Shown: in pieces, positions 1 to 64,000 of the stretch | Layout: the number at the start of each line of letters is the position of its first letter | How positions within the stretch are numbered: the stretch's first letter is position 1 | Assembly (NCBI RefSeq): GCF_900176005.1 | Contig: NZ_LT838272.1 | Span: 1,259,587-1,323,586, forward strand | From: Thermanaeromonas toyohensis ToBE | GTDB lineage: Bacteria; Bacillota; DSM-521; Neomoorellales; Neomoorellaceae | Direction: 5' to 3' | DNA: 64,000 nucleotides | Made by a program: the position numbers and the translations under genes | The notes under the pieces: generated by a model | Seen by the model: the letters and a program-made list of their open reading frames with translations, nothing else | Told to the model about the DNA's origin: nothing | Database searches by the model: none

Positions 1-540
1 TACGCACGGAAAAACGGGCGCCGCCGAGTAACGGCTGGCCATAAGGCTAATATAATGAAACTCACGGACGGACTTTTCTTGCGTTGTTTTTATGAGGTAG
101 CCCAAGAATATCCCGAAATAGAGGCTGACGATCGCATTATTGATAACTTGGCTTTACAGCTGGTACAGAAGCCGGAGCAATATGATGTATTGGTGCTTCC
201 CAACCTTTACGGTGATATCCTTTCTGATCTCTGCGCTGGCCTTGTAGGGGGCCTGGGGATAGCCCCAGGTGCTAACCTAGGAGAAACAGCGGCTGTTTTT
301 GAGCCTATACATGGAAGCGCGCCTAAATATGCGGGGCAGAACAAGGTTAATCCTTTGGCCACTATTTTATCTGGGGTAATGATGTTGGAATATCTGGGGG
401 AAAGGGAAGCGGCAGAGCGCGTACGCCAGGCTATTATTCAAGTTTTACAGGAAGGTCAATATCTGACCTATGATCTGGGTGGTAGTGCAGGAACCCAGGA
501 GATGGCAGATGCTATTGTAAGTCGTCTGGTTTCTATGTAA
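1..540 (+). CDS. Isocitrate/isopropylmalate dehydrogenase family protein, 3' part
   Basis: The frame is open from base 1, so the gene begins outside the window; only about 179 C-terminal residues are present. The visible part carries the family signature [17 protein letters not shown] (about residue 68 of the visible part) and the following [14 protein letters not shown] segment that binds NAD(P). The family oxidatively decarboxylates isocitrate, 3-isopropylmalate or homoisocitrate in the cytoplasm. The [14 protein letters not shown] stretch looks more like NAD-dependent isocitrate dehydrogenase than LeuB, but substrate cannot be fixed from this half. The ATG at 55 is internal and is not the start. 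Confidence 0.9.
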
Positions 541-579
541 AGGGAGGAGATAAAGTAAACTGGAAGGGCGAGGGAGGAA

Positions 580-1278
580 ATGGCGCTTTACGCTCTTGGA
601 GACCTCCATCTGGGAAGGGATATGTCTATTTTCGGCCCAGAATGGCAAAACCACGAGCAAAGGATTGTAGAAGAATGGAAGGAACAAGTTAGGCCTGAAG
701 ATACTGTATACTTACTGGGCGATCTTAGCTGGGCTATGAGGCTTGAGGAAGCCCTCCCGCACTTAAAATTAATAAAAAGCCTGCCTGGCCGAAAAAGGCT
801 TCTTAAAGGCAATCACGATTATTGGTGGCAGACAGAAAAAAAGATGCGGGCTGCTATTCTGGATGAGGACTTCTCTCTGCTCAAACCGGAAGTGGTAGAA
901 GGTGTGGCCATTTGCGGTACTCGGGGCTGGTTAGTACCGGAACACCCGCTTTTTAATCCCGAAACCGATGAAAGGGTTTACCGCCGGGAACTCATAAGGC
1001 TAGAACGCGCCCTAACAGATCTGCTTAGTGTTCGCCAGGACGGGGAACCTATTGTGGTTATGTTTCATTTTCCGCCCGCCCTTCCAGGGGTTTTTACCGG
1101 CTTTATCGAGCTTATGCTTAAGTACGGTGTAAGCCGATGTTATTATGCCCATCTTCACGGTCCGGACCGGTGGAAGGCCCTGGAAGGTCTCCACTGGGGG
1201 ATTGAATTCCATTTAGTGTCTGGCGATCACGTCGCTTTTCGACCAGTGCCTATTTACACCCAAGCCCTTCCTTCTTAA
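580..1278 (+). CDS. Calcineurin-like metallophosphoesterase
   Basis: A 232-residue cytoplasmic phosphoesterase. The two-metal motifs are all visible in order: GDLHLG at residues 7-12, LLGDLSWAM near 46-54, GNHDYWW near 77-83, a FHFPP histidine near 162 and HLHG near 192. The start ATG follows a GAGGGAGGAA ribosome binding site. It lies 39 bp after the dehydrogenase and ends at a convergent terminator. The substrate is unknown; such proteins hydrolyse phosphomono- or diesters. Confidence 0.85.
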   Translation: MALYALGDLHLGRDMSIFGPEWQNHEQRIVEEWKEQVRPEDTVYLLGDLSWAMRLEEALPHLKLIKSLPGRKRLLKGNHDYWWQTEKKMRAAILDEDFSLLKPEVVEGVAICGTRGWLVPEHPLFNPETDERVYRRELIRLERALTDLLSVRQDGEPIVVMFHFPPALPGVFTGFIELMLKYGVSRCYYAHLHGPDRWKALEGLHWGIEFHLVSGDHVAFRPVPIYTQALPS

Positions 1279-1317
1279 GTATAAGCGGTTTAGAAACTTT
1301 TTAGCTAATCTTACAGA

Positions 1318-1345
1318 GGTCCCTCGAGGGAGGGACCCCCTTTTT
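1318..1345. terminator. Bidirectional terminator between convergent genes
   Basis: Seven-base-pair stem (GGTCCCT at 1318-1324 with AGGGACC at 1331-1337) followed by CCC and five T. It separates the plus-strand phosphoesterase from the convergent DUF2148 gene, whose stop codon overlaps the T tract. Confidence 0.7.
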
Positions 1346-1868
1346 AGCTAGGCCGATCAAAATAGATGTTTTTCCCCGTGGCTGAGAGGGGAACCCCGAT
1401 TACTACTTCGGCATCGATGAACTTTAAGCGCCGGGCCAGTACACCAATACGGTACATGATACGGTTATCTACGTTTAATATGCTGGCTGTTTTAACAGCA
1501 GAACCTATAGCTATTCCTAAGTCAAGGAGACGCCAGACACATAAGGGGCCTGCAAACTCGGGCCCTTCCTGAACTTCACCCAGTTCGGCGCAGCGCGGCG
1601 CACCACAAGCACCACAATCTAGTCCGGTCTTTTGAGGATTTTTTAGGCCTATAAGAAGGACAGCTGCAGAGCGGCGCACGTTTTCGCCATCCCGGTCAAA
1701 ATTTTTACGGCCTGTTTGGCGGCCGTATTCCACCATGGCATCGGCTAATTTGTTTAGCTGTTCACCTTCCAATATTTCTAGCACTACGAAATCTTTTCCC
1801 GCAGCTTTGGGAGCTGTACGAGCAGCCAAAGCCATAAGTTCAGCTGCTGTACGTAAAATATTGGACAT
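1344..1868 (-). CDS. DUF2148 ferredoxin-domain protein
   Basis: A 174-residue protein on the reverse strand with a cysteine-rich segment DCGACGAPRC near residues 96-105, matching the DUF2148 family described as containing a 4Fe-4S-like domain. An AAGGAGG ribosome binding site lies just upstream of the ATG on the minus strand. The only complete reverse-strand gene in the window, and divergent from the metallo-beta-lactamase gene. Function is unknown; homologues occur in anaerobes, so a redox role is plausible but is inference. Confidence 0.8.
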   Translation of the reverse strand: MSNILRTAAELMALAARTAPKAAGKDFVVLEILEGEQLNKLADAMVEYGRQTGRKNFDRDGENVRRSAAVLLIGLKNPQKTGLDCGACGAPRCAELGEVQEGPEFAGPLCVWRLLDLGIAIGSAVKTASILNVDNRIMYRIGVLARRLKFIDAEVVIGVPLSATGKNIYFDRPS

Positions 1869-1924
1869 GGCACCAACCTCCTTCTTGAGTATTCTACATT
1901 CGACAGGGATTTATCAGAATCCTG

Positions 1925-1952
1925 TTGGCGAGCATTATCATTCTGGTACAAT
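1925..1952 (+). promoter_or_regulatory. Sigma-A-type promoter before the MBL-fold gene
   Basis: TTGGCG at 1925-1930 and an extended -10 TGGTACAAT (hexamer TACAAT at 1947-1952) with a 16-nt spacer. It lies in the divergent intergenic region. An imperfect inverted repeat around 1903-1925 (CAGGGATT...AATCCTG) overlaps its upstream edge and might be an operator. Confidence 0.5.
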
Positions 1953-2017
1953 TATCCTACAAACATGCAAGGGAATCCAGTTTAAAGAGGAAAGGTGATT
2001 AAAGGAGCCAGAATAAA

Positions 2018-3586
2018 ATGAGCGTTTTCCTTACTTTCTATGATGGAGTAGACAATATAGGGGGCAATAAAATTCTTCTAGAAGATAATGGTACAGCTTT
2101 ACTACTTGATTTTGGGACGAACTTTAAGGTCGAGGGCATGTTCTTCGACGAGTACCTTACTCCGCGCATCATTTTCGGTTTTGCTGACCTTCTGGCCCTA
2201 GGGATTCTACCACCCTTACAGGGAGGATACCGGCTGGATTTAGAGTATCCTGGTATCTGGGAAAAATATAGTTCCCATCCTTCCTATAGGAAGATAGAGA
2301 TTCAAGGGGTACTTCTTTCCCATGCCCATTGGGATCACTGTGGGTATCTTTCTTACTTGCGGGCAGATATTCCTGTCTACACCAGTTTGGCTACAAGTTT
2401 AATCTTGAAGGCCCTTCAGGATACAAGTAGTAGTAGGTTGCAAGAAGTATGTTATATTACTCCTCGCGAGCTTAAGGATGGGCTTCTCCGGACGACTGAT
2501 TACCGTCGGGTCCCAGGGGAACAAAGGCCTTTTGTGGTTTGGGGGAGACAGGGGTTACCGGATGCTGCCCAAGCTTTCTGGACACGGTGCGAGGGTTCTC
2601 GGAAGTTGGTTAGCCGCCCTTTAGTCGGTTGGAAGGAGCAAATTGAAGGAGGGGGGATCGGGATACGCTTCTGGCCTATGGACCACTCTATACCAGGGGC
2701 AGGGGCCTTTGGCCTTAAAACTTCCGTTGGTTGGATTCTTTATACTGGAGACTTCCGTTTGCACGGCAAGCAGGGAGAATTAAGCCGTAAGTTTATACAC
2801 GAAGCAGCAAGTTTAAGGCCGGTGGTGTTGATCTGCGAAGGGACCCATCCTGGAACCCAAAGACCAGTAACGGAAGAAGAGGTATTAGATAATTGCCGGA
2901 AAGTAATACCTCGGACTTCTACCTTAGTGGTAGCTGACTTCGGGCCCCGCAATATAGAAAGGCTTCTCTCTTTTTTAAAAATAGCTAGGGAGAAGGGGAG
3001 ACAACTGGTTCTTACCCCTAAGGATATACATCTTTTGGAGGCCCTCTATGTTAGTGGAGAACCAGGTATACCCGATCCTTACAGTGAAAGCAATATTGTA
3101 CTATATACCCGGCCTAAGGCCCAGCGCGCGAGATGGGAAGAAAACCTGCTTGAGCGCTTTCGAAAGAAGGCGCCAGAACGCATAGTAGAGGCGAAGGATA
3201 TTCGGCGCGATCCCGGAAGCTATATACTTTGTTTTTCTTATTATGATTTTCATGCCTTACTAGATTTGGAAGTACGAGGAGGTATTTACATTTATTCTTC
3301 CAGTGAGGCCTTTGATGAAGAGATGCTCCTCGATCAAGAGCGGGTGAAGAACTGGATCGATTTTTTTGGTTTTGAGTTATATGGGACTCTGGGTCGGGAA
3401 CGGGAAAAGTCAGGTTTTCACGCCAGCGGCCACGTCCATGGACCAGGACTAGAAGAGATGGTGGAAACGATCCGGCCCGAGATACTGATCCCGGTCCATA
3501 CAGAGGATAAAGAGTTCTTCCAGAGATTTGAAGGCCTATGCCGGATCGTTTTTCCAAGTAAAGGTCAAACTTTAGCTGTAGGCTAA
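2018..3586 (+). CDS. MBL-fold, RNase J-like metallo-hydrolase
   Basis: A 522-residue metallo-beta-lactamase fold protein. The zinc motif SHAHWDHCGYL lies near residues 100-110, a TGDFRLHG aspartate motif near 243-250, and GHVHGPG plus IPVHTED histidines near the C terminus resemble the beta-CASP nucleases (RNase J group). A long segment between the HxHxDH motif and the central histidine distinguishes it from the canonical RNase J encoded at 61060. Nuclease activity is inferred from the family; the true substrate is unknown. The AAAGGAG site upstream supports the ATG at 2018. Confidence 0.75.
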   Translation: MSVFLTFYDGVDNIGGNKILLEDNGTALLLDFGTNFKVEGMFFDEYLTPRIIFGFADLLALGILPPLQGGYRLDLEYPGIWEKYSSHPSYRKIEIQGVLLSHAHWDHCGYLSYLRADIPVYTSLATSLILKALQDTSSSRLQEVCYITPRELKDGLLRTTDYRRVPGEQRPFVVWGRQGLPDAAQAFWTRCEGSRKLVSRPLVGWKEQIEGGGIGIRFWPMDHSIPGAGAFGLKTSVGWILYTGDFRLHGKQGELSRKFIHEAASLRPVVLICEGTHPGTQRPVTEEEVLDNCRKVIPRTSTLVVADFGPRNIERLLSFLKIAREKGRQLVLTPKDIHLLEALYVSGEPGIPDPYSESNIVLYTRPKAQRARWEENLLERFRKKAPERIVEAKDIRRDPGSYILCFSYYDFHALLDLEVRGGIYIYSSSEAFDEEMLLDQERVKNWIDFFGFELYGTLGREREKSGFHASGHVHGPGLEEMVETIRPEILIPVHTEDKEFFQRFEGLCRIVFPSKGQTLAVG

Positions 3587-3608
3587 GATTAATGTTTAAG
3601 ATAAAAAA

Positions 3609-3636
3609 GCAGGAAGTGCTGCCCTGGTGGCGAATA
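3609..3636 (+). promoter_or_regulatory. Sigma-H-like promoter upstream of yifB
   Basis: AGGAA at 3611-3615 and CGAATA at 3631-3636, with 21 nt from AGGA to GAAT, matching the geometry I know for sigma-H promoters such as B. subtilis spoVG (AGGAWWT ... GAAT). It lies 35 nt before the gene start. The same flanking words recur at 33927-33961. Functional assignment is inferred. Confidence 0.5.
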
Positions 3637-3670
3637 GCAATAGTTGGGTAAAACTATAGGAGGTTGACTG

Positions 3671-5191
3671 GTGTTAGCCATTGTTCATTCCGTGGTTCTT
3701 ATAGGCTTGGAGGGTCAACAAGTAAGGGTAGAAGTCGATATAAGCAATGGTTTACCAGTATTTACTATTGTGGGGCTACCTGATGTTTCTGTAAAGGAGG
3801 CCAGGGAAAGGGTTAGAGCAGCTATTAAAAACAGCGGTTTTGAATTTCCCCTTCGACGTATAACTGTAAATTTAGCACCGGCGGATGTAAAAAAAGAGGG
3901 GCCCATTTATGACTTGCCCATAGCTATAGGAGTTCTAGCGGCTTCGGGGCAACTGGAAGGGGGTTACCTACCTAAGGACCTTTTTTTGGTAGGTGAGCTT
4001 TCTTTAGAAGGGAGCTTACGACCTGTACCAGGTGTTTTACCCATGGCCCTAGCCTTGCAGGAGTTGTACCCAGGCTCCACCCTGGTGGTACCAGAGGGTA
4101 ATGCTCAAGCCGCAGCATTGGCTAAAGGTATCCATGTCTTAGCTGCTAATAATCTTTCTCAAGTACTAGCTTTCCTTAAAGGGCAAGAAGAGCTACCTCG
4201 GGTATTACCGGAAGAGGAGCTTAATTTTTCGGAGCCTTGGGGGTCGGTAGATCTAGCAGATATCAGAGGGCAAGACCAGGCTAAGCGGGCTTTGGAGATT
4301 GCAGCTGCAGGAGGGCATAATATTCTTCTCATTGGTCCTCCAGGAACGGGTAAGACAATGCTAGCCCGCAGTTTACCAGGTTTATTGCCCTCGCTCACTT
4401 ATGAAGAAGCCTTGGAGATCACGAAAATCTATAGCGCTGCCGGATTGTTACCAGCTGGCCAGGGTTTGATAAGGGAGCGCCCTTTCCGTTCGCCGCACCA
4501 TACTGCTTCTTTAGTCAGTATCGTCGGAGGCGGTCGGGCGCCACGGCCAGGGGAGGTTAGCCTGGCTAGTTACGGGGTTCTTTTCCTGGATGAAATACCA
4601 GAGTTCCGCCGGGAAGTACTGGAGGCTTTGCGTCAACCTTTAGAGGATCGTGTTATTACGGTAGCCCGCGCTACAGCGGCCGTTACTTACCCGGCTAATT
4701 TTTTGCTAGTGGGAAGTATGAATCCTTGCCCGTGTGGGTTTTTGGGAGATCCTGTAAGGATGTGCCAGTGTACTCCTTACCAGGTGGCCCAATACCGTAA
4801 GCGCTTATCGGGGCCTTTGCTGGATAGGATAGATTTGGTAGTAGAAGTCCCTCGCCTGGAGTACCGTAATATAGAAAGGGCTGAACTCGGGGAGACTTCC
4901 AGCCAGGTGCGTATAAGGGTAGAAAGGGCGCGGAAGAAGCAGAGGGAAAGGTTGGCTGAAGATAGACTACAGTGTAACGCGGAGATGCAGGGTCCGCAGG
5001 TAAAAAAATATTGCCAGCTTTCTTCCTCTGCCCGGGTACTGTTGCAAAATGCTTTTACTAGGCTGGCCCTTTCTTTACGAGCCCATGACCGGGTGCTAAA
5101 AGTGGCCCGTACTATAGCTGATCTAGAGGGGGTTAAGAATATTGAAGAACACCATCTAGCGGAAGCCTTACAATATCGTTCGACTCTGTAG
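3671..5191 (+). CDS. YifB/ComM family Mg-chelatase-like AAA+ ATPase
   Basis: A 506-residue protein with the N-terminal ChlI/LonC-like domain, a Walker A GPPGTGKT near residue 222, Walker B LFLDEIPEF near 304 and a cysteine pair CPCGFLGD...CQC typical of this family, then the C-terminal Mg-chelatase domain. Homologues (ComM) are hexameric helicases that promote branch migration during natural transformation. The start is GTG after AGGAGG. With dprA at 10405, two transformation-related genes occur here, but both are also common in non-competent bacteria. Confidence 0.9.
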   Translation: MLAIVHSVVLIGLEGQQVRVEVDISNGLPVFTIVGLPDVSVKEARERVRAAIKNSGFEFPLRRITVNLAPADVKKEGPIYDLPIAIGVLAASGQLEGGYLPKDLFLVGELSLEGSLRPVPGVLPMALALQELYPGSTLVVPEGNAQAAALAKGIHVLAANNLSQVLAFLKGQEELPRVLPEEELNFSEPWGSVDLADIRGQDQAKRALEIAAAGGHNILLIGPPGTGKTMLARSLPGLLPSLTYEEALEITKIYSAAGLLPAGQGLIRERPFRSPHHTASLVSIVGGGRAPRPGEVSLASYGVLFLDEIPEFRREVLEALRQPLEDRVITVARATAAVTYPANFLLVGSMNPCPCGFLGDPVRMCQCTPYQVAQYRKRLSGPLLDRIDLVVEVPRLEYRNIERAELGETSSQVRIRVERARKKQRERLAEDRLQCNAEMQGPQVKKYCQLSSSARVLLQNAFTRLALSLRAHDRVLKVARTIADLEGVKNIEEHHLAEALQYRSTL

Positions 5192-5265
5192 GATTAAAAG
5201 GTAGAAGGGACGGAAAAACTGGAAGATATATAAAGTACGTTTCAACAAAAAGGTAGGTTGGTTGT

Positions 5266-6870
5266 ATGGGAGAGAAAAGGGAATTGGGCCTGGCTAGCTG
5301 GGCCCTTATAATAACTAGTGCATCTTTATTGTCCCGCATCCTGGGCTTTATGCGCAATATGGTTATTTCCACCCTATTTGGCCAGAACCGATGGACAGAC
5401 ATGCTTAACGCTTCCTTTGTGTTACCCGATACCTTATACCTTATACTAGTGGGCGGAGGTATAAGTTCGGCTTTTGTTCCGGTTCTTTCGGGTTATCTAG
5501 CCGAAAAGAAAGAAAGGGAAGCTGGGGAAGTGGTTAGCATTGCCTTTAATTTAGTTTTGGTTGTGGTAGGTTTGGCAGTAACCTTAAGCATCTTTTTTTC
5601 TCCCTTTCTTGTGCGTTTAATCGCTCCTGGGTTTAATTCCCAGGAGATTAGTTATACAGCTTACCTGACCCGGGTGGTACTGATGGCTATTTTGTTCCAT
5701 TCCCTAAACGGAGTTCTTATGGGGACGGAATATGCTTATCAATCTTTCCTTGGTACCACTATTGGACCCTTAGTGTATAATGCGGCCATTATAATTTTTG
5801 GTACTGCTTTGGCTAGCCGCTTAGGGATCGCTGCTTTTGCTTGGTCTACTTTGTTAGGTGCCTTTCTTAATTTTCTAGTGCAAGTTTGGGGTGTATGGCG
5901 CCTTCGGATTCCTTACTTGTGGTCTTGGAACTTCCGGCATCCTGCCATCAGGCGGATAGGAGAACTTATGTTACCTGTAACCATCGGGTTATCCATCGCT
6001 CAGATAAATCTTTTTTTAAACCAAACTTTTATCGCTTCTTTCTTACCTCCGGGATCCATCAATGCCTTAACCCTAGCTAGCCGGGTGGTGTTAGTTCCCA
6101 TGCTTTTTGCCCCTTCTTTAGGGATCACTTTACTTCCGACTTTAACCAGGTTGGCTGTAAATAAGGAGCGGGAAGCCTTCGAACGGTACCTGGTTATGTC
6201 CTTAAGTGCCATTCTTTTTATAGCCCTTCCGGCTACTGCAGGATTTATAGTACTGGGAGAACAGGTTATCAGGGTATTGTTTGAGCACGGCCGCTTTACA
6301 AGGCAAGATACTTTAGCTACCGCCAACGCTTTAGTGTATTATTCCTTAGGTATTGCGGCTTACGGCGCCTACGAAATGTTAAGCCGGGCTTTTTATGCCT
6401 TACAGGATACTAGAACGCCTCTAAAGGTAGGGCTTCTAACTTTGGGGGTGGGCACTTCTTTTAATTTCCTATTAGGTCCCCTTTGGGGAGTTAAAGGATT
6501 GGCGCTAGCTTACTCCTTGGCTGGATGGTTTAATGTTGCCTTACTCTTTTATCTTCTTAAACGCCGAGGTATAATTTCTGGTAGTCCCAAGGTATTGGGC
6601 TCCACTTTAGTTAAGAGCTTGATAGGAGCTATCTTTATGGGTGGGTGCTTAAAAATATTGACAGGTAGGGTTACCCTTTTTCTTACAGGCTCTGGGATTT
6701 GGACTGAGGGCCTTAAGCTTTTGTTATTAATTACTGGTGGGGCAGTCCTATATATTACTATAGCTTGGCTTTTGCGAATGGAGGAGCTAGGGTTTGTAAC
6801 TCAAGCCCTTAAGGGTCCTTTCCGGCGTCGCCGAGCTGGACTATCAGAGGATCTAGGGAAAGTGGGGTAG
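5266..6870 (+). CDS. murJ: Lipid II flippase MurJ
   Basis: A 534-residue polytopic membrane protein with about 14 hydrophobic segments and the MurJ/MVF-type N terminus ASLLSRILGFMRNMV followed by GQNRWTDMLNASFVLPD. MurJ flips the undecaprenyl-linked peptidoglycan precursor lipid II across the cytoplasmic membrane. It is followed 44 bp later by murT-gatD, which modify the same lipid II, so the three form a coherent cell-envelope group. Confidence 0.92.
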   Translation: MGEKRELGLASWALIITSASLLSRILGFMRNMVISTLFGQNRWTDMLNASFVLPDTLYLILVGGGISSAFVPVLSGYLAEKKEREAGEVVSIAFNLVLVVVGLAVTLSIFFSPFLVRLIAPGFNSQEISYTAYLTRVVLMAILFHSLNGVLMGTEYAYQSFLGTTIGPLVYNAAIIIFGTALASRLGIAAFAWSTLLGAFLNFLVQVWGVWRLRIPYLWSWNFRHPAIRRIGELMLPVTIGLSIAQINLFLNQTFIASFLPPGSINALTLASRVVLVPMLFAPSLGITLLPTLTRLAVNKEREAFERYLVMSLSAILFIALPATAGFIVLGEQVIRVLFEHGRFTRQDTLATANALVYYSLGIAAYGAYEMLSRAFYALQDTRTPLKVGLLTLGVGTSFNFLLGPLWGVKGLALAYSLAGWFNVALLFYLLKRRGIISGSPKVLGSTLVKSLIGAIFMGGCLKILTGRVTLFLTGSGIWTEGLKLLLLITGGAVLYITIAWLLRMEELGFVTQALKGPFRRRRAGLSEDLGKVG

Positions 6871-6914
6871 TAAACCCCCGGTAAATTCTGCATTACAGGA
6901 TGGGGGTAGAATAG

Positions 6915-8348
6915 TTGCTGGCTAAGGGATTAAATTGGTTAGCCTACCTGGTGGCCACGTTCAGGTTTAAATTGGCTATTTCTCTTGGCCGCTTGGCGGG
7001 CCTGTTTTCTCGCTTATTAGGCCGGGAAGGTACTTCTTTGCCTGGGTGGATAGCTTTGCGATTATATCCTAATCTTTTAAGGGATCTAGCTCGAATCTTA
7101 GATAAGGTAATAATCATAACCGGTACCAATGGCAAAACCACTACGGCTAATCTTGTGGCTTATATTTTGAAAGAAAGAGCAGGCTTAAATGTAGTGCATA
7201 ATAAGCAAGGTGCTAATATGCCGGCCGGCGTGGCTGCAGCTCTTATGGCTTCGGTTTCCCAACTTTCCAATACCTCAAAGGAAAGAATAGCTGTGTTAGA
7301 GGTAGACGAGGGTAGCTTGGGCTATATTTTAACGCAGGTTCCAGCTAACTTAATAGTGATAACGAATCTTTTGCGCGATCAGCTAGACCGCTACCACGAA
7401 CTAGAACAGATATTAAAGTATATCCAGCAAACCTTGGAGAACATGCCACAAGCCCAGCTATTGTTAAACGCCGACGATCCTTTGGTGGCCTCCCTGGGTC
7501 GCTACCGGGAAGATGTTTATTATTTTGGGATGGATCGCACCTCCTATATACGTTTTACCAGCGGAGATGTACAAGAGGGTCATATCTGCCCTGAATGCCA
7601 TGGACTTTTGGATTTTGCTTATTATCATTATAGCCATTTGGGGCAATACTATTGCCCCCGTTGTGGGTGGGAACGACCTCTTCCCCATTTTAGGGTTAAG
7701 GATTTATGTAAAACACGTACCGGATATACTTTTACTTTGGTCTATCCTGGGGGAGAAGTTGAGCTTTTCACTCCCCTGCTTGGTCTTTATAACTGTTATA
7801 ACATCCTCGCCGCCCTTAGTGCAGGTTGGATGTTAGGGATAGACCCCAGGGAAGTAATTGAGTTGGTGGCTATTTTTCAACCCGGGCAAGGGAGGACAGA
7901 GGCTTTCCGTTTAAGGGATAAGAAAGTTACCTTAGTCTTGGTCAAGAATCCCACAGGGTTAAGCGAAGCTTTGCGGGCAGTAGCTGAGATAAGAGCAGAG
8001 GCTTATGTTCTGGCTATTAATGATTTAGCTGCGGATGGCCGGGATGTATCATGGTTATGGGACGTGGATTGGGAACCCCTTGTTAGGGGTTCGAGTAAGC
8101 GCATAATCTGCTCCGGACTTAGGGCCTGGGATATGGCGGTATGTTTAAAGTATCAAGGCATTAACCTTAACCTAATTAAGGTAGTTCCTAATCAGGCTGA
8201 AAGCCTGGAAGAAGCCTTACAGGAGGAAACTAGCGAGATATTAATATTATGTACTTATACCAATTTGGCTGTATATCGGCGCCTTCTTCTCAGGATGGGG
8301 GCCCAAAGTGAAGTTAAGGATCTGTCATCTTTACCCCGAACTGCTTAA
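6915..8348 (+). CDS. murT: Lipid II isoglutaminyl synthase, Mur ligase subunit MurT
   Basis: A 477-residue Mur-ligase-like protein. The ATP motif ITGTNGKTTTAN lies near residue 69, followed by the central ligase domain and a four-cysteine zinc ribbon (CPEC near 225 and CPRC near 245) that is characteristic of MurT. The C-terminal DUF1727 region is present. MurT with GatD amidates the alpha-carboxyl of D-glutamate in lipid II. The start is TTG. The gene overlaps gatD by 41 bp, fitting the obligate heterodimer. Confidence 0.92.
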   Translation: MLAKGLNWLAYLVATFRFKLAISLGRLAGLFSRLLGREGTSLPGWIALRLYPNLLRDLARILDKVIIITGTNGKTTTANLVAYILKERAGLNVVHNKQGANMPAGVAAALMASVSQLSNTSKERIAVLEVDEGSLGYILTQVPANLIVITNLLRDQLDRYHELEQILKYIQQTLENMPQAQLLLNADDPLVASLGRYREDVYYFGMDRTSYIRFTSGDVQEGHICPECHGLLDFAYYHYSHLGQYYCPRCGWERPLPHFRVKDLCKTRTGYTFTLVYPGGEVELFTPLLGLYNCYNILAALSAGWMLGIDPREVIELVAIFQPGQGRTEAFRLRDKKVTLVLVKNPTGLSEALRAVAEIRAEAYVLAINDLAADGRDVSWLWDVDWEPLVRGSSKRIICSGLRAWDMAVCLKYQGINLNLIKVVPNQAESLEEALQEETSEILILCTYTNLAVYRRLLLRMGAQSEVKDLSSLPRTA

Positions 8349-9057
8349 TCTATATGGTGACCGGGGAAACCTCCTGGTTCTTCGCCGTCGAGCTGAATGG
8401 CGCGGTATCCAGGTGGAGATAAGTTGGGTTTCTTTGGGGGATCCTTTAGACCCTAAAAACTATGACCTGTTTTTCCTGGGAGGAGGACCTGATCAGGAGC
8501 AGGGTATAGTAGCCCAAGACCTGATAGTTAAAGGACCTTACCTAAAAGAAGCTTTGGCCCGGGGAGCGGCTTTGCTGGCCATTTGCGGTGGATACCAGCT
8601 CCTGGGTCGTTACTACCGAACTGCCTCCGGTCAAGTATTCTCGGGAGTTGGGTTGTTCCCTGTCTATACCATAGCGGGGGATAAACGCTTAAAGGGTAAC
8701 ATAGCTATTAAGGTGGAAGATTTATCTATTCCACGCCCCGTGGTGGGTTTCGAAAACCATATGGGTCGGACTTATCTAGAAGCTTCAGAAGAAGGCCACC
8801 GCCCTTTAGGTAGGGTTCTCTTCGGGTACGGTAACAATGGAGTAGATGGAACCGAGGGCTGCCTTTATGGGCGGGCCATAGGAACTTATCTTCATGGGCC
8901 TTTACTGGCTAAAAATCCCCACTTGGCGGATTACATTTTAAGCTTGGCTTTAGAAGGCCGTTACGGCCAGGTAGAGTTGATGCCCCTTCCTGGTGATGAG
9001 ATGGAATGGAGAGCCCATGAAGCTTTCTTTCACCGGTTTTTTAAAGGGAAAAGGTGA
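8308..9057 (+). CDS. gatD: Lipid II isoglutaminyl synthase, glutamine amidotransferase subunit GatD
   Basis: A 249-residue class I glutamine amidotransferase of the CobB/CobQ type. The nucleophile cysteine lies in LLAICGGYQLLG near residue 95 and the catalytic histidine in GTYLHGPLL near 195. It supplies ammonia to MurT. The start is a GTG inside the end of murT (MKLRICHLYPELLNLYGDRG). Resemblance to cobyric acid synthase is only at family level; the murT overlap settles the role. Confidence 0.92.
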   Translation: MKLRICHLYPELLNLYGDRGNLLVLRRRAEWRGIQVEISWVSLGDPLDPKNYDLFFLGGGPDQEQGIVAQDLIVKGPYLKEALARGAALLAICGGYQLLGRYYRTASGQVFSGVGLFPVYTIAGDKRLKGNIAIKVEDLSIPRPVVGFENHMGRTYLEASEEGHRPLGRVLFGYGNNGVDGTEGCLYGRAIGTYLHGPLLAKNPHLADYILSLALEGRYGQVELMPLPGDEMEWRAHEAFFHRFFKGKR

Positions 9058-9071
9058 GGAGGAGCAAGGTA

Positions 9072-10175
9072 ATGGATTTCTCCTTTTTTCTTCCCACCCG
9101 GTTCTATTTTGGAGAGGGGTGCTTAAAGGCCAATTTTCACCCTTTAGAAGAATTAGGGAGGAGAGCCCTAATTGTTACTGGCCGCAGGAGCGCACGGGAG
9201 AGCGGGGCTTTGGAAGATCTCCTGGAGGTGTTGGAGCACCTTAAAATTAAATGGAGTATTTTTGAGCGTGTACCCCCTAATCCAACCCTAGAGGTGCTAG
9301 CTGAAGGGGTTAAGGTGGCCCAGGAGGAAAGAGTGGACCTAGTTATAGGGTGCGGTGGGGGTTCACCGATGGATGTAGCTAAGGGGATCGCCATCCTGGC
9401 TACTAACAAGGTGAAAGCTACTGAACTTTACCGGACCCCTTTACCAGAAGCTCCGCTACCTGTGGTAGCCATACCAACTACTGCGGGGACAGGTAGCGAA
9501 GTAACCCCTCATGCGGTTTTTACCTTGCCTGAAGAAGAGACCAAAAAAGGATTCAGCGATGTGCGGTTGTTTCCCCGGGTGGCCTGGGTCGACCCGCGGT
9601 ATACCTATTCCCTGCCGGAAGAAGTTACCATTGATACGGCCCTGGACGCCCTTTCCCATGCAGTAGAAGGGTACCTTTCCCGCCGGGCCTCTCCTTTAAC
9701 CGATCTCTTGGCTACCGAGGTTATACGCCTTATAGGTTCTTGCCGGAACGCCTTGGAAAAGCGGGAGTTTACCCCCCATATACGTCGAAGCCTGCTCTAC
9801 GCCAGCAGCCTCGCCGGAATGGTTATAGCCCAGACCCGTACAACTATCTTACATACCTTAGGCTATTCTTTAACCTTTTTCCGAGGTGTTCCCCATGGGA
9901 GGGCTAACGGGTTACTAATGGCAGCTTACTTGGAGTTTTTGGCTCCGGTAGCCCCGCAGAAGGTAGCCCATATCTTGAGCTTATTGGGATTTTCGGGTAT
10001 AGATGAGCTAGGGGTGACGCTTAAGAACCTTCTCCCATCACCAGAACGGTATACGGACGAAGAACTTAAAGGTTATGCGGCATTAGCTTCTAAAGCACAA
10101 CATAGCCTTAAAGCTACCTTAAGATCCGCCCGAGAAGATGAGCTATATGAGATTTTACGGCGGAGCCTGCTTTAA
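9072..10175 (+). CDS. Iron-containing alcohol dehydrogenase
   Basis: A 367-residue group III (iron-dependent) alcohol dehydrogenase. NAD(P)-binding GCGGGSPMDVAKG occurs near residue 94, the PTTAGTGSEVTPH loop near 135, and metal-binding D/H residues in DTALDALSHAVEG, ILHTLGYSL and PHGRANG. I chose ATG 9072 because GAGGAGG sits 10 nt upstream; an in-frame GTG at 9054 overlaps the gatD stop. Substrate (for example ethanol, butanol or a diol) cannot be told. Its position between cell-wall and dprA genes gives no functional clue. Confidence 0.87.
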   Translation: MDFSFFLPTRFYFGEGCLKANFHPLEELGRRALIVTGRRSARESGALEDLLEVLEHLKIKWSIFERVPPNPTLEVLAEGVKVAQEERVDLVIGCGGGSPMDVAKGIAILATNKVKATELYRTPLPEAPLPVVAIPTTAGTGSEVTPHAVFTLPEEETKKGFSDVRLFPRVAWVDPRYTYSLPEEVTIDTALDALSHAVEGYLSRRASPLTDLLATEVIRLIGSCRNALEKREFTPHIRRSLLYASSLAGMVIAQTRTTILHTLGYSLTFFRGVPHGRANGLLMAAYLEFLAPVAPQKVAHILSLLGFSGIDELGVTLKNLLPSPERYTDEELKGYAALASKAQHSLKATLRSAREDELYEILRRSLL

Positions 10176-10222
10176 AAGCTTTGATTTTATGGATTGTCCT
10201 TAGGAAGGGAGGACGCCTAGTT

Positions 10223-10357
10223 ATGTTTAAATTTGTTTTGGCTCTGGTAGGTATGATCCTTCAACTTTTCGCCCTCTACCTCTTGCTTTTGGTTATAGGA
10301 GATAAAAGGGAGGGAGAGCTCTCGAAGAAGGAGAAACCGGTAGAGGGACATCATTGA
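10223..10357 (+). CDS. Small membrane protein, 44 residues
   Basis: ATG at 10223 follows a GGGAGGA site; the protein has one strongly hydrophobic helix (about residues 3-26, VLALVGMILQLFALYLLLL) followed by a charged tail rich in Lys and Glu. The stop is TGA at 10355-10357. It fits between the alcohol dehydrogenase and dprA without overlap. No family recognised; N-in/C-in topology cannot be decided. Confidence 0.5.
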   Translation: MFKFVLALVGMILQLFALYLLLLVIGDKREGELSKKEKPVEGHH

Positions 10358-10366
10358 AAGTGCCAT

Positions 10367-10386
10367 CCAGGTAGATGAATACCTGG
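10367..10386 (+). promoter_or_regulatory. Hairpin before the dprA ribosome binding site
   Basis: Perfect 7-bp stem CCAGGTA (10367-10373) with TACCTGG (10380-10386) and a GATGAA loop. No T tract follows, so it is not an intrinsic terminator. It ends a few bases before the AAGAGGGG site of dprA; an mRNA stability or translation role is possible. Confidence 0.35.
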
Positions 10387-10404
10387 TAAGAGGGGCAGGC
10401 AAAA

Positions 10405-11523
10405 TTGAATAATAAAGGATTTGAGTATAGCTATTGGATAGCTTTACAGCAGGTTCCAGGCTTAGGCCCCCAGCGGCTGCTTAAGCTAGTAGAACACTTT
10501 GGTAGCGCGGAGGCTGCCTGGGAGGCCGAAGAAGGAGAGCTTTTAAATCTCCCTTGGATGGGGAAAGCGGCACAAGAGCTGATAGCCTGGCGCAGGAACA
10601 TAGACCCTGCCAGGCTAGGGAAGGAGTTTTCCCGTTTAAAGGTGGGGATTTTAGTTTTTACTGATGCACGTTATCCCCCAGAACTAAAGAGTATTTATAA
10701 TCCCCCACCGGTGTTATATTATTTAGGCGATTTGACAGCTTTAGAAGGGCTAAAAGTAGCTGTGGTGGGTACTCGACGCCCCACACCTTACGGCCTTAAA
10801 GTGGCCCACGTCCTGGCCCAGGGCCTGGCTGAGGCAGGTATAATTGTGGTGAGCGGACTGGCGATAGGGATAGATGCTGCTGCCCACCGGGGAGCCCTTC
10901 AGGGGAAGGGGAAAACTATAGCTGTATTAGGTAGCGGGGTGGACGTAATCTACCCTCGGGAAAATGCCCGGCTCTACCAGGAAATAGCCCGGGAGGGGTT
11001 GATACTTTCTGAGCTTCCTCCTGGTACACCCCCTGAACGGTACCATTTTCCCGCTCGTAACCGTATCATAAGTGGCCTGGCCCGAGGAACCGTAGTGGTG
11101 GAGGCGGGCGAGAAAAGCGGCGCTTTAATAACAGCCGATTTGGCCCTGGAACAAGGACGTGATGTTTTTGCGGTGCCAGGGCCCATTACAAGCCCCCAGA
11201 GCAAGGGGACTAATAATTTACTTAAACAGGGGGCTAAGATAGTTACTGGGGTGGGGGATATCCTGGAGGAATACTTCCCGGCGGAGGTTCAGGTTCCCAC
11301 CCTGGAAGTGGTAGCAGGAAAGTCGGGGGGATTCCAACTTTCTCCTATAGAGGAAAAGGTCCTGGCCGCGGTAGTGTCTTCACCGTTATCCTTAGAAGAG
11401 ATTGTGGAAGCCACAGGGCTTTCCACTCAAGAAATAAACGTTGCGCTAACTTTTTTGGAGTTACAAGGCCTGGTCTTAAGGCTTCCAGGCGGGCTTTATC
11501 TACGCTCCTTCCCAGGGGATTAA
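10405..11523 (+). CDS. dprA: DNA-processing protein DprA
   Basis: A 372-residue protein: N-terminal helix-hairpin-helix/SAM-like part (GLGPQRLLKLVEHFG), the Rossmann-like DprA domain with VVGTRRPTPYG and SGLAIGIDAAAHRGAL near residues 115-160, then RNRIISGLA and a C-terminal winged-helix domain (about 305-365). DprA loads RecA on incoming single-stranded DNA. The start is TTG. The dprA-topA order is conserved in Firmicutes. Confidence 0.95.
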   Translation: MNNKGFEYSYWIALQQVPGLGPQRLLKLVEHFGSAEAAWEAEEGELLNLPWMGKAAQELIAWRRNIDPARLGKEFSRLKVGILVFTDARYPPELKSIYNPPPVLYYLGDLTALEGLKVAVVGTRRPTPYGLKVAHVLAQGLAEAGIIVVSGLAIGIDAAAHRGALQGKGKTIAVLGSGVDVIYPRENARLYQEIAREGLILSELPPGTPPERYHFPARNRIISGLARGTVVVEAGEKSGALITADLALEQGRDVFAVPGPITSPQSKGTNNLLKQGAKIVTGVGDILEEYFPAEVQVPTLEVVAGKSGGFQLSPIEEKVLAAVVSSPLSLEEIVEATGLSTQEINVALTFLELQGLVLRLPGGLYLRSFPGD

Positions 11524-11555
11524 GGCTGTAAAGATGCTCTTAGGGGTGAAGCTAG

Positions 11556-13655
11556 TTGGCCAAGACGTTGGTTATAGTAGAATCTCCGGCCAAGGCCAAA
11601 ACCATTAGCAAATTTTTGGGCCGTGACTACTTGGTTAAATCCTCTATGGGACACGTCAGGGATCTACCTAAAAGCCAGTTCGGGGTAGATATTGAACATG
11701 GCTTCGAGCCCTATTACATTACCATCCGTGGTAAGGGAGAAATAGTTAAAGAGTTGCGCGAGGCGGCTCAAAAAACAGAGCGGGTCCTTCTAGCCCCCGA
11801 CCCTGACCGTGAGGGAGAAGCTATAGCCTGGCACTTACAGCACCTTTTGGGGTTACCCGATGGGAGATGTCGTATAGAATTTAACGAGATAACCCGACAG
11901 GCTGTGCTGGAGGCCATCAAAAATCCACGTCCCATCGACATGGACCGAGTGGCTGCCCAGCAGGCCCGTAGGGTTTTAGACCGCTTAGTAGGCTATAAAC
12001 TAAGCCCCCTGCTCTGGCGCAAGATAAAAAAGGGTTTAAGTGCTGGTAGAGTGCAATCGGTGGCTGTGCGGCTAATTGTAGATCGCGAGAGAGAGATCGC
12101 TAATTTTAAGCCGGAGGAATATTGGACCTTAACAGCTTGGCTTAAGACGGGGGAAGAAGGAACTACTTTTGCAGCCAAACTACACAAGTTTCAGGGAGAA
12201 ACTATCAACGTTAAAAACAAAGAGGACATGGACGAGATCCTGGCCGCCCTGGCTGGGGTTTCTTTCCAGGTCGTAGAAGTTAAAAAAAGGGAGCGGCGTA
12301 AGAATCCTCCGGATCCCTTTACTACCAGCACTCTGCAACAAGAAGCTTATCGACGCTTGAACTTTACCACCCGGCGTACTATGCAGGTTGCCCAGGAGCT
12401 TTATGAGGGTATCGACCTGGGGCCGGATCTAGGCCGGGTGGGATTGGTGACCTATATCCGCACGGATTCCACCCGGATAGCCCAGGTGGCCCAGCAGGAA
12501 GCCCGGGAATACCTTCTTAAGCATTTTGGCCCCCTTTATGTTCCTGCCAGGGTACGCCGGCAGGGTGAACGTAAAGAGCATGTGCAGGATGCCCATGAGG
12601 CTATAAGGCCCACCTCAGTTTGGCGGGAGCCCGAGGCTATTAAAGAGGCTCTGACCCGGGACCAGTATCGCCTGTACTCTTTGATTTGGGAACGATTCCT
12701 GGCTAGTCAGATGGAGGCCGCCCTTTTGGATACTGTTATTGTGGATATCGCTGCTGGCGAATACCTTTTTAGGGCTTCAGGCTCGGTAATTAAATTCCCT
12801 GGCTTTCTTAAAGTTTTTAAGGGGGAGAGGGAACAGGAAGACTGGGAAAAGGAAGAATTACTTCCCGAGGTTTCTGAAGGTCAAATATTAACCCTTGTAT
12901 CCTTAGAACCCAAGCAGCATTTTACCCAGCCCCCACCGCGGTATACCGAGGCTACCCTAGTCAAAACCATGGAAGAATTAGGGATAGGTCGACCTAGCAC
13001 TTACGCTCCCACCATTGAAACTATCTTAAGCCGGGGGTATGTGGTACGGGAACAGAAGCATCTTGTTCCCACCGAACTAGGTTGTATCGTGGTAGATTTG
13101 CTTAAGGAATACTTTCCCGATATTATCGATGTGGAATTTACCGCCCACATGGAGGCTAAACTGGATGAAGTGGAAGCCGGAAAGCTTTCTTGGCGAAAAG
13201 TAGTAGAAGAATTCTATATCCCCTTCAGCAAGGTTCTAGAGCAGGCTGAGGCCAAAATCGGTATACTTAAGCTTCCGGAAGAGATTACGGAAGAAAAATG
13301 TGAAGCGTGTGGCCGGAATTTGGTGGTGAGACAGGGGCGTTACGGCAAGTTTTTGGCCTGCCCTGGTTTTCCAGAGTGCCGTTTTACGAAACCCCTTCTT
13401 ACTGGTATAGGAGTGGAATGCCCCCGTTGTGGCCAAGAGATTGTGGAAAGGAAAAGCAAACGAGGTCGCAAGTTCTATACCTGTAAGAATTATCCCGAGT
13501 GTGATTATTTTTCCTGGGATAAACCCGCCCAGTCCTTTTGCCCGGAATGTGGCAGCCGCCTAGTGGAAAAGGGCGGCCGGCGCTCGCTGCGTTTGGTCTG
13601 TCCGAGTAAAGATTGCGGGTATCAGGAAGAAGTAAGGAGGCAGGGAGAAGCCTGA
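11556..13655 (+). CDS. topA: DNA topoisomerase I
   Basis: A 699-residue type IA topoisomerase. The N-terminal Toprim domain starts [20 protein letters not shown], with acidic DPDREGEA near residue 85, and the active-site tyrosine lies in [11 protein letters not shown] near 300. Three C-terminal zinc ribbons (CEACG...CPGFPEC, CPRCG...CKNYPEC, CPECG...CPSKDC) occupy about residues 582-690. It relaxes negative supercoils. The start is TTG; trmFO begins 2 bp after the stop. Confidence 0.96.
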
Positions 13656-13657
13656 AG

Positions 13658-14974
13658 ATGAAAGAGAAGTTAATCGTAATTGGTGGAGGTTTAGCCGGAA
13701 GCGAAGCCGCTTGGCAGGCAGCCCAGAGGGGTATAAAGGTGGAGCTTTGGGAGATGCGACCTTACCAGACTACCCCGGCCCACCGGACCGGTTATTTGGC
13801 TGAACTGGTCTGTTCCAATTCTTTACGTTCCAATGAGTTAGAGAATGCCGCCGGGCTCCTCAAAGAGGAAATGCGTAGAGCAGGTTCGCTACTTATGGAA
13901 GTGGCTGAAAAGCACCGAGTCCCGGCAGGAAAGGCCTTGGCCGTGGATAGAGTTGCTTTTAGCCAGGAAGTGACCTCTAGGATAGAAGCCCACCCCTTCA
14001 TTACCCTGGTACGGCAAGAAGCAAAAGAAATACCTTCAGAAGGGGTTGTGATTATCGCTTCCGGCCCTTTGACGTCGCCTGCCTTAACTGAGGCCCTTAG
14101 GGAGTTGACGGGAGAAGAATATCTTTATTTTTATGATGCGGCAGCCCCCATTGTTACAGCGGAATCCCTGGATTGGTCGAAGCTCTTTCGAGGTAGTCGT
14201 TATGGTAAGGGGGAAGAAGACTATTTAAACTGCCCCCTGACAGAGGAGGAATATTACACCTTTTACCAGGCACTAGTAAATGCCGAGCGTCACCTGCCCC
14301 ATCCCTTCGAAAAGGAGATATACTTTGAAGGCTGCATGCCGATAGAAGAAATGGCCAGAAGGGGACCGGATACCTTAAGGTATGGCCCTATGAAACCTAC
14401 GGGTTTAGTTGATCCGGCCACGGGCAAACAGCCATTTGCCGTAGTACAATTGCGCCAGGATAACCGAGAGGGAACCTTGTATAACTTGGTGGGGTTTCAA
14501 ACGAGCTTAAAATGGGGTGAGCAGGATCGGGTTTTTCGCCTCATTCCTGCCCTGCGGAACGCAGAGTTTGTACGCTATGGAGTTATGCACCGTAATACAT
14601 ATATCAATTCACCTCGCTTGCTGCTGCCTACCCTCCAGCTAAAAGAACGGCCAGAAATTTTTTTGGCCGGGCAGATCACCGGTGTAGAGGGTTATATAGA
14701 ATCTGCTGCTATGGGCTTATTGGCCGGCCTTAATGCTGCTCGTCTCCTCAAAGGACTAAAACCCCTTGTACTTCCCCGTGAGACTGCTCACGGGGCCTTG
14801 GCCCATTACATTACTGAAGCCCATCCCCAAAATTTCCAACCTATGAATATCAATTTTGGGCTGTTACCCCCCCTCGAACGGCGTGTACGTTCCCGCCGCC
14901 AACGTAACCTCCTATTATCCCAAAGGTCCTTGTCCATTTGGGAACAAGTTCTCGATGAATTTTCACTCAATTGA
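13658..14974 (+). CDS. trmFO: tRNA uracil-54 C5-methyltransferase, folate/FAD-dependent, TrmFO
   Basis: A 438-residue FAD protein with an N-terminal dinucleotide motif [15 protein letters not shown] and the family segments [23 protein letters not shown] and [19 protein letters not shown]. TrmFO makes ribothymidine at position 54 of tRNA using methylenetetrahydrofolate. I place the start at ATG 13658 ([11 protein letters not shown]); AAGGAGG lies upstream, and the longer frame would run into topA. The order topA-trmFO-xerC-hslVU-codY matches B. subtilis. Confidence 0.95.
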
Positions 14975-14999
14975 CTTGCCCTTTCTTCGACAATTTGAT
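14971..14999 (+). promoter_or_regulatory. Putative promoter overlapping the trmFO stop
   Basis: TTGACT at 14971-14976 and TTTGAT at 14994-14999, spacer 17, with an AT-rich ATATATAA just downstream. A terminator-like hairpin follows within 25 nt of the -10 box. The -10 match is only moderate. Confidence 0.35.
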
Positions 15000-15021
15000 A
15001 ATATATAAAGGCTGGCAGGGC

Positions 15022-15051
15022 TCTCGGCTTCAAGTTAAGCCGGGGCTTTTT
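15022..15051 (+). terminator. Terminator-like hairpin between trmFO and xerC
   Basis: Nine-base-pair stem with three G-T pairs (TCTCGGCTT at 15022-15030 with AAGCCGGGG at 15037-15045), loop CAAGTT, followed by C and five T. It could end the topA-trmFO transcript or attenuate transcription into xerC-hslVU-codY. Confidence 0.6.
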
Positions 15052-15081
15052 ACTGGGATATTTAATAAAGGGGGCTAGCGT

Positions 15082-16047
15082 TTGATCGGCCGTGAGTTTC
15101 AACGAGCGCTGGAGGATTTTGCTTCCTATCTAATAGCAGAAAAGAACGTGGCCCCTAGGACACTTATAGCTTACCTAACAGATTTGAAGCAGTTTGCGGT
15201 TTATGTACAAAGTATCTTAGGACCCGGTACACGACCAGAAGAAGTAGATCGCACCTTGATACGGCGTTTCTTGGGCTGGCTTAATGTATTGCAGGAAAAG
15301 AAGAGTAGCATAGCCCGAAAGCTAGTGGCCTTGCGGGTATTTTATCGTTATCTTTTGCGCGAAGGCCGGGTAGAGATTAATCCAGTAGAGCTTGTACGGT
15401 CTCCCCGACAAGAAAAAAGGTTGCCCAAGTATCTTCCCTATAATGAAATAGTAAAGATCCTCGAGGCCCCCCCTCCCACCCCCTTGGGATTAAGGGATCG
15501 GGCTTTGTGGGAAACCCTTTATGCTTCGGGGCTGAGGGTAGGAGAGCTAGTAAGCCTTAATCTAGAGGACGTAGATTTAATACGGGGGGAGATAAGGGTA
15601 AAGGGTAAAGGGCAACGTGAACGCTTAGCACCCCTCGGAAAGATAGCCATAGCAGCCCTTAAAGATTATTTGGCGCGGGGGAGGCCGGTATTAGCCGCTA
15701 GAGGAAACCAAAAGGAAAAGGCGCTTTTCTTAAACCACCGGGGGCGCCGGTTGACCAGTCGTGGAGTCCGGGAACGCCTGGACTATTACGTTAAAAGGAT
15801 GGCAGTAACCGCAGATGTTTCACCCCATACCTTAAGGCATTGTTTTGCTACCCATATGTTGGAGAGGGGAGCTGACTTGCGTGTTGTGCAGGAATTGCTG
15901 GGTCATGCCCGTTTAAGTAGCACTCAAGTGTATACTCATGTTACCCCAGAGCACTTACGCCAAATATACCAAAAGGCACATCCTAGGGCACGGGAGGTTA
16001 CCAGAAAAGAAACAGGGGAAACAAGGCTATATATTGAGCAGGAATAG
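15082..16047 (+). CDS. xerC: Tyrosine recombinase XerC (CodV)
   Basis: A 321-residue tyrosine recombinase: N-terminal SAM-like core-binding domain (about 5-95) and catalytic domain with ASGLRVGEL, HTLRHCFATHML, LGHARLSSTQVYTHV, giving the R-K-HxxR-H-Y set. With XerD it resolves chromosome dimers at dif. The start is TTG after GGGGG. Linkage to hslV-hslU-codY is the codV-clpQ-clpY-codY arrangement, so this is the chromosomal recombinase rather than a phage integrase. Confidence 0.93.
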   Translation: MIGREFQRALEDFASYLIAEKNVAPRTLIAYLTDLKQFAVYVQSILGPGTRPEEVDRTLIRRFLGWLNVLQEKKSSIARKLVALRVFYRYLLREGRVEINPVELVRSPRQEKRLPKYLPYNEIVKILEAPPPTPLGLRDRALWETLYASGLRVGELVSLNLEDVDLIRGEIRVKGKGQRERLAPLGKIAIAALKDYLARGRPVLAARGNQKEKALFLNHRGRRLTSRGVRERLDYYVKRMAVTADVSPHTLRHCFATHMLERGADLRVVQELLGHARLSSTQVYTHVTPEHLRQIYQKAHPRAREVTRKETGETRLYIEQE

Positions 16048-16076
16048 AGCCTCGATAGAGCCCCTAAGGAAGAGGT

Positions 16077-16622
16077 ATGAATATGCAGGCTAAAAAAGTG
16101 TATAGTACCACTGTCATTGCTGTGAAAAGAGGCGATAAAGTAGCCATAGCAAGTGACGGACAGGTTACCTTGGGTAATACAGTGCTTAAACACCAGGCGC
16201 GTAAAGTCCGCCGCCTCTATCAAGGGCAAGTCCTTGCCGGGTTTGCAGGTAGCGTAGCTGACGCCTTTACCCTTTTTGAAAAATTTGAAGCCAAGTTAGA
16301 GGAATACAAAGGGAACCTCCAACGTGCTGCTGTAGAGCTAGGGAAAGAGTGGCGTACAGATCGGTTGCTTAGACGTTTGGAGGCCTTATTAGTGGTAGCG
16401 GACCGGGAAAGGTTACTTCTTATCTCTGGTAGTGGGGAGATTATAGAGCCGGATGATGGTGTAGTAGCTATAGGTTCAGGAGGTCCTTATGCCCTGGCTG
16501 CAGCTCGAGCCTTGATAAAACATACAAACCTAGGCGCAGCGGACATTGCCAGGGAAGCTCTAAAAATAGCAGCTTCTATCTGTATCTATACCAATGAAAA
16601 TATTGTTATCGAAGAGCTATAA
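16077..16622 (+). CDS. hslV: ATP-dependent protease peptidase subunit HslV (ClpQ)
   Basis: A 181-residue Ntn-hydrolase of the proteasome beta type. The catalytic threonine is in YSTTVIAV, so about 10 residues precede the TT motif, a little longer than usual and presumably removed autocatalytically. [27 protein letters not shown] and [15 protein letters not shown] are diagnostic. ATG 16083 is an equally good start given AAGGAAGAGG. It forms dodecamers capped by HslU. Confidence 0.95.
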
Positions 16623-16655
16623 AATAGCAAGCCCGGCATAGAAGGGGGTTGGCCA

Positions 16656-18038
16656 GTGGAACTCCTTACACCGCGCCAGATTGTCCAGGAACTGGATAAA
16701 TATATAGTAGGCCAGGAAGAAGCTAAGAAATGCGTAGCTATAGCCCTGCGCAATAGGTACCGGAGACAGAAGCTTCCTCCGGAGCTTAGGGACGAGGTCT
16801 TACCCAAAAATATCCTCATGATCGGGCCTACGGGGGTAGGCAAAACCGAGATAGCCCGACGTTTAGCACGGTTGGTGGGTGCTCCTTTCCTCAAGGTGGA
16901 AGCTACACGTTTCACCGAAGTGGGTTATGTAGGACGGGATGTAGAGTCCATGGTGCGGGAGCTAGTGGAGAATGCGGTCAGAATGGTGAAGGCGGAAAAG
17001 CGAGCAGAGGTGGAAAAAGAGGCTTATAAGTTAGCCGAAAAGAGATTACTCGATCTCATCGTACCACGGTCTAGACGGAAGAGGGAAGCCCGTAACCCCT
17101 GGGAAGCCCTTTGGAGCGGACTTATGGAAGGGGAAGGGGCTACAGAATATGAAGATGACAACGGGGATAAACGAGCCATATTTTGGGAAAAGTTAAGAAG
17201 GAAAGAGCTGGAAGATATGATGGTGGAAATTGAGGTAGAGGAAAGCACTATGCCAGGGGTGATGTTCGGTACCTTAGGTTTAGAGGAATTAGGTCTTAAC
17301 CTCCAGGATATGCTAAGCCATATATTTCCGCGGCGTAAACGTAAGAGGCGGGTAACTGTAGCTGAAGCACGGAAGATCTTGGCCCAGGAAGAAGCTGACA
17401 AATTAATAGATATGGATGAGGTGGCTAGAGAAGCTGTACAAAGGGTAGAACAAAATGGTATCATATTTATCGACGAAATCGATAAAATTGCGGCAAGAAA
17501 TGGGGGAGTAGGACCAGATGTTTCCCGAGAGGGAGTACAGAGGGATATACTGCCCATAGTAGAAGGCACCACTGTACAGACCAAATACGGGCCAGTGAAA
17601 ACTGATCATATATTGTTTATCGCAGCAGGTGCCTTCCATATAGCCAAGCCATCAGATTTGATTCCCGAGCTTCAGGGCCGGTTCCCCATAAGGGTGGAGC
17701 TTAAAAGCCTCACTCGGGAAGATTTTCAAAGGATCTTGACGGAGCCCCAAAATTCTTTGCTTCGTCAATATAAAGCTTTACTCGCTACGGAAGGTTTAGA
17801 AGTGGAATTTACAGGAGATGCTATTGCGGAAATTGCCGATATTGCTTATACTGTAAATACTCAGGGAGAAGACATCGGCGCTCGCCGTCTCCATACTATT
17901 ATGGAAAAAGTGCTGCAGGATCTCTTATTTTTAGCTCCTGAGCTTGTGGACAGCCGTGTGGTAATCGACCGCAATTACGTGCGGGAGAAGCTCGGAGATA
18001 TTCTGCAAAAGGCTGATCTTCGGGCCTATATTTTATAA
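16656..18038 (+). CDS. hslU: ATP-dependent protease ATPase subunit HslU (ClpY)
   Basis: A 460-residue AAA+ unfoldase. It begins with the [22 protein letters not shown] segment, Walker [10 protein letters not shown] is near residue 55, a charged I-domain spans roughly 105-235, Walker [12 protein letters not shown] is near 269, and the C terminus has the sensor-2 arginine in [13 protein letters not shown]. It feeds substrates to HslV. The start is GTG; the gene is 33 bp from hslV and 26 bp before codY. Confidence 0.96.
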
Positions 18039-18064
18039 AAACCTTGAGAAAGGAGGAAAATACC

Positions 18065-18853
18065 TTGCAGACTTTGCTAGAAAAAACCCGTACTATAAAC
18101 CGCCTTCTCCAGAGGACAGCAGGCAATCCCGTAGATTTTCAAGAAATGGCTGGTGTACTCCGGGATGTCCTGGGGGCTAATACCTATATAGTGGGCCGCC
18201 ATGGACGAGTCCTAGGGTATGCTTTTGTAGAGGGTTTCACTTGTGAGATCATGGAGGAGATCGTTTTTCAGTCAGAACGCTTCCCGGAGAAATATAATGA
18301 GCAGCTCCTCCGTATCGACGAAACTCAAGCCAATTTCTGTCAGGTAGGGAATGCCTGTGTGTTCGATCCAGAGAAAAGGTGTGTATTCAGCAATAAGTTA
18401 ACCACTGTGGTACCCATAGTGAGCGGCGGTCAGCGCCTTGGTTCCTTGGTGCTGTCTAAGTTCAATATCCGTTTTACGGATGAAGACTTGATCCTGGCAG
18501 AATATGGGGCCACGGTAGTGGGCATGGAGATCCTGCGGTCCAAATCTGAGAAAATTGAAGAGGAAGCGCGTAAGCGGGCGGCGGTGCAGGTAGCTCTGGC
18601 TACCTTGTCTTACTCAGAACTAGAAGCCGTGGAGCACATCTTTGCTGAGCTCGACGGTGATGAGGGGATATTGGTAGCCAGTAAAATAGCCGACCGGGCG
18701 GGCATCACCCGTTCGGTGATCGTCAACGCCTTACGGAAGTTTGAAAGCGCCGGTGTCATAGAATCTAAGTCCCTAGGTATGAAAGGGACCTATATCCGAG
18801 TGTTAAATGACAACCTCCTCGAAGAGCTGCAGAAGCTCCGGAGTAGGGCCTAA
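18065..18853 (+). CDS. codY: GTP- and branched-chain amino acid-sensing global repressor CodY
   Basis: A 262-residue regulator: N-terminal GAF-type ligand domain (about 1-155) and C-terminal winged helix-turn-helix with [39 protein letters not shown] near residues 205-245. I place the start at TTG 18065 ([16 protein letters not shown]), 8 nt after AAAGGAGG; the longer frame would include the ribosome binding site. CodY represses amino acid uptake and synthesis genes in rich conditions; the livKHMGF operon at 34 kb is a plausible target. A strong terminator follows. Confidence 0.96.
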
Positions 18854-18857
18854 ATTT

Positions 18858-18905
18858 TTAAGGCCAGGGAAAAACAGATTGCCCCTGGCCTTAAATTTAT
18901 TTTTT
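18858..18905 (+). terminator. Intrinsic terminator of the xerC-hslVU-codY operon
   Basis: Ten-base-pair stem AAGGCCAGGG (18860-18869) with CCCTGGCCTT (18883-18892) and a T-rich tail ending in six T at 18900-18905. Confidence 0.85.
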
Positions 18906-18945
18906 GAGGTACAAGATTTTGACACGGACAGACTTTCCCTTCGGC

Positions 18946-18974
18946 TTGCGGTAGAGTTAACTTTATGCTATACT
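18946..18974 (+). promoter_or_regulatory. Promoter of the rpsB-tsf operon
   Basis: TTGCGG at 18946-18951 and TATACT at 18969-18974 with a 17-nt spacer. It leaves a leader of about 105 nt before rpsB. A separate TTGACA at 18919 has no good -10 partner. Confidence 0.6.
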
Positions 18975-18979
18975 ACCGC

Positions 18980-19080
18980 TGGTGTGCTATTCCACACGCG
19001 GCCTGACGCGCAGGACGGTGCCTTTTTAAAGGTCTCCTGTGAGGATGAGGGAGCGGAGGCATAAAACCACAAAGGAGGTA
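18980..19080 (+). promoter_or_regulatory. rpsB 5' leader with possible hairpins
   Basis: GTGTG-CTATTC-CACAC forms a 5-bp hairpin and CAGGA...TCCTG a longer one enclosing a T-rich loop. Ribosomal protein S2 often regulates its own mRNA, so an autoregulatory element is possible. I could not match it to a specific known S2 leader, so this is tentative. Confidence 0.3.
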
Positions 19081-19086
19081 TTTTTG

Positions 19087-19797
19087 GTGTCTGTTGTATC
19101 TATGAAGCAGTTATTAGAAGCGGGGGTTCATTTCGGGCATCAGACCCGGCGCTGGAATCCCAAGATGGCCCCTTATATTTTTACCGAGCGTAATGGTATT
19201 TATATTATTGACCTGCAACGTACAGTTAAGAAGCTGGAGGAGGCTTATAACTTTGTCCGGGATGTAGCTAAAGAGGGTGGCAAGATCCTCTTTGTAGGCA
19301 CAAAGAAACAGGCCCAAGACACAGTCAAAGAGGAAGCCGAGCGCTGTGGTATGTTTTATGTTAATGTACGTTGGCTGGGCGGGACCCTTACCAATTTTCA
19401 GACTATCCGCCGGCGCATTGAACGCCTAAAAGAGCTGGAACGGATGGAAGAAGAAGGTACGCTAGAGCTCCTTCCCAAAAAAGAAGTTATGGCTTTAAAA
19501 AAAGAAAAGGAGAAGCTTGAGCGCTTCCTAGGCGGCATTAAAAACATGAAGCAGCTGCCGGAGGCCCTTTTCGTGGTAGACCCGCGCAAGGAGCGCATTG
19601 CAGTCGCGGAAGCCCGCCGTTTAGGTATCCCCATTGTAGCCATTGTAGATACCAATTGCGATCCTGATGAAATAGATTACGTAATTCCAGGTAATGATGA
19701 TGCCATCAGGGCGGTTAAATTGATAACTAGTAAAATTGCTGATGCAGTTTTAGAGGGACTGCAGGGTGAAGATCAGCCCGAAGCTGTGGGTGAGTAA
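19087..19797 (+). CDS. rpsB: 30S ribosomal protein S2
   Basis: A 236-residue protein with the hallmark start [18 protein letters not shown], then [24 protein letters not shown], and the [10 protein letters not shown] segment. I choose GTG 19087, 7 nt after AAAGGAGG, giving MSVVSMKQ as in other Firmicutes. It precedes tsf by 15 bp in the universal rpsB-tsf-pyrH-frr cluster. Confidence 0.97.
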
Positions 19798-19812
19798 AGG
19801 GGGAAACTTAGG

Positions 19813-20421
19813 ATGATTTCGGCTGAAGCTGTAAAAGAGCTGCGCAACCGTACTGGGGCTGGGATGATGGATTGTAAGCGAGCCCTAGAGGAAACGGGGG
19901 GCGATATAGAAAAAGCCATTGAAATCTTACGTATGAAGGGCCTAGCGGCAGCCGCTAAGAAGGCAGGGCGGGTAGCCAAGGAAGGCTTGGTACACGCCTA
20001 TATCCATGGTGGTGGCCGGATAGGAGTCCTTATCGAGGTGAATTGCGAAACGGACTTTGTAGCCAGGACAGAGGAATTTAAAGATTTGGTTCACAACCTG
20101 GCTATGCAGGTGGCTGCTGCTCGGCCGGAGTATGTAAAGAGGGAAGATGTTCCAGAAGAAGTAATTGAAAGGGAGAAGAGCATCCTTCGTGCCCAGGCCC
20201 TGAACGAGGGTAAGCCGGAGAAGGTCGTGGAAAAGATTGTATCGGGTCGTTTGGAAAAGTTTTTCCAAGAGAATTGCTTATTAGAACAGCCTTATATAAA
20301 GGATCCTGAGCGTAAGGTCAAAGATCTTATTGCTGAAAAGATAGCCAAATTAGGAGAAAACATTGAGGTCCGGCGGTTTGCCCGCTTTGAAGTGGGTGAG
20401 GCTAACACTATTAGCCAGTAA
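19813..20421 (+). CDS. tsf: Elongation factor Ts, short form
   Basis: A 202-residue nucleotide exchange factor for EF-Tu. The N-terminal UBA-like part ([21 protein letters not shown]) and the core [12 protein letters not shown] are present. It is shorter than the roughly 290-residue Bacillus protein, lacking part of the core repeat; short forms occur in Thermus and in many clostridia. A terminator follows immediately. Confidence 0.96.
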
Positions 20422-20430
20422 ACTTCAGGG

Positions 20431-20455
20431 AAGAGCACAGAGGTGCTCTTTTTTT
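20431..20455 (+). terminator. Intrinsic terminator after tsf
   Basis: Eight-base-pair stem AAGAGCAC/GTGCTCTT with loop AGAG, followed by T5 and more T-rich sequence. Confidence 0.85.
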
Positions 20456-20489
20456 CTAAAATACGAAAGGAATTTTAACAAGTTTGTAG

Positions 20490-21802
<1,313 letters not shown>

Positions 21803-21807
21803 GGGAG

Positions 21808-22204
<397 letters not shown>

Positions 22205-22211
22205 TGGCGCT

Positions 22212-22239
22212 ACCCCCTCCTCTGGAGGGGGTTTGTTTT
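22212..22239 (+). terminator. Strong terminator between ferredoxin and uppS
   Basis: Nine-base-pair GC-rich stem ACCCCCTCC/GGAGGGGGT with a 3-nt loop followed by TTTGTTTT. It lies directly before the uppS ribosome binding site with no obvious promoter between, so readthrough or attenuation must supply uppS. Confidence 0.75.
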
Positions 22240-22269
22240 GTGTATCTTTTGGTAGGAGGGTATAGAAGT

Positions 22270-23040
22270 TTGCCAGAAGCTTTCTTTCCCTGGCTACATA
22301 AGCGTCGTATGACGCAGAGATGGAAACTACCCCCACGAGACCGCCTACCCCGGCACCTAGCCATTATAATGGACGGTAACGGTCGTTGGGCCCTACGCCG
22401 GGGCTTACCCAGAGTAGCTGGCCACCGGGCAGGGGTAGAGGCCCTGCGAGAGACAGTCAAAGCCTGCTTGGAATGGGGTATTGAGATCTTGACAGTATAT
22501 GCTTTTTCCACGGAGAATTGGAAAAGACCCCGGGAAGAAGTGGACACTTTAATGGAGTTGCTGGTGGAGTACCTCCGGAAAGAGGTTAAAGAGCTCAACC
22601 AGCAAGGGGTAAGGATAGGTGCCATCGGCCGGTTGCATGAACTACCTATAGAGGCCCAACAGGAGCTCGCGCGAGCTAGGGAACTAACGGCGGGGAACCA
22701 AAGGCTTCTCCTTAATTTAGCGTTGAACTATGGAGGGCGGGCAGAACTGGTAGATGCTTGCTGCGCAGTGGCCCAGGATATACTCCAGGGGAAACTCAAG
22801 CTTGAACAAATTGATGAAGAGGTTTTAAGTCGGTACCTTTACACCGCTGGGCTCCCGGATCCTGATCTCCTTATCCGTACAGCTGGGGAAATGCGTTTTA
22901 GCAATTTTCTCTTATGGCAATCGGCCTATACCGAGCTTTGGGTAACTCCTATACTTTGGCCGGATTTCCGCCGGGAGGATTTGTTGGTTGCCCTCCATGA
23001 TTATGCCCGGAGGGAAAGGCGTTTTGGGGGGTTAAAGTAG
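22270..23040 (+). CDS. uppS: Undecaprenyl diphosphate synthase (isoprenyl transferase)
   Basis: A 256-residue cis-prenyltransferase with the catalytic Asp in AIIMDGNGRWA, YAFSTENWKRP and the C-terminal RTAGEMRFSNFLLWQSAYTE. It makes C55-PP, the lipid carrier for peptidoglycan. I place the start at TTG 22270, 9 nt after AGGAGGG; the longer frame runs through the terminator at 22212. ATG 22309 is another possible start. Confidence 0.93.
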   Translation: MPEAFFPWLHKRRMTQRWKLPPRDRLPRHLAIIMDGNGRWALRRGLPRVAGHRAGVEALRETVKACLEWGIEILTVYAFSTENWKRPREEVDTLMELLVEYLRKEVKELNQQGVRIGAIGRLHELPIEAQQELARARELTAGNQRLLLNLALNYGGRAELVDACCAVAQDILQGKLKLEQIDEEVLSRYLYTAGLPDPDLLIRTAGEMRFSNFLLWQSAYTELWVTPILWPDFRREDLLVALHDYARRERRFGGLK

Positions 23041-23826
23041 ATGCTCTGGGCAAGGGTTTTCGTAGCAGTGGGTGGTATACCCATCCTATTGTTAGTAGCC
23101 TACCTAGGTAGCGTATGGTTGCTGGGGGTAGTGGCTATAATATCCTTTCTAGGCTTAAGGGAATACCATCATTTACTTAGGCGTTTAGGGCTAAAACCTC
23201 CGGTTTTAATAGGATACTTAGGAACCCTAGGTATACTGCTAGCTGTTTACTGGCAACGGGAGTTCTCTACTTATCTACCTTTTCTTTTGCTTTGGGTTTT
23301 TCTAGGTGGGTTCCTTCTCCGATTTCCCCGTTATTCTCTGGCGGATATAGGAGCCACCTTTTTGGGTTGTCTTTATATACCCGGCTCCTTGGCTCATCTT
23401 TTCCTTCTGCGGGCTGGCCAGTCAGGGAGCTTTGGTCTTTTATTATATACTTTCCTTCTTACTTGGGTTAGCGATACGGCGGCCTACTTTATTGGTCGAG
23501 GTCTGGGCTCTAGGAAGTTATGCCCCGTTTTAAGCCCTGGTAAGACTTGGGAAGGAGCCTGGGGAGCTGGGGTAGTTACGGTGGCGGTCGGGGTTTTATT
23601 AGGTATTTACCTTTTTTCCTTAGGAGGATGGCGGGCCCTGGTCTTAAGTTTTCTTATAACCCTAGCGGCCCAGGTGGGGGATCTGATAGAATCAGGAATG
23701 AAGCGCCTAGCCCAGGTTAAAGATAGCAGCCACCTTTTGCCAGGCCATGGTGGTATTTTAGATCGCTTCGACAGTTTGTTCCTGGTCGCACCAGTGGTAT
23801 ACTATTTTTGGAAATGGTTGGCTTAA
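23041..23826 (+). CDS. cdsA: Phosphatidate cytidylyltransferase
   Basis: A 261-residue membrane protein with about 8 hydrophobic helices and the CDP-DAG synthase signature near the C terminus (LLPGHGGILDRFDSLF). It makes CDP-diacylglycerol for phospholipids. The ATG immediately follows the uppS stop. Confidence 0.94.
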   Translation: MLWARVFVAVGGIPILLLVAYLGSVWLLGVVAIISFLGLREYHHLLRRLGLKPPVLIGYLGTLGILLAVYWQREFSTYLPFLLLWVFLGGFLLRFPRYSLADIGATFLGCLYIPGSLAHLFLLRAGQSGSFGLLLYTFLLTWVSDTAAYFIGRGLGSRKLCPVLSPGKTWEGAWGAGVVTVAVGVLLGIYLFSLGGWRALVLSFLITLAAQVGDLIESGMKRLAQVKDSSHLLPGHGGILDRFDSLFLVAPVVYYFWKWLA

Positions 23827-23849
23827 AGCTTAAGGGGTGAGGTATAAAT

Positions 23850-24938
23850 ATGCCCGAACGGTTGGCCCGGGCTTTTCAAGGCTTATTAGTCCTTTTGACA
23901 GCGTGTTTAGTAGTTTTTTTACTTTTATACTATATTATTCCAGCTATAGTAAAAATTATCAATAGCTTACTCCCTGTTATTTTACCCTTTGCTGTGGCAG
24001 CTTTACTAGCGGCCTTGATAGATCCGGTAGTGAACTTTATCCAGGAGCACGCAAAGCTTAACCGTACAGCCGCGGTGTTAATCACCATATTCTTTTTTTT
24101 AGGGTTGACTTCTACTGGGCTTTTTTATCTTATTTCTAATCTTATTATAGAGCTTGAGGGTTTGGTGAGTACTCTGCCTGCCCAGGCTAGGGGGCTCGGA
24201 GCTTTACTTCAGGAAATTTTCAATCGGCTCCAGGCCTTTTACTTCTCAGGGGCTCTTCCGCCGGATATTCTAAGTTCCCTTCAAAATCTCCTTAATACTG
24301 CTACGGTGGGACTTAAGGGTTTACTTACTTCCTTAATCCAATGGTTAATAGCTTTCTTAAGTTCCTTGCCTGAACTTTTTATAGTAGTTATTATAACTTT
24401 AGTAGCTACTTTCTTCTTTAGCCGGGACAAGGAAGCCATAATGGCTACCTTACGCCAGTTTCTACCTTTAAGCTGGGCCAAGAATATAGAGACCGTGGGC
24501 TCTTCTGTAGGTAGAGCTATTATCGGGGTCCTACGAGCGGAAACCCTTCTAATAAGCTTACAGATTACCCAGACAATCATTGGGTTACTTATATTGCGGG
24601 TGGATTATGCTCTTACCCTAGCTTTTTTGATCGGGCTAGCAGATATTTTACCCATTGTGGGTCCGGGGACCATTTATATCCCCTGGGCGATCTGGGAATT
24701 CATCCAGGGAAGATACGGGTTAGGTATAGCGCTTTTGATTCTATATAGCTTTATTATTATACTTCGTCAACTTTTACAGCCCAAACTGGTGGCTGTAAAT
24801 TTGGGGTTACACCCCTTAACCGCCCTGATAGCCCTGTACGCTGGCCTTAAACTTTTAGGTATAGCCGGGTTGATTATAGGGCCTTTAACGGTAGTAGTTT
24901 TTAAGGCATATTTAGCAGCAGGTATAGGAAAACGATAA
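23850..24938 (+). CDS. AI-2E/PerM family permease (YtvI-like)
   Basis: A 362-residue polytopic protein with N-terminal double helices, a soluble loop (about 95-165) and C-terminal helices containing the family segments IVGPGTIYIPWAIWEFIQG and PLTALIALYAGLKLLGIAGLIIGP. Families include AI-2 exporters, Na+/H+ antiporters and the sporulation protein YtvI. Substrate unknown. It sits between cdsA and dxr. Confidence 0.8.
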   Translation: MPERLARAFQGLLVLLTACLVVFLLLYYIIPAIVKIINSLLPVILPFAVAALLAALIDPVVNFIQEHAKLNRTAAVLITIFFFLGLTSTGLFYLISNLIIELEGLVSTLPAQARGLGALLQEIFNRLQAFYFSGALPPDILSSLQNLLNTATVGLKGLLTSLIQWLIAFLSSLPELFIVVIITLVATFFFSRDKEAIMATLRQFLPLSWAKNIETVGSSVGRAIIGVLRAETLLISLQITQTIIGLLILRVDYALTLAFLIGLADILPIVGPGTIYIPWAIWEFIQGRYGLGIALLILYSFIIILRQLLQPKLVAVNLGLHPLTALIALYAGLKLLGIAGLIIGPLTVVVFKAYLAAGIGKR

Positions 24939-24973
24939 AGGTTAAGGATGCATGTTGGAAGGATGGGTAAAGG

Positions 24974-26125
24974 TTGGGTAAAGGTATAGTTATTTTAGGT
25001 TCTACAGGATGTATAGGTCGACAAGCTTTGGCGGTTATCGACAGTTTTAGAGATAAGTTCCAGGTAGTAGCTCTAGCGGCGGGGCAAAACATAGACCTAC
25101 TGGAGGAGCAGATTCGGCGCTATCATCCCCGTTTGGCGGCAGTACTGGATGAGGAGAAGGGGAAAAGGCTAAAAGAAAGGGTAAGCGGGTTGGGAGTGAA
25201 GGTGGTTGTTGGGGAAGCTGGTCTTCTGAGTGCAGCCACTTTCCCCGAGGCTCATTTGGTGCTTGCTGCCATGGTGGGTATTAAGAGCTTGCCGGCTGTA
25301 CTAGCGGCCATCCAAGAGGGGAAAAATATAGCCCTGGCTAACAAAGAGATTCTGGTGGTAGCTGGGAAGTTGGTCATGGAGAAGGCTCGAAAGTATGGCA
25401 TCCAGATCCTTCCTGTGGATAGCGAACACTCAGCTATATTCCAGTGCCTCAACCGAGGTGGCAGGGTGAAGAAGGTTATTATAACCGCTTCTGGCGGCCC
25501 TTTCCGGGAGCTACCCCGGGAAGAGATGGATAAGGTTACTCCAGAGATGGCTTTGGCCCATCCCAACTGGCGTATGGGTCCTAAAATAAGCATAGATTCT
25601 GCGACTCTTATGAATAAAGGCTTGGAAGTTATCGAAGCTAAGCATCTTTTTGATTTGGACTATGAGAAAATTGAGGTGTTGATCCACCCGCAAAGCGTCG
25701 TCCATGCCATCGTTACCTATATGGATGGTAGCTCCTTCGCCCATTTAAGCTACCCAGACATGCGGTTACCCATCCAGTACGCCCTGACCTGGCCAGAAAG
25801 ATGGGATAATCCCTACGGTCCCTATTTGGATCTAGCGGCCTTGGGCCGGCTCACCTTTGAAAAGCCGGATGAAGAACGCTTCCCCTGCTTGAGGATCGCC
25901 ATGGAAGCTGGCCGCCAGGGTGGGACATTGCCGGCTGTGCTCAATGCTGCAGATGAGGTAGCCGTGGAGCTATTCTTACAAGGAAGAATAAAATTTCCAG
26001 CCATACCTCATTTGATAGAAGAAGTTTTGGGGCGTCACCAGAAGGTAGAAGACCCCAGCCTAGAGGATATTTGGGAGGCCGATGCCTGGGCCCGTCGACA
26101 GATCTGGGCTTTAATAGAAGGCTAG
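24974..26125 (+). CDS. dxr: 1-deoxy-D-xylulose 5-phosphate reductoisomerase
   Basis: A 383-residue enzyme of the MEP isoprenoid pathway. NADPH motif GSTGCIGRQAL (usually GSTGSIG), ALANKEILV near residue 118, SEHSAIFQCL near 150 and MGPKISIDSATLMNKGLE near 200 are diagnostic. The start is TTG; an in-frame-looking ATG at 24963 is in another frame that stops at once. Confidence 0.95.
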   Translation: MGKGIVILGSTGCIGRQALAVIDSFRDKFQVVALAAGQNIDLLEEQIRRYHPRLAAVLDEEKGKRLKERVSGLGVKVVVGEAGLLSAATFPEAHLVLAAMVGIKSLPAVLAAIQEGKNIALANKEILVVAGKLVMEKARKYGIQILPVDSEHSAIFQCLNRGGRVKKVIITASGGPFRELPREEMDKVTPEMALAHPNWRMGPKISIDSATLMNKGLEVIEAKHLFDLDYEKIEVLIHPQSVVHAIVTYMDGSSFAHLSYPDMRLPIQYALTWPERWDNPYGPYLDLAALGRLTFEKPDEERFPCLRIAMEAGRQGGTLPAVLNAADEVAVELFLQGRIKFPAIPHLIEEVLGRHQKVEDPSLEDIWEADAWARRQIWALIEG

Positions 26126-26143
26126 GGAAGGGGTAGATTAAAG

Positions 26144-27154
26144 GTGAGCATTCTCTGGTCTTTACTAGTATTTAGCTTGCTTATTTTGGCCCACGAGTTA
26201 GGCCATTTTCTAGTGGCCAAAAGGGTTGGTATACGGGTTGAAGAATTTGCTCTAGGTATGGGGCCAGTAATAGCCCGAGTTAAGCGGGGGGAGACAGTGT
26301 ACTCCTTACGGGCCTTTCCTTTAGGAGGCTTTAACCGTATGGCTGGTATGGAGGAGAAGGATGCTGATGACCCCCGTGGGTTTAACCGGCAACCCGTAAC
26401 TGCGCGCATGGCAGTCATTGCTGCTGGCTCAGGTATGAATTTTTTGCTAGCCATCTTTTTGTTTATTTTTGTATTTATGGTTATAGGCCTTCCGGTAGAT
26501 AAGAATATAGTAGGGCGTGTGGAACCGGGGCGGCCAGCAGCCCTGGCTGGAATTAAGCCGGGAGATAAAATAGTGGCCATAGAGGGAGTGGCTGTAAATA
26601 GCTGGTCAGATATTGTACAGGAGATTTATCGACGACCGGAGCAGGATATAACTTTAGAAATAGAACGCCAGGGAGAACGCCTTAAGGTAGTGGTACGAAG
26701 TGAAAGGGATCCCCATTCTGGAGTGGGGCTTATTGGTATAGGGCCTTCTTGGGAACGGCAAGGACTTCTTAAATCTGTTCGCCTCGGTTTTTCCCAGGCT
26801 GTGGCGGTTACAGGGATGATTCTAATGAGCTTGATAGAAATGATAACTGGTAAGACAGCTCCAGAGATAGTGGGACCGGTAGGGATCGTACAATTAGTAA
26901 GCCAGGCCGCTTCTTTCGGGTGGATTAATGTGCTTAACTTCACCGCTGTCTTAAGTTTAGACTTAGGCTTAATAAACCTCCTGCCCATTCCGGCCTTGGA
27001 TGGAAGTCGATTAACATTTTTAATTTGGGAAGGATTGCGTGGGCGGCCCATTGACCCGGCCAAGGAAAATTTTATTCATTTGATCGGTTTTGCCTTGCTC
27101 ATGGGTTTGCTCTTGCTTATCACTTATCAAGATTTGGTACGGCTCTTAGGCTAA
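26144..27154 (+). CDS. rseP: Site-2 intramembrane metalloprotease RseP
   Basis: A 336-residue membrane zinc protease: HELGH near residue 18, a central PDZ domain (about 110-190, GRVEPGRPAALAGIKPGD) and the second metal site NLLPIPALDGSR near 277. Family members cleave anti-sigma factors and remnant signal peptides. The start is GTG. The dxr-rseP-ispG-proS-polC order is common in Firmicutes. Confidence 0.94.
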   Translation: MSILWSLLVFSLLILAHELGHFLVAKRVGIRVEEFALGMGPVIARVKRGETVYSLRAFPLGGFNRMAGMEEKDADDPRGFNRQPVTARMAVIAAGSGMNFLLAIFLFIFVFMVIGLPVDKNIVGRVEPGRPAALAGIKPGDKIVAIEGVAVNSWSDIVQEIYRRPEQDITLEIERQGERLKVVVRSERDPHSGVGLIGIGPSWERQGLLKSVRLGFSQAVAVTGMILMSLIEMITGKTAPEIVGPVGIVQLVSQAASFGWINVLNFTAVLSLDLGLINLLPIPALDGSRLTFLIWEGLRGRPIDPAKENFIHLIGFALLMGLLLLITYQDLVRLLG

Positions 27155-27226
27155 GTCAAAGGAGAAGAAGCCGGACCTTTCAGGTGTGGGGGAGGTTAGG
27201 TTAGCAATTTGAGGTGGAATTAAAAA

Positions 27227-28315
27227 ATGAATAGCATCCAACGGAGGGCTTCCAAGCGTATCTATGTAGGTCAGGTACCCATTGGTGGTGGGGCTCCCAT
27301 TGTTGTACAATCCATGACTAATACCGACACCCGGGATGTGAATGCTACTGTAAACCAAATCCGACGGCTGGAAGAAGCGGGTTGCGAAATTGTGCGGGTA
27401 GCTGTACCGGATCGAGAAGCTGCCCGGGCTATAAAGAAAATAAAAGAACGCATTCGCTTACCGCTTATTGCAGATATTCATTTTGATTATCGTCTGGCCT
27501 TGGAAGCATTAGAGGCTGGCGCCGATGGCCTGCGGATAAACCCAGGTAATATCGGGGGTTCACAAGCTTTAAAGGCTGTGGCCCGGGAGGCATCTGAACG
27601 AAAAGTTCCCATCCGGGTGGGGGTTAACGCTGGTTCACTGGATAAAAAGGTAGTAGCTGCTCATGGAGGTATTACGCCGGAAGCCATGGTAACAAGCGCC
27701 TTAGAGGCCATTCACCTTTTGGAAGACCAAGGTTTCTACGATCTTAAGGTCTCCCTTAAGGCCTCAGATGTTCTTTTGATGGTAGAAGCCTACCGGTTGC
27801 TGGCGGAAAAGGTGAATTATCCCTTCCATCTGGGAGTAACTGAAGCGGGGCCCCCTTTGGCAGGAGCTGTTAAATCCGCTGTAGGTATAGGTATTTTGCT
27901 TAGCCAAGGTATAGGCGATACCATACGGGTTTCTTTAACAGGGGATCCTGTATTGGAAGTGGAAGTGGCTTACCAGATCCTCCGTTCTTTAGGTTTACGC
28001 CAGCGGGGGATCGAGCTCATATCCTGCCCTACCTGCGGTCGCTGCCAGATAGAGCTGGAAAATCTGGTTGCTGAAGTAGAGAAGAAAATAAAAGGCTTGC
28101 CTTATCCCTTGAGAGTGGCAGTTATGGGCTGCGCAGTAAATGGGCCGGGCGAGGCTAGCCAGGCCGACGTAGGTATAGCTGGAGGAAGGGGATGGGGTTT
28201 GCTCTTCCGGGAGGGGAAACCCATAAGACGAGTCCCGGAATCCCAGCTTGTTGATGCCCTTATGGAGGAGATAGACAAAATTGTACGAGAACGGGAGGGA
28301 GAAAATGCGCGCTAG
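27227..28315 (+). CDS. ispG: 4-hydroxy-3-methylbut-2-enyl diphosphate synthase IspG
   Basis: A 362-residue MEP-pathway enzyme: N-terminal TIM barrel ([24 protein letters not shown]) and C-terminal Fe-S domain with CPTCGRCQ near residue 265 and [11 protein letters not shown] near 300. It uses a 4Fe-4S cluster and external electrons. It overlaps proS by 11 bp. Confidence 0.96.
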
Positions 28316-30038
28316 CCAACTTTTTGCCCCTACTTTAAAGGAGACACCAGCGGAAGCCGAGGTGATAAGCCACCAGTTACTTCTACGTGCTGGGTTTATA
28401 CGGAAAGCTGCTGCTGGTATTTATACTTTTCTTCCCCTGGGCTGGCGGGTACTGAAAAAAATTGAAGGTATCGTACGGGAAGAGATGGATCGTGCTGGAG
28501 CCCAGGAACTGGTTTTACCTATCCTTCAACCTGCGGAAGTTTGGCAGGAGAGCGGACGTTGGGATCTTTATGGGGAGGAGATGTTCCGGCTTAAAGATCG
28601 CCATGGGCGTCCCTTTTGCTTAGGGCCCACCCATGAGGAGATAATCACAGCTTTGATCCGGAGCGAAGTTAATTCCTATAAACAGCTGCCCCTCCTTCTT
28701 TACCAGATTCAAAACAAATATAGGGATGAACGGCGCCCTCGCTTTGGTCTCCTCCGGGGCAGGGAGTTCATCATGAAGGATCTCTACTCCTTTGACCGTG
28801 ATGAGGCAGGGTTGGAGGAGAGCTATCGAAAGATGTATACAGCTTACTCAAATGTTTTCCGGCGCTGCGGATTGAAATTCCGGGCGGTAGAGGCAGATAC
28901 TGGGGCCATTGGAGGTAACTTTAGCCACGAATTTATGGTGTTGGCTGAAACGGGGGAGGCCCGGGTGGTTTTTTGCCCTTCCTGCGATTATGCTGCCAAT
29001 GTGGAAATAGCCCAAAGTATTCCCCAGCCTATAGAAACTCCCGAAAAAGAGCTACCCCTTAAAAAGGTAGCCACCCCAGGGAAGCGTACAGTAGAGGATG
29101 TCTGCGCTTACCTCGGGGTCATACCGCAGCGGCTTATAAAAACCCTTTTCTATGAAGCCGATGGCCAGCTGGTAGCCGCCCTAGTGCGGGGTGACCGAGA
29201 GCTGAACGAAGTTAAGTTACAAAATGCTCTAGGATGTTGGAAGCTCAAGCTGGCCGAGCCTGAAAGGGTTAAAGAGGCCCTCGGAGTAAGCGTGGGTTAC
29301 GTAGGTCCAGTGGGCTTAAATGATATTCCTATTTATGCTGATCTGGAGATCCCTTATCTAGTGAACGCGGTAGCCGGGGCTAACGTGGATGATTACCACT
29401 GGGTGAATGTCAACCCTGAGCGGGATTTTGTTCCTGCTAAAGTGGTTGACCTGCGGGAAGTGGGGGCTGGGGAACCTTGTCCACAGTGCGGGCAACCCTT
29501 GGAAGGGGCACGCGGTATTGAAGTGGGCCAGATCTTTAAGTTAGGAACCAAGTATAGCAAAGCTTTGGGAGCTACCTACCTAGATGAAACAGGTAGAGAA
29601 CGTCCTATAGTCATGGGGTGCTACGGTATAGGAATAAGCCGTACTATGGCAGCAGCCGTAGAGCAGTATCACGACGAAAAGGGGATTATATGGCCTATTT
29701 CTATTGCCCCCTATCAGGTGGTAGTAATACCGGTTTCCATTAAGGATCCCCTCCTCAGGGAAGAAGCCGAAAAACTTTATGAGGAGCTTAAGGCTGAAGG
29801 TGTGGAAGCGGTCTTAGATGATAGAGATGAAAGGGCGGGTGTCAAGTTTGTAGAGGCTGATCTTATAGGTTACCCCTTACGCCTTACCTTAGGTAACAAG
29901 ACCCTATCCCAGGGTACTGTGGATTGGAAGTGGAGGGGGAGCCAGGAAGAACAAGCTGTTCCCCGGGAAGGTTTAGCACGGCGGGTAAAAGAAGCTATAC
30001 AAAGGGCCTTACAGGAGCTGGATAGCCCTAGTCCTTAA
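28305..30038 (+). CDS. proS: Prolyl-tRNA synthetase, bacterial type
   Basis: A 577-residue class II synthetase of the ProS type 1 (long insertion domain between motifs 2 and 3, about residues 220-390, with the YbaK-like editing fold). Motifs include GPTHEEIIT near 108, [16 protein letters not shown] near 139 and [13 protein letters not shown] near 440. I place the start at ATG 28305 ([13 protein letters not shown]) after GGGAGGGA. Confidence 0.97.
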
Positions 30039-30131
30039 AAGTTCTGATAAAAGATTAAGAAACTTAAGGGGCTGTTTGCATAGAAGCAGTTGGCTAAAGA
30101 CAAAACTCGCCGGTGAATGTAGAGGCTTTCC

Positions 30132-33100
30132 ATGGATACCTTAGGGGGAAGTTTTATGGCCGTGGATCCTAGAGCTGTCCATAAAATAGAAGTGTATCGT
30201 CGGCAGGGACGGTGCCGTATTTGGGTAGGGGGAAAGGATTTAGACCCTAAGGAAGAGGAAGCTTGGCTAAGATTTTGGAGGGAAGAGTTTCCGGACTTGG
30301 AGGTGGAAGTGAAACGGGTGGTTCAGCCGGAAGATGATGGGGAGGCGTGGGAGGATCATATTTTGCAGGAAGTGGCCCTCCGGCTGGACAAAGGAACGAG
30401 ACCCTGGTTAGCAGGGGCACGCTTGATAGGACAGCAAGACCGCTGGGAACTTGTGCTACCTGGTCGGCTCGCCCAAGAGATTTTACATGAACAGGGCTGT
30501 AATACTATCCTGGAAAAGGTTCTCGCCCAGAAGCTAGGCTATCCTGTAGAAGTGGAACTGAAATCTGATGAGGATTATAACCAAGAGCTAATACGGGTTT
30601 CCCGGGAGATGGAGATTAAAGAGGTTCAAAAGGTTTTACAAACCTCTCAGGTTCAGAACGATAAACTTAAAGATAATGGAGTAGGGGATGTTTGTAAGGA
30701 TAGGGTACTTTTAGGTAAAAAGATCAAGGGACAGGAACGCCCCTTAAAGGATATTCTAGACGAGGAAAGGCAGGTAATAGTCCGGGGGGAAGTGTTAAAT
30801 TCTTTTGCCCGGGCCCTTAAGAGCGGCAGAATGGTCTTTACCTTCGACCTTACGGACCGTACGGATAGCATCACAGTAAAAGCTTTTGTCTCGGAAGGAC
30901 CTTTAAAAGAGAGGGGATTGCAGGCTGGCGACTGGGTTTTAGTACGGGGGGACGTACAGTATGATACCCATACCCAGGAACTGATCCTGGTGGCTAAAGA
31001 TGTGGAGCTTACTGATCCCCGGCAGCGACAGGATTTGGCCCCAGTGAAGAGGGTGGAATTGCACTTACATACTAAGATGAGTGCTATGGATGGGGTGGCG
31101 GAGGTGGAAGAGGCCATACGCTTAGCTGCCCTCTGGCAACATGGAGCGGTGGCCATTACCGATCACGGTGTAGTTCAAGCCTTTCCCTTGGCAGCTGAAG
31201 CAGCCAAGAAGTACGGAGTTAAGGTAATTTACGGGATGGAGGGATATTTGTACGACGACGATTCTGGATTACCGCCCGATCAGCAGAAAACGTATCATAT
31301 AGTAATCCTGGTAAAAAACCAACAGGGGTTGTACAACCTTTACCGCTTAGTCTCCGCGTCCCATCTAGAATTCTTTTATCGTAAACCCCGCATACCCAGA
31401 AGGCTCCTGAACCACTACCGCGAGGGCCTCTTGCTAGGTACAGCTTGCGAAGCTGGAGAGTTGGTACAGCATTACCTGGCTGGCGCAGGGGAAGAAGAGC
31501 TGGCTAACATTGCCTCTTTTTACGATTATCTAGAAATCCAACCCCTGCCCAACAACGAATTCTTAATCCGGGAAGGGAAGCTTCCTGATAGAGAAGCTCT
31601 GCAAGAAATGAACCGTAAGATAGTGGAGCTGGGCCGGAAGCTCAGGAAACCTGTGGTGGCTACGGGTGATGTTCATTTTTTGGAACCTGAAGATGGCGTA
31701 TTCCGCCAGATACTTCTTGCCGGTCAGGGTTATGAGGATGAGGTCCAAGCGCCCCTTTTCTACCGGACAACCGAAGAAATGCTAGAAGAATTTAGTTATC
31801 TGGGGGAGGAGGTGGCGAGGGAAGTAGTTATAGATAACCCGCGGGCTCTAGCGGAGTCCATAGAAGAAGTTAAGCCTGTTCCTAGCGAGTTTTACCCACC
31901 TGAAATTCCTGGGGCTGAAGAGGAACTCGTCCGCCTTGTCCAGGAACAAGCTCGGGCCTGGTACGGCGACCCTTTACCTCCTGTTGTGCAGGCTCGCCTG
32001 GACAAGGAGCTAAATGCTATTATCAGCCACGGTTTTGCTGTGTTATACCTTATCGCTCACAAATTAGTGAAAAAATCTAATGAAGATGGCTATATGGTGG
32101 GCTCCCGGGGTTCTGTGGGCTCCTCCCTGGTGGCTACCCTGGCGGGTATTACAGAAGTTAATCCCCTTCCCCCCCATTACCGGTGTCCAGCCTGTCATTA
32201 TAGCGAGTTTATACAGGATGGTAGTTTTGCTTCAGGAGCCGACTTGCCAGATAAGCTTTGCCCCCAATGCGGGACCAAGCTAGATAAGGATGGGCATGAC
32301 ATTCCCTTTGAAGTTTTTCTAGGGTTTAAAGGGGATAAAGTGCCGGATATTGACCTTAACTTTTCCGGGGAATATCAAGCCCGGGCGCACAGGTACGCTG
32401 AAGAGATGTTCGGCAAAGACTGCGTTTTCCGGGCTGGTACTATTGCTACTTTAGCTGAACGAACTGCCTTTGGTTTTGTCCAGAAGTTCTTAGAAGAACG
32501 GGGGCTGACCTTAAGGAGGGCCGAGATCAACAGATTGGTGCAAGGTTGTAGCGGAGTAAAACGTACTACTGGCCAGCACCCAGGGGGCCTTATGGTAGTT
32601 CCCCGTGGGCTGGATGTGCACTTGTTTACCCCCTTGCAGCATCCGGCCGACGACCAGGATAGCGATGTGATCACTACCCACTTCGATTATGAAGCTTTAA
32701 GTGAACGTCTGGTGAAGTTAGATCTTCTAGGCCATGATGATCCTACTGTACTTAAAATGCTAGAAGACCTGACGGGGGTACCGGCCAAGAGTATTCCGTT
32801 GGATGAAAAGAAAACCCTCTCCTTGTTTTCTAGTGTGGAAGCCTTGGGGGTTAGACCTGAGGATATAGGTTCCCAGGTAGGGACTTTAGGTATTCCGGAG
32901 TTCGGTACCCGTTTCGTCCGGCAGATGCTGGAAGAGACACGACCTAAAACTTTTTCTGAACTCGTACGTATTAGCGGTTTTTCCCATGGAACAGATGTTT
33001 GGCTAAACAACGCCCAGGAGTTGATCAAAAACGGAATAGCTAAGTTAAGCGAGGCTATTTCTACCCGGGATGACATAATGAACTTTTTAATCCAGAAGGG

Positions 33101-33764
33101 AGTAGCCCCTGAACTGGCCTTCCGGGTTATGGAGGATGTACGGAAAGGGAAAGGGGTTAAAAAAGAGTACGAAGAAGCGATGCTGGCCGCTGGTGTGCCG
33201 GAATGGTTTATTAACTCTTGTAAAAAAATTACTTATTTGTTTCCTAAGGCCCACGCTGTAGCTTATGTTATGATGGCCTTCCGGATCGCCTTTTATAAAG
33301 TATACTATCCTGAAGCCTTTTATGCTGCTTTCTTTAGTGTACGCGCTGAAGAATTCGATGCTGATATTATCTGCCAAGGACCGGAGCGGATCCGCCAGGA
33401 AATTGAAGTTTTAGAGCGTAAAGGGAACGAGGCTACTGCTCGGGACAAGAATTTTCTTACTATCTTAGAAGTAGCCCGGGAGATGTTTTGCCGGGGGATA
33501 AAACTAAAGAGAGTAGATATTGCTACATCAGATGCAACGCGCTTCCTTATTGCGCCGGGGGAACTGTTGCCTCCACTGGCTGCTTTAGCCGGTGTGGGGA
33601 AGGCCGCGGCGGAGGCCATCGTACGAGCCCGCCAAGAGAAGCCGTTTACGTCTATAGAAGATCTTCAACGTCGGGCGCGGGTTAATCGGGCAGTCCTAGA
33701 AGTCCTAGAGAAGCACGGGTGCCTGTCTAGCCTACCAGCCACTGACCAGCTAGTGCTCTTTTAG
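30132..33764 (+). CDS. polC: DNA polymerase III alpha subunit PolC, lacking the internal exonuclease domain
   Basis: A 1210-residue Gram-positive-type replicase. Order: N-terminal domain (1-200), OB fold (about 210-300), PHP part 1 (VELHLHTKMSAMDG near 307, VAITDHGVVQAF near 338), then directly PHP part 2 (YNLYRLVSASHLEFFYRKPR near 397, VATGDVHFLEP near 510), polymerase core with zinc cysteines CPAC/CPQC near 690-720 and catalytic PDIDLNFSGEYQ near 737, HhH and C-terminal clamp motif QLVLF. PolC is normally about 1430 residues because a DEDD 3'-5' exonuclease is inserted in the PHP; here GMEGYLYDDDSG joins KTYHIVILVKNQ and no DxE exonuclease motif is present. The frame is uninterrupted. ATG 30156 is an alternative start. 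Confidence 0.95.
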   Translation: MDTLGGSFMAVDPRAVHKIEVYRRQGRCRIWVGGKDLDPKEEEAWLRFWREEFPDLEVEVKRVVQPEDDGEAWEDHILQEVALRLDKGTRPWLAGARLIGQQDRWELVLPGRLAQEILHEQGCNTILEKVLAQKLGYPVEVELKSDEDYNQELIRVSREMEIKEVQKVLQTSQVQNDKLKDNGVGDVCKDRVLLGKKIKGQERPLKDILDEERQVIVRGEVLNSFARALKSGRMVFTFDLTDRTDSITVKAFVSEGPLKERGLQAGDWVLVRGDVQYDTHTQELILVAKDVELTDPRQRQDLAPVKRVELHLHTKMSAMDGVAEVEEAIRLAALWQHGAVAITDHGVVQAFPLAAEAAKKYGVKVIYGMEGYLYDDDSGLPPDQQKTYHIVILVKNQQGLYNLYRLVSASHLEFFYRKPRIPRRLLNHYREGLLLGTACEAGELVQHYLAGAGEEELANIASFYDYLEIQPLPNNEFLIREGKLPDREALQEMNRKIVELGRKLRKPVVATGDVHFLEPEDGVFRQILLAGQGYEDEVQAPLFYRTTEEMLEEFSYLGEEVAREVVIDNPRALAESIEEVKPVPSEFYPPEIPGAEEELVRLVQEQARAWYGDPLPPVVQARLDKELNAIISHGFAVLYLIAHKLVKKSNEDGYMVGSRGSVGSSLVATLAGITEVNPLPPHYRCPACHYSEFIQDGSFASGADLPDKLCPQCGTKLDKDGHDIPFEVFLGFKGDKVPDIDLNFSGEYQARAHRYAEEMFGKDCVFRAGTIATLAERTAFGFVQKFLEERGLTLRRAEINRLVQGCSGVKRTTGQHPGGLMVVPRGLDVHLFTPLQHPADDQDSDVITTHFDYEALSERLVKLDLLGHDDPTVLKMLEDLTGVPAKSIPLDEKKTLSLFSSVEALGVRPEDIGSQVGTLGIPEFGTRFVRQMLEETRPKTFSELVRISGFSHGTDVWLNNAQELIKNGIAKLSEAISTRDDIMNFLIQKGVAPELAFRVMEDVRKGKGVKKEYEEAMLAAGVPEWFINSCKKITYLFPKAHAVAYVMMAFRIAFYKVYYPEAFYAAFFSVRAEEFDADIICQGPERIRQEIEVLERKGNEATARDKNFLTILEVAREMFCRGIKLKRVDIATSDATRFLIAPGELLPPLAALAGVGKAAAEAIVRARQEKPFTSIEDLQRRARVNRAVLEVLEKHGCLSSLPATDQLVLF

Positions 33765-33801
33765 ATTAGCGTTCTAGACCAAGAAAGTTTATTTTCCTTT
33801 C

Positions 33802-33830
33802 TTTACAAGTTTTTTTAAAGGGTATATACT
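33802..33830 (+). promoter_or_regulatory. Sigma-A-type promoter downstream of polC
   Basis: TTTACA at 33802-33807 and TATACT at 33825-33830, spacer exactly 17. The predicted transcript would meet the hairpin at 33849 almost at once. Confidence 0.6.
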
Positions 33831-33848
33831 CTATAGTAGAAGCGAAGG

Positions 33849-33882
33849 CGCTTCCCTTAAGCGGGGAAGCGTTTACTTTTTT
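33849..33882 (+). terminator. Intrinsic terminator after polC
   Basis: Eight-base-pair stem CGCTTCCC (33849-33856) with GGGAAGCG (33864-33871), loop TTAAGCG, then TTTACTTTTTT. It can end the long uppS-polC operon and also the short transcript from the promoter at 33802. Confidence 0.8.
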
Positions 33883-33932
33883 AGAATAGGCTTTATGGGG
33901 GTGCCCAAAGATAAGAAAGGGTAAATAAAAAA

Positions 33933-33961
33933 GCAGGAAACGTTGGAGTTATTGGCGAATA
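33933..33961 (+). promoter_or_regulatory. Sigma-H-like promoter upstream of livK
   Basis: AGGAA at 33935-33939 and CGAATA at 33956-33961; AGGA-to-GAAT offset 22. The flanks ATAAAAAAGCAGGAA and TGGCGAATA are identical to those at 3604-3636. The region from 33883 to 34113 otherwise holds only AT-rich sequence and the inverted repeat listed separately. Confidence 0.45.
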
Positions 33962-34053
33962 AAAAAGGCATTTGATTTTTTAGTATGAACTTAAGGGGAG
34001 GGGGGACGTGTTAGATTAAAGGACAGTTAGCGGTGATCTAAAACAAAAATACT

Positions 34054-34068
34054 TAATTTATCAAATTA
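34054..34068 (+). promoter_or_regulatory. AT-rich inverted repeat, possible CodY-type operator
   Basis: Perfect 6-bp arms TAATTT and AAATTA separated by ATC, 46 nt before livK. The known CodY box AATTTTCWGAAAATT is the same length and symmetry but only about 9 of 15 positions agree, so the assignment is weak. Confidence 0.25.
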
Positions 34069-34113
34069 GAACATTTAAAACCAATTCTTGGGGGAAGGAG
34101 GAACGAGCTTCTC

Positions 34114-35268
34114 ATGGAAAGAAAAAAAGCTTGGTTTATTCTGTTAATCTTACTTGTTACTGTTGCCCTTTCTTTGGCGGGCTGCAGCGGTAAGACTAGC
34201 CAGACTAGTACGGGTGAAAAGACTATAAAAATTGGGTTTATAGCCCCACTTACTGGTGACGTGAAAACCTTCGGGGAATCCGCGAAGAATGCTTTTCTTT
34301 TAGCGCTGGAACAGGCGGGCATGAAAGCTGGGGATTATAAAATTGAATATGTAATCGCTGATGACCGGAATGATGCTACAGAGGCCGTAAATGTGGCAGA
34401 TAAGCTTATTTCCCAAGATAAGGTTCAAGCCATTGTCGGCTCGGTAACTTCCAGGACGACCATACCTATTTCAGAGGTTGCCAACAGTAAGAAAGTGCTA
34501 CTAATTACTCCTACGGCTACAGCTACTAAGGTTACGGTGGACAACAAACGTAAGGAGTTTGTCTTTCGGGCCTGTTTCTTAGATCCTTTCCAAGGCAAGG
34601 TAGCAGCGCAGTTTGCTCGTGAAAATCTCAAGGCTAAAACGGCTGCTGTTTTGTACGATCAGGGTAATGACTATAGCAAGGGTCTAGCTGAAGCTTTTAA
34701 GAAAAGCTTTGAAGCTGGTGGTGGTCAGGTTGTGGCCTGGGAGTCTTATTCCAAGGATGATCAAGATTTCTCTGCCGTCTTAACCAACATTGCGGGGAAG
34801 AATCCTGATATACTTTATCTCCCAGATTATTACCAAAAAGTTTCCTTAATTGGGAAGCAAGCCCGGGGTAAAGGTATTAAAGCTGTGTTTCTGGGAGGGG
34901 ATGGCTGGGATTCTTCTGAATTGGACTTTGCTGCCATGGAAGGTGGGTACTTTACCAATCACTATTCTCCAGACGACCCTCGGTCAGAGGTACAGAAATG
35001 GATACAACAATATAAGGCAAAATATGGTACCGTACCAGATGCTTTGGGTACTTTAGCTTATGATGCCACTAACCTTCTGTTAAATGCTATTAAAACAGCT
35101 AACAGTAATGATCCAGTAAAAATCAAAGAAGCTCTACAAGCCACTAAAGATTTCCCTGGGGTTACTGGGAAGATCACCTTTGATGCCAATGGAGACCCTG
35201 TTAAACCTGCCCATATAATTCAGATCAAGGGTGGAAAACAAGTTTATGTAACTACTATAAACCCGTGA
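34114..35268 (+). CDS. livK: Branched-chain amino acid ABC transporter, substrate-binding lipoprotein
   Basis: A 384-residue lipoprotein. The N terminus has a charged n-region, a hydrophobic stretch and lipobox LAGC at residues 21-24, followed by a periplasmic-binding-protein type 1 fold (IKIGFIAPLTGDVKTFGESAKNAF near 45). In a Gram-positive it is anchored outside the membrane. First gene of livKHMGF; a strong hairpin separates it from livH, which would let it be made in excess. Confidence 0.93.
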   Translation: MERKKAWFILLILLVTVALSLAGCSGKTSQTSTGEKTIKIGFIAPLTGDVKTFGESAKNAFLLALEQAGMKAGDYKIEYVIADDRNDATEAVNVADKLISQDKVQAIVGSVTSRTTIPISEVANSKKVLLITPTATATKVTVDNKRKEFVFRACFLDPFQGKVAAQFARENLKAKTAAVLYDQGNDYSKGLAEAFKKSFEAGGGQVVAWESYSKDDQDFSAVLTNIAGKNPDILYLPDYYQKVSLIGKQARGKGIKAVFLGGDGWDSSELDFAAMEGGYFTNHYSPDDPRSEVQKWIQQYKAKYGTVPDALGTLAYDATNLLLNAIKTANSNDPVKIKEALQATKDFPGVTGKITFDANGDPVKPAHIIQIKGGKQVYVTTINP

Positions 35269-35284
35269 TAAAAAATAAAGACCT

Positions 35285-35306
35285 GGAGGGGCGTTATTGC
35301 CCCTCC
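35285..35306 (+). promoter_or_regulatory. Intercistronic hairpin between livK and livH
   Basis: Perfect 8-bp stem GGAGGGGC/GCCCCTCC with a 6-nt loop, followed by CC and only two T. More likely a partial terminator or 3'-end stabiliser than a full stop, since livHMGF appear to depend on the livK transcript. Confidence 0.55.
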
Positions 35307-35338
35307 CCTTCGAATTAGAGGGTAGGGGGTAAGAGTCT

Positions 35339-36223
35339 TTGGAACGCCTATTGGAGCAGATTATTAACGGTCTTCAGTTGGGATTTGTGTATGCTTTAAT
35401 CGCCCTGGGCTATACCATGGTTTATGGTATAATTAAGCTTATTAATTTTGCCCATGGCGATGTCTTTATGGTAGGTGCATTTATAGGCTATTTCGCCTAT
35501 ACCTTTTGGGGGTTTTCGCTTTTCGGAGCTGTTCTTATCGCTATGGTCCTATGCGCTTTATTAGGGATCCTCATAGAACGGGTAGCCTACCGGCCCTTAA
35601 GATATGCTCCGCGCATAGCTGCACTTATAAGTGCTTTGGGAGTATCTCTTTTTTTGGAATATTTTTCTAGCCTTAAATTCGTCTTTGGACCTAATTTCCG
35701 GGTGGTACAACCACCTTTAAAGGAAATACATTGGAATTTGGGTGGTATACCAATTACCAATATCCAAGTTATTATTGTATCTGTAGTCATCCTTTTACTC
35801 TTGGTTCTCCAGTATCTTGTGTATCGGACTAAGATAGGGACAGCTATGCGGGCGGTTTCCTTTGACCATGATGCTGCACGTTTAATGGGGATAAATGTGG
35901 ATTTTATAATTTCCTTCACCTTTGCCCTGGGCTCTGCTTTAGCTGCAGCTGGCGGAGTGCTATATACCTTAGCTTATCCTCAGATTTATCCGTTTATGGG
36001 TATTATGCCTGGCCTTAAAGCCTTCACGGCAGCGGTATTGGGGGGGATAGGTATCATCCCAGGGGCCGTCCTCGGTTCCCTTATTATGGGACAAGTGGAA
36101 ACCCTTACAGCAGCTTACCTCACCTCCCAGATGCGAGATGCTATAGCTTTTTTAATTCTTATTGTTGTGCTTCTGGTTCGACCTTCAGGCATCTTGGGCC
36201 GCAGCGACCCGGAAAAGGTGTAA
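35339..36223 (+). CDS. livH: Branched-chain amino acid ABC transporter permease LivH
   Basis: A 294-residue permease with about 8 membrane helices; QIINGLQLGFVYALIALGYTMVYG at the N terminus and GGIGIIPGAVLGSLIMG near 240 are typical of LivH. The start is TTG. It pairs with LivM to form the membrane channel. Confidence 0.93.
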   Translation: MERLLEQIINGLQLGFVYALIALGYTMVYGIIKLINFAHGDVFMVGAFIGYFAYTFWGFSLFGAVLIAMVLCALLGILIERVAYRPLRYAPRIAALISALGVSLFLEYFSSLKFVFGPNFRVVQPPLKEIHWNLGGIPITNIQVIIVSVVILLLLVLQYLVYRTKIGTAMRAVSFDHDAARLMGINVDFIISFTFALGSALAAAGGVLYTLAYPQIYPFMGIMPGLKAFTAAVLGGIGIIPGAVLGSLIMGQVETLTAAYLTSQMRDAIAFLILIVVLLVRPSGILGRSDPEKV

Positions 36224-36306
36224 TACCGCGATAGAAGGCGAGGTACGTTGCGTGCCGCACGTTGCCGAGGATAGCCTAGGGAAAAGCGTAATAGAAGGAT
36301 AGAAGG

Positions 36307-37323
36307 ATGGTGATTCCTATATTGCGGCGGCCAATCGTCTTAGGGGGGCTATTCGGTGCCCTTTATGTGGTATTAAAGCTTTTGGGTTTAGTAGGGTTGA
36401 TAAACGATTATTGGCAAAGAGTTTTAGATCAAGCATTGATTACCACTATAGGAGCTTTAGGGCTAAGCATTATTTATGGTTTTGCTGGACAGTTTTCCTT
36501 AGGTCATGCAGCCTTCTATGGGATAGGTGCCTATACAGCAGGGGTAATAGGTAAAGTATGGGGCCACGGGAATTTAGCCTATTTTTTGTTGGCCCTTTTG
36601 GCCGGAGTCTTGATGGCTGGTTTTATAGCTTTCCTATTAGGGATTCCTATTTTAAGGCTGCGTTCCGATTATTTGGGAATAGCTACTTTGGGGTTTGGGG
36701 TAATCGTTAGGGTAGCCATGGAAAATTCCAACAAGCTCTATCCACCCCTGGGCGGTGCCACGGGAATGACCGGGATCCCTCAAGTAGCCAATTTCGACTG
36801 GATTTTTTGGTTTGCGGCAGGGACGCTTGTCTTAGTGTGCAATCTGGTTACCTCGAGTTACGGGCGAGCGTGGCTAAGTATACGGGAAGATGAAATTGCA
36901 GCTGATGCGTTAGGTATCGATACTACACGTTACAAAATCCTGGCTTTTGTGTTAGGATGTGCTTTGGCTGGACTAGCAGGGGGGCTTTATGCTTACCGCT
37001 ACCCCTATCTCCACCCCAGTAGCTTTGATTTTCTTAAATCCTTTGACTTCCTTCTTATAGTTGTACTGGGAGGATTGGGGAGTATATCGGGAACCGTAGT
37101 TACGGCTATAGCCTGGGTTTTCCTGTTGGAAGGTTTACGAATAGTTTTGGGTCAGGCTTTCGTGGATTGGCGAGGGATAATTTATGCCCTTATTTTAATC
37201 GTAACCATCCTTCTTCGCCCCCAAGGTCTCTTTAGTGGTAAGGAGTGGAGGCTGTTATTCCCTTCCCTTAGTCAAGACAGAACACTGGGAAAGGAGGGGA
37301 AACATGCCTCTTTTGGAGGTTAA
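36307..37323 (+). CDS. livM: Branched-chain amino acid ABC transporter permease LivM
   Basis: A 338-residue permease with about 9-10 helices, GLSIIYGFAGQFSLGHAAFYGIGAY near residue 55 and GGLGSISGTVVTAI near 258. The 83-bp gap after livH holds a short imperfect GC-rich repeat (around 36240-36266) but no clear signal. Its end overlaps livG by 20 bp. Confidence 0.93.
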   Translation: MVIPILRRPIVLGGLFGALYVVLKLLGLVGLINDYWQRVLDQALITTIGALGLSIIYGFAGQFSLGHAAFYGIGAYTAGVIGKVWGHGNLAYFLLALLAGVLMAGFIAFLLGIPILRLRSDYLGIATLGFGVIVRVAMENSNKLYPPLGGATGMTGIPQVANFDWIFWFAAGTLVLVCNLVTSSYGRAWLSIREDEIAADALGIDTTRYKILAFVLGCALAGLAGGLYAYRYPYLHPSSFDFLKSFDFLLIVVLGGLGSISGTVVTAIAWVFLLEGLRIVLGQAFVDWRGIIYALILIVTILLRPQGLFSGKEWRLLFPSLSQDRTLGKEGKHASFGG

Positions 37324-38077
37324 GGACTTATGTAAGGATTTTGGAGGTTTAAGAGCTGTATCTAACTTTCATCTTAAGATGGAAAAAGGGGAGATAGTGG
37401 GGCTTATTGGGCCGAATGGAGCTGGTAAGACCACTGTATTTAATTTGATTACAGGCCTGATCCCTCCCACTTCTGGGAGTATAATATTTCAAGGAGAAAA
37501 TTTGGTGGGTCTACCTCCATATAAGATTGCTGCTAAAGGGGTTGCCCGTACCTTTCAGAACATACGGCTCTTTAAGAATATGAGTGTACTGGATAATGTG
37601 CGCGCAGTTCTCCACGTTCAGAACGGGTATGGGCTTTGGCAGGCAGCTCTCCATGGTCCACGATATGCCCATAAAGAAGAACAGGCCTTGGCTAGGGCGA
37701 GGGAGCTATTGGAGGTAGTGAATTTGGCTTCCCGTGAGCAGGACCCGGCAGGAAGTCTCCCCTATGGCGACCAGCGCCGCTTGGAGATAGCTCGGGCTTT
37801 AGCTTTAGAACCCAAGCTCCTTCTTTTGGATGAACCGGCGGCAGGGATGAATCCACGAGAAGTGGCTTCCTTGATAGAATTGATCCGCTTCATTAAAGAT
37901 AAGTTCCAGCTTACAGTGTTACTGATTGAGCACCAGATGGGCCTGGTTATGAACCTGTGTGAGAGGATAGTGGTGATGGATTTCGGAGAGATCATTGCTG
38001 AAGGAACACCTCGCGAGGTAAGCAATAATCCTCTTGTGCTGGAGGCCTATCTGGGAAAGGGGGCCGTAGTCAACTGA
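37304..38077 (+). CDS. livG: Branched-chain amino acid ABC transporter ATPase LivG
   Basis: A 257-residue ATPase: Walker [10 protein letters not shown] near residue 36, the LivG-specific long insert after Q-loop ([18 protein letters not shown]), signature [16 protein letters not shown] and Walker [13 protein letters not shown] place the start at ATG 37304 ([15 protein letters not shown]) after AAGGAGGGG. Stop overlaps the livF start (TGATG). Confidence 0.94.
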
Positions 38078-38796
38078 TGTTAGAAGTTAAGGATTTGGAA
38101 GTGTTTTATGGGTCTATACAGGCCCTCCACGGTATATCCTTTAAAGTTAATGAAGGCGAAATTGTAACCCTTATAGGAGCTAACGGAGCCGGTAAGTCCA
38201 CGACTTTGCGTACCATTTCAGGGTTAGTGCGGCCCCGTCGGGGTAAAATTCTTTTCCGGGGAACGGACATAAGCCGGGTCCCGGCCCATACCATAGTTCG
38301 TATGGGTGTGGCCCATGTCCCTGAAGGGCGCAAGATTTTTCCTAACCTCACGGTCTTGGAGAATCTGCAAATGGGGGCCTATACCCGGAGCAATAAGCAA
38401 GAAATCGAAGAGAGCCTAGAGAGGGTATTTAAAAGTTTTCCCCGGTTGAAAGAGCGAGTAAAGCAACTGGCAGGCACCCTTTCAGGTGGCGAACAGCAGA
38501 TGCTGGCCATGGGGCGGAGTTTAATGTCCAAGCCTTCCCTTCTCCTTTTGGATGAGCCTTCCATGGGATTATCCCCCATCCTGGTGGAAGAAATATTTGA
38601 GATTATAAAGAACATCAACCGTGAGGGCACGACGGTTCTTTTGGTGGAGCAAAATGCTTTTATGGCCTTACAAATTGCTCACCGAGCCTATGTATTAGAA
38701 ACCGGAAAGCTAGTGTTGGAAGGTGCAGCGAAAGAGGTACGGGATAACCCTAAAGTGCGCTCGGCATATCTGGGGGAACTTTCCTTTGCAAGCTAA
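38077..38796 (+). CDS. livF: Branched-chain amino acid ABC transporter ATPase LivF
   Basis: A 239-residue ATPase with Walker A GANGAGKST, signature LSGGEQQMLAMGRSL and Walker B LLLLDEPSMGL. Forms the ATPase pair with LivG and completes a high-affinity Leu/Ile/Val importer. Confidence 0.94.
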   Translation: MLEVKDLEVFYGSIQALHGISFKVNEGEIVTLIGANGAGKSTTLRTISGLVRPRRGKILFRGTDISRVPAHTIVRMGVAHVPEGRKIFPNLTVLENLQMGAYTRSNKQEIEESLERVFKSFPRLKERVKQLAGTLSGGEQQMLAMGRSLMSKPSLLLLDEPSMGLSPILVEEIFEIIKNINREGTTVLLVEQNAFMALQIAHRAYVLETGKLVLEGAAKEVRDNPKVRSAYLGELSFAS

Positions 38797-38814
38797 AGGA
38801 ATCTATGAGGGAAA

Positions 38815-38830
38815 CTTTCGCGAGCGAAAG
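38815..38830 (+). promoter_or_regulatory. Short hairpin after livF
   Basis: CTTTCG-CGAG-CGAAAG, a stable 6-bp stem with a 4-nt loop but no T run; it may protect the 3' end of the liv mRNA. The following 48 nt to the next promoter show nothing I recognise. Confidence 0.35.
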
Positions 38831-38878
38831 CCCAAGAGGCTGGGGTTTAAAAGTGGGGATAACCTAGGGCCTTAAGGG

Positions 38879-38907
38879 TTGCAGAGGGATGAAACCTATG
38901 TTATACT
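38879..38907 (+). promoter_or_regulatory. Promoter of the rimP-nusA-infB operon
   Basis: TTGCAG at 38879-38884 and TATACT at 38902-38907 with a 17-nt spacer. The leader to rimP is about 95 nt and contains a terminator-like hairpin. Confidence 0.65.
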
Positions 38908-38963
38908 AAGGCTAGGTTAATGTAGGTCTCTAACTTTTGTGTAGTATGAGCTTTTTAGCAGGG

Positions 38964-38990
38964 AAAGAGTGGGTGCATGCCCACTCTTTT
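38964..38990 (+). terminator. Attenuator-like hairpin in the rimP leader
   Basis: Ten-base-pair stem AAAGAGTGGG (38964-38973) with CCCACTCTTT (38980-38989), loop TGCATG, last T at 38990. It precedes the GAGGAGG site of rimP by a few bases. Downstream T tract is short, so efficiency is uncertain. Confidence 0.55.
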
Positions 38991-39010
38991 ATGTTGAGGA
39001 GGTAATCCCT

Positions 39011-39478
39011 TTGAGCAAAATAGCGGCTACTGTTGAAGGCCTGGTAGGACCCATTATAGAAAGCATGGGCTATGAGCTGGTAGATGTAGAATACTGCAAG
39101 GAGGGGCAGAGGTATTTTTTGCGGATATTTATCGACGGACCAGGCGGCATAAGCTTAGAGGATTGCGAAAAGGTAAGCGAAGTGATAGGGGAGGAGCTGG
39201 ACCGGGCTGACCCCATTCCCCACAGTTACTATTTAGAAGTCTCGTCGCCCGGTGTGGAGAGACCCCTTAAGAAAGAGGCCGATTACCACCGTTTCCGGGG
39301 CCGCTTGGTTAGCGTGCGTACCTTTGCTCCTATAGGAGGTCGTAAGCGGTTTGAAGGTCGGCTTTTGGGCCTGGAAGGGGATGAGGTCCATATACTTACT
39401 ACCACCGGAGAACATTTTAGAATCCCCCGCCCAGCCATAGCTAGTGCAAGATTAAAGTATGAACCGGGAAAGGAGTGA
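39011..39478 (+). CDS. rimP: Ribosome maturation factor RimP
   Basis: A 155-residue 30S assembly factor with VEGLVGPIIESMGYELVDVEYCKEG at the N terminus and LEVSSPGVERPL near residue 78. I choose TTG 39011 after GAGGAGGT; the upstream frame would start inside the attenuator hairpin. First gene of the rimP-nusA-rnpM-rplGA-infB-rbfA cluster. Confidence 0.95.
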   Translation: MSKIAATVEGLVGPIIESMGYELVDVEYCKEGQRYFLRIFIDGPGGISLEDCEKVSEVIGEELDRADPIPHSYYLEVSSPGVERPLKKEADYHRFRGRLVSVRTFAPIGGRKRFEGRLLGLEGDEVHILTTTGEHFRIPRPAIASARLKYEPGKE

Positions 39479-39492
39479 AGGGGGCTTTAAGG

Positions 39493-40563
39493 ATGAATAC
39501 AGAGTTTATCCATGCTTTAAAGGATTTAGAGCGAGAGAAAGGAATACAGCTAGGGGTACTTTTGGAGGCTATTGAAGCAGCTTTGGTTTCTGCTTATAAA
39601 AAGAATTTTGGTTCAGCCCAAAACGTGCGGATCCATATCCAACCGGAAACAGGGGAGATAAAAGTCTTGGCCCAGAAAAGGGTAGTAGAGAAGGTTAATG
39701 ATCCCCGAGTGGAGATAAGCCTGGAGGAAGCTAGAAAATTGAACGCGAATTACGAGGTAGGAGATATAGTAGAGAAGGAAGTTACTCCTAAGGAGTTCGG
39801 CCGAATAGCAGCCCAGACAGCTAAACAGGTGGTAATCCAGCGCATACGGGAAGCGGAGAGAAACCTGATTTATGAGGAATTTATCGCTCGGGAAAATGAT
39901 ATAGCCACTGGAATTGTGCGCAGGCAGGAAGGCAAAAACTGGATTATCGATCTAGGCCGTGCAGAGGCTATAATGACCCCATCAGAGCAGATACCTTCTG
40001 AGGTATATACTCAGGGAGAAAGAATAAAAATTTACATCTTGGAAGTTAAAAAAACTACCAAGGGACCGCAGATTTTTGTATCCCGTACCCATCCTGGCCT
40101 TCTTAAACGACTTTTCGAGTTAGAAGTACCGGAGATCCATGACGGGATAGTGGAGATTAAGGGGGTGGCCCGTGAGGCAGGGACAAGGTCGAAAATAGCA
40201 GTTTATTCGCGGGAGGAAAAGGTGGATCCTGTAGGAGCTTGTGTAGGACCCAAAGGAATCCGGGTTCAGGCAGTAGTTAACGAATTGCGGGGAGAAAAAA
40301 TAGATATCATCAAGTGGAGCGACGACCCTGCAGTATTTGTGGCTAACTCCTTAAGTCCGGCTCGGGTTTTAGATGTGGAAATTGATTATGAAAATAGGGT
40401 AGGGCGAGTTATCGTACCAGATAATCAGCTATCCTTAGCAATAGGTAAAGAAGGGCAAAACGCCCGCTTGGCAGCCAAACTTACTGGGTGGAAGATCGAT
40501 ATTAAGAGTGAAAGCGAAGCTGGCGATTGGCATGGTTGGGATGATGAGGATTTTGAGTTTTAA
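39493..40563 (+). CDS. nusA: Transcription termination/antitermination protein NusA
   Basis: A 356-residue NusA: N-terminal RNA polymerase-binding domain (about 1-125), S1 domain (about 130-200), KH1 and KH2 ([19 protein letters not shown] near 245; [19 protein letters not shown] near 313). As usual in Firmicutes there are no C-terminal acidic repeats. Start ATG 39493 ([17 protein letters not shown]) fits the family better than the in-frame GTG at 39475. Confidence 0.96.
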
Positions 40564-40592
40564 GTTTTAACTTTTTGGAGGAGAAAAAGAAA

Positions 40593-40865
40593 GTGCCGCG
40601 TCCTAAAAAAATACCCTTGCGTATGTGCGTGGGTTGTAGAGCACGTAAGGATAAAAGAGAATTAGTAAGGGTAGTACGTACACCGGAACACATGGTGCTT
40701 ATTGATCCTACAGGTAAGAAAGCCGGGCGGGGGGCCTATCTTTGCCCTAAGTTGGAGTGCCTCCAGAAAGCTGCTAAAAGCCGGGCCTTAGAGAGGGCTT
40801 TGGGGGTTCAGATTAGCCCTGAGATCCTAGCTGAATTAGAAGCTAGCCTGCGGAATGAGGATTGA
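40593..40865 (+). CDS. rnpM: RNase P modulator RnpM (YlxR)
   Basis: A 90-residue basic protein with the YlxR signature PLRMCVGCRARKDKRELVRVVR and GRGAYLCPKLECLQKA. YlxR has been reported to bind RNase P RNA. Start GTG 40593 lies 10 nt after TTGGAGGAG. Its stop overlaps the next start (TGATG). Confidence 0.92.
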   Translation: MPRPKKIPLRMCVGCRARKDKRELVRVVRTPEHMVLIDPTGKKAGRGAYLCPKLECLQKAAKSRALERALGVQISPEILAELEASLRNED

Positions 40866-41188
40866 TGGAACGGAAAGTGCGGGAGATTTTCGGGCTGGCC
40901 CTCCGTGCCCGTAAGTTAGCCTGGGGTGCCCGAGCGGTAAAAGCCGGGCTTAAAAAAGGTGAAATTCATTTTGTTTGGATAGCAAAAGATGCGAGTTCAC
41001 GCTTGCAGGAGGATTTCCAACAGGCCTGCCGCAGAGCTGGTGTTAAAATAGCGATAGGGGGTACTAAACAAGAGCTAGGTTGTGCTTTAGGTAAAGAACC
41101 TTGCGCTGTGATAGGTCTAAAGGATATTGGCTTTGCTAGCTTGATACAACAAGCCCTAAAGGGGGTTGATGGTAAATCATTGAGATAA
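40865..41188 (+). CDS. rplGA: L7Ae/eL8-family RNA-binding protein (YlxQ)
   Basis: A 107-residue kink-turn-binding protein: [25 protein letters not shown] and the [10 protein letters not shown] strand are typical of YlxQ. It sits between rnpM and infB as in other Firmicutes. Its RNA target is not known from sequence. Confidence 0.88.
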
Positions 41189-41202
41189 GCGGGGGTGGGA
41201 AG

Positions 41203-43806
41203 ATGGCTAAAACCAGGGTTTTTGAACTAGCCAAGGAATTACGAGTTTCCCATAAAGAACTCATGGATACTATGGCTAGCCTTGGTATTTATACCCGGTC
41301 GCATATGAGTGTCTTGGAAAATGGAGAGGTTATTAAAATACGGAACTATTATCGACACTTAAGGCGGGCGGCGAAAGCTGCGGCGCAAGCTGCAATCCAG
41401 AGTGCTACTGAGACAGAAGGTGCTCCTGGGCCGGCCACCCACGTTGGAGAGACTAACGTACAACCGGCAGCGCCTCAACCTGTTTTACCCCAGGAGCGTC
41501 CTGAAGAAGGAGGGGCGACTGCAGAACTTAAGCAGGTCCCAGTGCCAGAACAGCAGGAAGTGGTATTACGGGAGAAGGCTGAAGGAGTAGCTAAGGCTGA
41601 AGCAGTTGTAGAAGAGAAGCCTTCGGCACCACCGGAAAGGTCGAGGGAAGTGGCAAAGATAGCTAAAGCTTCGCCAGGGAAACCAGAAGTAGCGCCTATA
41701 ACTTCTAGTAGAGTGGAAAAGGTAGAGAAGATAGATAAACCAGAGAAGGGGGAAAAGGTTCGTCCGCGAGGACGGGAACGGCGCGAAAAGGAACGTAAGG
41801 GTAAAGTGACCCCCCTGGATACCGCTAGGCCCCTCCGTAAACGGGCGGAAAGCAAGCCGTTGCGCATCCCTAAGCCCCCAGAGTTGGGGACTAAGGAAAC
41901 TCAGGAGAAGAGACGGGAGCGCCCTGGTAAAATTGAAGCTAAAGCCCGGGAGAGGATCCGGGATAGATTCTTGGAAGAAGAACGGGAAGAAGAACGCCTA
42001 GTCTGGCGGGAAAAGCCTCGGCCTAAGGTTAAGGAACAACCGGAGCCTCCTCGAGTGGTACCGCATGTTGTCTTGAGCGGGCCCTTAACTGTACAGGAGT
42101 TGGCTAAAAAATTAAATAAGACAGCAGCCGAGGTAATTAAGAAGCTTATGAGCCTGGGCGTAATGGCTACCATAAATCAAGAGCTCGATGTGGATACAGC
42201 GGCCATCGCAGCTCAGGAGTTGGGTGCTGAAGTAGAGATCAAGATAGAAAGGCCTATAACAGAGCTTCCAGATATCCCCGACGATCCCGCCACCCTTAAG
42301 CCGCGACCGCCAGTAGTAACGGTTATGGGTCATGTAGACCACGGGAAGACATCGCTTTTAGATGCCATCCGGCATACTAATGTTACAGCGACAGAAGCTG
42401 GCGGAATTACCCAGCATATAGGAGCCTACCAGGTAACAGTTAATGGCCGTAAGATAACTTTCCTGGATACGCCAGGACATGAAGCCTTCACGGCCATGCG
42501 GGCTCGGGGAGCCCAGGTTACAGATATAGCTGTACTGGTAGTAGCTGCCGATGATGGGGTAATGCCCCAGACAGTGGAGGCCATAAACCACGCTAAGGCA
42601 GCTAACGTGCCTATTATTGTAGCTATTAACAAGATCGATAAGCCGGATGCTAACCCAGAGAGGATCAAGCAGCAGCTAACCGAATACGAGCTGGTACCTG
42701 AAGAATGGGGTGGAGATACTATTATGGTACCAGTCTCGGCTTTAAAGAAGCAGGGCTTGGAGCAGCTCCTGGAAATGATCCTTTTGGTCGCTGATTTACA
42801 GGAGCTCAAGGCCAATCCGGATCGACCTGCTCGCGGGGTAGTTATTGAGGCCAAGCTAGATCGGGGACGCGGGCCAGTGGCTACTGTACTGGTGCAGAAA
42901 GGCACTCTAAAAGTAGGGGATACTCTGGTAGCTGGGAGCGTCTATGGCCGGGTCCGGGCCATGCTTGACGACCGGGGTAACCGGGTACAGGAAGCCCCAC
43001 CTTCTACACCGGTAGAGATTTTAGGCCTTAATGATGTGCCGGAAGCTGGAGATATATTCCAAGTGGTAGAAGACGAAAAGCTGGCCCGCCAGGTGGCTGA
43101 GGAACGCCTGATAGAGAAAAGGCAAAAAGAGCTACAGGTTGCTGCTAAGACTTCCCTGGACGAGATCTTTAAGCAAATGGAAGCAGGACAACTTAAGGAG
43201 CTCAAGGTTATTCTTAAAGCTGACGTGCAAGGTTCCGTGGAGGCTTTGCGGAATAGTCTAGAACGTCTCTCCAACGAGGAAGTAAAGGTGAATATCATCC
43301 ACAGCGGAGTAGGCGCCATCACGGAGACTGATGTTATGCTGGCAGCTGCTTCCAAGGCTATAATCATCGGTTTCCAAGTACGGCCGGATGCTAACGCCCG
43401 CAAGGCAGCTGAGGGTACTGGAGTCGAGATTCGCTTATACCGAGTTATTTATGAAGTATTGGATGATATTAAAGCTGCCATGGTTGGGCTCTTAGAACCT
43501 GAAAAACGCGAGGTTTTCTTAGGCCGTGCGGAAGTCCGAGCTACTTTTAAGGTTCCTAAAGTGGGTACCGTGGCTGGTTGTTACGTTAGCGAAGGGAAGA
43601 TTGTTAACCGGGCCCTGGTGCGGTTAATACGTGACGGAGTAGTTATTTATGAAGGACGCATCGCCTCCCTTAAGCGCTTTAAGGATGATGTCCGCGAAGT
43701 GGCGCAAGGGTTCGAGTGTGGTATTGGGCTGGAGAAGTTTAACGATATTAAGGAGGGCGACATTATAGAAGCTTATACTATTGAAGAGATAAGACGCGAG
43801 TTATAA
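41203..43806 (+). CDS. infB: Translation initiation factor IF-2
   Basis: An 867-residue GTPase. An N-terminal IF2N helix ([25 protein letters not shown]), a long low-complexity charged linker (about 65-285, Lys/Glu/Arg/Pro rich), a second IF2N ([21 protein letters not shown]) near 297, then the G domain with [14 protein letters not shown] near 376, DTPGHEAF and NKID, and C-terminal domains. The linker shifts composition but not frame. Confidence 0.97.
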
Positions 43807-43822
43807 GGAGGCGAAAGCTCCT

Positions 43823-44170
43823 ATGTCGATAAGGGTGGAACGGGTAGCAGAACAGATGAAAAAAGAAATAGCCGAGCTTTTGCAAGATGAAATAAAAGAT
43901 CCCCGGATCGGTTTTGTAACCGTGACCGATGTGGAGCTATCTAGTGATATGCAGCACGCCAAGGTGTATGTCAGCGTCTATGGAGATGAGGAACAAAAGA
44001 AGCAAACCCTAGAGGCGTTAGCCCGGGCTACGGGTTTTATCCGCCGGGAGATAGGCCGGCGGATAAAGCTCCGCTTAGTGCCGGAGATTGTATTCAAATA
44101 CGATGAGTCTATCGAACGCGGGGACCGGATAGCCCGACTTTTATCCCGGATTAAAGCGGAGGAAGGGTAA
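43823..44170 (+). CDS. rbfA: Ribosome-binding factor A
   Basis: A 115-residue KH-like 30S maturation factor: [37 protein letters not shown] and the [17 protein letters not shown] ending are diagnostic. AAGGAGG-like site overlaps the infB end; nrnA follows 6 bp later. Confidence 0.95.
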
Positions 44171-44176
44171 GGTATC

Positions 44177-45163
44177 ATGGGTATAGCAGCCGAGATAGCT
44201 GCTGAGCTGACCCAAGCTAAAGAAGTAGTCATCGCTTCTCACCGGCTACCCGATGGGGACTGTATAGGTTCCACCTTGGCCTTGGCTAGAGCCTTGGGTC
44301 AGCTGGGGGCCCGAGTGGCGGCTGTAATAGGTGATCCGGTACCTGAGATGTATAGTTTCCTTCCCGGTAGCAAGGAATTATTGTTCCCTAATCAGGTCCC
44401 TTTCCTACCCTCTCTCCTTATAGTGGTGGATTGTACAGATTTAGAAAGGGTAGAGGAAGGTTTTAGTTCCTGGAGACAGAAAGTCCGGCGGATAATTAAC
44501 ATCGATCACCATGTTAGTAACACTTTTTTTGGTGATCTTAACTTTGTGGATGAAGGAGCCGCTGCTACAGGGGAACTGATTTACGCTGTGCTAAAGGAAA
44601 TAGATGGAATATGCATAGATGCCGCCATAGCTACAGCCCTGTATACTGCCCTGGTAACTGATACAGGTTCTTTTCAGTTTGAAAACTGCCAATCCCGTAC
44701 CTTGAGGCTCGCTGCTGAGTTGGTAGATTTGGGGGCGGATCTAGCCCTTATTCGAGAAAATTTATGGGAAAATAAGCCTCTTTTGTCTATCCGCCTCCTG
44801 GCTGAAGTTTTGCCTACCCTTTCCTTAGCTTATGAGGGGAAGGTGGCGTGGTTGGTAGTCAGACAGGAAGTAATGGAAAAACTAGGTGCAAAGGGAGAAC
44901 ATGCTGAGGGGCTGGTAAACTATCCTCGCTCTATCGCCGGTGTAGAAGTAGGAGCGGTCTTCAGGGAATTGGAGCCGGGGGTTATTAAGGTAGCTTTACG
45001 CTCAAAAAAGCAACTAGATGTTAATGAAGTGGCTGCTCTCTTTGGTGGCGGAGGACACAAACGGGCCGCAGGCTGCCTCATTCGCGGGTCGTTAGAAGAG
45101 GCGGTGGAACAGGTGATTAAGGCGGTGGGGGAGCGTTTAAATCATGCTGGAAGGCTTTATTAA
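44177..45163 (+). CDS. nrnA: DHH/DHHA1 phosphoesterase NrnA (oligoribonuclease/pAp phosphatase)
   Basis: A 328-residue DHH protein with HRLPDGDCIGS near residue 22, INIDHHVSNTFFGD near 108 and the C-terminal DHHA1 motif FGGGGHKRAAGC near 290. It degrades nanoRNAs and pAp. Ends 20 bp inside truB. Placement after rbfA and before truB matches B. subtilis-type clusters. Confidence 0.93.
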   Translation: MGIAAEIAAELTQAKEVVIASHRLPDGDCIGSTLALARALGQLGARVAAVIGDPVPEMYSFLPGSKELLFPNQVPFLPSLLIVVDCTDLERVEEGFSSWRQKVRRIINIDHHVSNTFFGDLNFVDEGAAATGELIYAVLKEIDGICIDAAIATALYTALVTDTGSFQFENCQSRTLRLAAELVDLGADLALIRENLWENKPLLSIRLLAEVLPTLSLAYEGKVAWLVVRQEVMEKLGAKGEHAEGLVNYPRSIAGVEVGAVFRELEPGVIKVALRSKKQLDVNEVAALFGGGGHKRAAGCLIRGSLEEAVEQVIKAVGERLNHAGRLY

Positions 45164-46070
45164 TGTGTTAAAACCCCCCGGACCTACCTCACGGGGGGTA
45201 GTGGACCGCCTGCGCCAGATATTAGGGGTAGAAAGGGCTGGACATGGCGGCACCTTGGACCCTTTAGCTTCCGGGGTATTACCGGTAGCTATAGGTCGCT
45301 CTACCCGGCTTCTAGAATACATTCAGGCGGAGCGCAAGTCCTATCGGGTAGAGGTGATTTTTGGCCTTAAAACCACCAGTCACGACCTGGAGGGAGAGGT
45401 GATAGAGTGCTCTCCAGTAGAAAGGCTGGAGGAAGAGGTCCTTCTTCGTGCCCTTTCCCACTTCACAGGGGAACTAGAGCAGGTTCCTCCTATGTTTTCG
45501 GCTTTACGCCACCAGGGTCGGCGTCTTTATAACCTGGCCCGGGAAGGTAAGGAATTGCCCCGCCAGGCAAGAAAGATCACCATATATGACCTACGATTAG
45601 TAAGGATATGGCCTGAGGGGCCCTACCCGCGGGCCCTTCTTGAAATAATGTGTTCTAAAGGTACTTATGTGCGAACCCTTTGCCACGACCTAGGAGAATT
45701 TTTAGGTTGTGGGGCTACTTCATTATTTCTTTTAAGGACACAAGCAGGACCGTTTAAAGTAGAGACTGCTTGGACCTTAGAAGAGATTGCCAGGGCTGTT
45801 CAAGAGGGGTGTCGGGATTTTCTTTTGCCGCCAGAAGCCGGGGTGCAGCATTTACCTGCTGTAGTGGTCAAACAGGAAGGGGTGGAAAGGTTTTTAAACG
45901 GCCATTTTCTGCCCGCGGCCCTTTGCCAGGAATTGCCTGCTGAGCTTCCAAGGGGAGCACGGGTGCGGTTACACCAAGAAGAAGGGAAATTATTGGGTAT
46001 AGCCATATACTCAGAAAGGATGGGTGAAGGACTTTTAAAACCCGAAAAGGTTATTTTCTCTTCAGGTTAG
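45144..46070 (+). CDS. truB: tRNA pseudouridine-55 synthase TruB
   Basis: A 308-residue pseudouridine synthase; catalytic Asp in GHGGTLDPLASGVLPVAIG near residue 39, plus a C-terminal PUA-like domain (about 245-305). Start lies within the end of nrnA. Confidence 0.95.
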   Translation: MLEGFINVLKPPGPTSRGVVDRLRQILGVERAGHGGTLDPLASGVLPVAIGRSTRLLEYIQAERKSYRVEVIFGLKTTSHDLEGEVIECSPVERLEEEVLLRALSHFTGELEQVPPMFSALRHQGRRLYNLAREGKELPRQARKITIYDLRLVRIWPEGPYPRALLEIMCSKGTYVRTLCHDLGEFLGCGATSLFLLRTQAGPFKVETAWTLEEIARAVQEGCRDFLLPPEAGVQHLPAVVVKQEGVERFLNGHFLPAALCQELPAELPRGARVRLHQEEGKLLGIAIYSERMGEGLLKPEKVIFSSG

Positions 46071-46103
46071 AGCGATCTTAAGACGACGAGGAAACGAGGC
46101 AAT

Positions 46104-47057
46104 ATGAGGGTGCGGTACGGTTTACAAGGTACTGACGCCGTAAAGGGATGTTGTGTAGCTTTAGGAAACTTTGATGGTGTCCACCGGGGACACCAGGAGC
46201 TTATTCATGCCACAGTTAAGAAGGCCCAGGAGAAAGGGTGCCCTGCGGTAGTTGTCACTTTCGATCCCCACCCAGCTTTAGTGCTTACCCCGGATGATCC
46301 ACCGGGCTTACTTACCACTAAAGAGCAAAAAATGGAGCTCATAGCTGGGTTAGGGGTTGATTTTCTTTATTTTTTACCCTTTGATTTAAACCTTGCTTCT
46401 TTAACTCCAGAGGCTTTCGTGCGACAAATCCTGTGGACTTATTTTTACCCTTCTTTAGTGGTAGTAGGTTTTAACTATACCTTTGGCCGGGGGGGGCGGG
46501 GTAATCCTTACTTGCTGGCTGCCCTGGGAAGGGAGCTAGGCTTTGAGGTAGAGGTTATCCCCCCTGTAAAGGTACGTGACCATCTCGTCAGTAGCACTGC
46601 CATCCGAGAGGCATTAGCCGCAGGGGATGTAGCCCTAGCCAGGGAATTCCTAGGATACTGGCCTACCCTTGTAGGATATGTAGTTTCAGGTGAGGGACGT
46701 GGCCGGCTTTTAGGTTTTCCTACGGCTAATATAGCTGTGGAGCCAGAAGTTAGGCTTCCCGCTTACGGAGTATATGCTTGCCGTGTTAAGCTTCCTAACG
46801 GTTCCTGGCAGGCGGGAATAGTAAACATAGGGAAGCGGCCCACCTTCGGTTCTAACCTTGTACCCACGGTGGAGGTTCATCTATTGGATTTTTCTGGTTA
46901 CCTCTATGGAGAAAAACTCAAGCTTGAATTAAGGTATTTCCTGCGGCCAGAAAAATCCTTCGCCAGCTCCCATGAATTGATCGAGCAAATAGGAGCCGAT
47001 ATAAGGAGGGCTAGGCAAATCTTAAAAGGCGTAACCAGCTCTTTTAAAGTGACGTAA
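46104..47057 (+). CDS. ribF: Bifunctional riboflavin kinase/FAD synthetase
   Basis: A 317-residue enzyme: N-terminal adenylyltransferase (ALGNFDGVHRGHQELI near 18, GFNYTFGRGGRG near 133) and C-terminal kinase (GRLLGFPTANIAV near 210, GKRPTFG). It makes FMN and FAD. Confidence 0.95.
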   Translation: MRVRYGLQGTDAVKGCCVALGNFDGVHRGHQELIHATVKKAQEKGCPAVVVTFDPHPALVLTPDDPPGLLTTKEQKMELIAGLGVDFLYFLPFDLNLASLTPEAFVRQILWTYFYPSLVVVGFNYTFGRGGRGNPYLLAALGRELGFEVEVIPPVKVRDHLVSSTAIREALAAGDVALAREFLGYWPTLVGYVVSGEGRGRLLGFPTANIAVEPEVRLPAYGVYACRVKLPNGSWQAGIVNIGKRPTFGSNLVPTVEVHLLDFSGYLYGEKLKLELRYFLRPEKSFASSHELIEQIGADIRRARQILKGVTSSFKVT

Positions 47058-47126
47058 GATGATTATGGTAGCTTAATTTTCTAATGGGCTTCCCGGGTAA
47101 GCGGAGCTGGTGCGAGGTGCGGGTAG

Positions 47127-47348
47127 GTGCGGGTTATTCTTACTTCCCATGGGCGAAAACGCTTAAAAGAACTACGGCAGGAAGGTATAGATATAAGCGA
47201 TGTCATGTCCGCCGCCCTTAAGATCCCAGGACACATCGTAGTAGCTACTAGATTCCGCGGTTTCCTAGCTTCCTCGGGTAGAGCCTTCGACCTAGTTATT
47301 AAGGATGTACCGGCTGGACGATTGGTCATTACAATTATCGGGAAATAG
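47127..47348 (+). CDS. Small DUF4258-like protein
   Basis: A 73-residue basic product from GTG 47127. The layout SHGRKRLKEL...ISDVMSAALKIPG...FDLVIKD...GRLVITIIGK resembles the short DUF4258/RelE-like fold (His-Arg helix, then two beta strands), a group that includes toxin-like proteins. No antitoxin gene adjoins it. The preceding 69 bp contain repeated GTGCGGGTAGGTGCGGG-like sequence and only a weak ribosome binding site. Gene reality moderately supported. Confidence 0.45.
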   Translation: MRVILTSHGRKRLKELRQEGIDISDVMSAALKIPGHIVVATRFRGFLASSGRAFDLVIKDVPAGRLVITIIGK

Positions 47349-47378
47349 TTGCACGGGCTTGGCTATTTATTTTATAAT
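47349..47378 (+). promoter_or_regulatory. Promoter of rpsO
   Basis: TTGCAC at 47349-47354 and TATAAT at 47373-47378 with an 18-nt spacer, beginning directly after the stop of the preceding small gene. Confidence 0.65.
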
Positions 47379-47384
47379 ACTAAC

Positions 47385-47460
47385 AAAATGAACAATGAAC
47401 CCAGGCTAGGAGAGGCGAGCCTCCGGCGCTTCCCTTGGCAGTGGGCGATTAAGCATTTAA
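47385..47460 (+). promoter_or_regulatory. rpsO: Candidate S15 autoregulatory leader
   Basis: An approximately 90-nt leader with AGGCT-AGGAGAGGCG-AGCCT hairpin and a GC-rich CGCTTCCC...GTGGGCG stem before the AAGGAGG site. S15 regulates its own mRNA through several unrelated leader folds in bacteria; this is a plausible case but I cannot assign a known class. Confidence 0.4.
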
Positions 47461-47473
47461 GGAGGTAAATTCC

Positions 47474-47743
47474 ATGGCTTTAGAAAAGGAAAAGAAACAG
47501 GAAATTATTAAACGCTTCCAGAGGCACGAAACGGATACGGGGTCGCCAGAAGTTCAGATAGCTATCCTAACGGAACGTATTAATTCTTTAACCGAGCATC
47601 TTAAGATACATCGTAAGGACCATCATTCACGTCGAGGCCTTCTTAAAATGGTAGGCCAGCGCCGGCGTTTACTCAATTATCTCCGGGAGAATGATATGGA
47701 AAGATACCGCCAGTTAGTGGAGACACTAGGTTTGAGGCATTAA
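47474..47743 (+). CDS. rpsO: 30S ribosomal protein S15
   Basis: An 89-residue protein with [23 protein letters not shown] and [25 protein letters not shown]. It binds 16S rRNA in the central domain. AAGGAGG precedes the ATG by 7 nt. The rpsO-pnp linkage is near universal. Confidence 0.97.
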
Positions 47744-47753
47744 TAACACAACG

Positions 47754-47780
47754 GGAGCGGGAAAGCCGCTCCTTTTATTT
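47754..47780 (+). terminator. Terminator between rpsO and pnp
   Basis: Seven-base-pair GC stem GGAGCGG/CCGCTCC with loop GAAAG and tail TTTTATTT. Confidence 0.75.
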
Positions 47781-47810
47781 GTAGCCTGGGGGGATTTAAG
47801 AGCTTGTCCT

Positions 47811-47837
47811 GCAGGAAATACTATGATAAATGTCGAA
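47811..47837 (+). promoter_or_regulatory. Sigma-H-like element upstream of pnp
   Basis: GCAGGAAAT at 47811-47819 and TCGAAG around 47833-47838, AGGA-to-GAA offset 22, 50 nt before pnp. It matches the same pattern as 3609 and 33933 but ends GAAG rather than GAAT. Confidence 0.35.
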
Positions 47838-47886
47838 GAAATACTAGATTATCCAGGTTAACAACAGGGGAGGAAAAGGGAAGTTC

Positions 47887-50106
47887 ATGCAACCAGTATT
47901 GCGTAAAGCGCTTACCGTAGCCGGCCGGGACCTTATTTTAGAAACGGGTCGGCTAGCGAGGCAGGCTGGTGGTGCCGTCCTAGTCCAATACGGAGGCACT
48001 ATGGTACTGGTTACCGCCACAGCCTCACCTCAACCTCGGGAAGGTATTGACTTCTTTCCACTAACTGTTGATTATGAAGAACGGCTATACGCGGCTGGTA
48101 AAATACCAGGGGGCTTTATAAAGAGGGAAGGAAAACCTAGCGAAAAAGCCATCCTTTCCAGCCGTTTGATCGATCGGCCTATCCGTCCCCTTTTTCCCAA
48201 AAGTTATCGGAATGATGTGCATGTAGTAGCTACTGTTCTATCAGTAGATCAGGATTGCCCCCCCAATGTAGCTGGGATAATAGGCGCTTCAGCTGCGCTA
48301 ACCCTTTCTGATATTCCTTTTAATGGACCTATAGGAGCCGTAGCTGTAGGCCTCATCAACGGGGAGCCTGTAATAAACCCCACCCTAAAACAGGAAGAAG
48401 AAAGCAAACTTCACTTAGTAGTGGCTGGTACCTATGAGGCGGTTATGATGGTGGAAGCGGGAGCTGATGAGGTACCGGAGGATCTCCTTTTGGAAGCTAT
48501 AATGGCCGGCCACGAAGAAATCAAGCGTATTGTGGCTTTTATACAGGAGTTTTGCCAGGAAGCTAAAGATTTAGGGTTAGCCCGAGAAAAACAAGAAGTT
48601 CCTGTAATAGAGCTATATCCGGGGATTGAGGAGGCTACCCGGTCTCTGGCTTGGAGTAGGTTAGAAGAGGTGATACGCCAGGGAATAGCGGAAAGATGGG
48701 GAAAGCAAGTACGGGAAAAAAATCTAGAAGCTTGTAAGGAGGCCATCATCCAAGAGGTCTTGGCCACTCACAGCGAGGCCGCTGTGGAACAACCTGAACT
48801 AGCGAGACAAATTAGTGACATTGTGACCCAGGTGGAGAAGGAGATCGTCCGGAAGTTGATATTGGAGGAAGGGATACGGGTAGACGGCCGAAAGCTAGAT
48901 GAGATCCGTCCCATAAGCTGTGAGGTAGGAGTCCTGGCGCGGACGCATGGTTCGGCGTTATTCACCCGAGGAGAAACCCAGATCCTTACTGTAACTACCT
49001 TAGGGTCAGTAAGCGATGAACAGATATTGGATGACCTGGGAGTAGAAGAGTCTAAACGCTATATGCATCACTACAACTTTCCACCTTACTCTGTGGGAGA
49101 AGCGCGGCCCATACGAGCTCCTGGCCGACGTGAGATAGGCCATGGCGCCTTAGCCGAGCGTGCCTTAGAGCCTATGATCCCTTCTGAAGAGGAGTTTCCT
49201 TACGCTATTAGGCTTGTGTCCGAGGTGTTGAGTTCCAACGGTTCCACTTCCATGGGGAGTGTATGCGGTAGTACCCTAGCTCTTATGGATGCCGGGGTTC
49301 CCATTAAGGCTCCGGTGGCCGGTGTGGCTATGGGCCTAGTCAAGGAAGGGGATAAAGTCGCCATCCTAACCGACATCCAGGGGATCGAAGATGCCTTAGG
49401 AGATATGGATTTTAAGGTTGCAGGTACAGCCCGAGGAGTAACCGCGTTGCAGATGGATATTAAGATCCCCGGGATCGATCGTAACATCCTGGCTCAGGCC
49501 TTGGAACAAGCTCGCCGTGCTCGCCTATATATTTTAGAAAAGATGCTAGAAGTGCTCCCGGAGCCCAGGAAGGAATTGTCTCCTTATGCCCCACGGATGC
49601 TCACCACCGTGGTGGACACTGATAAAATACGTGATATCATCGGCCCCGGAGGCAAAGTAATTAAAAAGATTATAGAAGAGACGGGGGTAGAAATAGATAT
49701 TGAGGATGATGGCCGTATATTTATTGCTGCTAATGATGCGAAAGCCGGGGAAAGGGCCCTTCAAATTATAGAAGCCCTTACCAAGGATATAGAAGTGGGT
49801 AAGATTTACAACGGTCGCGTCACCAGGATAACTGACTTTGGTGCTTTCGTAGAGATTATACCAGGTGTCCTAGGGATGCCTGGTAAGGAGGGCCTGGTGC
49901 ATATTTCCCAACTGGCCGAGGGAAGGGTAAGCCGTGTAGAGGATGTAGTGAAAGAAGGGGACGAAATATTAGTGAAGGCCATAGGGTTTGATTCCCAGGG
50001 AAGGGTAAGGCTGTCTCGTAAAGAAGCCCTGCGATCTCTACAGAGCTCTCCTGCGCCCACGCGGCCTACTTATCGACGCCCTGGTCGTGAACGCCGGGTT
50101 CGCTAA
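47887..50106 (+). CDS. pnp: Polynucleotide phosphorylase
   Basis: A 739-residue 3'-5' exoribonuclease: two RNase PH domains (about 10-220 and 310-540) joined by a helical domain, a KH domain ([15 protein letters not shown] near 587) and an S1 domain (about 638-705, [15 protein letters not shown]). It degrades RNA with phosphate. RNase J at 61060 would be its partner in decay. Confidence 0.97.
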
Positions 50107-50248
50107 GCACTTAGAATCTTAAGCGATATTCTATTCCTGGTTGTTCTGATGCCGGATAGTGTTCGCTGATCATTTTTAGATTACTAACCCTTTGCCAGTA
50201 GAGCATATATTTATGTATGGACTTAAGGCAAAAGCTAAAGGGAAGCGG

Positions 50249-50965
50249 GTGAAAGATTTGCGTGTGCTCTACTGGCGGCGCCAGAGACTGATATTTTGGG
50301 GTTTAGTAGTCCTAGCTTTGGGATTGGTGTTTGGCGGTTGGCTATGGTGGGCGGCACGGACGGTTTATGTGACTAAGGTAGTTCCTATATACCAGGGTGA
50401 TGCAAATAAGAAAGCTATAGCCCTGGTATTTAATGTGGATTGGGGGGAAGAGCATCTTCCCCAAATATTGGAACTTCTTTCCCAAGGGAAGGTACGAGCC
50501 ACCTTTTTCCTCACAGGGCAGTGGGCAGATAAGTTTCCAGAATTGGTTAGAAAGGTGGCTGAGTCTGGCCATGAGGTGGGGAATCATGGTTACGGCCATC
50601 TGCATGTAAATAATTTAAGCCGAGAGGAAATACGCCGGGATATAAAGCGAGCAGAGGAAGTGCTTATGGGTTTGATAGGCCGAAAACCTGCTCTTTATAC
50701 TCCTCCCTATGGAGAGAATAAACCCCATGTCATAGCTGCAGCAGTAGAGTTAGGGTATAAATTTATCCTCTGGACTATAAATCCAGGGGACTACTTGCCA
50801 GGCACTAAACCAGAAGATATTATAAAAACGGTAATATCCCATAGCCAGAACGGGGCTATAATTCAGCTTCATCCGACAGCCGCCACTACCCAGGCTTTAC
50901 CAGGTATTATTAATGGATTAAAAAAGCGTGGATACGCCCTGGTTACGGTATCCGAGATCTTATAA
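50249..50965 (+). CDS. Membrane-anchored polysaccharide deacetylase (YlxY-like)
   Basis: A 238-residue CE4 family protein with an N-terminal membrane anchor (about residues 14-36) and an external catalytic domain: LVFNVDWGEE metal-binding Asp, NHGYGHLHV (H-x3-H) near 108, YTPPYGENK and IQLHPTAATT. Start is ambiguous; GTG 50249 has AAAGGGA at suitable distance while the longer frame (TTG 50192) has none. In B. subtilis the pnp-ylxY-mlpA order is the same; YlxY-type proteins are linked to sporulation or cell wall. Confidence 0.82.
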   Translation: MKDLRVLYWRRQRLIFWGLVVLALGLVFGGWLWWAARTVYVTKVVPIYQGDANKKAIALVFNVDWGEEHLPQILELLSQGKVRATFFLTGQWADKFPELVRKVAESGHEVGNHGYGHLHVNNLSREEIRRDIKRAEEVLMGLIGRKPALYTPPYGENKPHVIAAAVELGYKFILWTINPGDYLPGTKPEDIIKTVISHSQNGAIIQLHPTAATTQALPGIINGLKKRGYALVTVSEIL

Positions 50966-50988
50966 AGTGGACGTTATTAATACTAAAG

Positions 50989-51035
50989 TTCCTCCTCGAA
51001 CATAATAGAAGGTGATAAAATTGTTCGAGGAGGAA
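50989..51035 (+). promoter_or_regulatory. Perfect 13-bp inverted repeat hiding the ribosome binding site of dacF-like gene
   Basis: TTCCTCCTCGAAC (50989-51001) pairs perfectly with GTTCGAGGAGGAA (51023-51035), loop 21 nt (A/T rich). The Shine-Dalgarno GAGGAGG at 51027-51033 lies fully in the 3' arm, 7 nt before ATG 51041. No T tract follows. Confidence 0.7.
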
Positions 51036-51040
51036 AAGGA

Positions 51041-52135
51041 ATGAATTTCTGGGGGAAGATTTTAACCGTCTTTTTTTTGTGTATAAGTTTTACCTTAGTA
51101 GGAGAGGCAGCAGAAGCACCTTGGGTTAGTGCTCCGGGAGCTATTCTTTTAGAAGCTAGTACAGGTCAAGTCCTTTATGCTAAGAATGCTCACCAGGAGC
51201 GCCCCCCAGCCAGCACCACCAAGATATTGACAGCTGTTTTGGGCTTGGAATTGGGGCGCCTGGATGACTATGTTAAAGTGAGTAAATATGCAGCTAGTAC
51301 TCCAGGAGCTAGTATTGATCTAGTACCAGGGGTGGTACTACGTCTGGAAGATCTTATTAAAGGGGCCCTGTTAAATTCTGGCAATGATGCGACAGTAGCT
51401 ATAGCCGAACATCTGGCGGGTTCAGAAGAAATCTTCGCCTGGCTTATGAACCGAAAGGCTGTTTTACTCGGAGCCTTCCAGAGCCATTTCGTAAATCCCA
51501 ACGGCCTGCCTGCCGAAGGCCACTATAGTACAGCTTACGATTTAGCGGTTATTACTCGCTATGCCCTAACCATTCCCCTCTTCCGCCAAATGGTAAAGAC
51601 CCGCCAGGCTAAGATTATGACTTCTGATGGGCCCCGCTATCTATACAATACCAATCGCCTTCTGGAGAGTTATAAAGGAGCTGATGGTGTAAAGACAGGT
51701 ACTACCAATGCAGCAGGGCAATGCTTGGTGGCCTCAGCTACAAGGGAGGGTCGGCAGCTCATAGCCGTGGTCTTGAGGAGCGAGGATAGATATGAAGATG
51801 CTAGGGTTTTATTGGATTACGGATTTAGTAATTTTTACTTGGAGAAGGTACCAGGTGGACAAAGGGTTGCCATGATTTACGTACCTTGTGGCCAGAAAAA
51901 GGAAATAGGGGTTGTAACTGCCCAGGAGGTAGCCTGGGCGGTTCCCACGGAAAAGATGGATCAATTGGAAAAGCGGGTGATTCTTTTCCCCCAAGTAAAA
52001 GCACCGGTCCAGAAGGGACAAGTTCTAGGTCGGATTGTCCTCTTATATCAGGGGAAGGAAGTTTCTTCCGCTGACTTGGTGGCTGAAGAGGGGGTGCCCG
52101 CAGAGAGAGGATTAATTCCCTTCTGGAAGTGGTGA
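51041..52135 (+). CDS. D-alanyl-D-alanine carboxypeptidase (DacF-like, S11)
   Basis: A 364-residue exported penicillin-binding protein. Signal peptide about 1-25 (ILTVFFLCISFTLVGEAAEA), active-site STTK near 58-61, SGN near 112 and KTG near 217, then a C-terminal beta domain. It trims the terminal D-Ala of peptidoglycan stem peptides. Related DacF has a sporulation role; vegetative use is equally possible. Confidence 0.93.
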   Translation: MNFWGKILTVFFLCISFTLVGEAAEAPWVSAPGAILLEASTGQVLYAKNAHQERPPASTTKILTAVLGLELGRLDDYVKVSKYAASTPGASIDLVPGVVLRLEDLIKGALLNSGNDATVAIAEHLAGSEEIFAWLMNRKAVLLGAFQSHFVNPNGLPAEGHYSTAYDLAVITRYALTIPLFRQMVKTRQAKIMTSDGPRYLYNTNRLLESYKGADGVKTGTTNAAGQCLVASATREGRQLIAVVLRSEDRYEDARVLLDYGFSNFYLEKVPGGQRVAMIYVPCGQKKEIGVVTAQEVAWAVPTEKMDQLEKRVILFPQVKAPVQKGQVLGRIVLLYQGKEVSSADLVAEEGVPAERGLIPFWKW

Positions 52136-52139
52136 AAGG

Positions 52140-53405
52140 ATGTATCGAAAAATAACTTTAGACAATGGCATAAGGGTGGTAAGTGAAGAGATCCCTTTTG
52201 TTCATTCTGTAGCCTTAGGAGTTTGGGTACGGGCGGGTTCGCGAAATGAGACCGAGGAAAATCACGGGGTTTCCCACTTTATAGAGCATCTGCTTTTTAA
52301 AGGAACTGAAAAAAGGAGCGCTAGGGAAATTGCCGAGGCCCTAGAATCCGTTGGCGGAGTGCTTAATGCCTTTACTACCAAAGAATACACCTGTTTTTAT
52401 ACCCGAGTGCTAGCAGAACATCTGGACTTAGCCATCGATGTCTTAAGCGATATGCTTTTTAATCCCCGCTTCAACTTAGAGGACATTGAAAAAGAAAAGA
52501 AGGTTATCCTAGAGGAAATAAAAATGTATGAGGATTCTCCAGATGAATTAGTTCACGACTTGTTTGCCCAAACTGTCTGGCCCGGTCATCCCTTAGGAAG
52601 GGCCATCTTAGGCACCTTCCAATCCATAGAAGGGCTGAATAGAGAACGCATTTGTAATTATTATCATGAGCATTATAATGCCCGCAACATCGTCCTAGCT
52701 GCAGCCGGCAATTTTAAGACCCAGGAGCTGGAAGAGAAACTGGCCAAGGCTTTTGGACAGCGGGAACTCCCCGGGGAGCCGGCTGTTTATTATCCACCCC
52801 ATGACAGACCCGGGATAAGTATAAATATTAAAGATACCGAGCAAGTTCAGATCTGCCTGGGTACCCCTGGCCTTGCCCAAGATGATGAAGATATTTATGC
52901 TTTGCAGGCTTTAAACAATATTTTGGGCGGGGGTATAAGTTCACGTTTATTCCAGCTTATACGCGAGGATAATGCCCTAGCTTATTCGGTTTATTCTTAT
53001 CATGCAGGGTATGTTGATAGTGGGCTGTTTACTGTATATGCTGGTACTAGCCCTTCTAACTTTCGGCAAGTAGTGGAACTTATTTTAAAGCAACTTGCTA
53101 TCTTAAAAAACGAGGGAGTTACGGAGAAGGAGCTTAAGCGCACTAAGGACCAGATTCGTGGCAACTTGCTCCTTAATCAAGAGAACGTAAGCCATCGGAT
53201 GAGCCGCTTGGGAAAAACTGAGCTTTCCTTTGGAAGGGTAATCACAACAGAAGAGGTGATAGAAAATCTCACTAAAGTAACAGTGGAAGATGTACAAAGG
53301 GTAGCCAAGAACTTGTTTTCTGCCCAAAGCCTGTCCTTGACCACTTTAGGACCGCCCCTGGAGGAATTAGATCTTAAGATGCTAGCTAGGCAAGTAGGAT
53401 TATAA
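52140..53405 (+). CDS. M16 family zinc peptidase (MlpA/YmxG-like)
   Basis: A 421-residue peptidase with the inverted zinc motif HFIEH near residue 46 and a downstream Glu in ILEEIKMYEDSPDELVHD near 121; the R/Y residues of the C-terminal M16 half (GGGISSRLFQLIRED) are present. It follows the carboxypeptidase by 4 bp and precedes a dUTPase-like gene. In B. subtilis the equivalent mlpA lies after ylxY. Confidence 0.92.
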   Translation: MYRKITLDNGIRVVSEEIPFVHSVALGVWVRAGSRNETEENHGVSHFIEHLLFKGTEKRSAREIAEALESVGGVLNAFTTKEYTCFYTRVLAEHLDLAIDVLSDMLFNPRFNLEDIEKEKKVILEEIKMYEDSPDELVHDLFAQTVWPGHPLGRAILGTFQSIEGLNRERICNYYHEHYNARNIVLAAAGNFKTQELEEKLAKAFGQRELPGEPAVYYPPHDRPGISINIKDTEQVQICLGTPGLAQDDEDIYALQALNNILGGGISSRLFQLIREDNALAYSVYSYHAGYVDSGLFTVYAGTSPSNFRQVVELILKQLAILKNEGVTEKELKRTKDQIRGNLLLNQENVSHRMSRLGKTELSFGRVITTEEVIENLTKVTVEDVQRVAKNLFSAQSLSLTTLGPPLEELDLKMLARQVGL

Positions 53406-53429
53406 AGTCTTTAAAGGAGGATAAGGCTA

Positions 53430-53804
53430 GTGGACCGCCTCCAACATATTTTCGAACTTCAAGCAAAGCTAGATGCTGAGATTGAAAAGAACCATCAGCT
53501 TCCCGAACAGGACTTGTCTACTTGGGTACAAAAGGAAACTATGGCTATAATAGTAGAGTTAGCCGAACTTCTTGAAGAGGTTAATTTCAAATGGTGGAAG
53601 ATCCCGCATCCCTTAAACCGGGAGGCTCTCAAGGAAGAGCTAGCGGATATTTTACACTTCTTTGTTAGCATGTGCCTAAAAATTGGGGTAAGCGCTGAGG
53701 AGTTATACCAGACTTATGTAGCCAAAAATGCAGAAAATTTCCGAAGGCAAAGGGGGCTATCTTCGCGAAAAGGTTATGTCCGGCTGGAGGGAGAAGCCAA
53801 GTGA
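53430..53804 (+). CDS. Dimeric dUTPase/MazG-like protein
   Basis: A 124-residue all-alpha NTP pyrophosphatase-like protein. KETMAIIVELAELLEEVNFKWWK supplies an EExxE-type first metal site and LKEELADILHFFVSM the second. Likely hydrolyses dUTP to dUMP and PPi. The start is GTG; the stop overlaps the Spo0E-like start (GTGA). Confidence 0.8.
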   Translation: MDRLQHIFELQAKLDAEIEKNHQLPEQDLSTWVQKETMAIIVELAELLEEVNFKWWKIPHPLNREALKEELADILHFFVSMCLKIGVSAEELYQTYVAKNAENFRRQRGLSSRKGYVRLEGEAK

Positions 53805-53971
53805 ATAAGGCTAATATCCTAGCCCAAGAGATAGAAAAGTTACGCCGTCAGCTAGAGGATGTTTTAAGCCGAGGGAGCCGTGTAGATAGCCAGGAAGTAG
53901 CTAATTTAAGCCGGCAAATAGATGCCATGGTAGTGGAATACACTAGGCTCCAAAGGAAATATTCCAAGTAA
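53801..53971 (+). CDS. Spo0E-like aspartyl-phosphate phosphatase
   Basis: A 56-residue helical-hairpin protein starting GTG at 53801, overlapping the previous stop by 4 bp. Helix 1 is ILAQEIEKLRRQLEDVL; helix 2 carries NLSRQIDAMVVEYTRLQ, matching the Spo0E-family S-x-x-L/I-D-x-x-I/V-x-x-Y pattern. Members dephosphorylate Spo0A~P and so delay sporulation. The family match is by pattern only. Confidence 0.65.
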   Translation: MNKANILAQEIEKLRRQLEDVLSRGSRVDSQEVANLSRQIDAMVVEYTRLQRKYSK

Positions 53972-54016
53972 TAGAAATGCTGGTGTTACCATATCTTTTA
54001 GCAGGAGGTGGCATTA

Positions 54017-54337
54017 ATGTGGGGATCTATAAGTATGCTCAGCCTCCTGCTCTTACTTTTTTATGGGGCACTAAAGGTTAAAATGCGGACATACCAGATT
54101 TCTGGTAGTGGAGAGAATCTGCCTAGTCCAGCTTCCCGAGCACTGGCTGAACTAGTAGGTATCGCTGGAGGGATATACCTCTCCCTGGTCATGATGGTTA
54201 GCTTTCTTAAACTTACAGTACCAGAGAGCATCTCCTTTGGGGGATGGTCCCTAGATCCCTTGGCTCTAGTAGCCATTTTAGTAGCCCTTATCCAGCCGTT
54301 AATTCTAGCCTGGTGGCCACGCCATAGAAAACGGTAG
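54017..54337 (+). CDS. Small hydrophobic membrane protein
   Basis: A 106-residue protein with three hydrophobic segments (about 3-19, 47-64, 76-98) and a basic C terminus. ATG 54017 follows GCAGGAGGTGG; an in-frame GTG at 54008 is too close to that site. It lies between a Spo0E-like gene and ylmC. No family recognised. Confidence 0.65.
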   Translation: MWGSISMLSLLLLLFYGALKVKMRTYQISGSGENLPSPASRALAELVGIAGGIYLSLVMMVSFLKLTVPESISFGGWSLDPLALVAILVALIQPLILAWWPRHRKR

Positions 54338-54349
54338 GTGATGCAATAG

Positions 54350-54592
54350 ATGCGCCTTATGGAGTTGAAGGGGAAAGAAATTATTAACATATATGATGGT
54401 TCCCGGCTGGGGACCTTAGGAGAAGGTGATCTTATAATTAATGTAGAAACAGGCGAAATAGAGGCCCTGGTTTTGCCGGGCTCTAGAGGCCTCCTATCCA
54501 TATGGGGAAGAAGGCAAGAACTGGTGATACCTTGGGAGGCCGTGCATAAAGTAGGGAGCGAAGTGATCACTATAGATTTGGGACCACCTTGA
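54350..54592 (+). CDS. YlmC/YmxH family PRC-barrel protein
   Basis: An 80-residue protein: MRLMELKGKEIINIYDGSRLG, EGDLIINVETGEIEALVLPG and VIPWEAVHKVGSEVITID are typical of the PRC-barrel YlmC/YmxH group. YmxH lies upstream of spoVF in B. subtilis, the same place as here. Molecular function unknown. Confidence 0.88.
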   Translation: MRLMELKGKEIINIYDGSRLGTLGEGDLIINVETGEIEALVLPGSRGLLSIWGRRQELVIPWEAVHKVGSEVITIDLGPP

Positions 54593-54775
54593 AAGGGGAG
54601 CTCGAGGGCAAGAAGTTGCGGCCAGCTAAAGTAGAAGCCTAGTCGGGCTTAAAGCAAAACAACTAAACCCAAGCGGCAGCAGCCGAGCAAAGCTCTATCC
54701 GCGAAAGACTTTGGGGCAAGCGAAGACCAAGCAGGCCAGGAACTGAAACTGGGGATTAATCCAGGGTCGGAGGCG
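54593..54775. other. 183-bp noncoding, hairpin-rich region
   Basis: No open frame with a ribosome binding site on either strand. Small perfect hairpins include AAGCC-TAGTCG-GGCTT, GAGC-AAA-GCTC and CCAG...CTGG, with a further CTGGGGATTAATCCAG. No T tract and no T-box motif. It may be the 3' untranslated region of ylmC or an uncharacterised RNA. Confidence 0.4.
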
Positions 54776-54804
54776 TTGACAGGGTTATCTTCTTATGTTA
54801 GCAT
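54776..54804 (+). promoter_or_regulatory. Promoter of the lysine-riboswitch operon
   Basis: TTGACA at 54776-54781 and extended -10 TGTTAGCAT (hexamer TAGCAT 54799-54804), spacer 17. It starts a leader that includes the lysine riboswitch. Confidence 0.65.
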
Positions 54805-54836
54805 AATTAACGAAATAGGAAAAGGAGAAACTTAAC

Positions 54837-55041
54837 CTCATCTCGTGCGGAGCGGGGTAGAGGCGCGGCGTAGCAAGAGTACTGTACCGGAGTTGGGAAG
54901 CGAGGAGGGTACGGGAAAGGGCTAGCCGCCGAAGTAGGTAGGCTACCCAGGCTTACCTGCTGGGCTGGTGCTGAATAAGCACTAGACTGTCACTATCCCG
55001 GGGATAGTGGAGCGCTCCTCGCACGATGGCCTCGAGATGAG
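54837..55041 (+). promoter_or_regulatory. Lysine riboswitch (L box)
   Basis: The conserved core elements appear in order: GTAGAGGCGCGG, CAAGAGTA, GGGAAAGG, CGCCGAAGT, GACTGTCACT and GGAGCGCT. The ends close as P1 (CTCATCTCG at the start, CGAGATGAG at 55033-55041). It binds lysine and switches the terminator that follows. The operon it controls makes DAP, lysine and dipicolinate. Confidence 0.93.
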
Positions 55042-55058
55042 TATTCTTTGTTTATCCG

Positions 55059-55102
55059 GGGGAAGCCGGAGCAAGAATGCTCATGGTTTCCCCTGTTTTT
55101 TT
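55059..55102 (+). terminator. Riboswitch-controlled terminator
   Basis: GGGAAGCC (55060-55067) pairs with GGTTTCCC (55085-55092, one G-T), enclosing a nested GAGCA-AGAA-TGCTC hairpin, followed by T7. GAGTATTCTTTG upstream (55039-55050) can pair with the inner CAAGAATGCTC (55072-55082), a plausible antiterminator. Confidence 0.8.
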
Positions 55103-55128
55103 AAATGAAGAAGAGAGGTGGAACAAAT

Positions 55129-55965
55129 TTGACAGAAAAGATTAAGGTTGTAATTACTGGTGCGGCTGGGAAGATGGGGCGAGAAATGACTAAAGGGTTG
55201 CTAAAGTCCCCTAAGACAGAGGTGGTAGGAGCTGTTGATCTGGTCCAGGTGGGTACTGATATAGGTGTCCTGAATGGTTTTCCCCCCGTAGGAGTTACTA
55301 TAAGTAAAGATTTAGCAGGAGTTTTAGACCGGACTAGACCACAGGTCCTCGTTGATTTTACTGTGGCATCGGCAGCTTTAGAAAACGCTAAGCAGGCGGT
55401 CCTCCGTGGTGTATGCCCGGTAATTGGGACTACTGGCCTAGCCGGGGGGGATTTAGAGGAGTTACATATCCTATGTGAAGAAAGAGGTATCGGTGCAGTA
55501 GTAGCTCCTAATTTTTCCCTTGGCGCTGTATTAATGATGCATTTTGCACGTCAGGCGGCGCGCTATTTTCCCCATGTAGAAATAATTGAAATACACCATG
55601 AACAGAAGTTGGATGCCCCTTCAGGGACAGCTCTAAAAACTGCTGAACTTATGGCGGAGGTGAGGGCCGAGCTCGAATCTACCTTCGCTAAAGATACAAG
55701 GCCGGATCACGGGCAAGGGAAAAAAGAAGAAAAAATTAAGGGGGTACGAGGGGGTGAATACCAGGGCTTTCCCATCCATAGCCTTAGGTTACCGGGGGCG
55801 ATAGCCCACCAGGAAGTCATTTTTGGGGGACAGGGCCAGCTGTTAACCATCCGACATGATACCACTAGCCGGGAGGCTTTCCTCCCTGGTCTGTTACTAG
55901 CTATCGAGAAGGTCTTAAAGTTAAGGGGGGTGGTCTATGGCTTAGACAAACTTCTGGAGCTGTAA
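55129..55965 (+). CDS. dapB: 4-hydroxy-tetrahydrodipicolinate reductase
   Basis: A 278-residue enzyme with NAD(P) motif GAAGKMGREM near the N terminus and the catalytic EIHHEQKLDAPSGTA near 158. It reduces HTPA to THDP in the DAP/lysine pathway. TTG 55129 has AGAGGTGG at good distance; an in-frame ATG at 55105 abuts the terminator T tract. First gene of dapB-dpaA-dpaB-asd-dapG-dapA. Confidence 0.95.
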   Translation: MTEKIKVVITGAAGKMGREMTKGLLKSPKTEVVGAVDLVQVGTDIGVLNGFPPVGVTISKDLAGVLDRTRPQVLVDFTVASAALENAKQAVLRGVCPVIGTTGLAGGDLEELHILCEERGIGAVVAPNFSLGAVLMMHFARQAARYFPHVEIIEIHHEQKLDAPSGTALKTAELMAEVRAELESTFAKDTRPDHGQGKKEEKIKGVRGGEYQGFPIHSLRLPGAIAHQEVIFGGQGQLLTIRHDTTSREAFLPGLLLAIEKVLKLRGVVYGLDKLLEL

Positions 55966-55977
55966 GTATCTTCAAGC

Positions 55978-56005
55978 ACCTCCGATCCCGCCAGCACATA
56001 TATTA
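55978..56005 (+). promoter_or_regulatory. Sigma-K-like promoter before dpaA
   Basis: AC at 55978-55979 within AGCACC and CATATATTA (CATAnnnTA) at 55997-56005, 17-nt spacing. This is the sigma-K consensus geometry as known from B. subtilis, where spoVF (dpaAB) is sigma-K-dependent. It lies 40 nt before dpaA. Confidence 0.5.
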
Positions 56006-56045
56006 CAGTAGCGAGAAGGCAATTAGAGCAGGAGGTCGTTCCAGC

Positions 56046-56939
56046 GTGGACCAAAAGCTGGCGGGGGTCCGGGTAGGACTTATCGGTGGGGATGCCCGGG
56101 AGCTAGTGCTCATCAGGGAGCTAGTCCGCTTAGGTGCGGAAGTCAAGGTAGCGGGTTTCCCGCCATCCCCAGAGACGCACGGCTGTATTTTGACTAAGGA
56201 TCCTGCTGAGGTTGTCCGGGGAACGCACGTTCTTATACTTCCTGTACCAGGGGCTGATACCCAAGGGAATATACACGCTGTTTTAACGGGCCAGACCTTC
56301 CATTTAGAAGAGAAATGGGTGAAGGAGGTGGCCGCCGGTACCCCGGTATTGGTGGGAGTAGCCCGGCCAATCCTTAAGCAAGTGGCCACACGATACGGCT
56401 GGCGGTTAATAGAAACAGCCGAAATGGACGAAATGGCCATTTTGAACTCAGTTCCTACGGCCGAGGGCGCTATTATGCTGGCTATGCAGGAGATGCCTAT
56501 TACCTTACATGGGAGCCAGGCCTTTGTCCTCGGTTTAGGGCGTACCGGTTTGACCCTAGCTTATATGTTAGCCGGGATAGGGGCCAGGGTAACGGTGGTA
56601 GACCGGGGGGCGGCCGACCGGGCTCGAGCTATGGCCCTGGGCTGGCGAGCCATTTCGTTTGAAGAGCTAGCTCATTATATAAGCCAGGCTCAGGTCATTT
56701 TCAATACAGTGCCCGCCTTAGTCCTTACAGCTACAGTTTTAAGCCATACCTCACCGGAATGCTTAATTATAGATCTCGCTGCTGCACCTGGTGGTACTGA
56801 CTTCGTAGCAGCACAGAAACTAGGCAGGAAAGCCATGCTAGCCCCGGGACTACCAGGTAAAGTAGCCCCTAGAACAGCCGGTGAAATCCTTGCCCGCTTA
56901 TATCCCCGCCTGATATTGGAGAGCCTGGAACGACCGTAA
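56046..56939 (+). CDS. dpaA: Dipicolinate synthase subunit A
   Basis: A 297-residue protein with two Rossmann-type halves (VGLIGGDARELVLIRELVRLGAEV near 8; VLGLGRTGLTLAYMLAGIGARVTVVDRG near 160) as in SpoVFA. With DpaB it oxidises dihydrodipicolinate to dipicolinic acid in the mother cell for spore heat resistance. Start GTG after CAGGAGG. Confidence 0.95.
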   Translation: MDQKLAGVRVGLIGGDARELVLIRELVRLGAEVKVAGFPPSPETHGCILTKDPAEVVRGTHVLILPVPGADTQGNIHAVLTGQTFHLEEKWVKEVAAGTPVLVGVARPILKQVATRYGWRLIETAEMDEMAILNSVPTAEGAIMLAMQEMPITLHGSQAFVLGLGRTGLTLAYMLAGIGARVTVVDRGAADRARAMALGWRAISFEELAHYISQAQVIFNTVPALVLTATVLSHTSPECLIIDLAAAPGGTDFVAAQKLGRKAMLAPGLPGKVAPRTAGEILARLYPRLILESLERP

Positions 56940-56963
56940 ACCCTATCCGGAGGTGCTTAAAAC

Positions 56964-57563
56964 ATGAGGCTTAAAGATAAAAAGATAGGGTTTGCTGTGA
57001 CAGGCTCCCATTGTACTATATCTAAGGTTTTGCCCCAGATTAAAAAACTTATGGATGAGGGGGCTGAAGTTTATCCCATTCTCTCACCGGCGGTTAAGGA
57101 CACCGATACACGTTTCGGCCCTGGAGCTTCTTGGCAGGCCCAGTTAGAAACCCTCACCGGTCACCAAGCGATAACTACCATCGTGGAGGCCGAACCCATC
57201 GGTCCCCAGAAGCTTTTAGATGCCCTAATTATTGCACCTTGTAGCGGGAACACCTTGGCTAAATTGGCCAACGGGATAACTGATACGCCGGTTCTTATGG
57301 CTGCTAAAGCTGTGTTACGTAACCAGCGGCCTGTAATCATTGCCATCTCTACCAATGACGGCTTAGGAGCGAATGCTAAAAACTTAGGATTACTTTTAAA
57401 CGCTAAAAATATATATTTGGTTCCCTTCGGGCAGGATGACCCTTATAACAAAGCTAATTCTTTAATAGCTGATATGAATCTTATTTTAGAGACCACCTTA
57501 GCTGCCCTGGGTGGGAGGCAACTCCAGCCAGTTCTTCTGGGCCCGGGGGGAGGTAGTGGATAG
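56964..57563 (+). CDS. dpaB: Dipicolinate synthase subunit B, flavoprotein
   Basis: A 199-residue flavoprotein-fold subunit with GFAVTGSHCTISKVL at the N terminus and IIAPCSGNTLAKLANGITDTPVLMA near 90. The partner of DpaA, 24 bp downstream of it. Confidence 0.95.
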   Translation: MRLKDKKIGFAVTGSHCTISKVLPQIKKLMDEGAEVYPILSPAVKDTDTRFGPGASWQAQLETLTGHQAITTIVEAEPIGPQKLLDALIIAPCSGNTLAKLANGITDTPVLMAAKAVLRNQRPVIIAISTNDGLGANAKNLGLLLNAKNIYLVPFGQDDPYNKANSLIADMNLILETTLAALGGRQLQPVLLGPGGGSG

Positions 57564-57587
57564 ATATAGGAGGGATACCTAAAAAAT

Positions 57588-58598
57588 ATGCGCCAGTTAA
57601 ATGTGGCTGTAGTGGGGACAGGAGCAGTAGGCCAAACAATGTTACAGGTGCTAGCAGAAAGGAATTTCCCTGTAGGCAAACTCAAGGTATTGGCCACCAG
57701 CCGTTCAGCTGGTAAAACAGTGAAGTTTAAAGGAGAGGATCATGTTATTGAGGAAACTACCCCGGAATCCTTTAAAGATATTCATTTAGCCCTTTTTGCC
57801 GGAGGTGAAGCGAGCAAACTTTTCGCCCGGGAGGCGGTAGCCCGGGGCGCAGTAGTCATCGATAACAGTAGCACCTTCCGTATGGATCCCGATGTTCCCT
57901 TGGTAGTCCCGGAAGTCAACCCCCAGGATGTGCGCTGGCATAAGGGCATCATAGCTAATCCCAATTGTTCCACCATCCAGATGGTGGTTGCTTTAAAACC
58001 TTTACATGATGTAGCCCGTATCAAGAGGGTGGTAGTAGCTACCTACCAGGCAGTATCGGGGGCCGGACAAGAAGCTATCGAGGAGTTACGGGAACAATCA
58101 ATACGAATACTTAGCGGAGAAGAAGCAGGGGAGGGGAAGGTCTTCCCCCACCAGATCGCCTTTAACTGCTTGCCTCATATAGACGTTTTTTTAGATAATG
58201 GGTATACCAAGGAAGAAATGAAGATGGTTAACGAGACTAAGAAAATAATGGGTGATGAGACTATACGAGTTACGGCTACTACAGTGCGGGTCCCGGTCTT
58301 TAATGGCCATTCGGAAGCAGTGAACATCGAAACGGAAAGAAAATTAACAGCCGATGAAGCACGGGAGATCTTGCGTCGGGCGCCCGGAGTGATAGTAGTA
58401 GATGATCCCCAAGAAAAAGTTTACCCTCTACCTATTATGGCTTCGGGGCGGGATGAAGTTTTTGTGGGCCGCATCCGGGAAGACATTTCCTTGGAGCATG
58501 GGTTGAACTTATGGATTGTGGCTGATAATCTCCGAAAAGGGGCAGCCACCAACGCGGTACAGATTGCTGAACTGTTGCTCAAGGAAGGATTGCTATAG
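57588..58598 (+). CDS. asd: Aspartate-semialdehyde dehydrogenase
   Basis: A 336-residue enzyme with VVGTGAVGQTMLQVL NADP motif, active-site cysteine in IANPNCSTIQMV near 128 and catalytic His in FNGHSEAVNIE near 243. It makes aspartate semialdehyde for DAP, lysine, threonine and methionine. Confidence 0.96.
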   Translation: MRQLNVAVVGTGAVGQTMLQVLAERNFPVGKLKVLATSRSAGKTVKFKGEDHVIEETTPESFKDIHLALFAGGEASKLFAREAVARGAVVIDNSSTFRMDPDVPLVVPEVNPQDVRWHKGIIANPNCSTIQMVVALKPLHDVARIKRVVVATYQAVSGAGQEAIEELREQSIRILSGEEAGEGKVFPHQIAFNCLPHIDVFLDNGYTKEEMKMVNETKKIMGDETIRVTATTVRVPVFNGHSEAVNIETERKLTADEAREILRRAPGVIVVDDPQEKVYPLPIMASGRDEVFVGRIREDISLEHGLNLWIVADNLRKGAATNAVQIAELLLKEGLL

Positions 58599-58677
58599 GA
58601 GAGACGACCAGCCGGTCGACCGGAGACCATTAGATCCTCCCAAGGAGACATTGTGGAAAACTAAAGAGAGCTAGGAC

Positions 58678-58706
58678 ATGGGGAGGAAAAGGAGGTGAGC
58701 CTCCTT
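58678..58706 (+). promoter_or_regulatory. Hairpin and mini-ORF over the dapG ribosome binding site
   Basis: AAGGAGG (58689-58695) pairs perfectly with CCTCCTT (58700-58706), loop TGAG; the arm includes the first two bases of the TTG start. A 6-codon frame, ATG 58678 to TGA 58698, ends in the loop. Confidence 0.5.
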
Positions 58707-59910
58707 GAAGGTTCTGGTCCAGAAATTTGGCGGGTCTTCAGTGGCTCGGGCCGAAGACCGCCGTCTGGTAGTACGGCATATTCTTAAGGCCCGGGAGGGG
58801 GGCTATCGGGTAGTGGTAGTGGTTTCGGCTATGGGGAGACGTGGAGCCCCTTATGCCACGGATACCCTTCTGGACCTGGTGGCCGGTCAAGATATAAGTC
58901 CCAGGGATAAAGATCTCCTCCTTTCCTGCGGGGAGATTATAGCTACAGTGGTACTAGCTGGTGCCTTACGGGAGGCTGGTGTACCAGTTGTCTGCTTAAC
59001 AGGTGCCCAAGCGGGTATCATAACTGATGATAACTTTGGAGACGCCAGAATCATACGGGTGGAGCCCCGGCGGATACGTCAGGAGTTAGAGCGGGACCAG
59101 GTAGTTGTGGTAGCTGGGTTTCAAGGGGTGACAGAAAGCGGGGAAATAACCACTTTAGGCCGAGGAGGGAGCGACACTACCGCTGCTGCCCTTGGAGTAG
59201 CCTTGGAAGCTGAGGCAGTAGAGATTTTTACAGATGTAGATGGGCTGAAGACAGCGGATCCCCGGATTGTATCTGAAGCTCGGACTTTAGAAACGGTTAC
59301 TTACAACGAATTATGCCAGCTCGCCTACGAGGGGGCCAAAGTAATCCACCCCCGGGCGGTAGAGATAGCCCGGGAAAAGAATATACCACTTAAGATCCGC
59401 TCGACCTTCAGTGATGGCCCCGGAACCCTGGTGGTACCCTGGCAGCCGGGAGCAACCGGTATAACTATTAGCCGCGACCGTATTATCACGGGCATAACTA
59501 ATGTAGCAGGGCTCACTCAATTGCGCGTTAAACTAGACGGCGAAAGGGAGGCCCGGGAAGTTTTTTCTACCCTAGCCGAAGCCAACATCAGTGTAGACTT
59601 TATCAACCTTTTCCCCGAGGAAGCTATTTTTACAGTGAATAACGGTGTAGCCGAACGGGCCGTTTCTTTGCTGCAGAAGAAAGGGTTTAAAGTACACGCG
59701 CGGCCAGGGTGCGCTAAGGTAGCGGCTGTGGGTGCCGGGATGCGTGGTGTTCCTGGCGTAATGGCTAGCATCGTTAATGCCTTAACTCAAGAAAATATTA
59801 CCATATTACAATCGGCAGATTCTTATACCTCTATTTGGTGCTTAGTAGAGGAAGAGAATATGGAAAAGGCCGTACGGGCCCTGCATCGACAGTTTAAATT
59901 GAGCGCTTAA
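58705..59910 (+). CDS. dapG: Aspartokinase (DapG-like)
   Basis: A 401-residue aspartate kinase with KFGGSSVA at residues 7-14, an LGRGGSDTTAAALG motif near 153 and two C-terminal ACT domains (about 260-395) for allosteric control. Its position between asd and dapA matches B. subtilis dapG, the diaminopimelate-inhibited isozyme; inhibitor specificity is inferred. The start is TTG. Confidence 0.95.
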   Translation: MKVLVQKFGGSSVARAEDRRLVVRHILKAREGGYRVVVVVSAMGRRGAPYATDTLLDLVAGQDISPRDKDLLLSCGEIIATVVLAGALREAGVPVVCLTGAQAGIITDDNFGDARIIRVEPRRIRQELERDQVVVVAGFQGVTESGEITTLGRGGSDTTAAALGVALEAEAVEIFTDVDGLKTADPRIVSEARTLETVTYNELCQLAYEGAKVIHPRAVEIAREKNIPLKIRSTFSDGPGTLVVPWQPGATGITISRDRIITGITNVAGLTQLRVKLDGEREAREVFSTLAEANISVDFINLFPEEAIFTVNNGVAERAVSLLQKKGFKVHARPGCAKVAAVGAGMRGVPGVMASIVNALTQENITILQSADSYTSIWCLVEEENMEKAVRALHRQFKLSA

Positions 59911-59951
59911 ATACTTTTTAAAGGGTTAGAAACTTAACGGGGGTGATAGCC

Positions 59952-60836
59952 TTGGCAGTAAAATGGGGACGGATTTTAACAGCTATGGTGACACCTTTTA
60001 CTCCTTCGGGAGAACTGGACCTAGAAGGAGCAAAGAAGCTGGCCAGATACCTGGTAGAACACGGGAGCGACGGCTTGGTGGTGGCAGGGACCACCGGGGA
60101 ATCACCGACTTTGACCCATGATGAGAAATTAGCCCTTTTTGCTGCAGTAAAGGAGGCGGTGGGGGAACAGGCTCAGGTAATCGCAGGTACAGGAGGAAAT
60201 TCTACAGCAGCCAGCGTTGAGCTTTCTAAGGAAGCGGAGAGGTTAGGAGTGGATGGGCTCCTCCTGGTAGTACCTTACTATAACCGTCCCTCCCAAGAAG
60301 GCCTATACCAGCACTTTAAGGCGATAGCCCAAGCTACTTCCCTGCCCATAATGCTTTATAACATACCTTCCCGGACTGGTCGCAATATGGAAGCAGATAC
60401 CACCCTTAAGCTAGCGCAAATTGATAACATTGTGGCTGTAAAAGAGTCGAGTGGGGATCTAGATCAGGTTACTGCTATCCTACGCGGGGCACCAGAGGGT
60501 TTCCTTGTGTATAGCGGGGACGATTCTGCCACCTTGCCTATACTGGCTGTAGGAGGTTATGGTGTGGTTAGTGTGGCTGCCCATGTGGTAGGGGAGAAAA
60601 TGCAAACCATGGTTCAGGCTTATGTCCAGGGGGATACAGCTCGGGCCGCGGCTATTCATCAGGAACTATTCCCTGTTTTTAAGGCCTTATTTTTAACCAC
60701 CAACCCCGTGCCGGTTAAGGCAGCCCTGAACATGATGAACCTGCCTGCAGGGCCAGTACGGCTTCCTTTGGTAGAAGCTACAGAAGCTGAAAAGGAAAAA
60801 ATTGCGGCTGCATTAAGGGCAGTAGGTGTGTTATAA
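59952..60836 (+). CDS. dapA: 4-hydroxy-tetrahydrodipicolinate synthase
   Basis: A 294-residue Schiff-base aldolase: GTTGESPTLTHDEK near 43, YYNRPSQEG near 107, catalytic lysine in VAVKESSGD near 163. TTG 59952 has GGGGGTGA about 7 nt upstream; GTG 59943 would overlap that site. Condenses pyruvate with aspartate semialdehyde. Confidence 0.95.
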   Translation: MAVKWGRILTAMVTPFTPSGELDLEGAKKLARYLVEHGSDGLVVAGTTGESPTLTHDEKLALFAAVKEAVGEQAQVIAGTGGNSTAASVELSKEAERLGVDGLLLVVPYYNRPSQEGLYQHFKAIAQATSLPIMLYNIPSRTGRNMEADTTLKLAQIDNIVAVKESSGDLDQVTAILRGAPEGFLVYSGDDSATLPILAVGGYGVVSVAAHVVGEKMQTMVQAYVQGDTARAAAIHQELFPVFKALFLTTNPVPVKAALNMMNLPAGPVRLPLVEATEAEKEKIAAALRAVGVL

Positions 60837-60867
60837 CTTGACGGGAAGCCCTCTACAGGGGTGGCCG

Positions 60868-60896
60868 TTGCTGACTGACGTTAAATAAGCTATAAT
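60868..60896 (+). promoter_or_regulatory. Strong promoter between dapA and rnj
   Basis: TTGCTG at 60868-60873 and TATAAT at 60891-60896, spacer 17. Confidence 0.65.
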
Positions 60897-60926
60897 ACTA
60901 ATGGCTGGTTGTAAACGGTGAATACA

Positions 60927-60958
60927 AAACCGGGCCGGCGGTAGACGCCCGGTTTTTT
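60927..60958 (+). terminator. Terminator about 55 nt after the promoter
   Basis: Stem AAACCGGGC (60927-60935) with GCCCGGTTT (60947-60955), then further T. It ends a short transcript from 60868 and could also attenuate the RNase J gene. The next 100 nt hold T-rich runs and a small CTTAG-TTTTT-CTAAG hairpin. Confidence 0.75.
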
Positions 60959-61059
60959 ATTGATATTTAGGGACCAGGGGTAGGGGCGTTGGTTTTACTA
61001 GGTCGGCTTTTTTATCTAGCTTAGTTTTTCTAAGTTACTGACCAAGTGGAGGTGGATTA

Positions 61060-62724
61060 ATGGTAGAAAACGGGCAAAGGGTATCTATTATTCCATTAGG
61101 TGGCTTGGGAGAAATAGGCCGTAACATGATGCTTATACGGTACGGTGCTCATATCTTAGTAATCGACTGTGGCCTAATTTTCCCGGAAGACGAAATGTTC
61201 GGCGTGGATGTTGTGATTCCTGATGTTAGTTACCTTTTAGAAAACCGGCATATGGTTAAGGGTATTATCGTTACCCATGGGCATGAAGACCATATCGGGG
61301 CTTTACCATACGTTTTGAAGGATCTCAATGTCCCGGTTTACGGAACGAAACTCACCTTGGCTTTGCTCCAGGCCAAACTTAAGGAGTACGGTGTGAACGG
61401 ATTTAGGTTACAACAGGTCAAACCTAGAGATATTTTAAAATTGGGCCCTTTCAAGGTGGAATTCATCCGGGTCAGCCACTCAATAGCAGATTCTGTGGGT
61501 CTGGCTATTCATACGCCGGTGGGAACTATTGTTCATACGGGTGATTTTAAAATTGATCATACTCCTATAGACGGCGAGGTTTTTGATTTTTATAAGTTTG
61601 CCCAGCTCGGCGAGGAAGGAGTATTGGTACTTCTATCAGATAGTACAAATGTGGAACGTCCGGGTTTTACCATGTCCGAACGTGCGGTGGGCCAGACCTT
61701 TGATGAGGTATTCAGGAAGGCGAAAGAACGGATCATTGTTGCCAGTTTTGCTTCCAATATTCATCGTATTCAACAGGTGATCTCCATTGCGCACAAGTAT
61801 AATCGTAAGGTGGCTATCGCTGGACGGAGTATGTTGAATGTGGTAAATATCGCCTGCGAGCTAGGTTATTTAACTATACCCCCAGGCATCCTGGTGGAAC
61901 TAGATGAAATAGTACACCTCCCCAAAAACAAAACCGTGATTATTTCCACCGGCAGCCAGGGAGAACCCATGTCGGCCTTAACGCGTATGGCCATGGCTGA
62001 GCATCGTCAGGTAGAGATTATGCCAGGGGATACGGTGATCATTTCTGCCCTCCCCATTCCCGGTAATGAAAAGCTAGTGGCGCGGATAGTAGACCAGCTC
62101 TTTAAACAAGGAGCTGATGTTTATCATGAAGCAGTAGATGGAGTCCATGTTTCTGGACATGCTAGCCAGGAAGAGCTAAAGCTTATGATAAGCTTAGTGA
62201 AACCTAAATTTTTCGTACCCATCCATGGCGAGTATAGGATGCTCATTAAGCACGCTAACCTGGCCCAGGAACTCGGTATCCCTCCAGAAAATATTTTTGT
62301 TATCGAGAACGGGCAGGTGTTGGAGTTTACGCGGGAAAGGGGCTATATTGCTGGACGCGTACCGGCTGGCCGGGTATTGGTGGATGGCCTAGGTGTAGGG
62401 GATGTAGGTAACATTGTCCTTAGGGACCGAAAACAGCTGGCCCAGGATGGCATTTTAATCGTTGTTCTTACCTTAAATAAAGACACAGGTGCCATTATGG
62501 CGGGTCCGGATATTGTTTCCCGTGGTTTTGTCTACGTCCGGGAGGCGGAGGAGCTTATAGAGGAAGCTAAAGCTAAAGTCCGGCAGGCTTTGGATAAGTG
62601 CGAGGAGAGGAAAATTACTGATTGGTCTACGATAAAGGCTAATGTGCGGGATACTTTGAGCAAATTCCTTTATGAGAAAACCCGCAGGCGGCCTATGATT
62701 TTACCGATAATAATGGAGGTGTAA
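61060..62724 (+). CDS. rnj: Ribonuclease J
   Basis: A 554-residue beta-CASP nuclease: zinc motif THGHEDHIG near 72, HTGDFKID near 163, SDSTNVERPG near 193, HVSGHASQEELKLM near 364 and IPVHGEYRMLIKHA near 387, then C-terminal domain. It has endo- and 5'-3' exonuclease activity and drives mRNA decay. A gene for RNase J also follows dapA in B. subtilis. Confidence 0.95.
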   Translation: MVENGQRVSIIPLGGLGEIGRNMMLIRYGAHILVIDCGLIFPEDEMFGVDVVIPDVSYLLENRHMVKGIIVTHGHEDHIGALPYVLKDLNVPVYGTKLTLALLQAKLKEYGVNGFRLQQVKPRDILKLGPFKVEFIRVSHSIADSVGLAIHTPVGTIVHTGDFKIDHTPIDGEVFDFYKFAQLGEEGVLVLLSDSTNVERPGFTMSERAVGQTFDEVFRKAKERIIVASFASNIHRIQQVISIAHKYNRKVAIAGRSMLNVVNIACELGYLTIPPGILVELDEIVHLPKNKTVIISTGSQGEPMSALTRMAMAEHRQVEIMPGDTVIISALPIPGNEKLVARIVDQLFKQGADVYHEAVDGVHVSGHASQEELKLMISLVKPKFFVPIHGEYRMLIKHANLAQELGIPPENIFVIENGQVLEFTRERGYIAGRVPAGRVLVDGLGVGDVGNIVLRDRKQLAQDGILIVVLTLNKDTGAIMAGPDIVSRGFVYVREAEELIEEAKAKVRQALDKCEERKITDWSTIKANVRDTLSKFLYEKTRRRPMILPIIMEV

Positions 62725-62785
62725 GAAGTTTTTACTTTAAGGAGGAGGGTTATGAGCAACTAGGCCCTATGGAGGGGGGAAACTT

Positions 62786-63418
62786 ATGGAGATAGAGAGT
62801 CTTTGGACCGCCTCTTCTACGTGGATGGAGTTTCCAGTCCGGCAACGGGCCAGCAAGGGGTGCAGTAGGCTGCTATTTAATCTGCTTTTTTTACGGGTAT
62901 TAGCTAGGCTAATATCTTCCCAGGGTAAGGGCCAATCTGTTTCACTCCTACCTGAGGGGAACCCCTCTCTTTCACCTTTTCACTCTAAAAGAGGAGCCTC
63001 AACTTCTTCCATGAGGACTGAGGTACCCGGAGAGCTCCGTAAACTCCTTGAGGAGGTGGCCCGCCAATACCAGCTACCCTTAAACCTGTTGCAAGGTGTA
63101 GTTAAGGCCGAGTCTAATTTTAATCCACAGGCCGTATCACCCAGCGGGGCCTTAGGCTTAATGCAGCTTATGCCGGAAACTGCTCGTGCTTTGGGAGTTA
63201 AAAACCCCTTTGATCCCCGGGAAAACCTGGAGGCCGGAGCACGTTATCTAAGGCAAATGTTAGATCTTTTCCAGGGAAATATAGACCTGGCCTTGGCCGC
63301 TTATAACGCAGGTCCGGGCACAGTCCAGCGTTACGGAGGTATCCCACCCTACCGGGAGACGCAAGAATATATTAAAAAAGTTAAGGGAATAGCCCAGGGG
63401 TTTGAGACCTGGAGCTAA
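62786..63418 (+). CDS. Lytic transglycosylase (SLT domain)
   Basis: A 210-residue protein. N-terminal 75 residues have a hydrophobic stretch (about 28-42) and low-complexity linker; the catalytic SLT domain has its glutamate in VVKAESNFNPQAVSPSGALG near 109, LMQLMPETA, and AYNAGPGTVQRYGG near 173. Cleaves peptidoglycan glycan strands; a germination or cell-wall remodelling role is possible. No classic signal peptide at the very N terminus. GGAGGGGGG precedes the ATG. Confidence 0.88.
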   Translation: MEIESLWTASSTWMEFPVRQRASKGCSRLLFNLLFLRVLARLISSQGKGQSVSLLPEGNPSLSPFHSKRGASTSSMRTEVPGELRKLLEEVARQYQLPLNLLQGVVKAESNFNPQAVSPSGALGLMQLMPETARALGVKNPFDPRENLEAGARYLRQMLDLFQGNIDLALAAYNAGPGTVQRYGGIPPYRETQEYIKKVKGIAQGFETWS

Positions 63419-63487
63419 AATTCTAGCCCCCACAAAGTTGTTCCCGGATTTACTAAACCGATGGAATAGCTTGGCTGTAATTGGACG

Positions 63488-64000
63488 CTAAAACAGAGTA
63501 AGTTGCTCAACTTTATCCCCGTTCGCACTTTCCACTCCCGTGTTACAGGATTCCCAGGGTAAGTCGGGATTTTTGCAACCACAGATATGACAGGCGAGCC
63601 CGTAGCGGGCGGATATTTCCTTTATCATCTGGTAGCGGACTATACGTGCTGAAGCTGGAAGCAGCTTGGTCCTAGCCGAGGTGATAACTTTTTGCCAAGG
63701 CTGGCCTTGGTAATACTTTAAGATGCTCCTGGACAAGGAAAGAGGGAGCTCTTCAGCGAGTTGCATGGCCACGGAAGGCCTTAGGATTAGTGCACTTATA
63801 GACAACTCTTTAACCTTTAATACCTTGAGACGTTTGACTAGGCTTTCTATCTCTCCCTCTGAATCAGCTACCCCTGGGATGAGGGGGTCCATCCTAACGC
63901 TAACTTTGACCCCGGCGGCTGTCAGGTTGCGGATGTTAGCTAGCCTTAGGAAGGGAGGTGCGGCAAAAGGTTCGAAAAGCTTTTGATACTCATCATTCAG
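63488..64000 (-). CDS. Radical SAM (SPL-like) protein, C-terminal part
   Basis: Frame is open to the window edge on the minus strand, so the 5' part with the CxxxCxxC cluster is missing. Visible motifs LFEPFAAPPFLRLANIRNLTAAGVKV and RMDPLIPGVADSEGEIESL fit the spore photoproduct lyase-like radical SAM group; four cysteines occur in CHICGCKNPDLPWESC near the C terminus. The substrate is unknown. Confidence 0.75.
   Translation of the reverse strand: MNDEYQKLFEPFAAPPFLRLANIRNLTAAGVKVSVRMDPLIPGVADSEGEIESLVKRLKVLKVKELSISALILRPSVAMQLAEELPLSLSRSILKYYQGQPWQKVITSARTKLLPASARIVRYQMIKEISARYGLACHICGCKNPDLPWESCNTGVESANGDKVEQLTLF

Follow-up and report, generated by a model that had tools for sequence, protein, structure and literature searches.

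A hairpin that overlaps a conserved promoter-like site and probably masks read-through translation of a carboxypeptidase gene in Thermanaeromonas toyohensis

The dac stem and the genes around it

Why would a bacterial gene keep its ribosome binding site locked inside a long and perfect hairpin? The question is raised by dac of Thermanaeromonas toyohensis ToBE, which we analysed within a window of 64,000 nucleotides (the whole stretch of DNA under study). The gene (51041..52135, on the + strand as are all features given here) encodes an S11 (PBP5-type) D-Ala-D-Ala carboxypeptidase (Pfam Peptidase_S11, 8e-59, and PBP5_C) and is the third sporulation-type paralogue of this genome; of the two other S11 genes, one stands with spmA/spmB and one before spoIIAA-spoIIAB-sigF, their neighbours being named by sequence and order. 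The gene order at the locus is rpsO, pnp, pda, dac and an M16 peptidase gene. We presume that pnp (PNPase, 47887..50106) is the source of vegetative read-through, and no terminator-like site was found in the window between pnp and dac. The pda ORF (50192..50965) encodes a YlxY/PdaB-like polysaccharide deacetylase with matches to TIGR02764 (5e-56) and TIGR02873 (7e-52), both under the curated cut-off. In Bacillus subtilis, ylxY is sigma-E dependent (as cited in PMC9332280), and in Clostridioides difficile the deacetylase gene CD1319 has a sigma-E promoter and lies beside CD1320, the sigma-E controlled counterpart of the M16-family peptidase gene (52140..53405) found 3' of dac (PMC3789822). Therefore dac probably sits between genes that are read in the mother cell, which would be a reason to mask a gene of the forespore.

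A sequence-only reading of the window had reported an exact 13-bp inverted repeat with 21 nt between its arms that wholly contains the dac Shine-Dalgarno (SD) sequence, 7 nt before the ATG, and our analyses bore out both observations. The sequences TTCCTCCTCGAAC (50989-51001) and GTTCGAGGAGGAA (51023-51035) are exact reverse complements, and an additional A-T pair (51002/51022) extends the stem to 14 perfect pairs around a 19-nt loop, giving a 5' (anti-SD) arm at 50989..51002 and a 3' arm at 51022..51035. The SD, AGGAGG at 51028..51033, lies entirely within the 3' arm, 7 nt 5' of the ATG at 51041. No other perfect inverted repeat in the 64-kb window with 80 nt or less between its arms is as long, and GTTCGAGGAGGAAAAGGAA is present there once, a single copy that led us to reject a dispersed repeat. 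A known riboswitch or leader was likewise rejected, as no curated Rfam model matched with E <= 1 across 50100-51300.

The RNA folding that had been proposed as a check also supported the stem. The dac leader RNA has a predicted fold of -25.8 kcal/mol (z -3.07) that was equalled by one of 200 shuffles, and its SD is masked in the long RNA. The predicted cost of opening this SD, 11.9 kcal/mol against a median of 3.6, is the highest among the 54 window genes with an SD. Elsewhere in the window, the SDs that fold strongly are those of ordinary growth genes.

A promoter-like site in the stem, and the conservation of both

Absent from the sequence-only reading was a promoter-like site, TAATA-N18-CATAATA, that overlaps the stem in such a manner that the 5' arm falls within its spacer and its -10 runs into the loop. 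The -35-like TAATA is at 50978..50982 and the -10-like CATAATA, which spans the top of the stem and the start of the loop, is at 51001..51007. All 16 Moorellaceae dac leaders have TWATA followed by exactly 18 nt and then [CTG]ATAATA. Judged from the position of the -10, transcription is predicted to start in the loop at 51013..51015, and RNA from the dac promoter should thus begin at about 51013 without the 5' arm.

Forespore (sigma-F/sigma-G) promoters have a -35 of GYATA/GHATR, usually with G first, and a -10 with an upstream G (sigma-F) or a downstream A (sigma-G); this -35 consensus was used together with the SASP and sigG sites of the same genomes. The latter read GCATA-N18-CATACTA for SASP genes and GTATA-N15-GGNNATAAT for sigG, and the dac site is like them in its spacing and in its -10 core. 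Across the 16 dac leaders the upstream G, the downstream A and the 15-nt spacing are invariant, but the -35 begins with T in every one, which speaks against a forespore promoter. A spacing of 15 nt is usual for forespore promoters (PMC5942855), and dacF of C. difficile is sigma-G dependent (PMC3789822). By eye, gpr leaders carry GYATA-N15-GATAACCT; when spoIIR and gpr leaders served as the reference for sigma-F, a strict N17-19 pattern gave essentially nothing, with two weak spoIIR matches. Taken from such sequence comparisons, assignment of the dac promoter to the forespore type (sigma-G or sigma-F) appears well ahead of sigma-70, while falling short of proof. A genome-wide search with the promoter pattern returned 7 matches against 5 in a reversed control, and was therefore not enriched; none of the other matches in the genome had the stem-promoter design.

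The pairing itself was assessed by letting the 18-nt spacer of each leader pair with the segment between the predicted transcription start and the start codon. The native spacer-SD duplex was better than nearly all shuffled spacers in 12 of the 16 leaders, and in the window species and several others none of 2000 shuffles was as good. In L003, L006, L009 and L013 the native pairing was unexceptional and shuffled spacers were often as good. When spacers were swapped among nine lineages, pairing as good as the real one arose in 1 of 20000 permutations, and an exact swap test with six lineages gave 2 of 720. Compensatory changes in the leaders of relatives, whose absence had been named beforehand as evidence against the stem, were found, with pair types at one position, for example, shifting between C-G, T-A and G-C. 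As a plain MAFFT alignment misplaced the 3' arm of L016, pairs were counted in a fixed promoter frame and in a register-anchored alignment. The latter gave 19 double-changed cells versus 6.3 in shuffles and a score that falls when the partner arm is slid, although its anchoring on the pairing makes these counts lean towards structure; covariation for the dac stem was 0.442 versus 0.254 in shuffles. Arm sequences differ among genera and loop lengths vary, and complementarity is retained. Within a Moorellaceae sample of few members that are related to each other, these results argue that the pairing is kept by selection.

The Moorella thermoacetica-type leaders L006, L009 and L013 have no spacer-SD pairing and retain the promoter motif, indicating that the motif is independent of the stem. 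Immediately 5' of the -35, all three of these species have a strong hairpin with a T-run (ACGGGT...ACCCGTTTTTTT or similar). Two other species have both a terminator and a stem, and most stem-bearing species, the window species included, have no strong terminator. The terminator and the masking stem therefore look like substitutes for one another, a pattern that could have arisen in just one or two evolutionary events. As a separate observation, dac leaders of the M. thermoacetica type exceed the others in length.

Predicted folds of the two RNAs differ in how far they expose the SD. In the long RNA the probability that the dac SD is unpaired was 0.005 at 37 C and 0.02 or less at 70 C, whereas in RNA from the predicted start it was 0.25-0.3 at 37 C and 0.67 at 70 C. 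For most stem-bearing species, opening the SD takes 7-14 kcal/mol when the RNA is long and 2-7 kcal/mol when it is short, but in L012, L014 and L015 the SD is covered by folding in the short RNA as well. On these models, masking of the dac SD should be confined to read-through RNA, with the SD more accessible in the local transcript, because the latter would start in the loop and lack the 5' arm. The claim that the stem blocks translation unless it is melted by heat, a protein or an alternative fold consequently divides in two: the masking stands in the predicted folds, whereas the need for such melting is not supported, with no more than 2% of the SD unpaired at 70 C. In addition, no conserved competing fold was seen. 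A transcript start inside the loop had been held to speak against the stem, but the start that the conserved promoter predicts would change the function of the stem from that of a sensor to that of a read-through insulator, not abolish it.

A second stem at pda and similar designs in other Bacillota

The neighbouring gene pda has a mask of its own. The 5' arm of a second stem contains TTG 50192, with which the longest pda ORF opens, and comparison with relatives indicates that the true start is likely TTG 50258. The 5' arm (50192..50208), with a promoter-like GCATATA at 50203-50209, pairs with a 3' arm (50262..50278) that covers the codons just past the likely start. This inverted repeat forms a predicted stem of 17 bp, and none of 1000 shuffles was as good. 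Both GCATATA in the arm and pairing across the start region occur in 17 of 17 family leaders, with 18-25 bp in relatives, and the pda stems of L014, L015 and L017 have matching changes in both arms. With spoIVA leaders as the reference, the sigma-E consensus for the pda promoter was not settled. Those leaders (L203-L218) contain, about 40-110 nt 5' of spoIVA, a highly conserved CATATA.ATGTA.TGTTAAAACATGCCA, which is longer than a promoter needs to be.

Outside the family, a promoter-like TCTG[AT]-N15-CATA is conserved 5' of pda in L029 and L069-L110 (Desulfosporosinus and others). In the Desulfosporosinus-type leaders its C-rich spacer pairs with the G-rich SD, and a swap test of 15 leaders gave 78 of 20000; the TCTG of its -35 does not fit what we take to be the sigma-E consensus. 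Among non-family leaders, no more than 3 of 300 shuffles equalled the native pairing in 6 of 25 for dac and in 11 of 32 for pda. Three MAGs of non-family Bacillota (L062, L080 and L105) have stems of the type TACTTCGCCCC...GGGGTGAAGTA on the dac SD, with AATAATA/CATAATA in the loop. In dac of Desulfofundulus (L041, L042 and L045), codons 2-5 include CTTCCCGGTT, a match to an upstream AACCGGGAAG that might mask the coding start.

The hairpin as a probable read-through mask

We consider it probable that the dac hairpin is a read-through mask, by which the carboxypeptidase is made only from its own forespore promoter, in its own compartment and at its own time. What the analyses show in support of this reading is a stem conserved through compensatory changes, a promoter-like site that does not vary and a predicted shift in SD accessibility. 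The remainder of the scheme is inferred, from the identity of the sigma factor and the place of the transcript start to the occurrence of read-through and the effect on translation. RNA arriving from upstream (from rpsO-pnp in growth and from pda in the mother cell) would carry both arms, such that the dac SD would be locked in the 14-bp stem and hardly any dac translation would occur. During sporulation, a forespore sigma factor (sigma-G or sigma-F) would direct RNA polymerase to the promoter that has the 5' arm as its spacer and its -10 at the loop, and the resulting transcript would begin in the loop without that arm, leaving the SD more accessible.

The same mask could operate around a vegetative promoter, in which case sigma-A would read the site in the loop, dac would be expressed at a set level in growth, and the stem would only block extra translation from pnp read-through. 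Such a promoter is compatible with TTAATA-18-CATAAT scoring 9/12 as a sigma-70 site and with the perfect TATAAT of many relatives. However, the first base of the -10 varies between C, T and G while the upstream G and downstream A do not vary, in the manner of forespore promoters; there is no TTG in the -35, the layout is that of the sigG promoter of the same genomes, and dac is located among sporulation genes, all of which lead us to regard a sigma-A promoter as unlikely. Less likely still is an RNA switch, that is, a thermometer or a stem opened by a protein, a ligand or an alternative fold, with dac translated from the long message. Full masking of the SD in the long RNA would suit a switch, but thermometers melt near the growth temperature, and we reject a thermometer here on the basis of the modelled SD, which is still closed at 70 C. 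Against switches more generally, it is the pairing and the promoter that are conserved and not the sequence of the stem, Rfam gave no match, and the 5' arm begins 24 nt past the pda stop codon, outside the usual reach of a terminating ribosome.

The symmetry of the arms about the -10 and the loop could also suggest a DNA operator, a dyad bound by a repressor or activator over the promoter. A protein site would be expected to conserve sequence and not pairing, whereas here the arm sequences differ among genera, loop length varies, pairing is kept and the 3' arm lies over the SD, and an operator is accordingly a very improbable explanation. We give equally little credence to chance, in which the match between a pyrimidine-rich spacer and a purine-rich SD would be accidental. 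SDs do pair readily with CCTCC-like stretches, and the leaders in which shuffled spacers did as well (L003, L006, L009 and L013) are what chance would produce, but it fits neither the several leaders, that of the window species among them, for which no shuffle was equally good, nor the lineage-swap test, nor the repetition of the design in the neighbouring pda and in other orders.

On the best reading by analogy, the proposed dac mask belongs with the read-through masks of B. subtilis sigG and phage T4 gene e. For sigG (spoIIIG), a hairpin of 20+ bp was proposed to block translation of spoIIGA-sigE read-through RNA and is impossible in RNA from the sigG promoter (Masuda 1988 and Sun 1991, as cited in PMC5942855). 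Both sigG and dac are sporulation genes with a forespore promoter of their own, in the case of dac a putative one, and both follow an operon that a different sigma factor reads. They differ in that dac encodes a carboxypeptidase, follows rpsO-pnp-pda, has a smaller stem, and has an anti-SD arm that is the promoter spacer itself; by inspection, sigG leaders of the same genomes have no comparable spacer-SD hairpin. The T4 leaders of gene e, soc and I-TevI have their ribosome site shut in a stem when the RNA comes from early read-through, and a late promoter in the DNA of the 5' strand yields RNA that lacks this strand and is translated (PMC3014915, PMC2988022). Unlike dac, these are phage genes read with the phage late sigma factor gp55, and they have no sequence relation to it. 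Masking of the RBS only in RNA that enters from outside is also a feature of IS10 fold-back inhibition and lacI-lacZ read-through, although in a mobile-element or operator context, with no sporulation promoter and with unrelated sequence. In the open-access literature, we found no paper on such masking at pnp, ylxY or this dac.

There is an even chance, in our estimation, that these observations reflect a broader arrangement in which clostridial sporulation genes behind rpsO-pnp are insulated gene by gene, with each promoter placed in the 5' arm that masks the next start. One strand would then serve both as promoter spacer (or -10) and as anti-SD, and vegetative, mother-cell and forespore messages would overlap and yet be translated only in the right cell. 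The arrangement would recur with unrelated arms in Moorellaceae (pda and dac), in the Desulfosporosinus type (pda) and probably in other Bacillota (dac of L062, L080 and L105). It would also supply a search rule, namely a promoter spacer complementary to the downstream SD. If true, the case of B. subtilis sigG would extend to two more genes, adjacent to each other and conserved across orders, and the silence of compartment-specific genes in the wrong cell, despite read-through in packed clostridial operons, would be explained.
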